Source of the DNA: Clostridia bacterium DTU025
Lineage (GTDB): Bacteria > Bacillota > DTU025
DNA length: 56,792 bases
Direction: 5' to 3'
Assembly: GCA_001513145.1 (NCBI GenBank)
Contig: LFSP01000008.1
Span: 6,510 to 63,301 of the forward strand
Made by a program: the position numbers and the translations under genes. Position 1 is the first letter of the stretch. Each line of letters begins with the position of its first letter. Below the pieces are notes generated by a model. The model ran no database searches. It was not told where the DNA came from and worked only from the letters and a program-made list of their open reading frames with translations. Positions 1 to 56,792 of the stretch are shown here, one piece after another.

Positions 1-25
1 CTTGAAACGCTCCAGAGTCTTCAGA

Positions 26-66
26 GTAGGGGCGAGATGGCGGACGCTGCCGCACGGTGCCCCTAC
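26..66. repeat. Inverted repeat at the fabG stop codon
   Basis: A perfect 8-bp inverted repeat, GTAGGGGC at 26-33 and GCCCCTAC at 59-66, spans the fabG stop codon with a 25-nt loop. It could be a weak transcript-end or intercistronic stem-loop. No U-run follows on either strand. The 62 bases beyond fabG at the window edge show no convincing start for the next gene, though a fabF would be typical there. Confidence 0.3.
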
Positions 67-839
67 AGGCACAGGCCCCCGTCGACCCGAATGACCTGTC
101 CCGTGATGAACGACGCCGCATCCGACGCCAGGAACGCCACGGCCGCGGCCACGTCCTCGGCCCGCCCCAGGCGCCGCAGCGGAGCCCTGGCGGCGTACTG
201 CTGTAGCAGCTCCTGCGACAGGTGGGCGGTCATGTCCGTTTCGATGAGGCCCGGCGCCACCACGTTCACCGTGATGCCCCGGGGCCCCAGCTCCTTCGCC
301 AGGCTCTTGGCCAGCCCCACCAACCCCGCCTTACTCGCGGCGTAGTTGGCCTGGCCGAAGTTGCCATCGAGGCCCGCCACGGACGACATGAAGATAATCC
401 TCCCGCTGCGCTGCCTCATCATCACCCGTGCCGCCTCCCTGGCGCACAGGAAAGCGCCGGTGAGGTTCACCTCGAGAACTGATCTGAAGTCGTCCGCCGT
501 CATGAAGGCGCTGAGGTTGTCCTTTACTATCCCGGCGTTGGCCACCAGCACGTCCAGACCGTCTCCGCGGTGGAGGGTCTCCTCGATCATGGCCTTAACC
601 TGATCCTCGTCGGAAACGTCCGCACGCATCGCCCACGTGCGGCCATCGAGGGGTTCCTTCCGGTCTGGCCTCGCGGCGTCAACGCGCTCCACGGCGGCCT
701 GCACAGTATCCTCCGGGGAGCCCACATAAGCCAGCGCCACGCGCATTCGCCGACTTGCCAGGGCCGACGCTACGGCCAGCCCGATGCCGCGCACCCCGCC
801 GGTCACCAGCGCAGTGCGGTTCCTTTCCATATCATCCAT
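63..839 (-). CDS. fabG: 3-oxoacyl-[acyl-carrier-protein] reductase FabG
   Basis: This is the NADPH-dependent reductase of the 3-oxoacyl-ACP step in fatty acid elongation, a cytosolic short-chain dehydrogenase of 258 aa. The cofactor motif TGGVRGIG is at residues 13-20 and NAG at 101-103. The catalytic tetrad is N125, S153, Y166 and K170 (YAASK). The C-terminal region has the usual PG...TDM and GQVIRVDGG blocks. A charged insertion of about ten residues around 55-67 makes it slightly longer than the typical 245 aa. The start is an ATG with AAGGAGGT ten bases upstream. It is the last visible gene of the fab operon, 26 bp after fabD. Family assignment is secure; the role in fatty acid synthesis follows from context. 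Confidence 0.95.
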   Translation of the reverse strand: MDDMERNRTALVTGGVRGIGLAVASALASRRMRVALAYVGSPEDTVQAAVERVDAARPDRKEPLDGRTWAMRADVSDEDQVKAMIEETLHRGDGLDVLVANAGIVKDNLSAFMTADDFRSVLEVNLTGAFLCAREAARVMMRQRSGRIIFMSSVAGLDGNFGQANYAASKAGLVGLAKSLAKELGPRGITVNVVAPGLIETDMTAHLSQELLQQYAARAPLRRLGRAEDVAAAVAFLASDAASFITGQVIRVDGGLCL

Positions 840-865
840 GGAGACTGGACCTCCTTACCTCAAGC

Positions 866-1798
866 TCAACTAAGAATCCTGGCCGCCTCCTCGAGAGACT
901 GACAATCCTCCACGCACACCGTAGTCGCAGACGGAACTACGCGCTTGACAAGGCCCTGCAGCGTGCGGCCAGGTCCGAACTCGACGAAGGTGTCAATCCC
1001 GGCGCTGGACATGTTCGATATGGTCTGCTCCCACAGCACCGGCGAGCACACCTGCTCGCCCAGGAGGCGCCGGATATCGTCTGGCTCCCGGACGGGCTGG
1101 GCTGTGACGTTGGAGTAAACGTCAATCGCCGGCCTCTCCATCGGCGTCTGAGCCAGCCGCTCCAAGAGGGCGGATCGCACAGGCTCAAGGAGAGGGCTGT
1201 GGAACGGCCCTGAAACCTTCAGCGGGATCACACGCCTTGCGCCCATCTTCATCGCGGCGGCCGACGCCGCTTCCACGGCCTGAGCGTGGCCGGAGATGAC
1301 TACTTGCCCGGGGCAGTTGTAGTTCGCCGGCACCACCACTCCCAAGTGGGAGGCGGAGGCGCACGCGGCGTCAACTCCGTCGTGGCCCAGACCCAGGATG
1401 GTGCTCATTGCCCCAACGCCGGGAGGGCAGGCGTCCTGCATCAGGCGCCCCCTGAGGGCCACCAGCGACACGGCGGACTCCAAGTCCAGGCAGCCGGCGC
1501 ACACCAGCGCCGAGTACTCTCCGAGGCTGAGGCCGGCTGCGGCCACTGGCTGGAGTGCCGACACTGAGCGGAACGCTTCAAGCAGCGCCATCGAGGCCAT
1601 AAGCAACGCAGGCTGCGTGTACGCAGTCAGGTCAAGCCTGTCGTTGGGCTCGAAGCATAGCTGCTCCATGCTGTACCCGACGGCTTCAGACGCCAGCTCG
1701 AAGACGCGTCTGGCAACGGGAAACGCGCTCTGCACATCCTGCGCCATGCCTATGCGTTGCGCACCCTGGCCGGGGAAGATGAAGGCCACGCCCATCAC
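866..1798 (-). CDS. fabD: Malonyl-CoA:ACP transacylase FabD
   Basis: FabD loads malonyl groups from CoA onto acyl carrier protein. The 310-aa length is normal. FPGQGAQ lies near the N-terminus, the nucleophile serine is in GLSLGEYSAL (about residue 91), and the catalytic histidine is in GPFHSPLL (about residue 201). The junction with fabK reads GTGATG: a GTG at 1798 overlaps the fabK stop by 4 nt, and an ATG at 1795 follows at once; GGGAGGTGA upstream could serve either. The arrangement implies translational coupling. Confidence 0.95.
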   Translation of the reverse strand: MMGVAFIFPGQGAQRIGMAQDVQSAFPVARRVFELASEAVGYSMEQLCFEPNDRLDLTAYTQPALLMASMALLEAFRSVSALQPVAAAGLSLGEYSALVCAGCLDLESAVSLVALRGRLMQDACPPGVGAMSTILGLGHDGVDAACASASHLGVVVPANYNCPGQVVISGHAQAVEAASAAAMKMGARRVIPLKVSGPFHSPLLEPVRSALLERLAQTPMERPAIDVYSNVTAQPVREPDDIRRLLGEQVCSPVLWEQTISNMSSAGIDTFVEFGPGRTLQGLVKRVVPSATTVCVEDCQSLEEAARILS

Positions 1799-2736
1799 CT
1801 GTCACCTCCCACAGCTCTGAGGATGGTTTCGGCTTCGGAGACCACCTCATTCACGATGTGCGACGCCGAAACTCGCCTTCGGACCATGCCGGCGACCTGG
1901 CCTGCCATCACCGAGCCCCACACGACGTCGCCCTCGCGCACCGCCCTTGCCAGCCGGCCCATTCCGAATTCCATGACTTCCTCAGGCGGACGGCCCTCCC
2001 GTTCCATCCTGGCAAACTCCCTGGTGAACATGTTCCTGAGGGACCTGACTCTGTGTCCCACGGACGCGCCGGTGACGACGGTGTCAACATCAGACGCCTT
2101 CAGAACGCGCTCCTTGTAGCTCTCGTGAACGCTGCACTCGTCTGCGACCAGGAACCTAGTTCCCATCTGCACGCCGGAGGCTCCCAGGCACAGGGCGGCG
2201 GCGAGGCCCCGCCCGTCGGCGATGCCGCCGGCGGCCAGAACGGGCACCTTAACGGCGTCAACAACCTGCGGCACCAATGCCATAGTGGTGAGCTCGCCGA
2301 TGTGGCCTCCCGCCTCGCTGCCCTCAGCTATGATGGCGTCAGCTCCGGCCGCTTCGGCGCGCCTGGCCGACGCCACTGAGGCCACAACCGGCACTGCGAG
2401 CACTCCGGAGCGGCGCAGCTCGGGCACGAACTCCTCTGCGCTGCCGGCGCCGGTGGTGACCACGGCCACTCGCTCCTGGCACACTACGGCGACTTTCTCG
2501 GCGGCGTTGCCCGCGGCCATCATGATATTCACGCCGATGGGCTTGCCGGTAAGCTCGCGCGCCTTTCTGATCTCGGCACGAAGCTGCTCAGGGTCAAGGT
2601 GGGCTGAGCCTATGAGGCCCAGCCCACCGGCCTCGCTAACCGCGGCCGCCAGCCCGGCGTCGGCGATCCAGGCCATACCTCCCTGCACCACCGGGTGAGT
2701 GATGCCCACCAGCTCAGTGAAGCGGGTCCTCATCAC
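1795..2736 (-). CDS. fabK: FMN-dependent enoyl-ACP reductase FabK (2-nitropropane dioxygenase fold)
   Basis: A TIM-barrel flavoprotein of 313 aa in the FabK/nitronate monooxygenase family. The EGSEAGGHIGE block (about residues 147-157) is the FMN-phosphate/catalytic-loop signature of FabK, and ITHPVVQGGMAWIA matches the family N-terminus. It probably performs the last reduction of each elongation cycle in place of FabI, since no FabI is visible. The family also contains nitronate monooxygenases, but the position between acpP and fabD argues for FabK. The start region again reads GTGATG overlapping the acpP stop (GTG 2736, ATG 2733). The Shine-Dalgarno is weak (GGGCGGGG), so coupling to acpP is likely. 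Confidence 0.9.
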   Translation of the reverse strand: MMRTRFTELVGITHPVVQGGMAWIADAGLAAAVSEAGGLGLIGSAHLDPEQLRAEIRKARELTGKPIGVNIMMAAGNAAEKVAVVCQERVAVVTTGAGSAEEFVPELRRSGVLAVPVVASVASARRAEAAGADAIIAEGSEAGGHIGELTTMALVPQVVDAVKVPVLAAGGIADGRGLAAALCLGASGVQMGTRFLVADECSVHESYKERVLKASDVDTVVTGASVGHRVRSLRNMFTREFARMEREGRPPEEVMEFGMGRLARAVREGDVVWGSVMAGQVAGMVRRRVSASHIVNEVVSEAETILRAVGGDR

Positions 2737-2969
2737 ACGGCCCCGCCCAGGCGCGCCTTGAGCAGGTTGAGCGCGTCGCCGACGCTGGCCAGGTCCTTGA
2801 TCTCCTGCTGCGAGATGCGCACCCCGAACTTGTCCTCAATGGCCATGACCATCTCCACCATGGCCAGGGAATCGGCTCCGAGGTCAGCCACGAACTTGGA
2901 GTCGGGAGTGATCTGATCCTCGTCTATGCCCAGTTGGTCCGCTATTAGCGATCTCAGCTCTTCGTACAT
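2733..2969 (-). CDS. acpP: Acyl carrier protein
   Basis: Carrier of growing acyl chains as 4'-phosphopantetheine thioesters. The DSL motif in LGADSLAMVEMVMAIED holds the serine that is pantetheinylated. From the ATG at 2969 the protein is 78 aa, the usual ACP size, and begins MYEELRSLIADQLG. An upstream in-frame ATG at 2987 would add six residues, but GGGGAGAA sits at the right distance only for the downstream ATG. It lies 30 bp after fabH and overlaps fabK by 4 nt. Confidence 0.94.
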   Translation of the reverse strand: MYEELRSLIADQLGIDEDQITPDSKFVADLGADSLAMVEMVMAIEDKFGVRISQQEIKDLASVGDALNLLKARLGGAV

Positions 2970-2999
2970 GGTCCGTTCTCCCCTCATGTGTTGGTGGGT

Positions 3000-4028
3000 C
3001 TACCCAGGGAATCGCGTTGCGGAAGCGGTCCACCTGACCATGGCGCCGCCCCACGTGAGGCCGCCACCGAAGCCCACAAGGGCCAGGTGGTCGCCGTTAT
3101 GGAGTAACCCCTGACGGTTCATCTCGTCAAGGGCAATGGGAATGCTGGCTGCAGAGGTGTTGCCGTAGTGCTGGAGGTTGGTATAGAAGACCTCCCTCGG
3201 AAGGCGCATGCGCGAGGCCACCGCATCGATGATCCTGTTGTTGGCCTGATGGGGGACGATCCTGCGAATGCGGCCGATGGGTACCCCCGCAAGCTTCGAG
3301 GCCTCCTCAATGGACCACTGGATGGCGCCAACGGCGAAGCGGAACACCTCTTGCCCGTCCATGCTTATCACGCTTGGCTCGGCCGCCGAGGCGCCTGAGG
3401 CGCCGCCTGAGGTGCTGCTAGTGGCATCGGCCCACGGATTCCGTATGGGAAGTCCGGGGATCCTGAGGAAGCCGCCCCTTGTGCCGTCGGATCCTGTGAC
3501 GCATGCCATGACTCCCGGGGCAGGGGAGGCTTCCATGAGCACAGCTCCAGCGCCGTCGCCGAAGAGCACGCAGGTGCCGCGGTCGGTCCAGTCCACCACG
3601 CGGCTTAGGGTTTCGGCGCCTACGACGATGGCCCGGCTCACCGCGCCGCTGCGGATCATGGCGTCGGCAACCTTGACGCCGTAGACGAAGCCGCTGCAGC
3701 CTGCCCACAGATCGAAGCAGGTGGCCCGGGCACAGCCCAAGGTCGCCTGAACCTGGCACGACACCGTCGGCGTGAAGTTGTCAGGGGTAACGGTGGCCGC
3801 CACGATGAGGTCGACCGCGTCGGGCGAGAGGCCGGCGCCGTCTAGGGCGCGCCGCGCAGCGGCGGCGGCCAACGACGAGGTGGTCTCCGTCACAGCGATC
3901 CGACGCCGGCTCATGCCTGTGCGGGTCACTATCCACTCGTCCGATGTGTCAACCAGCTGAGCCAGCTCGGCGTTGGTTACTTCTCGTTGCGGGACAGCGC
4001 TGCCGGTTGCGATAATTGTTGAGAACAC
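3000..4028 (-). CDS. fabH: 3-oxoacyl-ACP synthase III FabH
   Basis: Initiates fatty acid synthesis by condensing acetyl-CoA (or branched primers) with malonyl-ACP. The catalytic triad is visible: C111 in LWAGCSGF, the histidine in IVPHQANN, and the asparagine in HYGNTSAAS. At 342 aa it is a little long because of a Ser/Ala/Gly-rich insertion (ATSSTSGGASGASAAEPS) before the active-site histidine. The start is GTG at 4028 with GGAGG eight bases upstream. It is first in the operon behind the promoter at 4088-4116 and its two operator-like palindromes. Confidence 0.95.
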   Translation of the reverse strand: MFSTIIATGSAVPQREVTNAELAQLVDTSDEWIVTRTGMSRRRIAVTETTSSLAAAAARRALDGAGLSPDAVDLIVAATVTPDNFTPTVSCQVQATLGCARATCFDLWAGCSGFVYGVKVADAMIRSGAVSRAIVVGAETLSRVVDWTDRGTCVLFGDGAGAVLMEASPAPGVMACVTGSDGTRGGFLRIPGLPIRNPWADATSSTSGGASGASAAEPSVISMDGQEVFRFAVGAIQWSIEEASKLAGVPIGRIRRIVPHQANNRIIDAVASRMRLPREVFYTNLQHYGNTSAASIPIALDEMNRQGLLHNGDHLALVGFGGGLTWGGAMVRWTASATRFPG

Positions 4029-4059
4029 GGGTCACGCCTCCGATGCCGTAGGAACTTAC

Positions 4060-4088
4060 TTTGGAGGTCAAAATATTTGCGCCTCAAA
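4060..4088 (-). promoter_or_regulatory. Two FabT-like operator palindromes before fabH
   Basis: Two 13-bp elements of the form TTTG-N5-CAAA sit side by side: TTTGGAGGTCAAA at 4060-4072 and TTTGCGCCTCAAA at 4076-4088, with centres 16 bp apart. They resemble the TTTGA-N3-TCAAA boxes bound by FabT-type MarR repressors of fatty acid synthesis. The upstream element overlaps the -10 box and start-site region of the fabH promoter and the other lies just downstream, as expected for repression. The adjacent MarR-type gene is the obvious candidate regulator (inference). Confidence 0.65.
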
Positions 4089-4116
4089 GTATATGCCGCC
4101 GATCGACCCATGTCAA
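4088..4116 (-). promoter_or_regulatory. Sigma-A type promoter of the fabH operon
   Basis: Read on the minus strand, a perfect -35 box TTGACA (4116-4111) is followed after exactly 17 bp by TATACT (4093-4088). This is one of the best promoter matches in the window. Transcription would start near 4081, about 53 nt before the fabH GTG. The -10 box is overlapped by the operator-like palindrome at 4076-4088. Confidence 0.8.
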
Positions 4117-4185
4117 CAACAACATCGGAGCGCTCAGTGTGGAGAAGGCGAAGGGCGCTTTGAGCTGGGAGTTGGTGTCAGACCG

Positions 4186-4683
4186 CTACCGCTGGGATAG
4201 ATCGCCCCGTTTGGGCTCTATGCCCTCGCGAAGCAGGTCCTCCGGCTTGACGCGAAGGAAGAACTGATAGAGTTTTTCCGCAGCATGCAGGATCGACTTC
4301 TGTTCATCCTCATCGAGGCCTTTGAGGATGCTGTCGATCATTCGCTGATGAAAGCGCTCGTGCATCCTGTAGGCCACCATTCCCTTGTCGGTGAGGGTAA
4401 CCAGCACCACCCGGCGGTCGTTCTCCGGGCGGGATCGGGTCACGTGTCCCTTGTGAACCAGCCTGTTCACCGACGCGGTCAGGGTTCCGATGGTAACCCC
4501 AAGGTCCGCAGCAACCTCCGACATGGACCTGGGCTCCATGTCGCCGATGGCCTCAATGACATGGATCTCTGACATGGTGAGCCCCAGGGCGCTCGCCTTG
4601 GTGATGGCCTCTTCCTCGATGGATAGTATCCTGTTGAACAGCTTCACCAGCACGTCGTTTAGGGCGTTGGCGTGCTCCGGCAT
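4186..4683 (-). CDS. MarR-family transcriptional regulator (FabT-like)
   Basis: A 165-aa winged-helix protein of the MarR family. The helix-turn-helix region is MSEVAADLGVTIGTLTASV and the wing contains SRPENDRRVVLVTLTDKG, typical of the family. It is the first gene upstream of fabH on the same strand, separated by 157 bp that hold the fab promoter and two FabT-like boxes, so it is likely the repressor of the operon and perhaps senses acyl-ACP as FabT does (inference). The start ATG has AAAGGAGG ten bases upstream. FapR is excluded because there is no hot-dog effector domain. Confidence 0.85.
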   Translation of the reverse strand: MPEHANALNDVLVKLFNRILSIEEEAITKASALGLTMSEIHVIEAIGDMEPRSMSEVAADLGVTIGTLTASVNRLVHKGHVTRSRPENDRRVVLVTLTDKGMVAYRMHERFHQRMIDSILKGLDEDEQKSILHAAEKLYQFFLRVKPEDLLREGIEPKRGDLSQR

Positions 4684-4720
4684 GAGGTCATCGCCTCCTT
4701 TGAATGCGTCACTGTGCGCA

Positions 4721-5761
4721 ATGCAATATTATCGTACTGGTCGCTTCCATCAAAGGGTGGTGAGGAAGATCGAGCCAAGGCGTTACCGTCCGGTTTTCGC
4801 TGCCGTGCTCCTCTTGGGAGCCCTGCTGGCAGCGGCGTACATCGTTAGGCAGCGGCTTGAGCCCCCAGTTGCCGAAGGGGTAAGAGTGGAGCTGGTGGCC
4901 GCTGTGGACCTGGAAGGCGGCGCCTCCGCGGGACCGGCGTGGAGCCCGGACGGCTCAGTGCTGGCGGTCGCATCTGTTGCGGGAGACGTAATCCTCATGC
5001 GCGCCTCCGGTGACGTGGTGCAGAGGCTGAAGCACGGCGCGGCGGCCACGTCCCTCGCATGGAGCCCGGATTCCACGCACATCGCTGCGGCGTCATGGGG
5101 CGAGATGAGGGTGTGGCGTGCCTCTGACGGCAGGGAGTCCGCCCGTGTGGTGGCGGGGGAGATATACGAGGTGAAGGGCTGGTCAGGCCGGGATGAGGTG
5201 GTGACGTGGAACGGTGAGGAGTATTTCACCGGCTGGCATCGGGATACCGGCCAGATGATTGAAACCCAGTTCGTGTCCATAGGACAGCAACAGCTAGTGC
5301 CGTCTCCCGATGGAAAGCTGGCCACCTGGCAGTCAGGGGCGGGCGGGGCGTGGACCGTGTTTCAGGTGGATGACGGGCCAGCCGAAGAGTGGTCTCTTCA
5401 GGGGCACAGTGGGTCCATCCAGCGCGTGGCCTGGTCGCCGGATTCATCGGAGATCGCGGGAGCGTGCGATGACGGCATCGTGGTGTGGAAGGCCCGCACC
5501 GGCAAGCTTGATAGGGTCCTGTGGGCGCCGCCTGCTGCCGTGAAGTCCATCGACTGGAACTACCCTGGCAGTATGCTGCTGGTGCTGACGGAGGACGGGT
5601 CCGCCACCGTCATTGACGCCCGTAGCGGCACGGAGATCGGCGCCAGCCGCGCTGATCCGCGCTCGGGAGCCACCTGGAGCAGAGACGGGCATCATTTCGC
5701 GGTCGTAACCAGCGCGACCCAGCCTCAGTTGTTGGCGCTGAGGGTGGTGGACGTAGAATAG
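4721..5761 (+). CDS. Membrane-anchored WD40-like beta-propeller protein
   Basis: From ATG 4721 this is 346 aa: a short basic N-terminus, one hydrophobic segment (FAAVLLLGALLAAAYIV, about residues 26-42), then an extracytoplasmic region of degenerate WD40-type repeats. AWSPDG, AWSPDS, AWSPDS, TWSRDG and VWRASDG/VWKARTG recur at roughly 40-50 residue intervals. No catalytic motif is visible, so it is probably a scaffold or sensor. Neither ATG 4721 nor the in-frame GTGs at 4757 and 4760 has a clear ribosome site, so the N-terminus is uncertain. It diverges from the marR-type gene. The function is unknown. Confidence 0.75.
   Translation: MQYYRTGRFHQRVVRKIEPRRYRPVFAAVLLLGALLAAAYIVRQRLEPPVAEGVRVELVAAVDLEGGASAGPAWSPDGSVLAVASVAGDVILMRASGDVVQRLKHGAAATSLAWSPDSTHIAAASWGEMRVWRASDGRESARVVAGEIYEVKGWSGRDEVVTWNGEEYFTGWHRDTGQMIETQFVSIGQQQLVPSPDGKLATWQSGAGGAWTVFQVDDGPAEEWSLQGHSGSIQRVAWSPDSSEIAGACDDGIVVWKARTGKLDRVLWAPPAAVKSIDWNYPGSMLLVLTEDGSATVIDARSGTEIGASRADPRSGATWSRDGHHFAVVTSATQPQLLALRVVDVE
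4726..4753 (-). promoter_or_regulatory. Candidate promoter of the marR-type gene
   Basis: On the minus strand TTGATG (4753-4748) and TAATAT (4731-4726) are separated by 16 bp, and the gene starts about 40 nt downstream. The match is fair. It overlaps the start of the divergently read propeller gene. Confidence 0.4.
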
Positions 5762-5809
5762 TGTTCCAGATGCAGCTTCCTCCTTGCAGGATAATTCTAG
5801 TCTATGCCG

Positions 5810-5815
5810 TATAAT
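5810..5815 (+). promoter_or_regulatory. Candidate -10 box before the alcohol dehydrogenase
   Basis: A perfect TATAAT lies in the 134-bp gap before the dehydrogenase gene. The nearest -35-like hexamer, TTGCAG at 5784-5789, is 20 bp away, longer than ideal, so this is tentative. Confidence 0.3.
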
Positions 5816-5895
5816 GTCATGAGTGTTCTCGATTATCCGATGGGTGCCAGTTACTGTACGATGATTCCATGTATTCCATTGCGAGGAGGGCTTGC

Positions 5896-6852
5896 ATGAG
5901 GGCGCTGGTGTACGCCAAGAACCCGAAACTTCAGAATGTGCCGGAACCTCAGAGGCTTCCAGGACAGGCTCTTATCCGAGTGGAGCTTGCAGGTATCTGC
6001 AACACCGACATAGAGATCACCCAGGGATACTCGAACTACCGAGGTATCCTCGGGCATGAGTTCGTAGGCAAAGTGGTGGAGTCCGACGATTTGCACTTGG
6101 TCGACAAACGCGTGGTGGGATCAATCGATGTCCCGTGCGGCGGCTGCAAGTTCTGCCGTATGAACATGCCGAATTACTGCTCGAACCGGATGACCATGGG
6201 TATGGACCGTTGGCAGGGGTGCCTCGCAGACTACGTGGTGCTCCCGGAGGTCAACCTGACGGTGGTGCCGGATAACGTGCCTTCCATGGTGGCTGCGTTC
6301 GCAGAGCCGGTATCATCTGCCCTGCAGATACTGGAGCTGGCCACCATCGGCCAAGAGGATTCCGTGATAGTGCTGGGTGACGGCAAGTTGGGCCTCCTGA
6401 CTGCGCAGGTTCTGAAGGTTCGAGACGTCGACGTGACAGTGTTGGGAAAACATGTTGACAAGCTGGCTCGCGTGTCTAAGATGGGAATAGAGTGTGGCTT
6501 CGTGGATGAGTACTCCGGCATGGCTGACGTGGTGGTCGACTGCACCGGGAGCCCCGAGGGCCTGCTGAAGGCCATCGACCTGGTGCGACCCAGGGGCGTG
6601 GTGGTAGTGAAAAGTCTGTATCATGATACAGGCAGACTGAATCTCACCCCCATCGTCGACAAGGAGCTGACATGCATCGGTTCCAGGGGAGGCTCCATGC
6701 GGGATGCCATCGAGCTCTTGTCCACCGGCGCGATCGATGTCGCCCCCCTAATTGAGGCGGTGTACCCGGCCAACGAGATAGCTGCTGCCTTCAAGAGGGC
6801 CTCGCGCCGCGGCTCGCTCAAGGTTCTTGTGGACTTCTCAGACGTTTCGTAG
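5896..6852 (+). CDS. Zinc-dependent alcohol/polyol dehydrogenase (MDR family)
   Basis: A 318-aa medium-chain dehydrogenase. Catalytic zinc ligands are C35 (GICNTDIE) with H54-E55 (GHEF). The structural zinc lobe has four cysteines, C81, C84, C87 and C95. The nucleotide-binding fold has GDGKLG in place of the usual GxGxxG. Similarity is closest to the threonine/sorbitol dehydrogenase branch, but the substrate cannot be read from sequence. The start ATG at 5896 follows GAGGAGG by seven bases; an upstream in-frame ATG at 5869 lacks a ribosome site. It is followed 65 bp later by an NhaC antiporter, with no evident terminator between. Confidence 0.88.
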   Translation: MRALVYAKNPKLQNVPEPQRLPGQALIRVELAGICNTDIEITQGYSNYRGILGHEFVGKVVESDDLHLVDKRVVGSIDVPCGGCKFCRMNMPNYCSNRMTMGMDRWQGCLADYVVLPEVNLTVVPDNVPSMVAAFAEPVSSALQILELATIGQEDSVIVLGDGKLGLLTAQVLKVRDVDVTVLGKHVDKLARVSKMGIECGFVDEYSGMADVVVDCTGSPEGLLKAIDLVRPRGVVVVKSLYHDTGRLNLTPIVDKELTCIGSRGGSMRDAIELLSTGAIDVAPLIEAVYPANEIAAAFKRASRRGSLKVLVDFSDVS

Positions 6853-6917
6853 CACACCACGTAGTTCGCAGCAAGAAGCACCGGACCATTCCATTGCAAG
6901 AATCGGGGGCGAAGACA

Positions 6918-8495
6918 ATGCAGTACGGTTGGTGGACGATAGTCCCTCCCCTGGTTGCCATCACGCTGGCGCTGATCACCAGGAAGGTCATCCTGTCCTT
7001 GGGGATCGGTGTGCTCGCGGGGGCGCTCATCCTGGCCGAGTTCAGCGTGCTCGGCATGTTCCAGATCGCGTTCGGAACACTATGGGCCAAGATAACAGAC
7101 ACGTGGAATCTCTCGATACTCGTCTTCCTGGTGTGCCTGGGAATACTCACTTACCTCGTGACCATAGCGGGTGGCGCGAGGGCATACGGCGAATGGGCTG
7201 TGAAGCGCATCAAGAGCCGTACCGGCGCGCAGCTGGCCACGCTGGTGCTGGGGATCCTGATCTTCATCGATGACTACTTCAACTGCCTCACAGTGGGCAC
7301 TGTGATGATGCCTGTCACAGATCGGCACCGCGTTTCCAGAGCCAAGCTGTCCTATATCATAGACGCCACGGCGGCGCCAGTGTGCGCCATAGCCCCGGTG
7401 TCAAGCTGGGTCGTGACCATAATGTCTACCATGGGCGACAAGTTCAGGGAAGTGAGCCAGTCAGGGATGATGCTGGCGCCTGAAGTTGGGCGCATCGTTG
7501 GGCTGGAGCCCTTCGTTGCCTTCCTGCAGACCCTTCCTCTGAACCTGTACGCTTGGATTAGCCTCGCCATGGTGGCGCTGATGGCCCTCTACGAGCTCGA
7601 CTTCGGCCCCATGGCGAAGTTCGAGCGCATCGCGAGGGAAACCGGAGACGTCGGAGCCCTCAAGGTGTCGGCAGCGGGCAATCAGCCGAGCATCAGTGGC
7701 AAGGGGACCGTCTGGGATCTGGTCGCGCCGGTTGGCGGGCTGATCGTATTCGCGATCCTGATGATGGCCTACACAGGCGGCTACTGGAGCGGTGAGCCCA
7801 TCAGTTTCCTTGACGCCATCAAGAACACCGATTCCGCAGCGGCGCTGATGTACGCGGGCTTCCTGGGCGTGGCATTGACTCTGGCAATCATGCTGCCGAG
7901 GGGCGTCGTCACGGTGAATCGGTTGCCAGAGGCCGCTTGGGGCGGGTTCAAATCGATGCTGCCGGCCATCACCATACTCATGTTCGCATGGACCATCGGT
8001 GGCGTCGTCAGCGAGCTGGGCACCGGGGAGTTCCTGGCCCACCGCGTCGGCCAGCATCTGAACCCTGCAGAGTATCCTGTGATCATGTTCGCACTGGCCT
8101 GCCTCATAGCTTTCTCCACCGGCACGTCGTGGGGGACCTTCGCAATCATGGTGCCGATAGCCATCGACTTCGCGGTGCTCTTGGCCCCGCAGCTGACTCT
8201 GGGCATGGTGGCGGCGGCTCTGGCAGGTGCGGTCTACGGTGACCACTGCTCGCCGATATCCGACACCACCATCCTGAGTTCCACCGGCGCTGCGGTGAAT
8301 CACATCGACCACGTTTCGACCCAGCTACCCTATGCGACGGTGGGCGCGGTGGCGTGCGCCATAGGTTACGTGTTCTACGGATTCGTGGCCCCGACAGGCA
8401 TCGCCCACTGGCCCATGGCCTTCCTGACGCTGCTGGTGTCGCTGGCGGCGATGTTCCTGTTCGTGAAGGTGCTCCACGCCCGCACCGCAGGATAA
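6918..8495 (+). CDS. NhaC-family Na+/H+ (or organic acid/H+) antiporter
   Basis: An integral membrane protein of 525 aa with about a dozen hydrophobic segments. The blocks GTSWGTFAIMVPIAID and YGDHCSPISDTTILSS are hallmarks of the NhaC family. Members exchange Na+ for H+ or organic acids such as malate and lactate. The pairing with a dehydrogenase upstream would be compatible with a metabolite antiporter (inference). The start ATG is preceded by GGGGGCG; an in-frame ATG 24 bases earlier has none. Confidence 0.88.
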   Translation: MQYGWWTIVPPLVAITLALITRKVILSLGIGVLAGALILAEFSVLGMFQIAFGTLWAKITDTWNLSILVFLVCLGILTYLVTIAGGARAYGEWAVKRIKSRTGAQLATLVLGILIFIDDYFNCLTVGTVMMPVTDRHRVSRAKLSYIIDATAAPVCAIAPVSSWVVTIMSTMGDKFREVSQSGMMLAPEVGRIVGLEPFVAFLQTLPLNLYAWISLAMVALMALYELDFGPMAKFERIARETGDVGALKVSAAGNQPSISGKGTVWDLVAPVGGLIVFAILMMAYTGGYWSGEPISFLDAIKNTDSAAALMYAGFLGVALTLAIMLPRGVVTVNRLPEAAWGGFKSMLPAITILMFAWTIGGVVSELGTGEFLAHRVGQHLNPAEYPVIMFALACLIAFSTGTSWGTFAIMVPIAIDFAVLLAPQLTLGMVAAALAGAVYGDHCSPISDTTILSSTGAAVNHIDHVSTQLPYATVGAVACAIGYVFYGFVAPTGIAHWPMAFLTLLVSLAAMFLFVKVLHARTAG

Positions 8496-8553
8496 ATGTA
8501 TCGAGCGGCGGCTTTGAGCCGCGTCCGCAGGTAGACTCTTTGGAGGTCATTGG

Positions 8554-9396
8554 ATGACGGCATTCGGAATGCACCTTTCGGTGGCGGGAGGACTGCCTAA
8601 GGCAGTCACTCGCGCCATCGAGCTTGGGTGCGACGGCTTTCAGGTTTTCGCTCGCAATCCCCGGTCCATGAGGGCCAAACCGCTGGAGCCCGAGCAGGTG
8701 GCCGCCTTCCGACATGCCCGGGAGGAGGCCGGGATGTGGCCGGTGGTGGTGCACGTGAACTACCTGGTGAACGTGGCCACGCCCAAGGAGGAGCTGTACG
8801 ACCTTTCGTGCGACGTTCTCGGCGATGAGCTGGCCCGGGCGCAGGCCATCGGCGCCGACATCGTGGTGATGCACCCTGGGCACCATCTGGGAACCGGCAT
8901 CGATGAGGCCATCACGCGCGTAGCCGCAGCTATCGACAGGGCATATGAGCAGTCAGATTCGCAGGTGACGCTGTGCATCGAGAACATGGCAGGAGCCGGA
9001 ACCGAGGTTGGTCGAACCTTCGCAGAGCTTAAGCAGATAATCGATTCCTGTCGCCACGGCGACCTCTTGGGCGTGTGCTTCGACACATGCCACGCCTTCG
9101 CCGCAGGTTACGACGTGGCGACGCCTGAGGGGCTCGACGCCACCCTGGACGAGATATCCAGCACTGTCGGGCTGCAGCGGGTAAAGATGGTGCATGCCAA
9201 CGACGCCATGGGCACCCTTGGTTCCGGCAAGGACCGGCACCACAACATAGGTAAAGGGAACATAGGTCTTCGAGGCTTCACCGAGATCCTGTCGCGGCCC
9301 GCTATGGCGAGGCTTCCGTTCATACTGGAGACGCCTGTGAACTCCCCCGAAGACCAGGAGCGTGACCTGGCGGCCATCAGGTCGTGCGTTCCATGA
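8554..9396 (+). CDS. nfo: Endonuclease IV
   Basis: AP endonuclease that cleaves 5' of abasic sites in base excision repair. The TIM-barrel family motifs are all present in 280 aa: GMHLSVAGGL at the start, VHVNYLVN, MHPGHH, ENMAG, DTCHAFAAGYD, and the zinc-binding HANDAMGTLGSGKDRHHNIG, ending with LETP. The start ATG has TTTGGAGGT at good spacing. Its stop overlaps the ATG of the helicase gene by 4 nt, so the two repair genes are probably co-translated. Confidence 0.96.
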   Translation: MTAFGMHLSVAGGLPKAVTRAIELGCDGFQVFARNPRSMRAKPLEPEQVAAFRHAREEAGMWPVVVHVNYLVNVATPKEELYDLSCDVLGDELARAQAIGADIVVMHPGHHLGTGIDEAITRVAAAIDRAYEQSDSQVTLCIENMAGAGTEVGRTFAELKQIIDSCRHGDLLGVCFDTCHAFAAGYDVATPEGLDATLDEISSTVGLQRVKMVHANDAMGTLGSGKDRHHNIGKGNIGLRGFTEILSRPAMARLPFILETPVNSPEDQERDLAAIRSCVP

Positions 9397-12056
9397 AGAC
9401 CTACCACGAGGGCGCCGTTCAGAACTATCTGTCTGAAGAGGCCCGACGGAAGCTTTCCGATGCCATCAGGCAGGCGGGCGGCGCTGAGGTGTTCGCGGTC
9501 GGACGCTGCGATCGCGACTACATTGTGATCGATGTGGACGTGCTGTCCGTGGGTCATATGAGCGCAGCGCCGGTGGTGTCGGCCGCCCTCATGCGTGGGC
9601 AGGTTGTCCTGCACAACCACCCGTCAGGTCAGCTGATGCCGTCCGATGCGGACCTTGCTGTCGCCTCAGCCCTGGCCCAGAAGGGCATAGGCTTCTGGAT
9701 CGTGGACAACGCTGTGCAGAGGATCCGTCCCGTAACCGATCCGATGACCAACGCCTCCGGCTCCATCGTCATCGCCCCCGCCGACATCGAGCACCTCTTC
9801 TCCGATCACGGCCTCCTTGCGAAAGGCTATCCTGACTACGAGCCACGGCCGGGACAGTTGCTGATGGCCCTGAAAGTGACGGAGGCCCTTTCCACCGTGT
9901 CCCACCTTGTTGTTGAGGCCGGCACAGGCACGGGCAAGTCGCTAGCGTATCTCGCTCCGATCGTGCTCTGGGCGCAGAGGAACGAGGCGCGTGTGGTGGT
10001 GTCCACAAACACCATTAACCTGCAGGAGCAGCTGATTGCCTCGGACATCCCCGCGCTGGCGAAGGCGTTGGGGGAGCCCGTTCGCGCATGCCTGGTGAAG
10101 GGCAGAGCCAACTACCTATGCCTTCGGAAGCTCGACACCGCGCTCGCGGAGGACTATCTTTCGGACGAGCTTGCCCCCATCGTCAGCTGGGCGCAGACCA
10201 CCGTCACCGGCGACAGGTCCACGATGCCTTTCGAGCCTTCGCCCGAGGCGTGGGAGCTGGTGTGCGCGGAGCCGGATCTATGCCTCGGCCAGCGCTGCTC
10301 CTATTATGCACAGTGCTTCTTCTTCGCCGCGAGAAGGAACATGGAGTCCGCGCAGGTGCTGGTGACCAATCACCATCTCTTGTTCGCTGACGCAGCCATC
10401 AGGCAGCAGATGGGACAGCGTGCCGCCAAAGGGGTGCTGCCGAAATACCGCGCCGTGGTGCTGGACGAGGCCCACAACGCTGCGGACGTGGCCACGGAGT
10501 ATTTTGGCATGCAGGCGTCGCGCCTTGGCGCAGTCAGGCTGCTCAACCAAGTGTTCAGGAAGGAGTCGAGGCCTGCGGCGCGGGAGCAGGGCTCGGAGCA
10601 GGCGGATTCAGGCGGAGGAGCGCTGGCGAGAGCCCGTGCGTACATCTTCCGCCATTGGGGTGACAGAGAGCGCGAGGCGTCGCTGAGGGCGGCGGTGGAG
10701 ATCTTGGATATGGAGGCCATACCCGCAGCCATCAGATGCAGGGATTCCTGCGAGAACTTCTTTTCCGAGCTGCGGACACTGATGTTGTCTCGCCCGGCCT
10801 CTGAGGAGGCCGGAGAGTGGACCGACGCAGCAAGCAGGAACGAGCGCGAGGTCAGGATAGACCGCAAGCTGACCGAGAACGACGCATGGAACCGGCGAGT
10901 ATACCCAGCCCACGAGGGGTTCGCTGCGGCCCTGGAAGACCTGGCTGAGTCTATATCCCGGCTGGCCAAGGCGCTGAGAGGCAGAGGCGATGACGACGCC
11001 GGGTGCACGGAAGCCGATGGACTCGGTCATGCCGCTGACGGGTCAGGTGACGCCGACGGAGCCGACCCCTCAGGCGCCGCCCTGCTCATGGAGCTTCGCG
11101 CCTACTCGGCCAGGGCCGTCGCGTTGGCTGAGGCGGTCAGGTTTGCGGTGAAGGCTGACTCACCTGACTTCGTGTACTGGGTGGAGGTATCTGGCCGCGG
11201 GAGGCGTTCCAATGTGCGGCTGATCGCGGCGCCCATAGAGCCGGGCCCTGAGATAGTCCAGTCGCTGCTTCCAGGCGTCGACACGGCGGTGTTCACGTCG
11301 GCCACCCTGGCCGTCGGCAACAGTTTCGAGTACTCCGCTCACTCTCTGGGCCTCGATACACTGGAGCCAGACTGCGTGCAGTACGTGGTGGCGCCGTCTC
11401 CCTTCGATTTCGCATCCCAAGCGTTGCTTCTTTGCGCAGACGACATGCCTGTTCCCGACTCGCCTGGTTGGGAGCCGAGGCTGTTGGAGGCGCTGGCCTC
11501 GCTGCTGGACGCCTCCGGCGGACGGGCCTTCGTGCTCTTCACCTCATACAAGCTGCTGAAGTCCATGGCATCACAGATCGAGCCGTACATGCGACAGCAC
11601 GGAATGCGCCTTCTGGTGCAGGGCGACAAGCCGCGGAAGGCCCTGCTGGACGAGTTCAGGTCCGACATTGGCTCGGTGCTTTTCGGGACGGACTCCTTCT
11701 GGGAAGGGGTAGACGTTCCCGGCCAGGCGCTGTCGTGCGTGATCATTCCACGGCTGCCATTTGCTGTGCCTACGGCACCCCTTCTTCAGGCCAGGGTTGA
11801 TTCGGTTCGGGCAAGGGGCGGCGATCCCTTCAGGGAGCTTGCGCTTCCGGCGGCGGTGCTCAAATTCAAGCAGGGATTCGGCAGGCTGATCCGAACCTCT
11901 ACCGATAGGGGTGCAGTGGCTGTGCTGGACCCCAGGATAGTGACTCGCAGATACGGGCGGCATTTCATAAGATCTCTGCCTGACTGTTCAAAGGCCGTGG
12001 GACCTGTGAGCGAACTAGCAGCGGCCTTGAGAGACTGGCTTTGCGCAGGCACATGA
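9393..12056 (+). CDS. DinG-type DNA helicase fused to an N-terminal RadC/JAB (JAMM) domain
   Basis: A superfamily 2 helicase of the DinG/XPD type, 887 aa. Residues about 1-120 form a RadC-like JAB domain with intact metal-ligand motif HNHPSG-x4-S-x2-D (about residues 74-87). The helicase begins near 150: Walker A AGTGTGKS near 177, a cysteine-rich insertion (CLVKG...CLGQRCSYYAQC) fitting the 4Fe-4S domain, VLDEAHNA near 357, and the C-terminal motor blocks TDSFWEGVDVPG and QGFGRLIRTS. Typical DinG proteins have no front domain or a DnaQ-like exonuclease; here a JAB domain takes that place. The ATG at 9393 overlaps the nfo stop (ATGA). A role in unwinding 5'-tailed, R-loop or damaged DNA is known for the family; the JAB activity is unknown. 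Confidence 0.9.
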   Translation: MKTYHEGAVQNYLSEEARRKLSDAIRQAGGAEVFAVGRCDRDYIVIDVDVLSVGHMSAAPVVSAALMRGQVVLHNHPSGQLMPSDADLAVASALAQKGIGFWIVDNAVQRIRPVTDPMTNASGSIVIAPADIEHLFSDHGLLAKGYPDYEPRPGQLLMALKVTEALSTVSHLVVEAGTGTGKSLAYLAPIVLWAQRNEARVVVSTNTINLQEQLIASDIPALAKALGEPVRACLVKGRANYLCLRKLDTALAEDYLSDELAPIVSWAQTTVTGDRSTMPFEPSPEAWELVCAEPDLCLGQRCSYYAQCFFFAARRNMESAQVLVTNHHLLFADAAIRQQMGQRAAKGVLPKYRAVVLDEAHNAADVATEYFGMQASRLGAVRLLNQVFRKESRPAAREQGSEQADSGGGALARARAYIFRHWGDREREASLRAAVEILDMEAIPAAIRCRDSCENFFSELRTLMLSRPASEEAGEWTDAASRNEREVRIDRKLTENDAWNRRVYPAHEGFAAALEDLAESISRLAKALRGRGDDDAGCTEADGLGHAADGSGDADGADPSGAALLMELRAYSARAVALAEAVRFAVKADSPDFVYWVEVSGRGRRSNVRLIAAPIEPGPEIVQSLLPGVDTAVFTSATLAVGNSFEYSAHSLGLDTLEPDCVQYVVAPSPFDFASQALLLCADDMPVPDSPGWEPRLLEALASLLDASGGRAFVLFTSYKLLKSMASQIEPYMRQHGMRLLVQGDKPRKALLDEFRSDIGSVLFGTDSFWEGVDVPGQALSCVIIPRLPFAVPTAPLLQARVDSVRARGGDPFRELALPAAVLKFKQGFGRLIRTSTDRGAVAVLDPRIVTRRYGRHFIRSLPDCSKAVGPVSELAAALRDWLCAGT

Positions 12057-12140
12057 GCTCGGCTTGTCGATAGACGAATTCTAACAGGAGAGCCGGCCCG
12101 CATATGTACTATGGAAATCGCCGCGGGGAGGCTTGTATAA

Positions 12141-14063
12141 GTGGTACTGATCGTTGTCAGTAGGCGCTCACACATGGCCGCGTTGGCGATCGGGATCCTG
12201 GCGCTGCTGATCCTGACGGGCATGGGGATCGGGATGCTCGGTGACGACGCCGTGGCGGCCCAGTCCGATGCAAGGCTGGTTCCCATCTACTCCGTGGCCA
12301 GGGATGACAAGGCAGTTGCCATTACCGTAGACGCCACGTGGGGCGCCGACTTCACCCCCCAACTATTGGATCTCTTTGACCAACACGCCGTCAAAGTCAC
12401 CTTCTTCCTCGCAGGCCACTGGATCACCGATTACCCTGACATGGTGAAGGAGATCGCCGCTCGGGGCCACGAGGTGGGCAACCACTCGTGGACTCATCCT
12501 AACATGGGCTCCCTACCTGTGGAGCGCATCAGGGAGGAGCTGGAGCGGACGCAACGGGCCATCGCCGACCTCATCGGAGTTGCACCCAAGGTGTTTAGGC
12601 CTCCCTTCGGCGATTACAGCAACACGCTGATAACCGAGGCCGGCAGGATGGGCCTGCAGACGATCCAGTGGAGCATCGACTCCCTCGACTGGAAGAACCC
12701 CACGACTGCAGAGATCGTGGAGCGGGTCATGAGCCGGATGAAGCCGGGGGCGATCGTGCTCTTTCACAACGCCGCCCAGAACACGCCGGCAGCGCTGGCC
12801 CAGATAATCCCCAGGCTTAAGGCTGAGGGATACTCGCTGGTTACCGTCTCCGAGCTGCTCTTGAAGGGGGATACGTACATCAACCGCAACACGGGCGAGC
12901 AACGGCCGGCTGCGCCGAAGCCGGCGGCGCCTGAGTCGCAGCCAGCTGGGGACTCCGAAGAGCAGGCGCGCACGGAAGACGATGAGTCGGGGAGACGTCC
13001 CCAGGACGAACCGGAGACCCGTCCCCTGGTCAGCTTCCAGGACCAGGCTGAGATCGGAGGTGAGCACGTGCTGGTAGTGAGTGTGAGGAATCGGAGGCTG
13101 GCGCTGGCTCTGGTGGCCCTGGGACTCATGGTGCTCACTGCTGCGGTGGTGGTGGCCTCGCCGTCTGCCAGGCGCAGGGTGCTTGGGGTTCGACGCGGCG
13201 TGACGCTGGCCGGGCAAGACCTGGGAGGGCTGTACCCTGACGAGGTGAGACGTGTGGTACTCAGCCTTTCGTCACAGATCGAGCGTCACCCGAGGGACGC
13301 CATGTACCATTCCGAAACCGGCGAGATCATCCCCGAAGAGCTTGGAGTCGCGCTAGATGTTGACGGTACCGTGGAGGCGGTGATGTCTGCGCCCAAAGGG
13401 GCGCAAGTGGAACTGTCCCTGAGGGAGGTACCCCCTAAGGTTACGGCTGCTATGCTGAAGCCGGTCCATGGCGTCACCACTTCGACGCCTGCTGTCTCAC
13501 TGGTCTTCAACGTGGCTTGGGGTGAGGAATACCTGCCCGACATCCTGTCGGCTCTGCGGGAAGCGGGAGCCAAGTGCACGTTCTTTCTGACGGGCACGTG
13601 GGTGCGACAGTATCCGAACCTTGTGTCGGCCATTCACGAGGACGGGCACGAGCTGGCCAACCACGGCTGGAGCCACGCCCACCCGAAGGCCATGTCGGAC
13701 TCGGGGCTGGAGCGGCTCATCGGCGACAACGAGGCGCTCATCAGGGAACTCACCGGCGTGCGGACAGTGCTGTTTGCCCCGCCCTACGGAGAGGTGGACC
13801 AGAGGATTGCGTCAGTGGCGGCGAGGATGGGATACACCACGATCATGTGGACAGTGGACACCATCGACTGGCAATTGCCGTCTCCTGAGGTGGTGACCGA
13901 GCGTGCCCTGTCGAAGCTGGCGCCCGGGAACATCATCCTGATGCATCCCACTGACCCCACGGCGAAGGCACTCAGAAGCATCCTGGAGCAGCTGAGGAGC
14001 CAAGGCTACTCCATGGTCACCGTGTCGGAGCTTCTGAAGATTGGAAAGGCCCGCCACAGTTAG
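12141..14063 (+). CDS. Double polysaccharide deacetylase (PdaB/YlxY-like tandem)
   Basis: A 640-aa protein made of two units, each a transmembrane anchor followed by a CE4 NodB-type domain. Anchor 1 is about residues 12-32, with domain 1 about 56-255: D64 in TVDATWG, H115 and H119 in NHSWTH, and RPPFGDY. A Pro/Glu-rich linker follows (about 265-305), then anchor 2 (about 320-340) and domain 2 (about 450-630) with H508 and H512 in NHGWSH. In domain 2 the first motif reads FNVAWG, so N457 replaces the catalytic Asp, as in YlxY-like proteins. Such proteins modify peptidoglycan in sporulation. The start is GTG with GGGGAGG upstream. A strong internal GTG start at 13068 is annotated separately. 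Confidence 0.88.
   Translation: MVLIVVSRRSHMAALAIGILALLILTGMGIGMLGDDAVAAQSDARLVPIYSVARDDKAVAITVDATWGADFTPQLLDLFDQHAVKVTFFLAGHWITDYPDMVKEIAARGHEVGNHSWTHPNMGSLPVERIREELERTQRAIADLIGVAPKVFRPPFGDYSNTLITEAGRMGLQTIQWSIDSLDWKNPTTAEIVERVMSRMKPGAIVLFHNAAQNTPAALAQIIPRLKAEGYSLVTVSELLLKGDTYINRNTGEQRPAAPKPAAPESQPAGDSEEQARTEDDESGRRPQDEPETRPLVSFQDQAEIGGEHVLVVSVRNRRLALALVALGLMVLTAAVVVASPSARRRVLGVRRGVTLAGQDLGGLYPDEVRRVVLSLSSQIERHPRDAMYHSETGEIIPEELGVALDVDGTVEAVMSAPKGAQVELSLREVPPKVTAAMLKPVHGVTTSTPAVSLVFNVAWGEEYLPDILSALREAGAKCTFFLTGTWVRQYPNLVSAIHEDGHELANHGWSHAHPKAMSDSGLERLIGDNEALIRELTGVRTVLFAPPYGEVDQRIASVAARMGYTTIMWTVDTIDWQLPSPEVVTERALSKLAPGNIILMHPTDPTAKALRSILEQLRSQGYSMVTVSELLKIGKARHS
13056..13070 (+). promoter_or_regulatory. 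Internal ribosome binding site and GTG start in the double deacetylase
   Basis: GGAGG at 13056-13060 precedes an in-frame GTG at 13068-13070 by seven bases. Initiation here would give a 331-aa protein that begins just before the second transmembrane anchor, i.e. a complete YlxY-like protein. No stop codon separates it from the upstream domain. It looks like the retained start of a formerly separate gene. Confidence 0.6.
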
Positions 14064-14283
14064 ACTGCGGCCTGCACTGCTCGGCCCCATAGCTGGCCAC
14101 GGGTAGCAGCGGCTTGACCTAGCTGACTGGAGTTGGCCGGGTCGGTTGCAGCTGGCGGGCGGATCGGTGGTCTTGGAGCCCAAGCCCAAGTGTCGAGCGG
14201 CCCCTGCCATCGAGGCGGGGCTGCACCGCGCTTGCGGGAGGTTATGGGTGCCATGCTGATGTGCCCGACCACGCAAGCGCCGC
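14064..14283. other. Non-coding stretch after the deacetylase
   Basis: This 220-bp stretch has no open reading frame with a credible start, no clear terminator after the deacetylase stop, and no convincing promoter for the repeat array that follows. A TTGACC at 14114 lacks a partner -10 box. Confidence 0.5.
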
Positions 14284-15190
14284 TGACAGGTGCGTGATGG
14301 AGGATCTAGTAGCCCTCCTCCGAATCGAGGAGCACTGGCCGATGTGCTCCTCGATTCGGAGGGGCTGTTGTATTGCTGCCCCTCCGAAACTAGGAGAATC
14401 CCCGGTTTCAGGGGGCATAGGGCGAACATGAGATGGGACGGGCGAAACGAGGGCGGGCGCAGCCAGCCGTCGTCCACGCTAAATCCCAGCTAGAAGCGTG
14501 GCGGCGCATGTCCGTTCGAGCGAGCCTGGGGCGCTGGAGAGACGATCACGAGGATTTCCACCAGATCGAGGAGCAGTCGCCGGGGTGCTCCTCGATCTGT
14601 AGGGGCTATCGCCCAGTTGCCCCTACGCAAGGAGGTCAACCCGCGGTTCCGCGACGTGCGAGGTCATGATGAGGTCAGTGCGGCAAAGAAGTAGTGGCGG
14701 CGCTCAGCGCCGCCCTCGTTAAGGCACAGCTAGAGACGGTGGGGGCTATGTCCGTTCGAGCGAACATGGGGGACTGGGGAGGCGATAGGGAGGATCTCCA
14801 CCAGATCGAGGAGCAGTCGCCGGGGTGCTCCTCGGTTTGGAGGGGCTATCGCCCACTTGCTCCTACGAAAGGAGGTCAACCCGCGGTTCCGCAACGTGCG
14901 AGACCATGATGAGGTCAGTACGGCAAAGAAGTACAGGGGGCGCTCAGCGCCGCCCTCGTTAAGGCACAGTCAGAGACGGTGGGGGCCATGTCTGGTCGGG
15001 CGGAGGCGGCACGTTGGAGAGATGGTCGAGAGGATTTCCACCAGATCGAGGAGCACTCCAGGGGGTACTCCTCGATTCGGAGGGGTGACTACCGACTTGC
15101 TCCTCCAAGACGAGGAGAACCCCCGGTTCCGGAGGGCCGGGGGCGACTACGGGATCGCGATCAGCACGGCAAAGCAAGGCCGGCGTCAGC
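14284..15190 (+). repeat. Tandem array of four ~240-bp hairpin-forming repeats
   Basis: Four units recur with a spacing of 240-241 bp; the core ATCGAGGAGCA starts at 14324, 14565, 14805 and 15045. Units 2 and 3 are closest, unit 1 is most diverged, and unit 4 runs up to the 3' end of the GH18 gene. Each unit has hairpin H1 around ATCGAGGAGCA, hairpin H2 (e.g. GTAGGGGC/GCCCCTAC), an SD-like AGGAG(GT) box, and a short hairpin H3 around GGTTCC. Units 2 and 3 also share a spacer hairpin GGCGGCGC/GCGCCGCC. Several arm differences between units are compensatory. Short reading frames of about 70 codons exist, but differences between copies are not biased to third positions, so a structured RNA or DNA element is more likely than a protein. 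Confidence 0.85.
14317..14387 (+). repeat. Strong double hairpin of repeat unit 1
   Basis: A perfect 19-bp stem pairs 14317-14335 with 14344-14362 around an 8-nt loop. A second perfect 10-bp stem pairs TCGGAGGGGC (14356-14365) with GCCCCTCCGA (14378-14387). The two stems share bases 14356-14362 and so are mutually exclusive in part, like an attenuator. No U-run follows. Confidence 0.75.
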
Positions 15191-15223
15191 CACTCAGAAC
15201 CTGGTTGATGCTGGGTTTGATGT

Positions 15224-16558
15224 TCAGTTCCGGAGCGCGGTCTCGATGGCCTTCCAGCTGTTGTCATCTTCCTGACCTAACCGCCAAAGGGCTATTCCAC
15301 CGATGTCGTACCGGTCCACGAGTTTTAGCTTCATCTTGAGGCTCTCGGTGCTCTCGAAGTAAACCTTGTGGGTCACTCCGCCAGACTTGTACGTGTAGTA
15401 GGGCACCTGAGCCACGTTGTCCCACTGCACCTTCGCGCCGTGCTTTGCCGCGGTGCTTATCGCCTGGCTGTAAGACACGCCCTTGGCCTTGTTGGTCTTG
15501 GTGTTCCAGTCGTAGCCGTAGGCCGCCACGCCCATGATCACCTTGTGTTTTGGGATCTGGCTCGTGGCGTACTTGATGACTTTTTCGACCCAGGGTAGCG
15601 ACGCCACCGGACCGGGACTGGTGCCGGAGGTATGCTCGTCGTAGGTCATCAGCATTATCTGATCGCATATCTGTCCCAGTGCGTGGTAGTCGAATGCGCC
15701 GATCCAAGCCGACTTGGGGGAGTCGGTGTGCTTGGCAGGCACTGACATGGTCACCAGATACCCCTTGGGCCTGAGCTCCGCGGCCAGCTCCTTCATGAAC
15801 TTGGTGAGGACCGTCCTGTCGGCCGGAGGCACGTTCTCGAAGTCGATGTTGACGCCGTCATAGCCACGTTGCGCGACGATCCTGGCGATGTTCTTCACCG
15901 CCGCGGCCCTTGCGGACTGCGAGTTCAGGAGCGCGCTCACCTCGGACTTGCTGAAGCTGGAGCCCGCCATGTTGTGCACCAGTGCCAGGTTCTTCAGGCC
16001 CTTGCTAGTTGCGATCTCCATGGCGTCGGCGAAGTGGCTTCCTGTGACTTTGCCGCTGCGGTCCACCGAATAGGAGAACGGAGCAATGGCTGTGAGTACG
16101 CTGGACTGTGCCTTCAGGACGTTATACGAAGACTTGTCGCCTGAGTAGTTCACGGTGTAGTAGCCGACGACGGCACGGCCGGAGCCTGACGCAGGGACGG
16201 ACGAGCCCATGTTCACCAGCGACGACGCGACCCAACCGTACCCGCCGCTCGGCAGGCTAATCTGGAACCATGAACCCTTTTGCGCGATGAGCCTCACGGG
16301 TGTGTTCTGTGGCAGCACCTTCAGCACCGGGTAGTTCTCTCCCGGGCCGGTCCGAACATTAGCATTCTTTGCCAGAGCTGCGCTGCGGCCTGCGAGGTCT
16401 GCTATTACGTTCTTTTCTGTTTGGGGGGTGGGCTGTGTTGTGTTGATGCCAGGCGGCGAAGGCACCTGGGTGCCCTGGTTTCCAGTGCGCATACCCGACA
16501 GCGAGCTAGCCATGTACAAGAGGACGACGAGTGCTGTGACTGTTGCGTTAGGCTGCAC
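15224..16558 (-). CDS. Secreted SH3b-GH18 glycoside hydrolase (spore/cell wall type)
   Basis: From GTG 16558 the protein is 444 aa. An N-terminal hydrophobic segment (about residues 6-22) is a signal or anchor, followed by a Pro/Thr-rich linker, a bacterial SH3 domain (about 62-118, NVRTGPGENYPVLKVL...GWV), and a GH18 barrel from about 127 on. The active-site strand reads DGVNIDFENV: D234, D239 and E241 match the family DxxxDxE, with E241 the acid/base. Relatives such as YaaH/SleL act on spore cortex peptidoglycan, but carry LysM rather than SH3 domains. The GTG start is chosen because AAGGAGG lies eight bases upstream; further upstream in-frame codons lack a ribosome site. It is transcribed toward the repeat array. 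Confidence 0.88.
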   Translation of the reverse strand: MQPNATVTALVVLLYMASSLSGMRTGNQGTQVPSPPGINTTQPTPQTEKNVIADLAGRSAALAKNANVRTGPGENYPVLKVLPQNTPVRLIAQKGSWFQISLPSGGYGWVASSLVNMGSSVPASGSGRAVVGYYTVNYSGDKSSYNVLKAQSSVLTAIAPFSYSVDRSGKVTGSHFADAMEIATSKGLKNLALVHNMAGSSFSKSEVSALLNSQSARAAAVKNIARIVAQRGYDGVNIDFENVPPADRTVLTKFMKELAAELRPKGYLVTMSVPAKHTDSPKSAWIGAFDYHALGQICDQIMLMTYDEHTSGTSPGPVASLPWVEKVIKYATSQIPKHKVIMGVAAYGYDWNTKTNKAKGVSYSQAISTAAKHGAKVQWDNVAQVPYYTYKSGGVTHKVYFESTESLKMKLKLVDRYDIGGIALWRLGQEDDNSWKAIETALRN

Positions 16559-16783
16559 CAGGCGCCCCTCCTTCCTGAGCGTTCGAGTCTGGTAATGCGT
16601 ATGCCGCAGCGCAGCTAGACAGGGATTTCGACCTAGGCGTGATTCATCCTTCAAGCAAATAGATGGGCGAATGGGAGTACGTGGAATGCCGTCGGAATCG
16701 TGGTCCGCCGTGGGCTGCGGTGCAGGAAATCATGCACACGAGAAGAATAAGAACCGAATATCACGCTCTGTGGAGGAGTGCCC

Positions 16784-17248
16784 TTGACCTGCACCGTGAA
16801 GGTATTACGTTCGCCCGGCAGCAGGCTGCCACAATACATGAGTCCTGATAGCGCAGGCGCCGACATCACGGCGTGCCTGGAACGCGACGTGGTTATAGGT
16901 GTAGGGGAGCGGAAGCTCATACCCACGGGGATCCGCTTGGAGATCCCCAGGGGATACGAGGGGCAAGTTAGGCCCAGGAGCGGGCTGGCACTGAAGCATG
17001 GAGTGACGGTGCTGAACGCTCCTGGTACCATCGATTCAGACTACCGAGGCGAGGTCAGCGTAATCCTGGTGAACCATGGGAAGGAGCCTTTCACTGTAAG
17101 GCACGGCGACCGCATCGCGCAGCTCGTGATCGCCCCTGTGGTGCAGGCGCGCTTCGTGGCCGCCGATAGCCTGAGCGACACAGAGAGGGGGCAGTGCGGC
17201 TTCGGCAGCACTGGCACAGGCTGCGAGGGGGAGAAAGACCGTGGCTGA
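16784..17248 (+). CDS. dut: Deoxyuridine 5'-triphosphate nucleotidohydrolase
   Basis: Hydrolyses dUTP to dUMP and PPi, keeping uracil out of DNA. Trimeric dUTPase motifs are in order in 154 aa: PDSAGADI, RPRSGLALKHGV, NAPGTIDSDYRGEV, RIAQLVI, and RGQCGFGSTG. The last motif has Cys where Gly is usual. The start is placed at TTG 16784, seven bases after GGAGG (16772-16776); a GTG at 16778 is too close to that site. Its end overlaps the Spo0E-like gene by 8 nt. Confidence 0.93.
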   Translation: MTCTVKVLRSPGSRLPQYMSPDSAGADITACLERDVVIGVGERKLIPTGIRLEIPRGYEGQVRPRSGLALKHGVTVLNAPGTIDSDYRGEVSVILVNHGKEPFTVRHGDRIAQLVIAPVVQARFVAADSLSDTERGQCGFGSTGTGCEGEKDRG

Positions 17249-17429
17249 CATGGTGAGCGAACGGGTGAAGGAACTCGCTGCCCAGATCGAGCAGATGCGC
17301 AGCGAGCTGCGGCGTTCGGTGATGGAAGAGGGCACCCTGAAACCTTCTGAGTCGACGTATTCCATATCTGAAAGGCTCGATCGCCTCATTGTCGAGTACA
17401 TTCGCCTGAGGGATCAGCTTTCCCAGTAA
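17241..17429 (+). CDS. Spo0E-like aspartyl-phosphate phosphatase
   Basis: A 62-aa helical protein. The C-terminal block SERLDRLIVEYIRLRDQL fits the Spo0E signature (S-x2-LD-x-LI-x2-Y), and the preceding VKELAAQIEQMRSELRR gives the first helix of the antiparallel pair. Spo0E-family proteins dephosphorylate Spo0A~P and delay sporulation, so this may tune the phosphorelay (inference). The GTG start is seven bases after GGGGGAG and lies inside the dut end, so translation is probably coupled. Confidence 0.72.
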   Translation: MADMVSERVKELAAQIEQMRSELRRSVMEEGTLKPSESTYSISERLDRLIVEYIRLRDQLSQ

Positions 17430-17460
17430 AGGGCAGCTTGGTTGTATTATCTCCGTCTCC

Positions 17461-17507
17461 AGGGGGAAGATAACTCAGCGGCATCCGCGCAACGCTGAGC
17501 GATTTCA
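17461..17507 (+). repeat. Small stem-loop ahead of the stress protein gene
   Basis: CTCAGCG and CGCTGAG form a 7-bp stem with a 12-nt loop in the 92-bp gap before the glycine-zipper gene. It may be a leader hairpin. No U-run follows. Confidence 0.35.
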
Positions 17508-17521
17508 ACGGAGGTGGAGTT

Positions 17522-17998
17522 ATGTCGAAGGTTGTGGGCACTTTCTCTAGCAGAGACTCCGCACAGGCATGCATCGACGAGCTGAGGAGCGAGGGCTTCT
17601 CGTCGTCGAAAGTGTCGGTTGTGGCGCGGGACGATTCAGGACGGGGAGGCGGCGGTGGCGGTGAAGGCTCGAGAGATACGGGCATGGGCGGCGCTGCCAC
17701 CGGAGGCCTGATAGGCGGCGCAGCGGGCCTGCTGGCGGGCATCGGCGCCCTGGCGATCCCGGGCCTCGGGCCCATCGTGGCGGCCGGCCCCATAGCTGCG
17801 ACCCTCACCGGGGCAGTGGGCGGCGGCCTCATCGGCGGGCTGGTGGACATGGGGATCCCGGAGGACAGAAGCCAGTTCTATGAAGGACAGGTCCGTAGCG
17901 GCAAGGTCCTGGCCGTGGTGGACGCCCCGTCGGATAAGGTGGATAGGGCGGCGCAGATCATGCGAAGGCACGGCGCATCCCACGTGGAGACTCACTAG
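17522..17998 (+). CDS. General stress protein 17M/YflT-like glycine-zipper protein
   Basis: A 158-aa protein starting VVGTFSSRDSAQACIDELRSEGF, the ferredoxin-like half seen in YflT/GSP17M proteins that track toward 'DUF1269-like' stress proteins. The middle (about 58-112) is a long Gly/Ala-rich glycine zipper, likely membrane-associating, and the C-terminus (about 115-155) returns to a second half-domain, GKVLAVVDAPSDKVDRAAQIMRRHGA. The start ATG has GGAGGTGGAG upstream. Biochemical function is not known for the family. Confidence 0.75.
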   Translation: MSKVVGTFSSRDSAQACIDELRSEGFSSSKVSVVARDDSGRGGGGGGEGSRDTGMGGAATGGLIGGAAGLLAGIGALAIPGLGPIVAAGPIAATLTGAVGGGLIGGLVDMGIPEDRSQFYEGQVRSGKVLAVVDAPSDKVDRAAQIMRRHGASHVETH

Positions 17999-18030
17999 AC
18001 CGCGAGACCGCGCACAGCGGCGAAGTGTGC

Positions 18031-18057
18031 GGCCGGCCCGTGGCGATAGGGCCGGTC
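18031..18057 (+). terminator. Possible hairpin after the stress protein gene
   Basis: GGCCGGCCC and GGGCCGGTC pair over 9 bp with one G-U and a 9-nt loop, 33 bp after the stop codon. There is no U-run, so termination would be weak or factor-dependent. Confidence 0.35.
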
Positions 18058-18133
18058 GCTGTCATAGGGGAGAGTTTGTCGGAATCGTCTGAAATGGCGT
18101 ATCGTCAGTATCATCGGCGGGAGGAAGCTTTTC

Positions 18134-18910
18134 ATGGCATCGATCAGGGTGGCTGTTACAGGGGCGGCTGGCAGGATGGGACGAGAGGTGGTCCGCGCCG
18201 TGTCGGGCGCCTCCGATATGCAGCTGGTTGCAGCAGTTGATACCAAGGAAGCTGGAGACTCTGGAGTGCTGGCGGGTGTTGGCGCCAACGGAGTGAAGGT
18301 GGTTACTGATCTTGCGGCGACGTTGACGGACTCCGGTCCGGACGTGCTCGTGGACTTCACTGTGGCCCGGGCGGCATACGAGAACGTTTCAACTGCCATC
18401 GCCCACGGTGTCAGATTCGTGGTTGGCACGTCGGGCATGAGTAACGAGGCCGTGGCTGAGCTGGTGCGGCGGGCCGAGGGCGCCGGGATCGGAGGGGCCA
18501 TCGTGCCCAACTTCGCCCTGGGCGCTGTCCTCATGATGAGGTTCGCCAGGGCGGCGGCGAGGTACTTTCCGGCATGCGAGATCATCGAGCTGCATCACGA
18601 CGGCAAGGTGGACTTCCCTTCCGGAACGGCGAAAGCCACCGCCCATGAGGTAGCTTCGGGCCGTGGAGACTCGGTGGGCAAGGGACACGACGGCCGCGGA
18701 ACGTACGTTGAGGGGGTGCCTGTCCACTCCGTGAGGCTACCGGGACTGGTGGCGCACCAGGAGGTGATCTTCGGCGGGCCCGGCCAGACCCTCACCATCA
18801 GGCATGACTCCATGGGCAGGGACTCCTTCATGCCCGGGGTGCTGCTGGCGGTAAGGAAGGTCATGACCCTCAACCACGTGGTGCTTGGACTTGATCCTCT
18901 GCTAGACTAG
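18134..18910 (+). CDS. dapB: 4-hydroxy-tetrahydrodipicolinate reductase
   Basis: Second committed step of the lysine/diaminopimelate pathway: NAD(P)H reduction of the DapA product. The 258-aa protein has GAAGRMGREV for cofactor binding near the N-terminus and HHDGKVDFPSGTA for substrate and catalysis; family members usually have DAPSGTA, so F replaces A. It starts at an ATG after GGGAGG. It sits directly upstream of dpaB, where Bacillus has dpaA. Confidence 0.95.
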   Translation: MASIRVAVTGAAGRMGREVVRAVSGASDMQLVAAVDTKEAGDSGVLAGVGANGVKVVTDLAATLTDSGPDVLVDFTVARAAYENVSTAIAHGVRFVVGTSGMSNEAVAELVRRAEGAGIGGAIVPNFALGAVLMMRFARAAARYFPACEIIELHHDGKVDFPSGTAKATAHEVASGRGDSVGKGHDGRGTYVEGVPVHSVRLPGLVAHQEVIFGGPGQTLTIRHDSMGRDSFMPGVLLAVRKVMTLNHVVLGLDPLLD

Positions 18911-18954
18911 GGGCAAGAAGGCTGGGCGCGGCGGGCCGCGCGGGCGGGTGAGCT

Positions 18955-18971
18955 GGCGGGCTTGGCCCGCC
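18955..18971 (+). repeat. GC-rich hairpin between dapB and dpaB
   Basis: GGCGGGC and GCCCGCC pair perfectly around a TTG loop in the 201-bp gap. No U-run follows. It may separate transcription of dapB from dpaB. Confidence 0.4.
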
Positions 18972-19051
18972 CGGCGAAACGGCCTGGGATGGTGGGGGCC
19001 GGTGCGGCCTGCGGCCAGGCTGGCTAGCCTGGGACAGCCTGGTTGAGCCGG

Positions 19052-19079
19052 TACCTTCTCATGACGTGGGCATATACTG
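19052..19079 (+). promoter_or_regulatory. Candidate mother-cell sigma promoter for dpaB
   Basis: CATATACTG at 19071-19079 resembles the -10 of SigK/SigE promoters (CATA-rich), with TACC 15 bp upstream as a possible SigK-type -35. The dpaB start codon is 32 bp further on. In Bacillus the dipicolinate synthase genes are SigK-dependent. The match is short, so it is tentative. Confidence 0.3.
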
Positions 19080-19111
19080 CCATCAGCAATGCCATGATGG
19101 AGGTGCCCCTC

Positions 19112-19705
19112 ATGAGCCTCAAAGGCAGAACCATCGGAATCGCGCTTACGGGATCGCACTGCACCATTCCGGAAGTGTTGCCTGTCATAGAAGAGATGGT
19201 TGCGGCGGGGGCCATAGTCACCCCTATAATATCTCATTCGGTGGCGACGACGGACACGCGGTTTGGCAGGGCCGACGACGTCCGCGAGCGCCTGGAGAGG
19301 ATAACCGGAACCTGGGCCATCGACACCATTGCCAAGGCGGAGCCAGTCGGCCCAAAGCGCATGTTCGATTGCCTTGCGATAGCTCCGTGCACGGGGAACA
19401 CCCTGTCCAAATTGGCGCTGGGAATCTCCGACACCCCGGTGACCATGGCTGCCAAGGCCCAGCTGAGGAACGGCCGGCCGGTGGTGATAGGGATCTCCAC
19501 CAATGATGGCCTGTCCGGTTCGGCCAGGAACATCGCCACGTTGCTGTGCAGGAAGAACGTGTATTTCGTGCCCTTCGGCCAGGACGACCCCGTGGGCAAG
19601 CCCACGTCGCTGGTGTTTAGGGTGTCGGACCTGGAGAAAGCCATAGAAGAGGCGCTCGACGGTCGGCAGATGCAGCCGATCCTCGTTGAACGCTGGAAGC
19701 GTTGA
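19112..19705 (+). CDS. dpaB: Dipicolinate synthase subunit B
   Basis: A 197-aa flavoprotein-fold protein (SpoVFB). With DpaA it makes the spore chemical dipicolinic acid from dihydrodipicolinate. The N-terminal GIALTGSHCTI and the central IAPCTGNTLSKLALGISDTPVTMA blocks identify the family. The ATG at 19112 is chosen because GGAGGTG lies at proper spacing; upstream in-frame codons have no ribosome site. A dpaA gene is not in this window. The gene opens the dpaB-asd-dapG-dapA cluster, which matches Bacillus order. Confidence 0.9.
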   Translation: MSLKGRTIGIALTGSHCTIPEVLPVIEEMVAAGAIVTPIISHSVATTDTRFGRADDVRERLERITGTWAIDTIAKAEPVGPKRMFDCLAIAPCTGNTLSKLALGISDTPVTMAAKAQLRNGRPVVIGISTNDGLSGSARNIATLLCRKNVYFVPFGQDDPVGKPTSLVFRVSDLEKAIEEALDGRQMQPILVERWKR

Positions 19706-19729
19706 GCGCTGATTGGAGGGATCGGGTTC

Positions 19730-20743
19730 ATGAACGTAGCGGTGGTTGGAGCCACTGGAGCAGTGGGACGTGAGATAACGTCCGCAGTATTCCGGCTGGG
19801 CCTTAAGATCGACAGGCTCGTCTTGATGTCGTCGGAGCGTTCCGCAGGGAAGATAGTGGACACGCCCATCGGGGAAGTTGCGGTGGAACTTGCGGAGCCC
19901 AAGCGCTTCGAGGGCATGGACGTGGTCTTCTTCGCGGCGGGCGCCGCCGTCAGCCGCGAGCTGGCGCCACAGGCCGTGGCGAAAGGCGCGGTGGTCATAG
20001 ACAACTCCAGCGCCTTCAGGATGGATCCCAACGTTCCCCTGGTGGTGCCGGAGATCAACATTGACGCTGTGAAGCCTGGGCCTGGGATAATCGCCAATCC
20101 CAACTGCTCCACAATCATCGCCCTGATGCCGGTGGCACCCATACATCGCAGGTGGGGCGTGAAGAGGATGATCGTGTCCACCTACCAGGCGGTGTCGGGG
20201 GCCGGCTGGGCAGCGATGCAGGCCCTCACTGAGGAGACGAAGGCAGCGTTGGAGGGCGCGGAGGTGGTTCCCACGGTGATCCCATACAAGGCCGCGGAAG
20301 TGCACCACCAGATAGCCTTCAACGTGGTGCCCCACGTGGACGTTTTCCTGCCTGACGGCTACACCAAGGAAGAGCACAAGATGGTGGACGAGTGCAGGAA
20401 GATCCTGAACGAACCTGACCTCAAGATCAGCGCGACGACGGTGCGTGTGCCTGTTTACAGGTCGCACTCGGAGTCCATCAACATCGAGACCAGCGAGCAC
20501 GCTCCCTTGGATGAGGTCAGAGCCCTACTGGAGCAGTCGCCCGGAGTGAAGGTGGTTGACGACCCCGGACGCTTCCGATACCCCATGCCGCTGGAGGCGT
20601 CGGGTACCGACGACGTTTACGTCGGAAGGCTACGCGTGGATCCCAGCTCCCCTAACTCCATGTGGCTCTGGGTTGTCGGCGACCAGCTGCTGAAGGGAGC
20701 GGCCACCAACGCGGTGCAGATCGCGCTGGGACTGTTCGGTTAG
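19730..20743 (+). CDS. asd: Aspartate-semialdehyde dehydrogenase
   Basis: NADPH-dependent reduction of aspartyl phosphate to aspartate semialdehyde, feeding lysine and dipicolinate. The 337-aa protein has VVGATGAVG at the N-terminus, the nucleophile Cys in IANPNCSTI, and the substrate-binding VPVYRSHSESI. It starts with ATG after GGAGG. It is 24 bp after dpaB and 11 bp before dapG. Confidence 0.96.
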   Translation: MNVAVVGATGAVGREITSAVFRLGLKIDRLVLMSSERSAGKIVDTPIGEVAVELAEPKRFEGMDVVFFAAGAAVSRELAPQAVAKGAVVIDNSSAFRMDPNVPLVVPEINIDAVKPGPGIIANPNCSTIIALMPVAPIHRRWGVKRMIVSTYQAVSGAGWAAMQALTEETKAALEGAEVVPTVIPYKAAEVHHQIAFNVVPHVDVFLPDGYTKEEHKMVDECRKILNEPDLKISATTVRVPVYRSHSESINIETSEHAPLDEVRALLEQSPGVKVVDDPGRFRYPMPLEASGTDDVYVGRLRVDPSSPNSMWLWVVGDQLLKGAATNAVQIALGLFG

Positions 20744-20754
20744 GAGGCGTCAGC

Positions 20755-21945
20755 ATGGGAATCATCGTTCAGAAGTTCGGCGGAACATCGGTGGCCACCC
20801 CTGAGGGAAGGGAGCACTTGGTTCAAAAGGTGACGAAGGCGGCTGAGAACGCCAGCGTGGTGGTGGTGGTCTCCGCCATGGGCAGGTGCCCTGCACCGTA
20901 CGCAACGGACACGCTCCTGGGCCTCGTGCCGTGCGAGGGCAGCGCGGACGCCAGGGAGCTGGATGCCATAGCCGCCTGCGGGGAGATCATATCTGCCGTG
21001 GTGGTGACGGTGGCGCTGCGCAAGGCCGGGCTGAACGCGGAGTCGCTCACCGGAGCCCAGGCCGGGATCATCACCGACGACTGTCACGGGCAGGCCCGGA
21101 TACTGCATATCGACACGAAGAGGCTGAAGAACAACATCGAGGCCGGCAAGATCTCCGTGGTGGCGGGCTTTCAGGGGGTCAACTCCAAGGGAGACGTCAC
21201 CACGCTGGGACGCGGCGGCAGCGACACCACGGCCGCGGCCCTGGGCGCTGCGTTAGGCGCCGACCTCGTGGAGATATACACGGACGTGCAGGGCGTGATG
21301 AGCGCGGACCCGAGCATCGTCCCTGAGGCCAGGTGGCAGGACAGGATGACGTACACTGAAGTCATCGAGATGGCAAACCTGGGAGCCAAGGTGGTGCACC
21401 TGCAGGCGGTGGAGATAGCCATGCACTCCAGGATCCCGCTGGCCATCAGGAGCACCTTCAGCGATGAGCCGGGCACGCTCATCACCGATCTCGCCGGCGC
21501 CGGAGCCCCCTTCGCGCCGCCGAAGCCAGTGACGGCCGTGGCCACCACCGCCGGGAGGGCGCAGGTGGTTGTGCCCGCCCACGACCTGGGCGTATTCTCC
21601 GCCATGGCGCAGGCCGGCGTATCTGTGGACATGATCAACGTGTTCCCTGACAGGGCGGCCTTCATAGTGGCCATGCAGGATCTGCCCGTGGTCAAGAGGG
21701 TCCTTGACGAGCTGGGGCACGAGGCCAAGATAGTGGAAGGGTGCGCCAAGGTGTCCATCGTGGGCGAGGGAATGCGCGGCATCCCCGGGATCATGGCCAA
21801 GCTGGCCGAGGCATTGGCCAGGGCGGGAGTGGATATCTTGCAGACTTCGGACTCGCACTACTCCATCTCCTGCCTGGTGCCGGAGAACGAACTGGAGACT
21901 GCAGCCAGGGCACTGCATGCTCAATTCGGCCTGGGAGGTATGTGA
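20755..21945 (+). CDS. dapG: Aspartokinase (DapG-like)
   Basis: Phosphorylates aspartate at the head of the pathway. In 396 aa: IVQKFGGTSVA (ATP/substrate), GFQGV...TTLGRGGSDTTA in the kinase domain, EIYTDVQGVMSADP, then two C-terminal ACT regulatory domains (about 260-396). Position between asd and dapA matches the Bacillus DapG isozyme, the diaminopimelate-sensitive enzyme used in sporulation; sensitivity here is inferred. The ATG at 20755 has TAGGAGG upstream, using the asd stop codon as part of its ribosome site. Confidence 0.93.
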   Translation: MGIIVQKFGGTSVATPEGREHLVQKVTKAAENASVVVVVSAMGRCPAPYATDTLLGLVPCEGSADARELDAIAACGEIISAVVVTVALRKAGLNAESLTGAQAGIITDDCHGQARILHIDTKRLKNNIEAGKISVVAGFQGVNSKGDVTTLGRGGSDTTAAALGAALGADLVEIYTDVQGVMSADPSIVPEARWQDRMTYTEVIEMANLGAKVVHLQAVEIAMHSRIPLAIRSTFSDEPGTLITDLAGAGAPFAPPKPVTAVATTAGRAQVVVPAHDLGVFSAMAQAGVSVDMINVFPDRAAFIVAMQDLPVVKRVLDELGHEAKIVEGCAKVSIVGEGMRGIPGIMAKLAEALARAGVDILQTSDSHYSISCLVPENELETAARALHAQFGLGGM

Positions 21946-21946
21946 A

Positions 21947-22840
21947 ATGAGGTTTGACGGCAGACTGGCAAGGGTCATCACGGCGATGATCACGCCGTTC
22001 GCGCCCGACCTGTCAGTGGATTACGCCGAGGCGCGTCGGCTGGCCAGACACCTGGTGAACAGCGGATCCGACGGCCTTGTGGTGTGCGGGACAACAGGAG
22101 AATCGCCCACCCTGAGCGACAGCGAGAAGCTTCGGCTGTTTGAGGCCGTTCTTGATGAGGTGGGAGACGATGCTCTGGTGGTGGCTGGCACAGGGTCCAA
22201 CAACACGCTGCACACCCTGGAGCTGACGCAGGCTGCGGCGAGGCTTGGTGTGCACGGCGCCATGCTGGTTACTCCGTACTACAACAAGCCGCCGCAGGAG
22301 GGCCTGTACCGGCATTTCGCCGCGGTGGCCGACAAGGTGGATCTTCCGCTCCTGATCTACAACGTGCCTGGCAGAACCGGATGCAACCTGCTTCCAGATA
22401 CCCTGGCCAGGCTGGCGAAGGATTACCCCAACGTGGTGGCTGTGAAGGAGGCTTCCGGCCTGTTAGACCAGGTGGCCGAGATAAGAACCAGATGCGGGCC
22501 GGGATTTGTGATATACTCAGGAGATGATAATCTTACGCTTCCCATCATGTCGGTGGGAGGCGACGGTATAGTCAGTGTGGCGTCGCATATCGCTGGCGAC
22601 GAGATACAGAGCATGATCCGGGCGTTCTTGGCGGGTGACGTCGCTAGGGCCGCTGCGCTCCACCGGCGGCTGTTGCCGCTGTTCAAGGTGATGTTCGTCA
22701 CCACCAACCCCGTGCCGGTGAAGGCGGCTGTGGCGATGAGGGGGTTCAACGTGGGCGGCCTGAGGCCCCCGCTGGTGGAGGCAACCGAGGCGGAGAAGGC
22801 CCGCATACGTGAGGTAATGGAGAGCCTAGATCTGCTGTAA
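21947..22840 (+). CDS. dapA: 4-hydroxy-tetrahydrodipicolinate synthase
   Basis: Condenses pyruvate with aspartate semialdehyde. The 297-aa TIM barrel carries GTTGESPT, YYNKPPQEG, YNVPGRTG and the Schiff-base lysine in VVAVKEASG. The start ATG at 21947 is one base after the dapG stop and has GGGAGG upstream. An upstream in-frame codon inside dapG has no ribosome site. Confidence 0.95.
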   Translation: MRFDGRLARVITAMITPFAPDLSVDYAEARRLARHLVNSGSDGLVVCGTTGESPTLSDSEKLRLFEAVLDEVGDDALVVAGTGSNNTLHTLELTQAAARLGVHGAMLVTPYYNKPPQEGLYRHFAAVADKVDLPLLIYNVPGRTGCNLLPDTLARLAKDYPNVVAVKEASGLLDQVAEIRTRCGPGFVIYSGDDNLTLPIMSVGGDGIVSVASHIAGDEIQSMIRAFLAGDVARAAALHRRLLPLFKVMFVTTNPVPVKAAVAMRGFNVGGLRPPLVEATEAEKARIREVMESLDLL

Positions 22841-22864
22841 TCTGGGCTTTGGATTTGGGAACGG

Positions 22865-22914
22865 GCCGCCGGTGGTCATGCCCTCGTGTCGAGCGCGGGG
22901 AGGGTGCCGGCGGC
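22865..22914 (+). repeat. Stem-loop in the leader of the RNase J gene
   Basis: GCCGCCGG (22865-22872) pairs perfectly with CCGGCGGC (22907-22914); inside, CCCTC (22881-22885) can pair with GAGGG (22900-22904). It lies in the 110-bp gap between dapA and rnjB, 36 bp before the likely start codon. It could attenuate read-through or control RNase J expression. Confidence 0.5.
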
Positions 22915-22950
22915 AGCAGTGATGCAATACATGTGGAGGTGTAATAGTCC

Positions 22951-24627
22951 ATAGCAAATAGTAGACCTGAGGCGCCGGTCCGCCTGATACCCTTGGGGGG
23001 ATTAGGCGAGATCGGCAAGAACATGATGGTCGTCGAGTACGACGACGACATCCTGGTGATCGACGCCGGGCTTATGTTCCCCGAAGATGACATGTTCGGG
23101 GTTGACCTGGTCATACCCGATTTCACCTACCTGGAGGAGAACCGCCATAGGATCCGGGCAGTGCTCTTGACGCACGGCCATGAGGACCATATAGGTGCGC
23201 TACCCTACCTCCTCAAGAGGGTGGGCGAGGTTCCGGTGTACGGCACCAGGCTCACGCTGGCCATGGTGGAGCTGAGGATGAGGGAGCACGGCATGAGGTT
23301 CGACCGGTGCGCCAACGTGGTGAGCGCTGGCGATGTGGTGAACTTCAAGTCTATGAGCGCGGAGTTCATCCACGTCAGCCACTCCATATCCGACTGCCTG
23401 GCTCTGGCCATCACCACACCGGCAGGGATCATAATCCACACCGCAGACTTCAAGTTTGACCAGACCCCTGTGGACGGCAGGGTGATGGACTTGAGGCGCT
23501 TCGCCGACTTGGGTGCCAGGGGAGTGCTGGTGATGATGTCGGACTCCACCAACGCTGACACGCCAGGCTACACCCTGAGTGAGCGGGTGGTTGGGGAGCT
23601 GTTCAGGGACGCGTTCCGCGACGCCCCGGGAAGGGTGTTCGTCACCACCTTCGCGTCGCATATTGAGCGCATACAGCAAGTGCTCACCGCCGCCGAGATC
23701 ACCGGAAGGCGCGTGGCGATTGTGGGCAGGAGCATGGAGAACAACGTCAGCCTTGCGCTTTCGTTGGGGTACCTCTCGTGTGACGACGGCCTCCTGGTGG
23801 AGGTGGAGGATCTGGACAGCCTGCCCGCGGACCAGGTGGTGATCCTCACCACCGGAAGCCAGGGGGAGCCCATGTCGGCGCTGACCAGGATGGCCCGGTC
23901 TGACCACCGGAAGATCTCCATCGTGCCGGGCGACACGGTGATCATCTCCGCCAGCGCGGTGCCGGGGAACGAGAAGATGATCTCGTCCACGATCAACCGA
24001 CTGTTCAAACAGGGGGCTGACGTGAAGTACGAGGCGTTCTCCGGCTTTCACGTGTCGGGGCACGCAAGCCAGGAGGAGCTCAAGCTCATGCTGAACGTCG
24101 TCAAGCCCAAGTACTTCGTTCCCGTGCACGGCGAGTATCGTCACCTGGTGAAGCACGCGCGCCTCGCTCAGGAACTGGGCATCCCCAGGGAAAACATATT
24201 CCTGCCGGAGCTCGGCGACGTGCTGGAGCTCAGCGACGACCGGGTCGAGATAGTGGGCAGAGTGCCCGCAGGGCACCTCCTCGTGGATGGCTTGAGCGTG
24301 GGCACCGTGGGCAACGTGGTGCTCCGCGACCGCAAGCTCCTCGCCGAAGACGGCATCGTCATGGTGGTCGTGGCGGCGGACAGGGGCAGGAGCATGGTGG
24401 TGGGCGGCCCGGAGGTTGTGTCCAGGGGCTTCGTGTACCTGAAGGAGAGCGAGGAGTTCATCGAGGAGATCCGGAAGGTGGCGGCCTCTGTGGCGGAGAG
24501 GCACCAGGAGGAAGGCAGTCTCGACATACAGAGCCTCAAGGACGGGCTGCGCCATTCGGTCTCGTCGTACATCTACGACCGGACGGGCACGCGCCCCATG
24601 GTCATCCCTGTCACTGTCGACGTATAG
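22951..24627 (+). CDS. rnjB: Ribonuclease J with apparent AUA start codon
   Basis: A metallo-beta-lactamase/beta-CASP ribonuclease for 5'-3' exonucleolytic and endonucleolytic mRNA decay and RNA maturation. THGHEDHIGALPY holds the zinc ligands; beta-CASP and the C-terminal domain follow. The family N-terminus VRLIPLGGLGEIGKNM is present, but no ATG, GTG or TTG precedes it in frame: an in-frame TAG lies at 22945-22947. The only codon giving a full start is ATA at 22951 (ATA-GCA-AAT-AGT), 11 bases after GGAGG. From there the protein is 558 aa, the normal size. The first standard start, TTG 22993, would remove conserved residues. Position after dapA matches rnjB (ymfA) of Bacillus. Confidence 0.9.
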   Translation: MANSRPEAPVRLIPLGGLGEIGKNMMVVEYDDDILVIDAGLMFPEDDMFGVDLVIPDFTYLEENRHRIRAVLLTHGHEDHIGALPYLLKRVGEVPVYGTRLTLAMVELRMREHGMRFDRCANVVSAGDVVNFKSMSAEFIHVSHSISDCLALAITTPAGIIIHTADFKFDQTPVDGRVMDLRRFADLGARGVLVMMSDSTNADTPGYTLSERVVGELFRDAFRDAPGRVFVTTFASHIERIQQVLTAAEITGRRVAIVGRSMENNVSLALSLGYLSCDDGLLVEVEDLDSLPADQVVILTTGSQGEPMSALTRMARSDHRKISIVPGDTVIISASAVPGNEKMISSTINRLFKQGADVKYEAFSGFHVSGHASQEELKLMLNVVKPKYFVPVHGEYRHLVKHARLAQELGIPRENIFLPELGDVLELSDDRVEIVGRVPAGHLLVDGLSVGTVGNVVLRDRKLLAEDGIVMVVVAADRGRSMVVGGPEVVSRGFVYLKESEEFIEEIRKVAASVAERHQEEGSLDIQSLKDGLRHSVSSYIYDRTGTRPMVIPVTVDV

Positions 24628-24693
24628 CTCGGCGTCTGTAGCCCAAATACTAACCTCACGCGAAGTGTGGACACGACTGTGGAGGTGTGGTAT

Positions 24694-25422
24694 TTGAGCG
24701 AGGAAGGTACCGAGCAGGTGGAGGGGGGAAGCGCCCAGGTGGGTGCGGCCATCCGTGAGCTGGGACAGGTGGAGCCGGCACCGGCGCCGTCAAGCAACGT
24801 CCACGTATTGAGCATCATCGGCCAGATCGAGGGGCACACGGTGCTCCCGCCGCAGAACAAGACCACCAAGTACGAGCACGTGATGCCGCAGCTGGTGGCT
24901 ATAGAACAGAATCCGTCTATTGAGGGCCTGCTTCTCCTGTTGAACACCGTGGGCGGTGACGTAGAGGCGGGCCTGGCCATTTCTGAGCTGCTTGCGGGGA
25001 TGACGAAGCCGTCGGTCAGCATAGTGCTGGGGGGCGGGCACTCGATTGCGGTTCCGATCGCGGTTAGCTGCAGCTACTCGCTGATCGCGCCCACCGCCAC
25101 CATGACGATCCACCCGCTGAGGCTCGCCGGGCAGCTGGTCATCGGCACTCAGCAGACCTACGAGTACCTCGAGCGCATGCAGGAGAGGGTCATCAAGTTC
25201 GTGGCGGAGCACTCCAGGTGTACGCCTGATGCCTTCAGGGAGCTGATGTTCAAGACCGGGGAGCTTCTGAGGGATGTAGGCACGGTGCTGGTGGGGGAGG
25301 CCGCGGTGAAGGCGGGGCTCATTGACGCGGTGGGTACGCTCTCGGACGGGCTGAAGAAGCTGAATGAGCTCATCTCGATCAGGAGGCGCATTGGGACGGG
25401 CTCGGCTGAGGCGGTGCACTGA
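24694..25422 (+). CDS. tepA: TepA-like ClpP-class protease
   Basis: A ClpP/crotonase-fold protein of 242 aa (from TTG 24694), like Bacillus TepA (YmfB), reported as a translocation-enhancing or small-acid-soluble-protein-related peptidase. The serine lies in [16 protein letters not shown] and a histidine in [10 protein letters not shown]. The TTG start is chosen because GGAGG (24681-24685) lies eight bases upstream; an in-frame GTG at 24667 would add nine residues. It follows rnjB and overlaps ylzJ by one base, as in the Bacillus neighbourhood. Confidence 0.87.
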
Positions 25423-25685
25423 TGCTGTACACGGTGATGCCGATGGAAGTGGTGTTCGGTGCGGGGGTTGGTGCCGGGCCGGGCGCCGAATCAAGCGGGA
25501 AAGTGGCGGATGCGAACATCCCGGTTCAGGTGATGGTGGCCGGCATCGAGGTGCTGGGCTACGCGATGCCGGACGGTGGTGTGAGGGTGGAGAGGCTGCT
25601 CTCGACAGATCCAGCCCACTACCTCAGGCCGGATCTGTGCCCTGGCTGCACCGTGTACGGGGCGCAGCGCTGCCAGAGGGTCTGA
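25422..25685 (+). CDS. ylzJ: YlzJ-like protein
   Basis: A small protein of 87 aa beginning [13 protein letters not shown], which matches the YlzJ family start. The function is unknown, but it is commonly encoded between tepA and spoIIIE in spore formers. A Gly/Ala-rich stretch and a C-terminal CPGCTVYGAQRC with three cysteines are present. Its ATG overlaps the tepA stop (TGATG). Confidence 0.8.
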   Translation: MLYTVMPMEVVFGAGVGAGPGAESSGKVADANIPVQVMVAGIEVLGYAMPDGGVRVERLLSTDPAHYLRPDLCPGCTVYGAQRCQRV

Positions 25686-25756
25686 CGCACAGCATACCGC
25701 CGGTAACGGCAGCATAGGGTCGAATGACCGTATGTTGTCGTGCTCGGAGGTGTGCG

Positions 25757-26884
25757 ATGATTGCCGCTATTTCGTTTATGGGCGGCATGGCCCTGTTCCT
25801 GATGTCCACGGTGACCCTGGCGAGGGCGATGGGCTTCGTCATCAGGGGGGCGGTCCGATCAAGGCTATACAGGGCTTCGGTGCCCACGGGGTTTGTGGTT
25901 GGCACCGCCGCCACCGCCGCCGTGCAGAGTTCCACGCTGGTCAGCGTTGTGTTGTTGAGCCTGGTGGAGGCGGGGGCGATGGAGATGGGGCCCGCCTTCG
26001 CCGCGGTGGTGGGGGCCAACGTGGGGACCACCGTCACGGCCGGGCTGGCGGGTTTGAGGCCTACGGTGCTGGGATGGGCGGCGCTAGCAGCGGGGCTGGT
26101 GGTGCTGGTGGCGGCGCATCGGCGCGGGGGCGGGAGCGAACGGCAGGCAAGGTACGATGGGCCGTTGCGACAGGCCATGACGGGCCTGGCGCTTTTCGCA
26201 TTCTCCGGGACCGTGCTGGGGCTCGAAGTGATCGCCGAAAGCTCGGAGGTGGCGTTCGGGTCGCACAACGTCGGGAGGCTGTTGAGCCTTGCCAGTGCCA
26301 ACACGTTGGCGGGGTTCGTGGGCGGAGCGGCGGTCACGGCCACCGTGCACAGCAGCAGCCTCGTGACGGTGATGCTGGTTAACCTGGTAAACCAGGGGGC
26401 GCTGCCCCTTGAGGCGGCGCTGGCCATGATGCTCGGAAGCAACGTTGGAACCTGCTTCACACCGCTTGCGGCATCCGTGCCGTCGGGGCGGAAGGCCAGA
26501 GCGCTGGCGGTGGCGAATACCATGTTTAACCTCGCTGGCTCGCTGGCGTTCCTGCCCGTGCTGGGGCCGTTTGCAGATTGGCTCAGGTCCTGGGTTCCGG
26601 CTCCTGGCATGCAGCTGGCTGCTGGACACATGGTCTTCAATGTGGCGACCGCCGCAGCTGTCCTGCCGTTCTGCCGCGCGGTGATGGCCATGTTCGGCGC
26701 AGGTAGCGCAGGTAGCCCAGGTAGCGCAGGCACCGCACGCCGCGCAGGCAGTAGACGTGGAAAGAAGGGTGCACATGACTACGCTTCAGGCCGCGGCCCT
26801 CGGCATAGTCCAGGGGCTCACAGAGTTTCTTCCGGTGTCGAGTTCAGGCCATCTGGTGCTGGCAGGGTGGGTTCTCGGGGTTGA
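25757..26884 (+). CDS. Na+/phosphate symporter family protein with 3' end running into uppP
   Basis: A PNaS/NptA-type membrane protein of 375 aa. The two inverted halves carry the repeated signature: AAVQSSTLVSVV with GANVGTTVTA, and ATVHSSSLVTVM with GSNVGTCFTP. It probably imports phosphate with Na+, though no PhoU domain follows. ATG 25757 follows GGAGG at good distance. The coding frame continues 110 bp past the uppP ATG; the last roughly 40 residues (KKGAHDYASGRG...) are the uppP start read in another frame. A run of 9-bp repeats (GCAGGTAGC type, 26698-26733) precedes the overlap, so slippage may have removed an earlier stop. The gene is an insertion relative to Bacillus order. Confidence 0.8.
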   Translation: MIAAISFMGGMALFLMSTVTLARAMGFVIRGAVRSRLYRASVPTGFVVGTAATAAVQSSTLVSVVLLSLVEAGAMEMGPAFAAVVGANVGTTVTAGLAGLRPTVLGWAALAAGLVVLVAAHRRGGGSERQARYDGPLRQAMTGLALFAFSGTVLGLEVIAESSEVAFGSHNVGRLLSLASANTLAGFVGGAAVTATVHSSSLVTVMLVNLVNQGALPLEAALAMMLGSNVGTCFTPLAASVPSGRKARALAVANTMFNLAGSLAFLPVLGPFADWLRSWVPAPGMQLAAGHMVFNVATAAAVLPFCRAVMAMFGAGSAGSPGSAGTARRAGSRRGKKGAHDYASGRGPRHSPGAHRVSSGVEFRPSGAGRVGSRG

Positions 26885-27608
26885 AACGGGCCTCGACGTC
26901 GCCATCGGCGTGCATTTCGGAACGGCCCTGGCGGTGGTGGCGCTGTACTGGCGGGAGATAGTCGGCATCATCCGGGGTTTCGTCAGGGGAATCCTGCGAC
27001 GCGACGGTAGCGCAAGGCTGGCGGGGTGTTTGGTGGTTACCAGCATCCCTGCTGCGCTGGTGGGGCTTCTGGCGGAGGACGTTGTCGATAGGGCGCTGGC
27101 GTCGCCTGCGTTCGTCGGCGTGGGCCTGCTCATCACAGGTGCGGTGCTGTGGAAGGTAGAAACGGGCAAGGGCAGGGCGCATGTGGGTGCGGGGCGCCTC
27201 GGATCAGGGGGCGGGGGAGCGCGCAGCGTTACCTACCCCCAGGCTGCGGTGGTGGGCATCGCTCAGGCCATCGCGGTGCTTCCCGGCATCTCCAGGTCGG
27301 GGCTGACCATCTCGGGGGCTCTGGCGGCAGGGCTGGGACGGGAGTTCGCGGCTGAATATTCTTTCATCGCGTCGCTGCCGGTGATCCTGGGCGGAGTGAT
27401 CCTGTTTCCGTTCACGTCGGAGGGCGGATGGGCGAGTCTGGCGGCGCCGTCTATACTGGTGGCCGCGTTGTGTGCGGCAGTGTCGGGTGCCGTCGCCATG
27501 GTGGTCTTGAGAAGCCTCGTAAGGCGGGGCAAGCTTCGGTATTTCTCTTACTACGTCTGGGCTGTGGGGTTTGTCACTATCCTGGCGTGGGCTAGAGGAA
27601 TGAGGTGA
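26775..27608 (+). CDS. uppP: Undecaprenyl-diphosphatase UppP/BacA
   Basis: Membrane phosphatase recycling undecaprenyl pyrophosphate for cell wall synthesis. In 277 aa the signature blocks are GLTEFLPVSSSGHLVL near the start and PGISRSGLTISGALAAG in the second half, with about eight hydrophobic segments. The ATG at 26775 follows AAGAAGGG; a GTG at 26757 is less likely. It overlaps the 3' end of the Na/Pi gene by 110 bp. Confidence 0.94.
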   Translation: MTTLQAAALGIVQGLTEFLPVSSSGHLVLAGWVLGVETGLDVAIGVHFGTALAVVALYWREIVGIIRGFVRGILRRDGSARLAGCLVVTSIPAALVGLLAEDVVDRALASPAFVGVGLLITGAVLWKVETGKGRAHVGAGRLGSGGGGARSVTYPQAAVVGIAQAIAVLPGISRSGLTISGALAAGLGREFAAEYSFIASLPVILGGVILFPFTSEGGWASLAAPSILVAALCAAVSGAVAMVVLRSLVRRGKLRYFSYYVWAVGFVTILAWARGMR

Positions 27609-27645
27609 ACGGGCTCGAATCATGAACTTACGGTGGTGAACTTCG

Positions 27646-30252
27646 TTGCCGACTGACACCAGAACCAGAAAACCGCAGCGTCCCGCCAGGGTGAAGGCGG
27701 CCCCCCGTCCGGAGCAGCCCATGGGCGGGCAGCTTGCCCTGGAGGTCTGGGGGATAGTCCTCCTGGCGTTGGCCGGGGTTTGCGTTATATCCCTGGCGCG
27801 CGGCCCCGAGGGGCGCCTGGGCGGCGCTTTGGCGTCTGCCCTGGTGAAGGCGTTGGGCAGGGGAGCTTACACAATGCCCGCGCTGTGGTGTCTGACAGGC
27901 CTCTTGATGCTCCTGAGGCGGACAGGCTATCTCGTCGGGGTGCGCCTTGTGGGCGTTCTAGCGGCTGGTCTGGCGCTGGTGATAGGGTTCGACATCGCGC
28001 TCCACCGCTCACTGGGCTCTCTGATGAGCTTCAGAGACTACCTGGCACATGCGCCGCACGACGCCGGCGGCGGTTGGGTGGGGGCCCTGGGGGCCTGGCT
28101 GCTGGTGAGGCTAGTGGGCGTCACGGGATCCGCCATCGTGCTTGTGGCCATGGGTGTCGCGGGGCTTTCGACGGCCACCAACGTGCCCGTCGTTGTGGCC
28201 GCATCGTTCGTTGTTCGGACCGTAGGGCGCGGCCTGGGGTTCGTGTTCCGCACCATCAGGGTCGCGTACGACGCCATGGTACTGTACCTGTTCGAGGTGG
28301 ACGGCCAGGCGCGCGGCCGGGCTCAGGGCGCGCGGAAGGGCGACAGCGAGGCGGAGGCCGCGAAAGCCGCTAGCACGGCGAGAGCCAGGGCCCCGGCTGA
28401 GGCATGCGATGGGGAACCGGTCGTGGCCGGACGGCGCCGCGGCGGTGCGTCGCTTTCCGAGGGCGTTGGGGCGGACATAGGCGCCGGAAGCCGCGCGTCG
28501 GAGGCGGGCTTGCGGGGCCCGCAGGGCTCGCAGGTCCTGCCGGGCCAGGCGGCGAGGCCGGCCGGGTTCGACGCCTTGGGAGCTGACGGGTCTGAGGTAG
28601 GGCCTTCGACCGGCGAGGCGCGGGGCCGCGCGGGCCGCGCCGAGCTCGAGATGGATGTCGGCGCCGAGCGCGTCGCGAAGGGCGTGCAGTCCGGCAAGAT
28701 GGAGCAGCTGAAGCTGATAGACGATTCCGCGTTCCGTGACCTGCCACCGCTGGCGCTTCTCAGGGCGCCGCTTCGGCGGCGGGGCAGGCGCGACCGTTCT
28801 TCCGCGGATGACCTCGCGAGTCTTCTCGAGGACACCCTGGCCAGCTTCGGAGTGGAGGCGAAGGTGGTGGGGGTGAGCCAGGGCCCTGTGGTAACCAGGT
28901 TCGAGGTGCAGCCCGGTGTAGGCGTGAAGGTCTCGAAGATTGTGAACCTTGCAGACGACATAGCGCTGGCGTTCGCGTCGTCGGGCGTTCGCATCGAGGC
29001 CCCCATACCGGGCAAGGCGGCGGTGGGCATTGAGGTGCCCGGCCACGACAGGGACCTGGTCTACTTGAGGGAGGTGCTGGAGTCGGAGGCGTTCCAGCGC
29101 TCCAGGTCCCGTCTTACAGTGGGACTGGGAAAAGATATCGCGGGCTCGTCCGTGGTGGGCGATTTGGGAAAGATGCTGCATCTGCTGGTGGCCGGGGCCA
29201 CCGGGTCAGGCAAGAGCGTGTGCCTCAACTGCATCATCTGCAGCATCCTGTTTAAGGCCACCCCCGGCGAAGTGAGGTTCCTCATGATAGACCCCAAGCG
29301 CGTGGAGCTCTCGGTGTACGACGGGATCCCGCACCTTCTGGCGCCGGTGGTGACGGACCCCAAGAAGGCCGCGGGCTTCCTCAGGTGGGTCGTGGAGGAG
29401 ATGGAGAGCAGGTACAAGCTATTCCAGCTGGTGGGGGCCAGGAACATCTCCCAGTACAGCGAGATGGTGAGGTCAGGCTCCATCGAGGCCTTCCTGGATG
29501 TCGAGGCCGAGGCGACGGGCAACGGAAACGGTGGCCTGCACGGCCCCGGCCAGGAGAGCGGGCAGGCCAACGGCGAGCTGGCCAAGGCCTTGCCGTATAT
29601 TGTTGTCATTGTGGACGAGCTTGCGGACCTGATGATGGTGGCTCAGAACGAGGTGGAGGATTCCATCGCCAGACTGGCGTTCATGGCCAGGGCGGCAGGG
29701 ATACATCTGATCCTGGCAACTCAGCGGCCGTCTGTGGACATAGTGACCGGAGTGATAAAGGCCAACATACCGTCGAGGATCGCCTTTGCGGTGTCGAGCC
29801 AGGTGGACTCCCGCATAATACTGGACTCGTCTGGGGCCGAGCGGCTGTTGGGAAAGGGCGACATGCTCTTCCACCCGATTGGCCTGCCAAAACCCATCAG
29901 GGTGCAGGGCGCCTTCATCTCCGATGAGGAAGTTGCGGCTTTGGTGGCCCACCTGAAAAACACCGGCGCACCGGTGTACGAGGCTGAGGACTTGTCGTGT
30001 TCATCGCAGCAATCTGAAGGGATAGCCGAGGACGACGAGCTGTTCGCGGACGCCGCGCGTCTGGTGGTGCAGTCGGGTGAGGCGTCCATATCCAAGGTGC
30101 AGAGACGGTTCAGGGTCGGGTACGCCAGGGCCGCCAGGCTCATCGACACCATGGAGGTGCTGGGCATCGTCGGGCCGTCTGAGGGCAGCAAGGCCAGGAA
30201 GGTGCTGGTGAACGAGGGGGAACTGGAGAGGATTCTGGAGGGCCGGGACTGA
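27646..30252 (+). CDS. DNA translocase FtsK/SpoIIIE
   Basis: Septum-anchored DNA pump for chromosome segregation in division and, in spore formers, into the forespore. Of 868 aa, about residues 25-195 contain four membrane segments, about 200-350 a Gly/Ala/Arg-rich disordered linker, and the rest the motor: Walker A GATGSGKS at about 517-524, Walker [24 protein letters not shown], and a C-terminal winged-helix gamma domain ([19 protein letters not shown]). An insertion rich in Gly/Asn/Gln near 625-645 breaks the motor. The start is TTG after a modest GGTGGTG. Neighbours tepA-ylzJ indicate the SpoIIIE position. Confidence 0.92.
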
Positions 30253-30276
30253 CGGGAGCGGGAGGGGGCGAACGCT

Positions 30277-30711
30277 TTGAACGAGATAGGCGACCTGCTC
30301 AGGCGCACGAGGGAGGCTCAGGGGCTGACGCTGGAAGAGATCAGCGACATGACGAAGATCAGCGTTAGATACCTTGAAGCCATCGAGAGCGGTGACTACT
30401 CCGTCATACCTGCTAAGGTTTACGCCCAGGGGTTCATAAGGAACTACGCCAACGTGTTGGGGTTGGACGGGGCGGAGCTTTCGGCCAGGTTCGGCCGCAC
30501 TGAACGTTCGCTGTACGCCGGAGCCCTGGACGATCTGGCCACCGCCCGCGTGGGCCGGATGCAGAGGGCCCAGGTGGAGAGGCGGGCCACCCGCATGAGG
30601 GTCCTGGTGCGGATCCTGGTGGCGTTGGTGGCCATACTCGCGGTGGCGGCAGCGGTGTACCTGGCAGGGAGGTCAGTTGGGTGGTTTCCGCAGCTGATGC
30701 CTTCCGCGTAA
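30277..30711 (+). CDS. RodZ-like membrane-anchored helix-turn-helix protein
   Basis: A 144-aa protein with an N-terminal XRE-type HTH (about 1-65; LRRTREAQGLTLEEISDMT, then YLEAIESGDY), a basic linker, and one transmembrane helix (about 110-130; VLVRILVALVAILAVAAAVYLAG) near the C-terminus. This is the RodZ/YmfM layout without the extracellular beta domain. RodZ links MreB filaments to the membrane for cell shape. The start is TTG after GGAGGGGG. It sits 24 bp after ftsK, as ymfM is near spoIIIE in Bacillus. Confidence 0.82.
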   Translation: MNEIGDLLRRTREAQGLTLEEISDMTKISVRYLEAIESGDYSVIPAKVYAQGFIRNYANVLGLDGAELSARFGRTERSLYAGALDDLATARVGRMQRAQVERRATRMRVLVRILVALVAILAVAAAVYLAGRSVGWFPQLMPSA

Positions 30712-30723
30712 GGGGGAAAGCGC

Positions 30724-32940
30724 TTGCGTACCCTAACTGAGCTGATGGACGACTTGACGAGGCTGGACGGCCGGCGCTTCGACGAGACGGTGTTCGAGAT
30801 CCTCCACAGAGGCGCAAGGTCCATTGAGAGGTTGCGTTCGTTTGCGGAGTCGGCTGAGCCCGCGCTCAAGGCGAAGATAGGTCAGTCGGTGGCGAGGCAG
30901 TGGACGAGGGTGCAGGAGCTGCTGGTGAACCTCGGCCCGGCGCCGCTGGCGTCGCAGGGGGCGCGGTGGGCGCTGGGTTTGGGACCGGCTCAGGCTATAG
31001 TGAGGCGCGCCCTGAAAGCCGCCGAGCAGGGGGAGTACGAGGTTGCGGCGTGCTTAGCGGCGGCTATAGAGGCCGGGGAAGCTGGCGGGCCTGGCGCGGC
31101 TGCAGGAGTCGGCGGGCCAGATGCAGCTGATCCGCTCGGCTACGACTATGCGGATCTCAGGGCGCGGCTGGCAATGGCATCGGGAAGGCCGGCGCAGGCC
31201 ATGGAGGCACTTCGGACCTATCTGGTGCCCGGGCCGTGGTTGGCGCGGGCCCGGCCGCTGTACGCCAGGGCGGCGCTGGCGGCCGGGAGGTTCAGGGAGG
31301 CGTATCCTACCTTTGCCCAGGCCGCGCTGGAAGGGATGGTGCTGGGGTCGCAGTCAGCGGCGTTTGCAGACTGCATACACCGGACCGCAGTGGCAGGCAG
31401 GGTAGAGGGCTGGGAGGAGATGGCTGAGGCCTTCTGCGAGGTCGTGGAGGGCCTGGCTGCGCAGGTGGAGGAGGCGGTGCGCGCCGAGGCGGACCCGGAC
31501 ATGCGGGTGGCCGATGCTCTGGAAGCAGTGCGCCTTGCCGCGGCGGACATGGCCCAGAGCCAGGCTGTGTCACCGAGACAGGCCAGGGCGCTTCAGGGCG
31601 AGCTTGGCGCGCTTCTTGCGGAAGTGGCAGCCGCTGTAAAGGCAGCGGCTGAAGCTTTGAAGATCTTCGACGGCGCTGATGCCGAGACCCTCGCGGCGCG
31701 GGCCGGCATCGCCATTGAATCGCAGGGATACAGCGCGGTCGGGCCTGGAAAGTGGCTGCTGGCCGTCGAGGGCTTCGGCGCGGCTGATGCGGGGGATCCA
31801 GGTCAGGGGTTGGCGCAGCTTCCTGCCGGGGTGCTCCTGGCGGCTGCGCTGGGGCGGCTCGAGGTGTGCGCCTGCTGGGCCGATGGCTTCCAGGTGGTGT
31901 CGCTTTCGCTTCCGGATGCGCCCGGCACGCGGCCGTCGGATGAACGGTCGTCGGTGGAGCACGCGTCGAGGGAGCAGGCGCCTGCGGCGCCCGAACCCAG
32001 GGAAGTCCTGCGCATGTTGCGGGGCAAAGCCCCGGCCGTGGCCGCTGAGACCCTGATCCGCGAGGCCAGGGGTTACCTGGCGGCGCACGGCGCCGGTTTG
32101 GTGCGTATGGCCACCGAAACCATGAAAGCCATCGAAAAGGCGGCCCGAGAGGGCGACCTGAACGGCACCCTCACGGTGGCGGCGTCGTGGTTCGGGGCGG
32201 AGATCTCGGACCTGTCGGCAGGCGCCGAAGGCGAGGGCCTCGATGACGCCCGCGGAGAGGGCGGGGGTGGCTGCGAGGGAGCGGCACGGCCTGATGGCGC
32301 ACATGGGGCCGCAGCTGGCGCAGGGGAACCCGGCCAGGACGCGGCGCGCGAGGCGGGAACATCCCAGTCGGAACAGGCGTATCGTACAGCACAGATGCTT
32401 ATCGCAGCGGCGGCCGACGGCCAGCTGCCAGAGGTCCAGCTGGAGCTGATACCGTTTCTGTTGAACAAGGCCGTGACGGCCAGGCTGGAGCAGGGCACAG
32501 CCTCGGTCCTGGCAGCGCACAGGCTCAGGCCCGTCCTCTCGGCCATGGTGATTGAGTCCGGCAAGCGCGGCAAGCGCCGCCGTGAGCTCAGACCCGACGC
32601 ATTGGAAAGCACAGCTGCTGCCGCAGGCGGCATGTGGGACGTCTCCAGGGTCAAAGTGGCGTTGGAAAGGCTCTGCAGTGTGGTGCTTGACGGGGCGAAT
32701 CGCAGGATCACTGCAGATCCTGCTCTTGCGGGGATGGCATTCGTCTGCTCCGGGATGGCTTCGCACGACGCAGGTCAGCTCGCCGCCGGGAAAGCCCTGT
32801 TGCGGTTCAGCAGCGCCCTGCAGGCGGCGGAGTCGGGAGAGGCGGGCCGTCGCGGTGAGGCCGAAACGTTCGCGGAAATGGAGGAGGCCGCGCGAGACGC
32901 GTTCGACGCGCTGGCGGCGTTGGATGGTCTGCCGCGGTGA
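30724..32940 (+). CDS. Large helical protein of unknown function
   Basis: A 738-aa protein that I do not recognise. It is almost entirely alpha-helical, rich in Ala, Glu and Arg, with no signal peptide or membrane segment. TPR-like helix pairs are suggestive (ALRTYLVPGPWLARARPLYARAAL...; AEEMVLGSQ-type loops), and low-complexity Gly/Ala linkers appear near 115-130 and 505-545. No catalytic motif is seen. The start is TTG after AAGGGGGAAAG. It lies 12 bp after rodZ and overlaps the GNAT gene by 4 nt, so it is cotranscribed with both. Confidence 0.78.
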   Translation: MRTLTELMDDLTRLDGRRFDETVFEILHRGARSIERLRSFAESAEPALKAKIGQSVARQWTRVQELLVNLGPAPLASQGARWALGLGPAQAIVRRALKAAEQGEYEVAACLAAAIEAGEAGGPGAAAGVGGPDAADPLGYDYADLRARLAMASGRPAQAMEALRTYLVPGPWLARARPLYARAALAAGRFREAYPTFAQAALEGMVLGSQSAAFADCIHRTAVAGRVEGWEEMAEAFCEVVEGLAAQVEEAVRAEADPDMRVADALEAVRLAAADMAQSQAVSPRQARALQGELGALLAEVAAAVKAAAEALKIFDGADAETLAARAGIAIESQGYSAVGPGKWLLAVEGFGAADAGDPGQGLAQLPAGVLLAAALGRLEVCACWADGFQVVSLSLPDAPGTRPSDERSSVEHASREQAPAAPEPREVLRMLRGKAPAVAAETLIREARGYLAAHGAGLVRMATETMKAIEKAAREGDLNGTLTVAASWFGAEISDLSAGAEGEGLDDARGEGGGGCEGAARPDGAHGAAAGAGEPGQDAAREAGTSQSEQAYRTAQMLIAAAADGQLPEVQLELIPFLLNKAVTARLEQGTASVLAAHRLRPVLSAMVIESGKRGKRRRELRPDALESTAAAAGGMWDVSRVKVALERLCSVVLDGANRRITADPALAGMAFVCSGMASHDAGQLAAGKALLRFSSALQAAESGEAGRRGEAETFAEMEEAARDAFDALAALDGLPR

Positions 32941-33815
32941 AGTGTAAGATGATACAGGGCTCGCCCCGCGTGCTGCCTGCGTCGGAGGTTGACATCCACG
33001 CTCTAGTGGAGCTGTTCAACGACGCGTTCAGCCGGTATTATGTAGAATTGAAGGTCACCGCGGAAAGCCTGTCCACACTTGTGTACCGTGAGGACATCGA
33101 CACCGCCAGTTCGTGCGTCGCGCTGTTGGGGGAACTGCCCGTCGGCGTGGCTTTCCTGGCCGTGCGCGGCCAGCGCGGGTACATCTGCGGCATGGGAGTG
33201 CGCCAGGACCACCAGGGCAAGGGCATCGGGGACCTTCTGATGCGCGCCGTCCTGCACAACGCGTCAACGCTGAACCTGCGAGACGTGACGCTGGAGGTGG
33301 TGGACGCCAACTTCCGAGCCATACGGCTATACAGGAAGTTCGGCTTCGTTCGTTTCAGAGACGTCGGCGTGTTCCTTTGCGAGAGGAACCGAAGCGTCGC
33401 GCCGCCTGAGGGCGTGAGGATAGGAGCCGTCGGAGTGCGTTCCGTGGCCGGGCTGAGCAGAGCGTTCAACGAAATGTTGCCGGCATGGCAGAACCAGGTG
33501 GAGTCGATATTGAAGTTCCCGGCTCGTCTCGGGGCGCTGGTGGCTCACGCCGATGGTCAGGCCCTGGGCTACGTGGTCTACGGCATGGCAGGCGGAAACC
33601 TCATGGTGGTGGATTTCGCCGCATCGGGCCGCCTCAGTCCTGAGCGCAGGCGGCATGCGGCGTCCGCCCTGCTGGATCAGGCATGGCAGCGGGTGCAGCC
33701 GCCGAAAGGCAGGGCGTTCAACATCCCCCTTGGAGGGTACCAGGAACAGGCCATGCAGGATTGCGGCTACGAGCTTACGTTGAGGTTACAGGAGATGGTC
33801 CTTTGCTTAGAGTAG
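32937..33815 (+). CDS. Tandem GNAT acetyltransferase
   Basis: A 292-aa protein with two GNAT folds. The first (about 1-150) has the acetyl-CoA motif MGVRQDHQGKGIGDLLMRAV and the following YRKFGFVRFRD. The second (about 155-290) is more diverged, lacking a clear Q/R-x-x-G-x-G/A loop. The acceptor is unknown. The GTG start overlaps the preceding stop (GTGA), and the 3' end overlaps the UPF0016 gene by 13 nt. Confidence 0.82.
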   Translation: MKCKMIQGSPRVLPASEVDIHALVELFNDAFSRYYVELKVTAESLSTLVYREDIDTASSCVALLGELPVGVAFLAVRGQRGYICGMGVRQDHQGKGIGDLLMRAVLHNASTLNLRDVTLEVVDANFRAIRLYRKFGFVRFRDVGVFLCERNRSVAPPEGVRIGAVGVRSVAGLSRAFNEMLPAWQNQVESILKFPARLGALVAHADGQALGYVVYGMAGGNLMVVDFAASGRLSPERRRHAASALLDQAWQRVQPPKGRAFNIPLGGYQEQAMQDCGYELTLRLQEMVLCLE

Positions 33816-34072
33816 CGTTGAGCACTTTCTGGATGGTGTTCCTGGCGGAGCTGGGCGATAAGACCCAGCTCACCACCATGTTGCTGGTTTCGCAGGGCAA
33901 GTCGCCGATGGCGGTTCTCATAGGCGCGTCCCTCGCGCTGGTGCTGTCATCGGTGGTTGGAGTGATGGCAGGTGACCTGGTGGCTAAGTGCGTGCCGGAG
34001 CTCTGGATAAGGGTGGGCGCAGGCCTCGGTTTCGTCGTCATCGGTGTGCTGCTTCTGGCAGGCAAGTTCTGA
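33803..34072 (+). CDS. Half-size UPF0016/GDT1-type cation transporter
   Basis: An 89-aa membrane protein with a single UPF0016 module: FLAELGDKTQLTTMLL is the E-x-GD-K-S/T cation motif, followed by three hydrophobic helices. The family exports Mn2+ or Ca2+. Most members have two such modules; single-module proteins work as dimers or with a second half-gene, and no partner is seen here. The start is TTG 33803, eight bases after GGAG, inside the end of the GNAT gene. Confidence 0.78.
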   Translation: MLRVALSTFWMVFLAELGDKTQLTTMLLVSQGKSPMAVLIGASLALVLSSVVGVMAGDLVAKCVPELWIRVGAGLGFVVIGVLLLAGKF

Positions 34073-34176
34073 ACTCGCGGAAGTTTGCGGAGGCTTTGAT
34101 AGCCCCATCTACCTTTTCAAGAGCTCACCGTGGCTTCTCATTCGGTACCACACGAGGTTTTCGGAGGTGTCGGCAG

Positions 34177-34950
34177 ATGCATGTGCATCGCACGTTGCGC
34201 AGGTTGTTGGTTTGTGTCGCGCTCGTGGCGTGCCTTACTGTCGTGTTTGCATGCGGGGCATTGTCGGCGGCGCAGTATACGGCCGAAATGGCGGACCAGG
34301 ACTGGGTCAATCGGTCTCAGCCGGGGATGGCGGATGAGATGGTCGCGAGACTGGAAGCGGCCACGCGAGAGACCCCTTCTGATGGAGAGCTGTTCTGGCG
34401 GCTATCCAGAGCGTACTGGTGGAAGGCCGCCCGATACACCACCGACAGAAACGCGAAGTTGCAGATCCTTGACAAGGCCAAGGCCGCTGCTGAGGAAGGG
34501 GTGCGACTGGCGCCTGGCAACGCTGATGCGCACTACTGGCACGCCGTATCCATAGCTCAGGCCGGTCAGATCCGGGGCGTGCTCCAGAGCCTGTTCATGG
34601 TGAGGCCCTGCAAGGAGGCGCTGGACAAGGCCCTGGCCATAGACCCGACTCATGCGTCAGCCCATTATCTCATGGCGGAGCTCTTGCACCAGGTGCCCGG
34701 TCCGCCCATCTCCATCGGCAACAAGACGAAGGCCGTGGAGGAGGCGCGCCTCGCGGTGAAGTATGATCCCGAGGAAACCTCCCACCACCTGGTGCTGGCC
34801 AAGTGCCTGGTGCAGACCAGGCAGTACCAGGAGGCCCGACAGGCGCTGGAGCACGTCCTCTCCATGAGCGGCAATCCAAACGACCCTGAAGGCACCCGCC
34901 TCGACAAGGAGGAGGCGGCGGAGCTGCTGGCGTCCATCAAAGGCAAGTAG
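34177..34950 (+). CDS. Exported TPR-repeat protein
   Basis: A 257-aa protein with a signal peptide (about 1-33; LLVCVALVACLTVVFACGALSA) and TPR-type helices: LFWRLSRAYWWKAARY, AEEGVRLAPGNADAHYWHAVSIAQ, ALDKALAIDPTHASAHYLMAELL, ARLAVKYDPEETSHHLVLAKCLV, ARQALEHVLSM. Cysteines in the hydrophobic stretch could allow a lipoprotein, but no clean lipobox is seen. It is likely a scaffold. ATG 34177 follows GGAGGTG by seven bases. Confidence 0.78.
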   Translation: MHVHRTLRRLLVCVALVACLTVVFACGALSAAQYTAEMADQDWVNRSQPGMADEMVARLEAATRETPSDGELFWRLSRAYWWKAARYTTDRNAKLQILDKAKAAAEEGVRLAPGNADAHYWHAVSIAQAGQIRGVLQSLFMVRPCKEALDKALAIDPTHASAHYLMAELLHQVPGPPISIGNKTKAVEEARLAVKYDPEETSHHLVLAKCLVQTRQYQEARQALEHVLSMSGNPNDPEGTRLDKEEAAELLASIKGK

Positions 34951-35114
34951 CGGGCGCGGAAGCAGCCACAATACCAGTAACAGAGCAAGCGGTGCCAGAG
35001 CAAGTGGCAGCCGAGCGAGGAGCTCATGGCTGGCAAGCGAAAGCAAGTGGCACGAACGGAAACGCCAAGCATACGCACTACCGAACTACAGGTACTACAG
35101 TGAGGTGACACCGT
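34951..35114. other. Intergenic stretch before rimO
   Basis: The 164-bp gap carries short imperfect direct repeats (GAGCAAG(C/T)GG, CTACAG) but no clear promoter or terminator. Confidence 0.4.
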
Positions 35115-36437
35115 ATCAAGATCGCAGTCTGTTCCCTTGGGTGCTCCAAGAACCTGGTGGACACCGAGAACATGCTCGGCCTGCTTCAGGAGGCCGGGCA
35201 CGTCATTGTGCCCGACGCCGCGGATGCCCAGGGTGTCTTGGTCAACACATGCGGCTTCATAGCCGACGCCGCCCAGGAGGCCGTCGACACTATACTTCAC
35301 TATGCCGACCTGAAGAAGAGCGGCGATATCCGCGTCCTGGTGGTGGCTGGCTGCCTCGTCCAGAGGTACGGCAAGGACATCATGGAGGAGATCCCCGAAG
35401 TGGACGCCCTCGTCGGCACCGGGGACTACGGCAGGATCGTCGAAGTGTTCAGCCAGGTGGAGCAGGGAGGGTGCCCCGCCTGCATAGGCGACCCCGGCTG
35501 GCTGGCCCCCGAAGGCGGCGCCCGAGTGGTGAGCACGCCTCGGCACTTCGCCTACATAAAGGTATCGGAGGGCTGTTCCAATCGCTGCTCTTACTGCCTG
35601 ATACCGTCGCTCCGTGGACCTCAGACTGACCGACCCATGGAAGCCATCGTTGCCGAGGCGCGCCGCCTTGCCGAGTCAGGCGTGGTTGAGGCCATCCTCG
35701 TCGCCCAGGACACCACCGCGTACGGCCGCGCCCTCTACGGAAGGCCCCGCCTGGCCGAGCTCCTACGCCACGTGGCCGCCGTCGAAGGCCTGAAGTGGGT
35801 GCGAGTGCTCTACACCTACCCGTCACTCATCGACGACGAGCTCATAGACGTGTTCGCCGAGAACCGCAAGGTGCTGCCGTACCTTGACATCCCCATGCAG
35901 CACGGCTCTGACCGGATACTCCGCGCCATGCGCCGTCGCATAACGAGGCAGGGCATGATCGACGTGTGTGCAAAGCTCAGGCGCCGCGTGCCGCGCCTGG
36001 TGATCCGCACATCCCTGATAGTAGGCTTCCCCGGGGAGACTGACCGCGACTTCTCCGACCTGCTCACCTTCATCGACGAAGTGAGGCCCGAGCGCGCTGG
36101 CGTTTTCGTGTTCTCCCCCGAGGAGGGCGCCGACGCAGCCACCTTCCCAGACCAGGTGCCTGCTGAACTCGCAGCCGAGCGGCGCGGCATCGCCATGCAG
36201 AGACTGGCCGCCATCAGCCGAAGCTTCGGCGAAAGCCGCATCGGCGCCGTGGAAACGGTGCTGGTGGACGGGATCTCCACAGAGTCCGAGCTGCTCTGCA
36301 CCGCCAGATCGTACGCGGAGGCCCCCGACGTCGACGGCGTGATATACGTCGGCGACGCCACGCTGCGGCCGGGGCAGTTCGTGGATGTGCGCATCACCGA
36401 CGCCGCCGATTACGATCTCGCAGCCGAGCCCGTTTGA
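35115..36437 (+). CDS. rimO: Ribosomal protein S12 methylthiotransferase RimO with apparent AUC start
   Basis: A radical SAM enzyme adding a methylthio group to an aspartate of ribosomal protein S12. From 35115 the protein is 440 aa with the whole N-terminal MTTase domain (IKIAVCSLGCSKNLVDTENM), cluster cysteines in VNTCGF and VAGCLVQ, the radical SAM motif CSNRCSYC, and a C-terminal TRAM domain. No ATG, GTG or TTG opens this frame before ATG 35157, which would drop the first cluster cysteine. An in-frame TGA lies at 35106-35108. The codon aligned with the family Met is ATC (35115-35117), with GAGGTG seven bases upstream. RimO rather than MiaB is indicated by the N-terminal SLGCSKNLVD. Confidence 0.88.
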   Translation: MKIAVCSLGCSKNLVDTENMLGLLQEAGHVIVPDAADAQGVLVNTCGFIADAAQEAVDTILHYADLKKSGDIRVLVVAGCLVQRYGKDIMEEIPEVDALVGTGDYGRIVEVFSQVEQGGCPACIGDPGWLAPEGGARVVSTPRHFAYIKVSEGCSNRCSYCLIPSLRGPQTDRPMEAIVAEARRLAESGVVEAILVAQDTTAYGRALYGRPRLAELLRHVAAVEGLKWVRVLYTYPSLIDDELIDVFAENRKVLPYLDIPMQHGSDRILRAMRRRITRQGMIDVCAKLRRRVPRLVIRTSLIVGFPGETDRDFSDLLTFIDEVRPERAGVFVFSPEEGADAATFPDQVPAELAAERRGIAMQRLAAISRSFGESRIGAVETVLVDGISTESELLCTARSYAEAPDVDGVIYVGDATLRPGQFVDVRITDAADYDLAAEPV

Positions 36438-36477
36438 GGAGGCCTCCAATGTGTTTCCGCTTCCACTGGAGGCTCGG
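36424..36477 (+). repeat. Stem-loop at the rimO 3' end
   Basis: CCGAGCC (36424-36430) pairs with GGCTCGG (36471-36477), and GCCTCCA (36442-36448) with TGGAGGC (36467-36473), giving alternative stems around the rimO stop codon. No U-run follows. Confidence 0.4.
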
Positions 36478-36610
36478 TATGCTTGCCCGGCCCGGATGGA
36501 GGCGCCGACCCACCGGCGGATCGGATTTCAGCCACAACGACCGTAAACGTTAAGTGGACACGATAGAGCCCCCGCCGCGGATGGCAGATCCGGCATACGC
36601 GAAACGGAAA

Positions 36611-36629
36611 GGGGCGGCAACGCCGCCCC
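36611..36629. terminator. Bidirectional terminator-like hairpin between rimO and gdhA
   Basis: GGGGCGGC-AAC-GCCGCCCC forms a perfect 8-bp stem with a 3-nt loop between convergent genes. A-rich bases on the left (GGAAA) serve as a short U-tract for the minus-strand transcript; the plus strand has only GTCATCC. It is most likely the gdh terminator. Confidence 0.6.
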
Positions 36630-36683
36630 GTCATCCTTCGAGCTTCGCGATCCTTGCCGGGTCCTTGCCGCCCGGACGCTACA

Positions 36684-37934
36684 TCATGGGAAGATGCCCC
36701 GCATCTTGATGGCCTCAGACACCCTGTTGATGGACAGCATGTATGCGCCGGTGCGCAGGCTGAGGTTGTGCTCCTTGGCGAAGTCCCACACTTCCTTGAA
36801 CGCCTTCGACATGATGGCGTCCAGCCTCGTGTTGACCTCTTCCTCGGACCAGTAGAAATGCTGCAGGTTCTGGACCCACTCGAAGTAGGAGCAGGTGACG
36901 CCGCCGGCGTTGGCCAGGATGTCAGGCACGCAGATGACGCCCTTGGCCTCGAGGATCTTGTCGGCTCCCGCGGTGGTGGGGCCGTTGGCGCCTTCCACGA
37001 TGTACTTCGCCTTGATGTTGGCCGCGTTCGCCTCGGTTATCTGGCCCTGCAGCGCGGCAGGTATCAACATCTCCACGTCGAGCTCCAAGAGCTCCGCGTT
37101 GGAGATCTTGCTGGCGCCGGGCTCGGAGTAGCCCTCGATCACCCTGTGCTCGTCCGCGTAGCGCACCAGGGCCGGGATGTTGAGGCCGGCAGGGTTGTAC
37201 AGGCCGCCGGTGACGTCGCTGACGCCCACCACCTTCATGCCCATCTGGTAAGCGATCTCCGCCGCCACGGAGCCGACGTTGCCGAAGCCCTGAACGGCGC
37301 AGGTCATGCCCTCAGCGGACTTGCCCACCCTTGCGAGGAGCTCTCTGGCGGATACCATGACGCCTCTACCCGTGGCTTCCCGCCTGCCGAGGGATCCGCC
37401 GATGGGTATCGGCTTGCCGGTGACCACGCCTGGGCTGAAGGTATTGGTCAGCACAGAGTAGGCATCGTAGAACCAGCCCATCACCTCTGCGTTGGTTCCC
37501 ATGTCCGGGGCGGGGATGTCCTTTTCAGGACCTATGATGGACTGGATGGCGTAGACGTAGCGCTTGGTGAGCCTCGCAAGCTCGTTCTTGGAAAGCTTGG
37601 TGGGGTCGACGCACACTCCGCCCTTGCCTCCGCCGTACGGGATGCCCACAACCGCGCACTTCCATGTCATCCAGGAAGCCAGAGCCTTCACCTCGTCCAT
37701 ACAGACGTCCAAGGCGAACCTTACGCCGCCTTTTGCCGGGCCGCGCGCCGTGGAGTGCTGACAGCGGTAACCCATAAAGACTTCAATCCTGCCGTCGTCC
37801 ATCTGAACGGGGAGGGCGACTTCCAGAGTTCGCTCGGGTTCAGCGAGGATTTTGAAGATTCCGGGATCCAGCTTCAGGATCTCCGAGGCCTCGCGGAGAC
37901 GAGCTAGCACTTGTTCGTACTGGCTGCCTGCCAT
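36684..37934 (-). CDS. Glu/Leu/Phe/Val dehydrogenase (glutamate dehydrogenase)
   Basis: Oxidative deamination of glutamate (or branched-chain amino acids) with NAD(P)+. The 416-aa protein has the lysine motif PYGGGKGGV, the upstream GYRCQHSTARGPAKGGVRF, APDMGTNAEVM, and a Rossmann domain with VQGFGNVGSVAAE. Length and motifs fit the hexameric GDH-I small type. The ATG at 37934 is fixed by TTTGGAGGT just upstream; 56 in-frame codons further upstream have no ribosome site. It diverges from the nucleoside transporter genes. Confidence 0.93.
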   Translation of the reverse strand: MAGSQYEQVLARLREASEILKLDPGIFKILAEPERTLEVALPVQMDDGRIEVFMGYRCQHSTARGPAKGGVRFALDVCMDEVKALASWMTWKCAVVGIPYGGGKGGVCVDPTKLSKNELARLTKRYVYAIQSIIGPEKDIPAPDMGTNAEVMGWFYDAYSVLTNTFSPGVVTGKPIPIGGSLGRREATGRGVMVSARELLARVGKSAEGMTCAVQGFGNVGSVAAEIAYQMGMKVVGVSDVTGGLYNPAGLNIPALVRYADEHRVIEGYSEPGASKISNAELLELDVEMLIPAALQGQITEANAANIKAKYIVEGANGPTTAGADKILEAKGVICVPDILANAGGVTCSYFEWVQNLQHFYWSEEEVNTRLDAIMSKAFKEVWDFAKEHNLSLRTGAYMLSINRVSEAIKMRGIFP

Positions 37935-38152
37935 TTCGATACCTCCAAACTGCAGTAATCGAGCTGTGAACGCAAGACATTGTTTCATTCGCCACAAAGA
38001 TGTGTGCTCCTGCCTGTCGAGCGCCTTATTCTCCCTCGAACGTCCTCGAAAAGATGATGATGCCGGTGAAGGAGTTTCAGGCCATGCAGCGAAGATTAAC
38101 ACGTCAAGGAACCCTATTACCTCATTACCTCATCCGGGGAGGGATCGTGCTT
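37935..38152. other. Divergent intergenic region between gdh and the BMP protein gene
   Basis: The 218-bp region must contain promoters for both sides. I find no strong -35/-10 pair and no recognisable riboswitch fold. CGAACGTCCTCG near 38037 is not a good LexA box. Confidence 0.4.
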
Positions 38153-39160
38153 ATGAAGCGTGTTCTGGTGCTGATCCTAGCAGTGGCACTCGTCGCCGGG
38201 CTGACCGTTTCCGGCTCGACGCAGCGCCCGCCGAAGGTCGGAATCGTGTTCGACATCGGCGGTCTGGGCGATCAGTCGTTCAACGACTCAGCTTACGTCG
38301 GTCTCAAGAGGCTCGAGAAGGAACTGGGCGCGCAGATTACCTACATGGAATCGAAGACCCCCTCCGACTACGAGCCTAACCTGGCATCGCTGGCCCGCGA
38401 AGGCTACGATGTTGTATGGGGCATCGGCTTCCTGATGGCCGACGCCATCAAGAAGGTGGCCAGCCAGTTCCCTAACACCAGGTTCGGAATAATCGACTCC
38501 GAGTTCACTGATGAGGAGTACGCAGCCCTTGGGAACATCCTGGGCGTGGTCTACAAGGAGCATGAGGGTTCGTTCCTCGTGGGCGTGCTTGCCGCCCTCA
38601 CTACCAAGACCGATAAGGTTGGCTTCGTCGGCGGAATGCAGTTCGCGGTCATCGAGAAGTTCGAGGCCGGCTTCAAGGCGGGTGTCTGGAAGACCAACCC
38701 GAACATCGATATACTGACGAACTACACCGGTTCCTTCGATGACCCCGCGAAGGGCAAGACCGTGGCCACGTCCATGTTCCGTCAGGGCGCTGACGTGGTG
38801 TTCCACGCCGCAGGTGCCACCGGCATCGGCGTCATCGAGGCCGCGGCCGAGCTGGGCAAGTGGGCCATCGGCGTCGACTCCAACCAGGCTCACCTTGCAC
38901 CCAAGAACGTGCTGAACTCCATGATTAAGCGCGTGGACATTGGCGTGTTCGAGGGGACCAAGATGCTGCTCGAGCCGGACTTCAAGGCCCATACCATGGT
39001 GATGGGCATCGCCGAGGACGGCGTTGGCATGGTCACCGACCTGTCCAACAACGCTTCGCTCTCCGCCATCGCCAAGGCCCAGGAGTGGGCTGAGAAGATC
39101 AAGAGCGGCGAGTACGTGGTGCCTGAGACGCCCCCGGCGAAGGCTGCTGATCTGCAGTAG
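38153..39160 (+). CDS. BMP-family substrate-binding protein (purine nucleoside type)
   Basis: The binding protein of an ABC importer of the PnrA/TmpC (BmpA) type, 335 aa. Mature fold motifs are KVGIVFDIGGLGDQSFND, VWGIGFLMADAI, KVGFVGGMQ, GADVVFHAAGATGIGV and IGVDSNQ. The signal sequence is clear (about 3-20, LVLILAVALVAGLTVSGS), but no lipobox cysteine is present, unlike most monoderm members. The start ATG follows GGGGAGGG. The ATPase and two permeases follow, matching Bacillus NupNOPQ. Confidence 0.9.
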   Translation: MKRVLVLILAVALVAGLTVSGSTQRPPKVGIVFDIGGLGDQSFNDSAYVGLKRLEKELGAQITYMESKTPSDYEPNLASLAREGYDVVWGIGFLMADAIKKVASQFPNTRFGIIDSEFTDEEYAALGNILGVVYKEHEGSFLVGVLAALTTKTDKVGFVGGMQFAVIEKFEAGFKAGVWKTNPNIDILTNYTGSFDDPAKGKTVATSMFRQGADVVFHAAGATGIGVIEAAAELGKWAIGVDSNQAHLAPKNVLNSMIKRVDIGVFEGTKMLLEPDFKAHTMVMGIAEDGVGMVTDLSNNASLSAIAKAQEWAEKIKSGEYVVPETPPAKAADLQ

Positions 39161-39187
39161 TTATGTTTCAAGGGGTTGACTAGGCAT

Positions 39188-39228
39188 CGGCAAGTCGGGC
39201 GTCCCTCCTTCGGACGCTCGGCTTGCCG
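39188..39228 (+). terminator. Intercistronic hairpin between binding protein and ATPase genes
   Basis: A 17-bp stem (39188-39204 with 39212-39228, two G-U pairs) with a 7-nt loop lies 28 bp after the binding-protein stop, followed by TTCTCG. It probably causes partial termination or protects the upstream mRNA, giving more binding protein than transporter. Confidence 0.65.
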
Positions 39229-39283
39229 TTCTCGTGTGAAGACGGGAGAGGGCTTCCAGAGCCCTTGATATGGAGGGACAGTT

Positions 39284-40846
39284 ATGGGGGAGAAAGCCCG
39301 AGGCGCCCCGGTGCTGGTCATGAAGGGGATCACCAAGCGGTTCCCCGGCGTTCTGGCCAACGACGGGATCGACTTCACCCTGCACAAGGGTGAGATCCAC
39401 GCGCTGCTTGGGGAGAACGGGGCGGGCAAGTCGACGCTGATGAAGATCCTCTACGGTCTGTACGAAGCTGACGCAGGATCTATTGAGGTCAACGGGCAGC
39501 CCGTACGCATCGCCGAACCCAACGACGCCTTGCGCCTTGGCATAGGCATGGTTCACCAGCATTTCATGTTGATACCGCAGTTCACCGTGGCGGAGAACCT
39601 GGTGCTCGGCGCCGAGCCGCGCAGGGGGGGACTGTTCCTCGACATGAAGGAGGCCATCCGGAAGGTGGAGGAGGTATCCCAGGCATACGGCCTGGCCATG
39701 GACCCCACCGCGCGGGTTTCGGACATTTCCGTGGGAATGCAACAGCGCGTGGAGATCCTCAAGACCCTCCTGCGCGGCGCCGAGATCCTGGTGCTGGACG
39801 AGCCAACCGCTGTGCTCACGCCGCAGGAAGTGTTGGAGCTCTTCACCATAATGCGGAACCTCGCGGAGCGCGGAAAGTCGATAGTCTTCATCAGCCACAA
39901 GCTGAAAGAGGTCACCGCCATCTCAGACAGGGTGACGGTGATCCGCCGCGGCAGGGTTGTGGGGTCGCTTCCCACTGCCGAGACCACCGTTGACGAGCTG
40001 GCTAGCCTGATGGTGGGCCGAGCCGTGGAGCTGGTGGTGGAGAAGGGAGAAGCGAAGCCCGGTGAGGATGTGCTGGTCATAGATAACCTGCACGCCCTTG
40101 ACGCCCGGCGGCTGCCGGCTGTGCGTGGCGTGAGCCTGAAGGTGCGCGGCGGTGAGATACTGGGGATCGCGGGAGTTGACGGCAACGGCCAATCGGAGCT
40201 GGTGGAAGTCATCACAGGCATGCGCAGGGCGACGTCGGGCAAGGTGCTTCTGAAAGGGATGGACGTGACCAACTGGACTCCCAGAAGGCTCACCGAGCGC
40301 GGCGTGGTCCACATTCCCGCTGACAGGCATCGCCACGGTCTGGTGCTGGACTTCACGGTGGCCGAGAACATGGTCCTGCAGACCTATTACAAGCCTCCGT
40401 TCAGCCGCGGGGCGGTTCTGGACTGGGACGCCATCCGCAAGACCGCCCGAGAGCTCATCGAGGAGTACGACGTGCGCACTCCCGGCGAGGATACCAGGGC
40501 GGGGTCGCTTTCCGGCGGAAACCAGCAGAAGGTGATCGTCGCCAGGGAGCTTTCGCGTGAGCCTGAGCTGGTGGTGGCGGCACAGCCCACCCGCGGTCTT
40601 GACGTGGGGGCCATCGAGTTCGTGCACCGCAGGCTGATAATGGCCCGGGATGAAGGGAAGGCAGTGCTGTTGGTCTCGCTGGAGCTGGACGAGATCATGG
40701 CCCTGGCAGACAGGATAGCCGTCATGTACGAAGGAAAGATTGTGGGAATTGTTGACCGCGACGAGGCCACCGAGGAGAAGCTGGGCCTGATGATGGCTGG
40801 AGCCTCCGTCGAGCCCGACGGCGGTCGTGCGGGGAGGGTCGGCTGA
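39284..40846 (+). CDS. ABC transporter ATP-binding protein, double-domain nucleoside/sugar type
   Basis: A 520-aa ATPase of the RbsA/NupO layout with two ABC domains. Domain 1 has Walker A GENGAGKST, the signature SVGMQQRVEI and VLDEPTAVLTP. Domain 2 has GVDGNGQSE in place of a full Walker A (no GKS/T), and LSGGNQQKV; the degenerate second site is usual in this family. Start ATG follows GGAGGG. It feeds directly into two permease genes with 1- and 4-nt overlaps. Confidence 0.94.
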   Translation: MGEKARGAPVLVMKGITKRFPGVLANDGIDFTLHKGEIHALLGENGAGKSTLMKILYGLYEADAGSIEVNGQPVRIAEPNDALRLGIGMVHQHFMLIPQFTVAENLVLGAEPRRGGLFLDMKEAIRKVEEVSQAYGLAMDPTARVSDISVGMQQRVEILKTLLRGAEILVLDEPTAVLTPQEVLELFTIMRNLAERGKSIVFISHKLKEVTAISDRVTVIRRGRVVGSLPTAETTVDELASLMVGRAVELVVEKGEAKPGEDVLVIDNLHALDARRLPAVRGVSLKVRGGEILGIAGVDGNGQSELVEVITGMRRATSGKVLLKGMDVTNWTPRRLTERGVVHIPADRHRHGLVLDFTVAENMVLQTYYKPPFSRGAVLDWDAIRKTARELIEEYDVRTPGEDTRAGSLSGGNQQKVIVARELSREPELVVAAQPTRGLDVGAIEFVHRRLIMARDEGKAVLLVSLELDEIMALADRIAVMYEGKIVGIVDRDEATEEKLGLMMAGASVEPDGGRAGRVG

Positions 40847-41952
40847 TGAGCAGGAAGGCTGGATCTATACGCGTCCGTTCGGAGCTGGCAGTGCCGCTGA
40901 TGGCCGTCGTGGTGGGCCTGCTTTTCGGGGCGCTGGCGATGATCCTCACAGGGACCAACCCCATCCGCGCGTACGCGGCGTTGATCCGGGGCTGCTTCGG
41001 TTCGCGGGCCGACCTGTCTGAGACCAGCGTGTATGTGACCCCGCTGATCTTCACCGGCCTGTCCATCGCGGTAGCATACAAGGCGGGTCTCTTCAACATA
41101 GGCGCCGAGGGCCAGCTCATCGTGGGAATGGTAGCGTCGGCCATAGTGGGTGTCGCCGGAGCCGGCCTGCCACGCATCATCCACCTGCCCCTGACGCTGG
41201 CGTCGGGGATGCTCGCCGGGGCGCTCTGGGCCTTCGTTCCCGGGATCCTCAAGGCCAAGTTCGGCGTGCACGAAGTGGTCAATAGCATCATGATGAACTA
41301 CATCGCCCTGTACCTGTCACACTACCTGGTGACAGGCCCGATAAAGGATCCGAACATCGCGGCCCCTTACAGCCGCGAGATAGCCAATACCGCCAAGCTC
41401 ACCCGCTTCTTCGGAGGATTCGGTAGCTCCTACCGGTTCAACAGCGGGCTGCTCATCGCCATCGCAGCGGCCCTCCTGGTGTACTACATCCTCTACAGGA
41501 CCACACTGGGTTACGAGATTCGGGCGGTGGGCCATAACCCCGACGCGGCGAGGTACGCCGGCATAAGCGTCGCGAGGTCGGTGACGCTCTCGATGATGCT
41601 GGCCGGCGGCATGTCAGGGTTGGCCGGCGCCGTGCAGGTGTGTGGAATCCAGTACAAGTTCCTGGACCTCTTCGCCTTCGAAGGGTTCGGCTTCGACGGG
41701 ATAGCTGTGGCCCTGGTGGCAAAGGGGCATCCTCTGGCGGTGCTGGGGTCTGCGTCGCTTTTCGGCATACTCCAGAGAGGGTCGCAGATGATGCAGGGCA
41801 TAGCGCACGTGCCGAAGCAGGTGGCCGGCATCGTCCAGGCGGTGGTGGTCTTCATGGTGGCCGCCGAAGGCCTGATCGAAGGCTGGCTTCGCATTCCTGT
41901 ACTCTCTAAGGCCTTCGGGCATCGCGCAGGAAAGGAGGAGGACGTGCGGTGA
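40846..41952 (+). CDS. ABC transporter permease (NupP-like)
   Basis: A 368-aa membrane protein of the BPD_transp_2 family with about ten hydrophobic segments. The [18 protein letters not shown] and [19 protein letters not shown] blocks are diagnostic. It forms the transmembrane channel with the following permease. The ATG overlaps the ATPase stop by one base. Confidence 0.92.
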
Positions 41953-42899
41953 CCTTCGACGCTGAGATGATCAAGTGGCTCATCATCGACCTTCTGGCCT
42001 CCACCGTGCCACTGGCCACCCCGTTGATCCTGGCCTCAACGGGCGGCGTGTTCAGCGAGAGGTCGGGCGTGGTCAACATCGGAATCGAGGGGATGATCCT
42101 CATCGGTTCGTTCATGGCCGTGCTCACCTCCTACTATACCCGCAATGCGTGGCTGGGGTTCTTCATGGGCGGCGTCTCTGGGGCCATCATCGCGTGGTTC
42201 CACGCCCTGGCCAGCATCAAGTACAAGGCCAACCAGACTGTGTCGGGCGTAGCGGTGAACATCATGGCCACGGCGCTCACCGGCTTCCTTCTCAAGGCGA
42301 TCTTCGACAGGGCTGGGCAGACTGAAAGGGTCGTGAAGCTCGCCAAGTGGACGATACCGCTGATCAAGGACATACCCATCCTCGGGGAAGTGCTGGGCAC
42401 CAACACGCCCCCGGTATACATCGCCTTCATCGTGGTGGTGTTAGCCCACATCATACTGTTCAAGACCGCCCTGGGCCTTCGGATCAGGGCATGCGGCGAG
42501 CATCCTGAAGCCGCCGACACCGCCGGCGTGAACGTGGCGCTCATCAGGTACGGCTGCGTGATGGCCAGCGGCTTCTTGGCCGGGCTCGCAGGCGGCACAC
42601 TGTCGCTGGGGGAGCTATCGCTGTTCAAGGAGGGAATGAGCGCCGGCAAGGGCTTTATCTCGCTGGCAGCCGTGATATTCGGCAAGTGGACGCCTCTCGG
42701 CGCCATGGGCGCGTCGCTGTTGTTCGCTCTGGCCGACGCCATGCAACTGATCGCGCAGAACTGGGGGTTCACCGCGATCCCCCAGGAGTTCATGCTGATG
42801 TTCCCGTACGTGGTGACCATGGCGGCCCTGGCCGGCATCATCGGAAGGTCCACCGCCCCCGCCGCCAGCGGAAAGCCGTACGTCAGGCGAGGCGTGTAG
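41949..42899 (+). CDS. ABC transporter permease (NupQ-like)
   Basis: The second permease, 316 aa, with [39 protein letters not shown] and [17 protein letters not shown], as in NupQ/YufQ. The GTG start overlaps the previous stop by 4 nt. The three components and the BMP protein make a complete nucleoside importer. Confidence 0.93.
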
Positions 42900-42951
42900 C
42901 CGCGGCGGAGCGGGCCAGGCCGGCGTTGGTCGAGGAATTTCCGCCTTGGGG

Positions 42952-42960
42952 TGGTATTAT
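42952..42960 (+). promoter_or_regulatory. Extended -10 promoter immediately before rlmN
   Basis: TGG-TATTAT (42952-42960) fits an extended -10 element. The rlmN ATG at 42967 lies exactly where transcription would start, suggesting a leaderless mRNA or a start at a later ATG (42976 or 42982). No -35 at standard spacing is seen. Confidence 0.45.
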
Positions 42961-42966
42961 TAGCTT

Positions 42967-44019
42967 ATGGACATCATGAGCATGGACGTGGGAGAGGCTC
43001 GACGTCTGTTCGAGCAGCACGGACTGCCTGGCTACAGGGGAGAGCAGGTGCTGAGCTGGATCCACAGGCATGGGATTCGCGACTACTCCCAGATGACCAA
43101 CTTGCCTGCTTACCTCAGGGACGAGCTACAGGGCATAGCTCCGCTGCGCCCTGCCAGCGTTGCCGCTGAAAGGCGTTCCGTCGACGGCACCATCAAGCTC
43201 CTCCTGGAGTACCCCGACGGCAACGCCGTGGAGACCGTCATCATGCGGCACGACTACGGCGTCAGCGTGTGCGTCTCAAGCCAGGTGGGGTGCGCCATGG
43301 GCTGCTCCTTCTGCGCCTCCGGGATAGGCGGCCTGGTACGCAACCTCACGCCCGGCGAGATGCTGGAGCAGGTGCTGGAGGCCTCCATTCAGTGCAGGTC
43401 CATGGGCGCCCCTAGGATCAGCTCCATAGTGGTGATGGGTTCAGGCGAGCCCATGCACAACTACGACAACGTGGTGAGATTCGTGCGCCTGGCCAACTGG
43501 AACAAGGGGCTGGGCATCGGATACCGGCACATCACCGTGTCCACCTGCGGCATCGTTCCTGGCATCCGGCGGCTGGCAGGGGAGGGCATCCCCATCACTC
43601 TGTCGGTGTCGCTGCACGCCCCTGATGACGAAACCAGGTCGCGGCTGATGCCGGTCAACAGGGTCTATCCAGTGGGCGAGCTCATCGCCGCCTGCCGTGA
43701 TTACGCCGACGTCACGGGAAGGCGGGTTACGTACGAGTACGCGCTGGTTCGCTCGGTCAACGACAGCCCGAGGCACGCCCGGAAGCTGGTTGAGCTGATC
43801 GCAGGCAGCCTCTGCCACGTTAACCTTATCCCCGTCAACCCCGTGGAGGAAGCCGGCTTCGACAGGCCGGACCAGGCCACGGTCCAGGCCTTCGCCGACG
43901 TCCTCTCCAGGGCCGGCATCAGCACCACCATCAGGCGCGAGCTGGGAACGGACATCGAGGCCGCCTGCGGCCAGCTGAGGCGCAGGGTTCTCGGTGAGGA
44001 ACGGGGGCGATCGCGCTGA
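42967..44019 (+). CDS. rlmN: Dual-specificity 23S rRNA/tRNA adenine C2-methyltransferase RlmN
   Basis: A radical SAM enzyme methylating A2503 of 23S rRNA and A37 of some tRNAs. The 350-aa protein has the cluster motif CAMGCSFCASG, VVMGSGEPMHNYDN, STCGIVPGI and the methyl-carrying C-terminal cysteine in IEAACGQL. No ribosome binding site precedes ATG 42967. It starts the rlmN-prpC-...-prkC-rsgA-rpe cluster found in Bacillus. Confidence 0.95.
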   Translation: MDIMSMDVGEARRLFEQHGLPGYRGEQVLSWIHRHGIRDYSQMTNLPAYLRDELQGIAPLRPASVAAERRSVDGTIKLLLEYPDGNAVETVIMRHDYGVSVCVSSQVGCAMGCSFCASGIGGLVRNLTPGEMLEQVLEASIQCRSMGAPRISSIVVMGSGEPMHNYDNVVRFVRLANWNKGLGIGYRHITVSTCGIVPGIRRLAGEGIPITLSVSLHAPDDETRSRLMPVNRVYPVGELIAACRDYADVTGRRVTYEYALVRSVNDSPRHARKLVELIAGSLCHVNLIPVNPVEEAGFDRPDQATVQAFADVLSRAGISTTIRRELGTDIEAACGQLRRRVLGEERGRSR

Positions 44020-44030
44020 TTCGGCTGGGG

Positions 44031-44159
44031 GTGGCGTTGGCACGGGTGATCAGCGCTGTCGTATTGTACTGGTTTCTGTTCAAGGCGGCTGAGGCGGTAG
44101 CCAGGAACGTAGACAGAGCGGACGGGCCAGACGGCAAGAACGGCGGTGGGATGATGTGA
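44031..44159 (+). CDS. Small membrane protein between rlmN and prpC
   Basis: A 42-codon frame from GTG 44031: a hydrophobic segment (VISAVVLYWFLFKAAEAV), then a charged Gly/Asn/Asp-rich tail ending GGGMM. Its stop overlaps the prpC GTG (GTGA), the same 4-nt coupling seen through this operon, which supports it being real. The start is uncertain; the frame is open back to 44016, next to the rlmN stop, with no strong ribosome site. I recognise no family. Confidence 0.5.
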   Translation: MALARVISAVVLYWFLFKAAEAVARNVDRADGPDGKNGGGMM

Positions 44160-44872
44160 AGGGCGTTATGGCGGCGTGTGCCAGCGATACAGGCCTTGTG
44201 CGGAAGCGCAACGAGGACTCATACTTCGTGGGCGGTTCGTGCATCGCCGTGGCCGACGGAATGGGCGGCCACAACGCAGGCGAGGTGGCGTCCAGCATCG
44301 CCATTGAGACCGTAGAGTCCAACACGGCGCTCCTGGAAACAGGCGAGATGGAGCCTGCCGAGTGCGTTCGGGAGGCGAATCTCCGTGTGCTCGAGGCTGC
44401 GTCCTCCGACAGCGCCCTCTCGGGCATGGGCACCACCCTCACCCTGGCGGTGTGGGACGATGCTGACATCAAGGTGGCACACGTTGGCGACTCCCGGGCC
44501 TACCTGGTAAGTGGGGGCACCATCCAGAGGCTCACCGACGACCACTCCGTCGTGGGCGAGATGGTTCGTTCCGGCGCCCTCACGCCTGACGAGGCCCACT
44601 CACACCCCGGCAGACACGCCATCACACGGGCCCTAGGCTTCGTCGAGGACCTCGAGGTGGACCAGGGCACCTGGGGTTTCGGCCCCGGCGATGTGGTGCT
44701 CCTGTGTACCGACGGGCTCCATGACGTGGTGTCAGACCAGGAGATCCTCGAGGCGGTGATGGCGAAGTCCGGCGACGGCCCGGAGGCCATCTGCGAGTTC
44801 CTCGTGGCGGTGGCCAAAGAGCGCGGTGGCCCCGATAACATCACGGTTGCGGCCGCCATGAGGCCATCATGA
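44156..44872 (+). CDS. prpC: PP2C-family Ser/Thr phosphatase (PrpC/Stp)
   Basis: A metal-dependent phosphatase of 238 aa that removes phosphates put on by PrkC. Motifs: RKRNEDSYFV, VADGMGGHNAGEVAS, GMGTTLTLA, VGDSRAYLV, LCTDGLHDVV and GGPDNITVA. All metal-binding aspartates are present. The GTG start is coupled to the small ORF and its stop overlaps the next ATG (ATGA). Confidence 0.94.
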   Translation: MKGVMAACASDTGLVRKRNEDSYFVGGSCIAVADGMGGHNAGEVASSIAIETVESNTALLETGEMEPAECVREANLRVLEAASSDSALSGMGTTLTLAVWDDADIKVAHVGDSRAYLVSGGTIQRLTDDHSVVGEMVRSGALTPDEAHSHPGRHAITRALGFVEDLEVDQGTWGFGPGDVVLLCTDGLHDVVSDQEILEAVMAKSGDGPEAICEFLVAVAKERGGPDNITVAAAMRPS

Positions 44873-46170
44873 AGGTTCAAGCCAGGGAAGACGAGCGATC
44901 GCTGCTTGGCATCGTCATCCTGCTGGCGATCTCCTCTGGGATCGGGCTGTCCATCGGGCGCATAGGCAAGGTCGTGGGGGCGGACGCCGCATACACCTCC
45001 GGGGTTGCCCTGGCCTTCGTCCTGGTTCACCTGGCGTTCGTGTTCACGGGGTTTTCGGGTGACCAGACACTCCTGCCGATATGCGCGGCCATCACGGTGA
45101 TGGGATACTCATCACTGCTCCGGCTCCGGCCTGACCTGGCCCTAAGGCAGCTGGGCTTCGTATGGCTAGGGTGTGCCGTGCTATTTGCCCTAGCGACGCT
45201 CACATCTCGACGGAGGCTGGTGGGCAAGGGCCTGTACATCCTCGCCGCCTCCATCGTGACGCTCGTTGCGACGCTGGCCGCCGGCGCTGAGCGGGGAGGG
45301 GCGCGGTCGTGGCTGCTCCTGGGGCCGCTTGGCTTTCAGGCTTCCGAGTTCGCAAAGATCGGGTGCGTTCTGGCGGGCGCGGCAGTGCTCGGGGCGGGAA
45401 TGAGGGTCGATACCCCCGCTGACCAGCGCCAGTCTGTGATCGCGTTCGCGCGCAACCGCAGCGGAGGAGCCCTTCTTGCAGCCTGGGCGGCGGCGGTCCT
45501 CCTCACCGTGGCCCAGCGCGACCTGGGCAGCGCGATGGTGATGTTCATCGCCTGCGTGGCCACGCTCTACGTGGCCACAGGCGACAGGGCCGCAGTCGTG
45601 GGGAGCGCCCTTGCCGCAGGCCTGGGGGTCTGGGTGGCCTCGCGCTACTGGGACCACGTGTCCTTCAGGTTCGCCATCTGGTTGAACCCGTGGTCCGACC
45701 CGGCCGGTGCCGGCTACCAGACCATCCAGGCGCTCTACGCGTTCTCCGCCGGAGGGGTGCTGGGCAAGGGCTATGGGGTCGGGTCTCCCTGGGTGGTGCC
45801 TGCCGCAGCCACCGACATGTTGTTCGCCGCCATCGCGGAGGAGACCGGGCTTGCCGGCGCCCTCGGGATCATCGCGGCTTTCCTCCTCCTTGTGGGCAGG
45901 GGATATGCCGTTGCCATGCGGGCACGGTGGAGCGCCGGGCTGGTGGCGGCCGTGGCCTCAGCCAGCATGCTGGCGGTGCAGTTTTTCGTGATCGTGGCGG
46001 GCAATACCGGCGTGCTGCCGCTCACCGGCGTGACGCTGCCGTTTGCCAGCTACGGAGGGAGCTCCATGAGCGCAAGCATGGCTCTCCTGGGAATACTTAT
46101 GGGATGCGCGGCTGCGCCCTGCCCCGAGCCTCTTGGGCTTCTAGGGCTTCCAGAGGAGGCCGCCGCATGA
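44869..46170 (+). CDS. SEDS glycosyltransferase (FtsW/RodA family)
   Basis: A polytopic membrane protein of 433 aa that polymerises lipid II into glycan strands. GSAMVMFIACVATLYVA, GYQTIQALYAFSAGGVLGKGYG and LPLTGVTLPFASYGGSSM are SEDS hallmarks. Whether it acts in division or elongation is not clear from sequence. It overlaps prpC and pbpA by 4 nt on each side, so it forms a pair with the class B PBP. Confidence 0.92.
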   Translation: MKVQAREDERSLLGIVILLAISSGIGLSIGRIGKVVGADAAYTSGVALAFVLVHLAFVFTGFSGDQTLLPICAAITVMGYSSLLRLRPDLALRQLGFVWLGCAVLFALATLTSRRRLVGKGLYILAASIVTLVATLAAGAERGGARSWLLLGPLGFQASEFAKIGCVLAGAAVLGAGMRVDTPADQRQSVIAFARNRSGGALLAAWAAAVLLTVAQRDLGSAMVMFIACVATLYVATGDRAAVVGSALAAGLGVWVASRYWDHVSFRFAIWLNPWSDPAGAGYQTIQALYAFSAGGVLGKGYGVGSPWVVPAAATDMLFAAIAEETGLAGALGIIAAFLLLVGRGYAVAMRARWSAGLVAAVASASMLAVQFFVIVAGNTGVLPLTGVTLPFASYGGSSMSASMALLGILMGCAAAPCPEPLGLLGLPEEAAA

Positions 46171-47558
46171 GGCGGAGGATCGGACGACTTGTGGCGGCGT
46201 GGATCGCAGGATGTGCGCTGCTCGCCCTGGCCACCACCTATCACATGATGATCGGCGGCGACAGGCTAGCCTCCGACCAAGCCAATCCCAGGGTTGCGCA
46301 GCTCAGAGGGGCCGTGCACAGAGGCTCCATCCTCACCAGCGACGGGCATCCCGTGGCCTCATCCCCGCTTGCCGGCGGAGCGCGACTGTGGCACGGGCCG
46401 GATTCCCTGGCCCCGGTGGTGGGCTACGTCATACCGGCCCTGGGGGTTTCGGGCCTAGAGTCCGCCTGCGACGGCTGGCTCAGCGGCCTGCGGTACGGCT
46501 TTCAGCGCACAGGGATCCTCAGCACGCTGACGGGAACTCCCGCCAGGGGCTACGACGTGGTGCTCACCGTCCACAGCCGGGTGCAGCAGGCGTGCGAGCG
46601 GGCCCTCGCAGGGCGACGCGGCGCCGCCGTGGTGCTTGACGCCGCCACCGGTGACATCCTGGCGGTGGCGTCCAGCCCGTGGGCGACCCCGGCCCAGATA
46701 GAGGCCGCCACCGACGCCGTGATGGCCAGGGAGGACTCGCCGCTTCTGTCCCGTGCGCTCAGCGGCGTGTATGTCCCGGGCTCCTGCATCAAGCCGGCCA
46801 TCGCCGCGGCGGCCATCGACGAGGGGCTGCTTGACCCTGCGGCCGACTGGCTATGCCAGGGATGGATCAGGGCCGGAGGCACCGGCGTTACCGACGTGCC
46901 CGGCGGTCACGGCACGCTCTCGCTTGAGGGAGCGCTGGCGCTGTCGTGCAACACATTCTTCGTTGAGCTGGCGCTTTCGGCTGGCGCGCGCCTCAGGGCC
47001 CGCTTGGAGCGGATGGGTCTCGACTCCGGCATCGACCTGCAGCTTCCCACCGCCCGCGCCAGGCTGGGCGATGGCTGGCACACACCTGAGGGGCAGGCGC
47101 AAGCCGCCATAGGCCAGGGCGACATGCTGGTCACGCCGCTTCACATGGCGGCGCTCTATGCGGCCTTCGCCAACGGCGGAGTATTGGTGCGACCCAACCT
47201 CATCAGAAAGGTCACCGATGCGCACGGCCGCACCGTCAGGCAGTGGCGCCCAGATGCCGGCCACCGCGTCATTGGGCGCGATGCCGTCAGTGCCGTGGAG
47301 GTGGGGCTGTTGTCAGCCGTGGAATGGGGCACGGCGTCACTCGCGGCGAACCCAGGCCGCCAGGTGTTCGGCAAGACGGGCACAGCCGAGAACCCAGCCG
47401 GCGCGCCGCACGCCTGGTTCTGCGGCTACGTTCGCACCGCAGCCGGCACCGCCGCGCTGAGCATAGTCATAGAGAACGGCGGGTCAGGGGGAGCCGTGGC
47501 GGCGCCCCTGGCCAGAGATATAATCCAGTCCCTGCTTGCGTTCTACGAGGGGAGGTGA
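46167..47558 (+). CDS. Class B penicillin-binding protein (PbpA-like)
   Basis: A 463-aa transpeptidase with an N-terminal anchor (about 5-27), a short dimerisation region and the transpeptidase domain. Active-site motifs: S206-C-I-K209 (PGSCIKP), S260-C-N262 and KTG (GKTGTAE). It is short for a class B PBP; the layout is like actinobacterial PbpA or Bacillus SpoVD-type partners of SEDS enzymes. The ATG overlaps the ftsW/rodA stop (ATGA). It is followed 4 bp later by prkC. Confidence 0.92.
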   Translation: MRRRIGRLVAAWIAGCALLALATTYHMMIGGDRLASDQANPRVAQLRGAVHRGSILTSDGHPVASSPLAGGARLWHGPDSLAPVVGYVIPALGVSGLESACDGWLSGLRYGFQRTGILSTLTGTPARGYDVVLTVHSRVQQACERALAGRRGAAVVLDAATGDILAVASSPWATPAQIEAATDAVMAREDSPLLSRALSGVYVPGSCIKPAIAAAAIDEGLLDPAADWLCQGWIRAGGTGVTDVPGGHGTLSLEGALALSCNTFFVELALSAGARLRARLERMGLDSGIDLQLPTARARLGDGWHTPEGQAQAAIGQGDMLVTPLHMAALYAAFANGGVLVRPNLIRKVTDAHGRTVRQWRPDAGHRVIGRDAVSAVEVGLLSAVEWGTASLAANPGRQVFGKTGTAENPAGAPHAWFCGYVRTAAGTAALSIVIENGGSGGAVAAPLARDIIQSLLAFYEGR

Positions 47559-47562
47559 GGGC

Positions 47563-49536
47563 GTGGCTGAAAACCTATTGGGCGGAAGATACCAGCTGCT
47601 CGACGTCATCGGCGAGGGCGGCATGGCCACGGTCCGGAAGGCCCGCGACACTGCGCTGGGCAGGGTCGTGGCGGTGAAGGTGCTCAGGCCGCAGTACGCG
47701 TCTGACGCCGAGTTCCGTGAGAGGTTCCGGCGCGAGGCTCAAAGCGCAGCCGCTCTGTCTCACCCGAACATAGTGAACGTGTACGACGTTGGCCAACACG
47801 ATGGAGCCAACTACATCGTGATGGAGCTCGTAGACGGAAGGCCCCTTTCCGAGATCATCGCCACAGAGGGCCGCATCAGTGTCGATCGGGCCATCGACTA
47901 CGGCCTGGGCATCCTTGACGCTCTGGAGCACGCCCACGCCAACGGCGTGATCCATAGAGATATCAAGCCCCACAACATACTGATAACCCGCGACGGCCGG
48001 GTAAAGGTGGCCGACTTCGGCATTGCCCGGGCCGCATCGGCAAGCGCCCTCACCGAAACCGGCAAGGTGATGGGCACCGTGAACTACACATCGCCCGAGC
48101 AGGCCAGAGGAGATGCCGCCACCGCCCAGTCTGACCTCTACTCCACCGGCCTGGTGCTGTACGAGATGCTGTGCGGCAGGCCCCCGTTCCAGGGCGACAC
48201 CCCCGTGTCGGTAGCCCTCAAGCACGTTCAGGAGGAGCCCACGCCGCTTTCTGACATCTGCCCGTCGGTTCCCCGCAATGTGGAGCGGGTCATCATGAAA
48301 GCCCTAATGAAGAAGCCTGACGACAGGTGGCGCACCGCCAGGGCGTTCAGGAACGCTCTGGCCGCGGCCAAGGGCGCCATCCCGCCAGGCGGAGTCCCGC
48401 ACACGGCGCCTCCGGCCCCTCATGTCACGGGCGGAACGCCGAGGCCCTCGCCTCCGCCGTCCAGCGACCTCAACAGCACCAGGCCTTTCGAAGCAGGAGG
48501 GGAGCGCGACGTGCCAAGAACCGAACCACCAGATACCGGTCACAAGCCCAAGCCCAAGACCAAGCCCACGTCCGGGCCGAGAAGGAGGGCTTCAGTGTGG
48601 GCCGTCGTCGCCGTGCTGCTCGTGGCCCTGGCGGGCCTGGGTTTCGGTCTGTGGTCGGCGTTCCAGTCTTGGGTTCAGGTGGAGGAGGTAATGGTCCCTG
48701 ACATGGTGGGGCTCACGGTGCCCGAAGCCGAGGCGGCCGCAAGGTCGCGCTCGCTGCAGCTTGACACCTCCGCCAGGCGCTACGACAACACCGTGGAGTA
48801 CAACCGAATCATCAGCCAGGAACCCCCGGGCGGGTCGCGGCGGAAAGTCAACTCCGTGGTGCGCGTGGTGGTGAGCCTGGGCCCCGAGATGGCCGCAGTG
48901 CCCGACCTCTACAACCAGACCGCCAGGGAAGCCCAGCTGGCGCTGGAGAGCTTCGGCTTCGCCCTTGGCGAGCAGACCACTGACTATCACGAAGCCGTCA
49001 CCGAAGGCAGGATCATAGCGCAGGACCCTGATGCCGGCGCCTATGTGGCGAAAGGCACGCCTGTCAGCGTCGTGCTCTCAGCGGGCCCTCCGCCGGCTCC
49101 GCCCGAGGTGCCGCTGGTGATCGGCCTCAGCGAGGACCGCGCGCGACAAGCGATCCTCGATGCCGGCCTGACCGTGGGCAACATCACCACCAGGGCCAGC
49201 ATGATCTACGCCCCCGGGACGGTGGTGGACCAGAACCCCAGGCCCTACATCACCGTGGAGCCCGGCACCGCCGTCGACCTGGTGCTGGCCGAACATGCCG
49301 GAGGCGACATCTCCACCGCCACGCCCAGGCGTTTCGCCGTGACCTACCGCGTGGAGTACGGCCCTGACGTGCAGGAGATCGTCATCAAGGTCATCGACAC
49401 CTTCGGCGAGCGCATCGCTTACGGGCCAGCGTCGCACCGCACCGGCGACCTGATATCGCAGATCGTCGAGGTTTACGGTTCCGGCAAGATCGAGGTATGG
49501 GTAGACGGCAACCTGATAAGGGTTGACGATGTGTGA
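47563..49536 (+). CDS. prkC: PASTA-domain Ser/Thr protein kinase
   Basis: A 657-aa receptor kinase. Kinase domain (about 9-270): GEGGMATV, K39, HRD 131-133, DFG 151-153, and GTVNYTSPEQ. A proline-rich linker follows, one transmembrane helix (about 347-367), then three PASTA domains (about 378-575) and a C-terminal beta tail. PASTA domains sense muropeptides or lipid II. The start is GTG after GGGGAGGTG. It belongs to one unit with its phosphatase and a SEDS/PBP pair; its stop overlaps rsgA. Confidence 0.95.
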   Translation: MAENLLGGRYQLLDVIGEGGMATVRKARDTALGRVVAVKVLRPQYASDAEFRERFRREAQSAAALSHPNIVNVYDVGQHDGANYIVMELVDGRPLSEIIATEGRISVDRAIDYGLGILDALEHAHANGVIHRDIKPHNILITRDGRVKVADFGIARAASASALTETGKVMGTVNYTSPEQARGDAATAQSDLYSTGLVLYEMLCGRPPFQGDTPVSVALKHVQEEPTPLSDICPSVPRNVERVIMKALMKKPDDRWRTARAFRNALAAAKGAIPPGGVPHTAPPAPHVTGGTPRPSPPPSSDLNSTRPFEAGGERDVPRTEPPDTGHKPKPKTKPTSGPRRRASVWAVVAVLLVALAGLGFGLWSAFQSWVQVEEVMVPDMVGLTVPEAEAAARSRSLQLDTSARRYDNTVEYNRIISQEPPGGSRRKVNSVVRVVVSLGPEMAAVPDLYNQTAREAQLALESFGFALGEQTTDYHEAVTEGRIIAQDPDAGAYVAKGTPVSVVLSAGPPPAPPEVPLVIGLSEDRARQAILDAGLTVGNITTRASMIYAPGTVVDQNPRPYITVEPGTAVDLVLAEHAGGDISTATPRRFAVTYRVEYGPDVQEIVIKVIDTFGERIAYGPASHRTGDLISQIVEVYGSGKIEVWVDGNLIRVDDV

Positions 49537-50438
49537 TCATGGGCGCTCGGATCAAAGCTAAGGTTGTCAGGATCGCAGGGGGGCTCTGCTGGGCAGACCC
49601 AGGAGACGGCCGCGAGCCCATCCAGTGCCTGGCCAGGGGAAAGGTTAAGAAGCGGGCCGAAGGCGTCATGGTGGGTGACGAGGTGATGGTGTCGCTTGCC
49701 GGCGACGACGCCACCGGCGTGCTGGAGGAGGTCCTGCCCAGGCGGAACCAGCTGGCCAGGCCGGCCGTGGCCAACTGCGACCAGGCCGTCGTCGTGTGCT
49801 CGGTTAGCCAGCCTTCGCCCAACGTCAGCCTCGTCGAGCGCATCCTGGTGCAGGCGCTGTACCAGGGGCTTCAGGCGTGCGTCGTCTTCACCAAGGCCGA
49901 CCTGGCCCCTGAGAGCGACTACGCCCACCTGGTGGAGACTTACCGCGGCGCAGGGTTTACCACACTGGTGACATCCGCCCGAACCGGTCGGGGGGTGCCA
50001 GAGGTGCGAAAGGTGCTTCAGGGAGTCACCAGCGTGTTTGCGGGCCCGAGCGGTGCCGGCAAGTCAGCCCTCCTCAACGCCGTGCACCCCGGATACGGCC
50101 TGGTGGAGGGGGACGTGAGCCGAAAGATCGGCCGCGGGCGGCACACCACCAGGGAAGTGCGGCTCCTGCCGCTGGACGGCTCCGGCTACGTGGCCGACAC
50201 CCCGGGCTTCTCCGTGCTTGACATCTCCACTATGGAGCTTCCTGAGCTGGCCCAGGTCTACCCCGACATCCGTCGCCACGCCGAGGGCTGCCGCTTCACC
50301 GGCTGCCTGCATCAAGCGGAGCCTGACTGCGCCGTGAAGAAGGCGGTGGAGGAGGGCCTCATCAACCCGGTCAGGTACGAGCACTACACGGTCCTCTTGG
50401 ACGAGCTCAGGCAGATGCATCGCGACAGGTACAGGTGA
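49533..50438 (+). CDS. rsgA: Ribosome small subunit GTPase RsgA
   Basis: A circularly permuted GTPase assisting 30S maturation, 301 aa. An OB fold (about 1-70) precedes the GTPase with the order FTKADL (G4), GPSGAGKSALLN (G1) and DTPGFS (G3). The C-terminal zinc motif includes CRFTGCLHQAEPDC. GTG 49533 (GTGA overlap with prkC) follows AAGGG; an ATG two codons later is possible. Context rlmN-prpC-prkC-rsgA-rpe matches Bacillus. Confidence 0.95.
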   Translation: MIMGARIKAKVVRIAGGLCWADPGDGREPIQCLARGKVKKRAEGVMVGDEVMVSLAGDDATGVLEEVLPRRNQLARPAVANCDQAVVVCSVSQPSPNVSLVERILVQALYQGLQACVVFTKADLAPESDYAHLVETYRGAGFTTLVTSARTGRGVPEVRKVLQGVTSVFAGPSGAGKSALLNAVHPGYGLVEGDVSRKIGRGRHTTREVRLLPLDGSGYVADTPGFSVLDISTMELPELAQVYPDIRRHAEGCRFTGCLHQAEPDCAVKKAVEEGLINPVRYEHYTVLLDELRQMHRDRYR

Positions 50439-50469
50439 GCCGTGCAGGTCGCCGCCGGAAAGGAGTGAC

Positions 50470-51138
50470 GTGGCAATGAAGATCGCGCCGTCGATACTGT
50501 CGGCTGATTTCGCCGACCTTGCGGACAGCGCCGCCAGGGCGGAGGGCGCCGACATGCTGCACATCGACGTGATGGACGGCGTGTTCGTGCCCAATATTAC
50601 CATAGGCCCCGGCGTCGTGGCGGCGCTGAGGAAGCGTTTCTCGCTGCCCTTCGACGTGCACCTGATGATAGTGAACCCCGAGCGTCACATATCCGCATTT
50701 GCCGAGGCTGGGGCTGACATCATCACCGTTCAGGTGGAGAGCACCCCTCACGTGCACAGGGCGGTCCAGATGGTGAAGCAGGCCGGCCTAAAGGCCGGTG
50801 TGTGCATAAACCCAGCCACCCCTGCGTGCATGGTGTCTGAACTGCTTGACATCGCAGACATGATCCTTATCATGACCGTGAACCCCGGCTTCGGCGGGCA
50901 GACGATGATCCCCTCCGCTCTTCGCAAGGTGGAGGAGGTGAGCCGGATGGTTCAGGCCTCCGGCCGCCAGATCGACATCGAGGTGGACGGCGGCATAAAC
51001 GAGGCCACCATCGTCGACGCCGCCAGGGCAGGGGCCAACGTGTTCGTGGCCGGAAGCCACGTGTACGGGTCAAGCGACCCGGCCGCCGCGGTGAGGAGGC
51101 TGAGGGAGGCGGCACTGTCTGCCATCGCGTCCAGGTAG
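50470..51138 (+). CDS. rpe: Ribulose-phosphate 3-epimerase
   Basis: Interconverts ribulose 5-phosphate and xylulose 5-phosphate. The 222-aa TIM barrel has IAPSILSADF, HIDVMDGVFVPN, FDVHLMI, MTVNPGFGGQ and EVDGGI. AAAGGAG could serve either GTG 50470 or ATG 50476. It is the last gene of the prkC operon; a promoter follows it. Confidence 0.96.
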   Translation: MAMKIAPSILSADFADLADSAARAEGADMLHIDVMDGVFVPNITIGPGVVAALRKRFSLPFDVHLMIVNPERHISAFAEAGADIITVQVESTPHVHRAVQMVKQAGLKAGVCINPATPACMVSELLDIADMILIMTVNPGFGGQTMIPSALRKVEEVSRMVQASGRQIDIEVDGGINEATIVDAARAGANVFVAGSHVYGSSDPAAAVRRLREAALSAIASR

Positions 51139-51153
51139 TTTCACACGGTTCCC

Positions 51154-51195
51154 ATAGCCTGTATGCTATAATCATTCGTGCAGCTTACAGGCTAT
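51154..51195 (+). promoter_or_regulatory. Extended -10 promoter bracketed by a perfect inverted repeat
   Basis: TATGC-TATAAT (-10 at 51167-51172 with TG two bases before) has a perfect 10-bp inverted repeat around it: ATAGCCTGTA at 51154-51163 and TACAGGCTAT at 51186-51195. No good -35 is visible, suggesting an activator or a looped operator. It controls the membrane protein and FtsH-like genes. Confidence 0.65.
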
Positions 51196-51215
51196 TTGCG
51201 AGAGGGGGACTGGCC

Positions 51216-51800
51216 TTGAGGCTACCGAACAATATGAGCGTCAGAATGGCTGCGGTATCCGCAGCCATTGTAGTTCTGCTGCTTTCGGCCGGTTTCACCG
51301 GATACCGTAAGCTGGGCGTGATGGAGCCCATGAAGCGGGCACTGTCCGAGATGGAGGAGGTCCGGAAGTACGAGGTCCAGGGCGTCAAGGGAGGCACCCG
51401 CATCAGGGTCAGCCTCAGCGGCGTCGACGACCTCGCCGCCACAGTCGCCAGGCTGGCGGAGGCGGCTTCATCAGGCGTGGCCGCCATAGGGGGCAGACAG
51501 GTGTGGCTCAGCATAGAGGAGCCCCGGGATCCGCTGCTTGCCAACGCCATGCGCCAGATGGATTTCTTCGTGCAGGAAGCGCTGGCCACCGGCATGTTCA
51601 CGCATCTTCCCAGGGCGGCCTCGCAGATCAAGACGTTGAATGGGATCCAGCGCTGCGACGTTGGCATCGACGCAGACAACATCTATATATCCATGGCCAA
51701 CGACGGGGTCGAGCTTCACCGCGTGGTGCCCAGGTCCGGCGCCCCTGCCACTGACGCGCATCCCAACGCGCATTCCAGGGAGGGGGTGCGCATATGGTGA
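51216..51800 (+). CDS. Membrane-anchored protein of unknown function, partner of the FtsH-like gene
   Basis: A 194-aa protein with a single N-terminal hydrophobic segment (about 10-26, AAVSAAIVVLLLSAGFT), then a soluble region with no motif that I recognise. The region has a beta-alpha pattern (TRIRVSLSGVDDLAATVARLAEAA) and ends in a Pro/Ala/His-rich tail. The TTG start follows GAGGGGG. Its last codons overlap the FtsH-like gene by 7 nt, so the two products are likely made together and may interact. Confidence 0.7.
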   Translation: MRLPNNMSVRMAAVSAAIVVLLLSAGFTGYRKLGVMEPMKRALSEMEEVRKYEVQGVKGGTRIRVSLSGVDDLAATVARLAEAASSGVAAIGGRQVWLSIEEPRDPLLANAMRQMDFFVQEALATGMFTHLPRAASQIKTLNGIQRCDVGIDADNIYISMANDGVELHRVVPRSGAPATDAHPNAHSREGVRIW

Positions 51801-53281
51801 AGGCCATACTGATGGGAGCGTGGTCGGGCGCGGTGCTGTTTTCGCTGGCCGTGGGCGCCGACGTCGGGCCCCTTCTGGCTGTGGGTGGCCTGGCCGTGCT
51901 GGTGGAGCTGCTAACAGGGGGCAGGCTCCTCGACAGAAAATTCACAATACTGAGCGGAAACAGCGATTCCGGCCGCGCGAAGGCCCTGTCCTTTGCCGAC
52001 ATCGGCGGGCAGCAGGTGGCCGTCAGGGAGCTGGTTGAGGCCCTTGAGTTCATCAAGAACGAGCGCAGCGCCGTGAGGATGGGGATCCGCCCGCTCCGCG
52101 GGATACTCCTTGCCGGCCCGCCCGGCACCGGAAAGACGCTTCTTGCGCGCGCGGCGGCCAGCTACACCCAGGCGGTGTTCCTGTCGGCCTCCGGCTCCGA
52201 CTTCATCGAGATGTACGCCGGCGTGGGCGCCAAGCGCGTCCGAGACCTGTTCGCGTCGGCGCGGGCCGCCGCGGCCTCCCAGGGAAGCCGCACCGCGGTG
52301 ATCTTCATCGACGAGATAGACGTCCTGGGCGCCGTCAGGGGCCGTCACGCCAGCCACATGGAGTACGACCAGACCCTAAACCAGCTCCTTGTGGAGATGG
52401 ACGGCCTCAGCGCCGTCCGTGACGACGTGAGGGTGCTGGTGATCGCCGCCACCAATAGGGTGGACCTTCTCGACCCGGCACTTCTGAGGCCCGGCCGCTT
52501 CGACCGCATCGTGTCAGTGGACCTTCCGGACGCCCAGGGAAGGCTGGAGATACTACGCATCCACACGGCCCGAAAGCCTCTGGCGAACGACGTGGACCTT
52601 GCGAAAGTGGCCAGGGAGGCCTATGGGTTTTCCGGCGCGCACCTTGAGAGCCTGGCCAACGAGGCCGCCATATTGGCGCTGAGGGCCGGAAGAAACATCA
52701 TCACCTCCGAGGATTTCTCCGAGGCCATGGAGAAAGTGATAATGGGCGAGCGCATCCAGCGCAAGCCCGACGATGAGCAGCTGATGCGCGTGGCCGTGCA
52801 CGAGCTGGGCCACGCCGTGGTGTCGGAGGTACTAGAACCCGGGTCGGTGGCGTCAGTGACCGTCGCCGGCAGGGGAAAGGCCCTGGGATACGTCAGGCAC
52901 TCGCCCAGGTCGGACCTGAGCCTCGAGACCAGAGGCCAGATCGAGAGGCGTATCTGCGTGCTGGTGGCAGGCGTAGTCAGCGAGCGGTTGATCCTGGGCG
53001 AGGGCAGCACTGGAGCCTCACAGGACATCTCTCAGGCCCTCGACGCCGCCAGGCTCATCGTGAAGTGCGGGCTGTCGGATGCTGGTATCGTCAGCGAGGA
53101 CGACATGCCCAAGGAGAGATACCATGAGATCATCGCAGGCCTGGTGAAAGCAGGCCAGGAGCGGGCAGCGTCGATCATTTCGGCTCGCCGGGACCAGATC
53201 GTCCGGATGGCCGAGTTCCTGTGCAGGGAAGAGAGGATGGACGGCGAGAGCTTCAGGGCTGAGCTTTGCCAGGCTGCCTGA
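51794..53281 (+). CDS. Short FtsH-like AAA+ zinc metalloprotease
   Basis: A 495-aa protein with two closely spaced hydrophobic segments (about 5-40), an AAA+ module (Walker A GPPGTGKT at 108-115, Walker B IFIDEID, and arginine fingers in RPGRFDR) and a peptidase domain with H336-E-L-G-H340 plus the acidic ligand in GASQDISQA. It lacks the extracytoplasmic domain found between the membrane helices of FtsH (usually 600-650 aa). It is probably a specialised quality-control protease; the substrate is unknown. The ATG follows GGGAGGGGG. Confidence 0.88.
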   Translation: MVKAILMGAWSGAVLFSLAVGADVGPLLAVGGLAVLVELLTGGRLLDRKFTILSGNSDSGRAKALSFADIGGQQVAVRELVEALEFIKNERSAVRMGIRPLRGILLAGPPGTGKTLLARAAASYTQAVFLSASGSDFIEMYAGVGAKRVRDLFASARAAAASQGSRTAVIFIDEIDVLGAVRGRHASHMEYDQTLNQLLVEMDGLSAVRDDVRVLVIAATNRVDLLDPALLRPGRFDRIVSVDLPDAQGRLEILRIHTARKPLANDVDLAKVAREAYGFSGAHLESLANEAAILALRAGRNIITSEDFSEAMEKVIMGERIQRKPDDEQLMRVAVHELGHAVVSEVLEPGSVASVTVAGRGKALGYVRHSPRSDLSLETRGQIERRICVLVAGVVSERLILGEGSTGASQDISQALDAARLIVKCGLSDAGIVSEDDMPKERYHEIIAGLVKAGQERAASIISARRDQIVRMAEFLCREERMDGESFRAELCQAA

Positions 53282-53294
53282 AGAGGGACGCCTG

Positions 53295-54605
53295 ATGATA
53301 GCTGAGATCATATCAGTCGGCACGGAGCTGCTCTTGGGCCACGTGATCGACACGAATTCCGCATTCCTGAGCCGGCGTCTGGCCGGGCTGGGCATCTCCG
53401 TCTACAGGAAGACCGCTGTAGGCGACAACCTGGCCCGGCTTTCTCACTCCATACGGGAGGCCCTGGACAAGGCCGACGTGGTCATCATCACAGGCGGCAT
53501 CGGCCCCACCGAGGACGACGTCACCAGGGAGGCCGCCTCAGCCGCCCTAGGGGTGGAGCTGGTGGAGGACGAGGGCGTGCTCGCCTCGCTCCGTGCCTTC
53601 TTCGCCGCCAGGGGCACGCCCATGCCCGAAAGCAACAGGAAGCAGGCCCTTCGCCCGCACCCGCACCAGGGCAGGCTGATACCGAACGAGGTGGGCACCG
53701 CCCCAGGGCTCCTGTTCGAGGTGGGCGGGAAGGTGGTCGTGTGCCTCCCCGGCGTGCCCAGGGAGATGGAGCTCATGGTGGAAAGGCACGTGGAGCCGTA
53801 CCTCGCCCAGCTGGTTGCGGGGAACGAGGGCGGCGGCGTGATCCTCTCCCGGATCCTGAAGACCGTTGGCATCGGCGAGTCAGCCCTGGAGAGCCGCATC
53901 CTTGACCTTGCCCACGGCAGGACCAACCCCACCGTGGCCACGTACGCCGGTCGGTTCGAGTGCGAGGTGCGCGTCACCGCCAAGGCCCCCTCCAAGGACG
54001 AGGCCCTCGCCATGATAGACCAGGTGGAGGCGGAGATCCGGAGGCGTCTGGGCGCGCTGGTTTACGGCGTGGACGACGACGTCCTGGAGGGCGTCACAGG
54101 GTACCTGATGACGAAGGCCGGCGCCACCGTGGCCACAGCGGAGTCGTGCACCGGCGGTCTCATCGCGGGCGCCATCACCAGCATCGCAGGGAGCTCCAAC
54201 TACTTCGAGAGGGGCTACGTCACGTACTCCAACGCGTCCAAAGTGGAGGAGCTGGGCGTCTACAGGGAGACCATTGAAAAGCACGGGGCTGTGAGCAGGC
54301 CCGTGGCCATCGCCATGGCCAGGGGGGCGGCGGCGCGCTCAGGCGCCAGGATAGGCCTGGCGGTCACCGGCATAGCCGGGCCCACAGGGGGCACGCCCAG
54401 TAAGCCAGTGGGCACCGTGCACATTGCCCTTTACGACGAGACGCACTGCACCGTCGTCAGCGCCAGGATGGGGTTCCCTGGAGACAGGACCTCCGTCAGG
54501 CTGCGGTCGACGAAGACATGCATTGACATGCTGCGCAGACACCTTCTGCAGCACTGGACCGTGGAAATCGCCTGTTCGGAGTCGAAAAGTCATCCCGCGG
54601 GATGA
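53295..54605 (+). CDS. cinA: CinA-family protein (competence/damage-inducible, NMN deamidase-like)
   Basis: A 436-aa protein with an N-terminal MoCF-like COG1058 domain (AEIISVGTELLLG, ITGGIGPTEDD, LPGVPREM) and a C-terminal CinA domain (ATAESCTGGLIAGAITSIAGSS, VTGIAGPTGG) that deamidates NMN in other species. In Gram-positives it sits next to recA, as here. It begins with ATG 14 bp after the FtsH-like gene. Confidence 0.94.
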   Translation: MIAEIISVGTELLLGHVIDTNSAFLSRRLAGLGISVYRKTAVGDNLARLSHSIREALDKADVVIITGGIGPTEDDVTREAASAALGVELVEDEGVLASLRAFFAARGTPMPESNRKQALRPHPHQGRLIPNEVGTAPGLLFEVGGKVVVCLPGVPREMELMVERHVEPYLAQLVAGNEGGGVILSRILKTVGIGESALESRILDLAHGRTNPTVATYAGRFECEVRVTAKAPSKDEALAMIDQVEAEIRRRLGALVYGVDDDVLEGVTGYLMTKAGATVATAESCTGGLIAGAITSIAGSSNYFERGYVTYSNASKVEELGVYRETIEKHGAVSRPVAIAMARGAAARSGARIGLAVTGIAGPTGGTPSKPVGTVHIALYDETHCTVVSARMGFPGDRTSVRLRSTKTCIDMLRRHLLQHWTVEIACSESKSHPAG

Positions 54606-54606
54606 C
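54589..54606. repeat. Perfect 18-bp palindrome at the cinA stop codon
   Basis: GTCATCCCG-CGGGATGAC is perfectly self-complementary and covers the cinA stop region, 59 bp before thpR. It may bind a dimeric regulator or fold into a tight hairpin. No U-run follows. Confidence 0.5.
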
Positions 54607-54664
54607 GAGGATTCTGAAGGATACTGCCGAGGCGTGATGAATAACCTCGTTGGAGGTAGGCTGC

Positions 54665-55237
54665 ATGGGTATGCTCAGGGTATTCGCGGCGGTGCCGCTG
54701 TCCGTAGAGGTGAAGAGGAGCCTCGCGGCACCTCTGGCGCAGGCGCGGCTGCAGGCCCCTGACGTGAAGTGGGTGGACATCTCCAACGCTCACATAACCG
54801 TGAAGTTCTTCGGCGACACGGCCGAGGAGCGCATAGGGCGGCTGGCGCAGGCGCTGCAGGATGTGACCTCAGAGTTCCGCAGCTTCTCGGTGAGCGTGTG
54901 CGGGATCGGCGCCTTCCCGTCGCTTGACAGGCCGAGGGTCGTGTGGGCCGGCGTCCGGGAGGGCCGCGACGAGCTTTGCAGGCTGGCCCATGCGGTGCAC
55001 GTAGCCACCTCCGAGGCGGGCTTCGCGCCTGAAGCTGGGCAGCCGTTTTCGCCCCACGTGACGCTTGGCAGGTTCAGAGGCCGCGAGCCCGGGGCGGCCG
55101 TGCCGCGCGTCCTTAAGGACTCGGCCACCCGGTGCTGGGGAACCCTGGGCGTCAATCAGGTGACGCTTTACTCGAGCACGCTGAGGCCGACGGGGCCGGT
55201 ATACCGCGTCCTTTCTCAGGCCACCCTGAAACCGTGA
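54665..55237 (+). CDS. thpR: RNA 2',3'-cyclic phosphodiesterase ThpR
   Basis: A 2H phosphoesterase of 190 aa. The two HxT motifs are HITVKFFG (near 42) and HVTLGRF (near 130). It hydrolyses 2',3'-cyclic phosphates at RNA ends. ATG 54665 follows GGAGG by eight bases. It lies between cinA and recA. Confidence 0.93.
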   Translation: MGMLRVFAAVPLSVEVKRSLAAPLAQARLQAPDVKWVDISNAHITVKFFGDTAEERIGRLAQALQDVTSEFRSFSVSVCGIGAFPSLDRPRVVWAGVREGRDELCRLAHAVHVATSEAGFAPEAGQPFSPHVTLGRFRGREPGAAVPRVLKDSATRCWGTLGVNQVTLYSSTLRPTGPVYRVLSQATLKP

Positions 55238-55238
55238 T

Positions 55239-55269
55239 CGAACATATGTGCGGGTGGTTATGTTATAAT
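55239..55269 (+). promoter_or_regulatory. LexA box and extended -10 promoter of recA
   Basis: CGAACATATGTGCG (55239-55252) matches the Gram-positive SOS box CGAAC-N4-GTTCG at all but one position. TGT-TATAAT (55261-55269) is an extended -10 box 36 bp before the recA start. The box sits where the -35 would be, so LexA would block the polymerase. Confidence 0.8.
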
Positions 55270-55304
55270 CAGTCTGACTGGCACATGGAAAGGAGCGAGA
55301 GGCC

Positions 55305-56393
55305 TTGAGCGACAAGCATAAGGCTCTGGAAGCGGCCTTGACCCAGATAGAGAAGGAGTTCGGCAAGGGCTCCATAATGCGCCTTGGCGACAGCGGCGGC
55401 ACCAGGGTGGACGTGATACCCACCGGGGCGCTGTCGCTCGACCTCGCGTTGGGGGTGGGGGGCATCCCGCGGGGAAGGGTCACCGAGATCTACGGGCCCG
55501 AGTCCAGCGGCAAGACCACGGTTGCGCTTCACATGGTGGCGGAAGCGCAGAAGCTCGGCGGCATCGCGGCGTTCATCGACGCGGAGCACGCCCTTGACGC
55601 GAGTTACGCCAAGAGGCTGGGAGTGGATATCGACAACCTCCTGGTGTCGCAGCCCGACACCGGCGAGCAGGCGCTGGAGATCACCGAGGCTTTGGTGAGG
55701 AGCGGAGCAGTTGACATCGTGGTGGTTGACTCCGTGGCGGCGCTGGTGCCCCGATCGGAGATCGAGGGCGAGATGGGCGACTCCCACGTGGGCCTGCAGG
55801 CCAGGCTGATGAGCCAGGCGCTTCGCAAGCTCACCGGCGCTATCTCCAAGTCCAACTGCAGCGTGATATTTATCAACCAGATCCGCGAGAAGGTTGGCGT
55901 CATGTTCGGTAACCCGGAAGTGACGCCTGGTGGGCGGGCGCTGAAGTTCTATGCCTCGGTGAGGCTGGAGGTACGCAGGATCGAGACGTTGAAGCAGGGC
56001 TCGCAGAACGTGGGGAACCGAACCAGGGCGAAAGTGGTCAAGAACAAGCTTGCCCCGCCTTTCAAGGAAGCGGAGTTCGATATAATCTACGGTGAGGGCA
56101 TATCCAAGGAGGGCTCGCTCTTGGACGTCGGTGAGCCCGCTGGCGTCGTGACGAGGACTGGAACGTGGTACTCGTACGGCGATCTCAGGCTTGGCCAGGG
56201 CAAGGAGAACGCCCGGCAGTTCCTGAAGAGTAACCCTGATCTAGCAGCTGAGATCGAGGCCAAGGTGCGCGAGGCCGTGGGCTTGAGCCCGGTGCCGCGC
56301 CAGGCTGAGGCTGCAGGCGCCGAAGCGGAGGCGGCGGCGGTGGCCGATAGGTCAAGCGGCAGGCCTGAGGCGGCGCCGAAGGGGCGGAGCTGA
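55305..56393 (+). CDS. recA: RecA recombinase
   Basis: Strand-exchange protein and SOS co-protease, 362 aa. Walker [10 protein letters not shown] at 64-72, [18 protein letters not shown], the L2 region with [17 protein letters not shown], and a low-complexity Ala/Glu-rich C-terminus. The TTG start follows AAGGAG. LexA control is evident upstream, and recX follows one base later. Confidence 0.98.
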
Positions 56394-56394
56394 C

Positions 56395-56792
56395 GTGGCG
56401 GGCAGGCGCTTTCCGCGGTCGAAGGCGGCGCGAAAGAGGGAAAGCGCCATCGCAGCGGCCGTAAGGCTCCTGGCGTACTCCTCCCGCACTGAACAGGAGA
56501 TATCGGCCGCACTGCTCAGGAGGGGATACGAGCCCCGAGAGGTGGACGAGGCCGTATCCGAGATGAAGCGCCTGGGCTACGTCGACGACGAGAGCGCCGC
56601 CCAGCGCTGGGCTGAGAACGCCGCCGCCGACAGCCGATGGGGTGTGGCCGGAATAGCCCGCCGGCTGGCTGGTCGGGGGATCGATCCGGACCTGGCGCAT
56701 CAGGCGGCGAAACGTGCATACGACGGCACGGGGAAAAGCGAATACGATGTAGCACTTGAGCTGGCCACGAAACGTGTCGGGGCCCGGTCGGA
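56395..56792 (+). CDS. recX: RecX regulatory protein (truncated by window end)
   Basis: The frame from GTG 56395 stays open to the window edge (132 codons). RecX features: AVRLLAYSSRTEQEISAALLRRGYEPREVDEAV, then MKRLGYVDDESAAQRWAE, and SRWGVAGIARRLAGRGI, which are repeated three-helix modules. RecX inhibits RecA filaments. It is one base after the recA stop and cotranscribed. Confidence 0.9.
   Translation, partial: MAGRRFPRSKAARKRESAIAAAVRLLAYSSRTEQEISAALLRRGYEPREVDEAVSEMKRLGYVDDESAAQRWAENAAADSRWGVAGIARRLAGRGIDPDLAHQAAKRAYDGTGKSEYDVALELATKRVGARS

Follow-up and report, generated by a model that had tools for sequence, protein, structure and literature searches.

The tandem array at 14284-15190 of the window (the whole 56,792-nucleotide stretch of Clostridia bacterium DTU025 DNA analysed here) belongs to a lineage-restricted DNA element with about 14 intergenic copies in this genome, and we consider it about an even call that this element is REP/BIME-like and acts as a phased platform for a putative dimeric protein. 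Four lines of evidence point to such a DNA platform: dyads and distances conserved next to freely varying spacers, the helical register of the sites, a concerted shift between two genera, and polarity with respect to replication. Both the binding protein and the function of the arrays are what we infer from the data presented below.

The preliminary description of this DNA placed four copies of the core ATCGAGGAGCA at 14324, 14565, 14805 and 15045, and all four are present in the sequence of the window; the 240-bp tandem array is real, as Tandem Repeats Finder (TRF) reports it at 14498-15085 with a score of 830. The array is intergenic, with the convergent GH18 gene on one side and the polysaccharide deacetylase gene on the other (Table 1). 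The anatomy first given for each unit was incomplete: three equal palindromic boxes are present, and the hairpins H1 and H2 correspond to the two gaps that separate them. Likewise, the AGGAGG box is present, not as a separate element but as the right half of palindromic box 3, and the short hairpin H3 (CCGGTTTC..), described as part of each unit, occurs mainly in the window array and the related C32 array. Elsewhere in the window, positions 9384-12053 encode a protein of 890 aa that has a C-terminus of the DinG helicase type and, at its N-terminus, a weak match to RadC-like JAB.

Table 1. Elements of the array and its flanking genes (window coordinates)
Feature	Position	Strand	Remarks
Triplet 1	14313..14398	no strand	three palindromic boxes; CCTC-N6-GAGG cores at 14317, 14349, 14381; 32 bp apart
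Triplet 2	14554..14639	no strand	box cores at 14558, 14590, 14622
Triplet 3	14794..14879	no strand	box cores at 14798, 14830, 14862
Triplet 4	15034..15119	no strand	box cores at 15038, 15070, 15102
Conserved motif TCTAGCTGGG, copy 1	14485..14494	-	near-palindrome YCYAGCTRGR across both genera
Conserved motif, copy 2 (CTCTAGCTGTG)	14725..14734	-	
Conserved motif, copy 3, degenerate (CTCTGACTGTG)	14965..14974	-	
Facultative G+C-rich hairpin GGCGGCGCTCAGCGCCGCC	14696..14714	+	about 12 nt before the motif, leading strand
Variant of the facultative G+C-rich hairpin	14936-14954		
Flanking gene: polysaccharide deacetylase	12141..14063	+	context only
Flanking gene: SH3 + glycoside hydrolase family 18	15224..16654	-	context only; convergent

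The covariance model search of the genome to which the window belongs (G000) gave 84 strand-hits, corresponding to 42 units (triplets) at 14 intergenic loci. Each unit comprises three palindromic boxes, TGCTCCTC-N6-GAGGAGCA with flanks reading TT..TGCTCCTC/GAGGAGCA, followed by a spacer with the motif CGTCTAGCTGGG-YYTTT at a constant offset after the triplet. Units are arranged head to tail with a period of 240-242 bp, and in most arrays a triplet is both the first and the last element. Arrays C5 and C24, like those of the sister genus, also have the G+C-rich hairpin beside the motif, at an unchanged distance from it. A hairpin pattern with a variable gap, AGGAGCN{8,20}TGCTCCTC, matched 23 times on the plus and 26 times on the minus strand of the 2.0-Mb genome versus 1 and 0 times in a reversed control; these matches lie about 240 bp apart, clustered on many contigs, and all those listed have an 11-base gap although 8-20 bases were allowed. 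Unrelated housekeeping genes flank the arrays, and their arrangement may be convergent, divergent or codirectional. The assembly is fragmented (52 contigs, 96.7% complete), several arrays lie at contig ends (C5, C21, C24) and stretches of N interrupt arrays at L116:1782-1929 and L057:3279-3330, so the copy numbers are probably underestimated. A coding 80-aa repeat, suggested by a frame in the C13 array, was rejected, since the period is 241 or 242 bp elsewhere in the family and no frame is kept.

The family has a very narrow distribution. The exact double box CCTCN6GAGGN18CCTCN6GAGG, found 41 times in G000 (control 0), has no match in 100 relatives, and blastn of 60 relatives gave no match to the repeat. 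No array was found by pattern scans of 84,980 species: a strict pattern had no matches in the scan of GTDB genomes, and a 20-base pattern matched three times in 84,980 genomes and once in IMG/VR, all unrelated single sites on inspection. The covariance-model search of relatives proposed in the preliminary description did return homologues, confined to one sister genus, G004, whose divergent arrays have CCTC-N6-GAGG boxes at 31-bp spacing, 260-bp units, the same motif and the hairpin beside it. Read along the leading strand, the motif is CCCAGCTAGA in G000 and TCTAGCTGGG in G004, with the joint form YCYAGCTRGR. A joint model (R2) run on 398 genomes of the phylum found arrays in G000 and G004 only; one further match reads as coding sequence and was taken as chance. 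A phage or plasmid origin was dropped, as blastn gave no useful match. One site, between YlmC and a Hint-like gene beside SpoIIR, is occupied by an array in both G000 and G004; it is empty in G002 and G008 and array-free in G005. Several genomes of the order conserve the small Hint/hedgehog-like gene itself (assigned by eye; L109:2374-2904, L116:305-985) downstream of YlmC.

The geometry of the boxes is almost invariant. The spacing between boxes is 32/32 bp in nearly all G000 triplets, where 31-33 bp was allowed and one unit has 33, and 31/31 bp in G004, that is, about three helical turns in either genus. The dyad sites are set at integral helical turns (32 or 31 bp), as expected of a phased protein-binding array. 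The distance from the third box to the first box of the next unit is 176-178 bp in nine arrays, and the reliable departures from it, 166 (C36, a value taken from covariance-model match coordinates), 186 (C35), 208 (C32) and 198 bp (G004), correspond to -1, +1, +3 and +2 helical turns. Each departure is a whole number of 10.5-bp turns (Rayleigh p ~0.01 for n=4 independent departures), which is suggestive of helical phasing of the array spacing, not proof of it. G000 spacings of 222, 245 and 271 bp were left out, as they trace back to N stretches or to a degenerate triplet that had been mis-anchored. Between arrays, spacer identity is 0.32 versus 0.27 in shifted controls, and within one array it averages 0.61. 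Judged by these sequence comparisons, the spacers are near-saturated between loci and most arrays are old. With spacers close to random while boxes and distances are kept, the conservation of the latter does not stem from recent copying.

The arrays are also polar. Unit orientation follows the leading strand, inferred from 20-kb GC skew in the fragmented assembly, in 11 of the 12 G000 arrays (p=0.006) and in all four scorable G004 arrays, one of which (C46), scored as following the leading strand, disagrees with the local coding bias. Where the hairpin is present, it lies 12-13 nt ahead of the motif on the leading strand in both genera.

The main rival to the DNA-platform reading is a mobile-element origin, in which a non-autonomous REP/BIME-type element, either the triplet or the whole unit, would be copied through single-stranded DNA by an HUH-type or other enzyme; tandem arrays would come from rolling-circle copying and the orientation bias from lagging-strand targeting. 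We regard it as a minor, though serious, possibility. Precedents are available in rolling-circle models of BIMEs by RAYT (PMC2817692) and in the IS200/IS605 elements, which target the lagging strand (PMC6006769). The arrays also resemble REP/BIME elements (PU, REPIN) in being intergenic, lineage-specific and sometimes tandem, with short G+C-rich palindromes dispersed over many sites (14 loci and 42 triplets with unrelated flanking genes) and grouped in regular clusters (32/32-bp triplets, 240-bp tandem), in which pairing between neighbours can produce a single long hairpin. Two further findings suit mobility: both genera have a hairpin 12-13 nt away from a conserved motif, and in relatives one of the loci is without an array. 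However, the GTAG or CGTC tag that marks one end of a REP palindrome (PMC3733652) does not abut the boxes, and no associated RAYT gene of the GTAG class was found: Y1_Tnp (PF01797) is absent from G000 in a search that was positive in controls, and a RAYT-driven REP was rejected on this ground. Y2_Tnp (IS91-type) gave no match in G000 either, in a search run without a positive control. There are only about 42 units, and they differ from REP/BIME in their equal-dyad triplets at exactly 31-32 bp, their 240-260-bp super-period and the extra spacer motif. A mobile origin would account for the dispersal, the tandem copying and the polarity, yet it does not explain why old copies, with spacers saturated between loci, keep box cores and distances undecayed. 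A REP/BIME-like mobile origin and a role as binding platform are compatible, the arrays being domesticated repeats, as proposed for BIMEs.

The compensatory changes that drew attention to the array are genuine (GAATCG/CGATTC in unit 1, AGATCG/CGATCT in unit 2), and, in line with the expectation that their excess should hold when more copies are aligned, inter-box covariation across the family exceeds shuffled and slid controls (0.214 vs 0.131 and 0.233 vs 0.135; 0/500 each), although such counts are inflated by the relatedness of the alignment rows. Permutation of whole arrays gave p=0.016 and 0.025 for inter-box pairing. The excess is of Watson-Crick pairs only (63 vs 46.5 and 68 vs 46.5 at inner positions), with no enrichment of G.U pairs (24 vs 31.6), and it occurs only where arms are long: G004, with its short arms, shows none. 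The dyads inside a box do not covary, so the case for a symmetric operator has to come from the invariant cores and the constant spacing. Perfect inverted repeats of 12-21 bp lie between the first and second box in some units but between the second and third in others, two units instead carry inverted repeats of 17 and 23 bp centred on box 2, and the hairpins of sibling units are mutually exclusive. In array C35, the loops of units c and d are reverse complements of each other, base for base. Homogenised arms together with an inverted spacer are a signature of template switching (PMC8604942), a process that can mimic compensatory evolution (PMC8794818). As the long perfect inverted repeats exclude one another and one loop is inverted, the compensatory changes look like products of template switching at DNA hairpins. 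In the first triplet of C40 (L055:2863-2942), the two inter-box loops are exact reverse complements within an inverted repeat with 23-bp arms centred on box 2; the C40 array also breaks the orientation rule. Pairing above chance could, in turn, mean that the DNA or RNA hairpins are themselves functional. The earlier suggestion of selection on RNA or DNA structure is borne out for the box cores and distances, but not for the near-random spacers, and an RNA function is unlikely.

In its RNA version, the suggestion was that the tandem units form a structured non-coding RNA acting as a sponge for an RNA-binding protein such as CsrA, or for the anti-SD through AGGAGG/CCUCC. The units have low folding energies, each window unit beating its shuffles (z-scores of -5.4, -2.9, -4.0 and -3.7 for units 1-4), terminator-like hairpins lie inside the array, and the inter-box covariation could be read in the same way. 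The repeated hairpins with GGA-containing motifs also recall CsrB/RsmY-type sponge RNAs. Unlike in those RNAs, GGA sits here in stem arms and not in loops (the inter-box loops are 8-10 nt long and variable), the purine-rich box halves being located in stems, and the sequence is repeated at 14 loci, some of them between divergent genes. The csrA gene (PF02599) is absent from the 96.7%-complete genome by a search positive in three control genomes, a consensus promoter scan detected no sigma-70-type promoter in the array, and Rfam returned no family (best chance-level matches at E 0.23 and above). The RNAalifold consensus reaches only -2.7 kcal/mol and is not a stable fold; the inter-box covariation is present without the conserved consensus fold and G.U tolerance of an ncRNA family, sibling units form alternative stems, and the sister genus has no excess pairing. 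The sponge idea does not survive these results, and we assign little probability to the RNA reading as a whole. Least probable, and already disfavoured, are functionless neutral repeats kept by unequal crossing-over and template switching, which would account for the template-switch traces and for the local concerted evolution seen in spacers alike within arrays (0.61) and different between them (0.32), but not for constant 32-bp and ~177-bp distances and box cores across loci with near-random spacers, the same design at 31 bp throughout the sister genome, or the orientation bias.

Under the DNA-platform reading, a dimeric DNA-binding protein would occupy each box, placing three aligned dimers per triplet on one face of the helix, and the array spacing would keep successive triplets in register. 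The resulting polar nucleoprotein array may serve chromosome organisation or replication-coupled processes of the gyrase, SMC or segregation type. In operator-like arrays, a genome-wide change of site sequence between lineages is expected with a co-evolving protein, and the genome-wide shift of the box flanks and of the spacing (31 vs 32 bp) between the two genera would reflect such co-evolution. The compensatory changes would arise by template switching at DNA hairpins formed by adjacent boxes. The protein encoded next to one array (L051:6400-7272, beside C32), which by eye combines a winged helix with a C-terminal domain like PD-(D/E)xK (Pfam gave no match), belongs to a multi-copy family; several genomes of the order, some of them array-free, carry up to 4-5 members. 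It was rejected as the cognate protein, as its distribution does not track the arrays.

Clusters of palindromic sites in helical phase are also found in parS clusters, centromere iterons and BIME-2, the last bound by gyrase (PMC2817692). The arrays described here differ from all of these in occupying many chromosomal loci, in their polarity relative to replication, in their unrelated sequence and in that their protein is putative. Sphingomonad-type palindromes (CYCCTGC-N4-GCAGGRG) also come in groups of three: at L076:1948-2148 (IMG/VR 2751185435), 18-bp palindromes form two such groups, CCCCTGC-N4-GCAGGGG at 33/33 bp and CTCCTGC-N4-GCAGGAG at 32/32 bp, and palindrome pairs at 32 bp occur in the Sphingobium genomes L073 and L074. 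Their core sequence is different, their host group unrelated and the stretch seen has no 240-bp array; they are possibly independent phased palindrome groups.

More tentatively, the 14 arrays of triple phased dyads could represent an undescribed chromosomal nucleoprotein system of one lineage, oriented with replication, in which box sequence and spacing (31 to 32 bp) shifted across the genome between the two sister genera together with the putative protein. The compensatory changes carry a caution, as changes resembling the outcome of selection on RNA show here the traces of template switching on DNA, an inverted loop among them. Interspersed repeats are common in bacteria, but they seldom keep a base-pair-exact geometry where loci are unrelated and spacers saturated, change it in step in a sister genus and follow replication in their orientation. 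Taken together, the geometry, the sister-genus shift and the orientation make it testable whether such repeats are selfish DNA or chromosome architecture.
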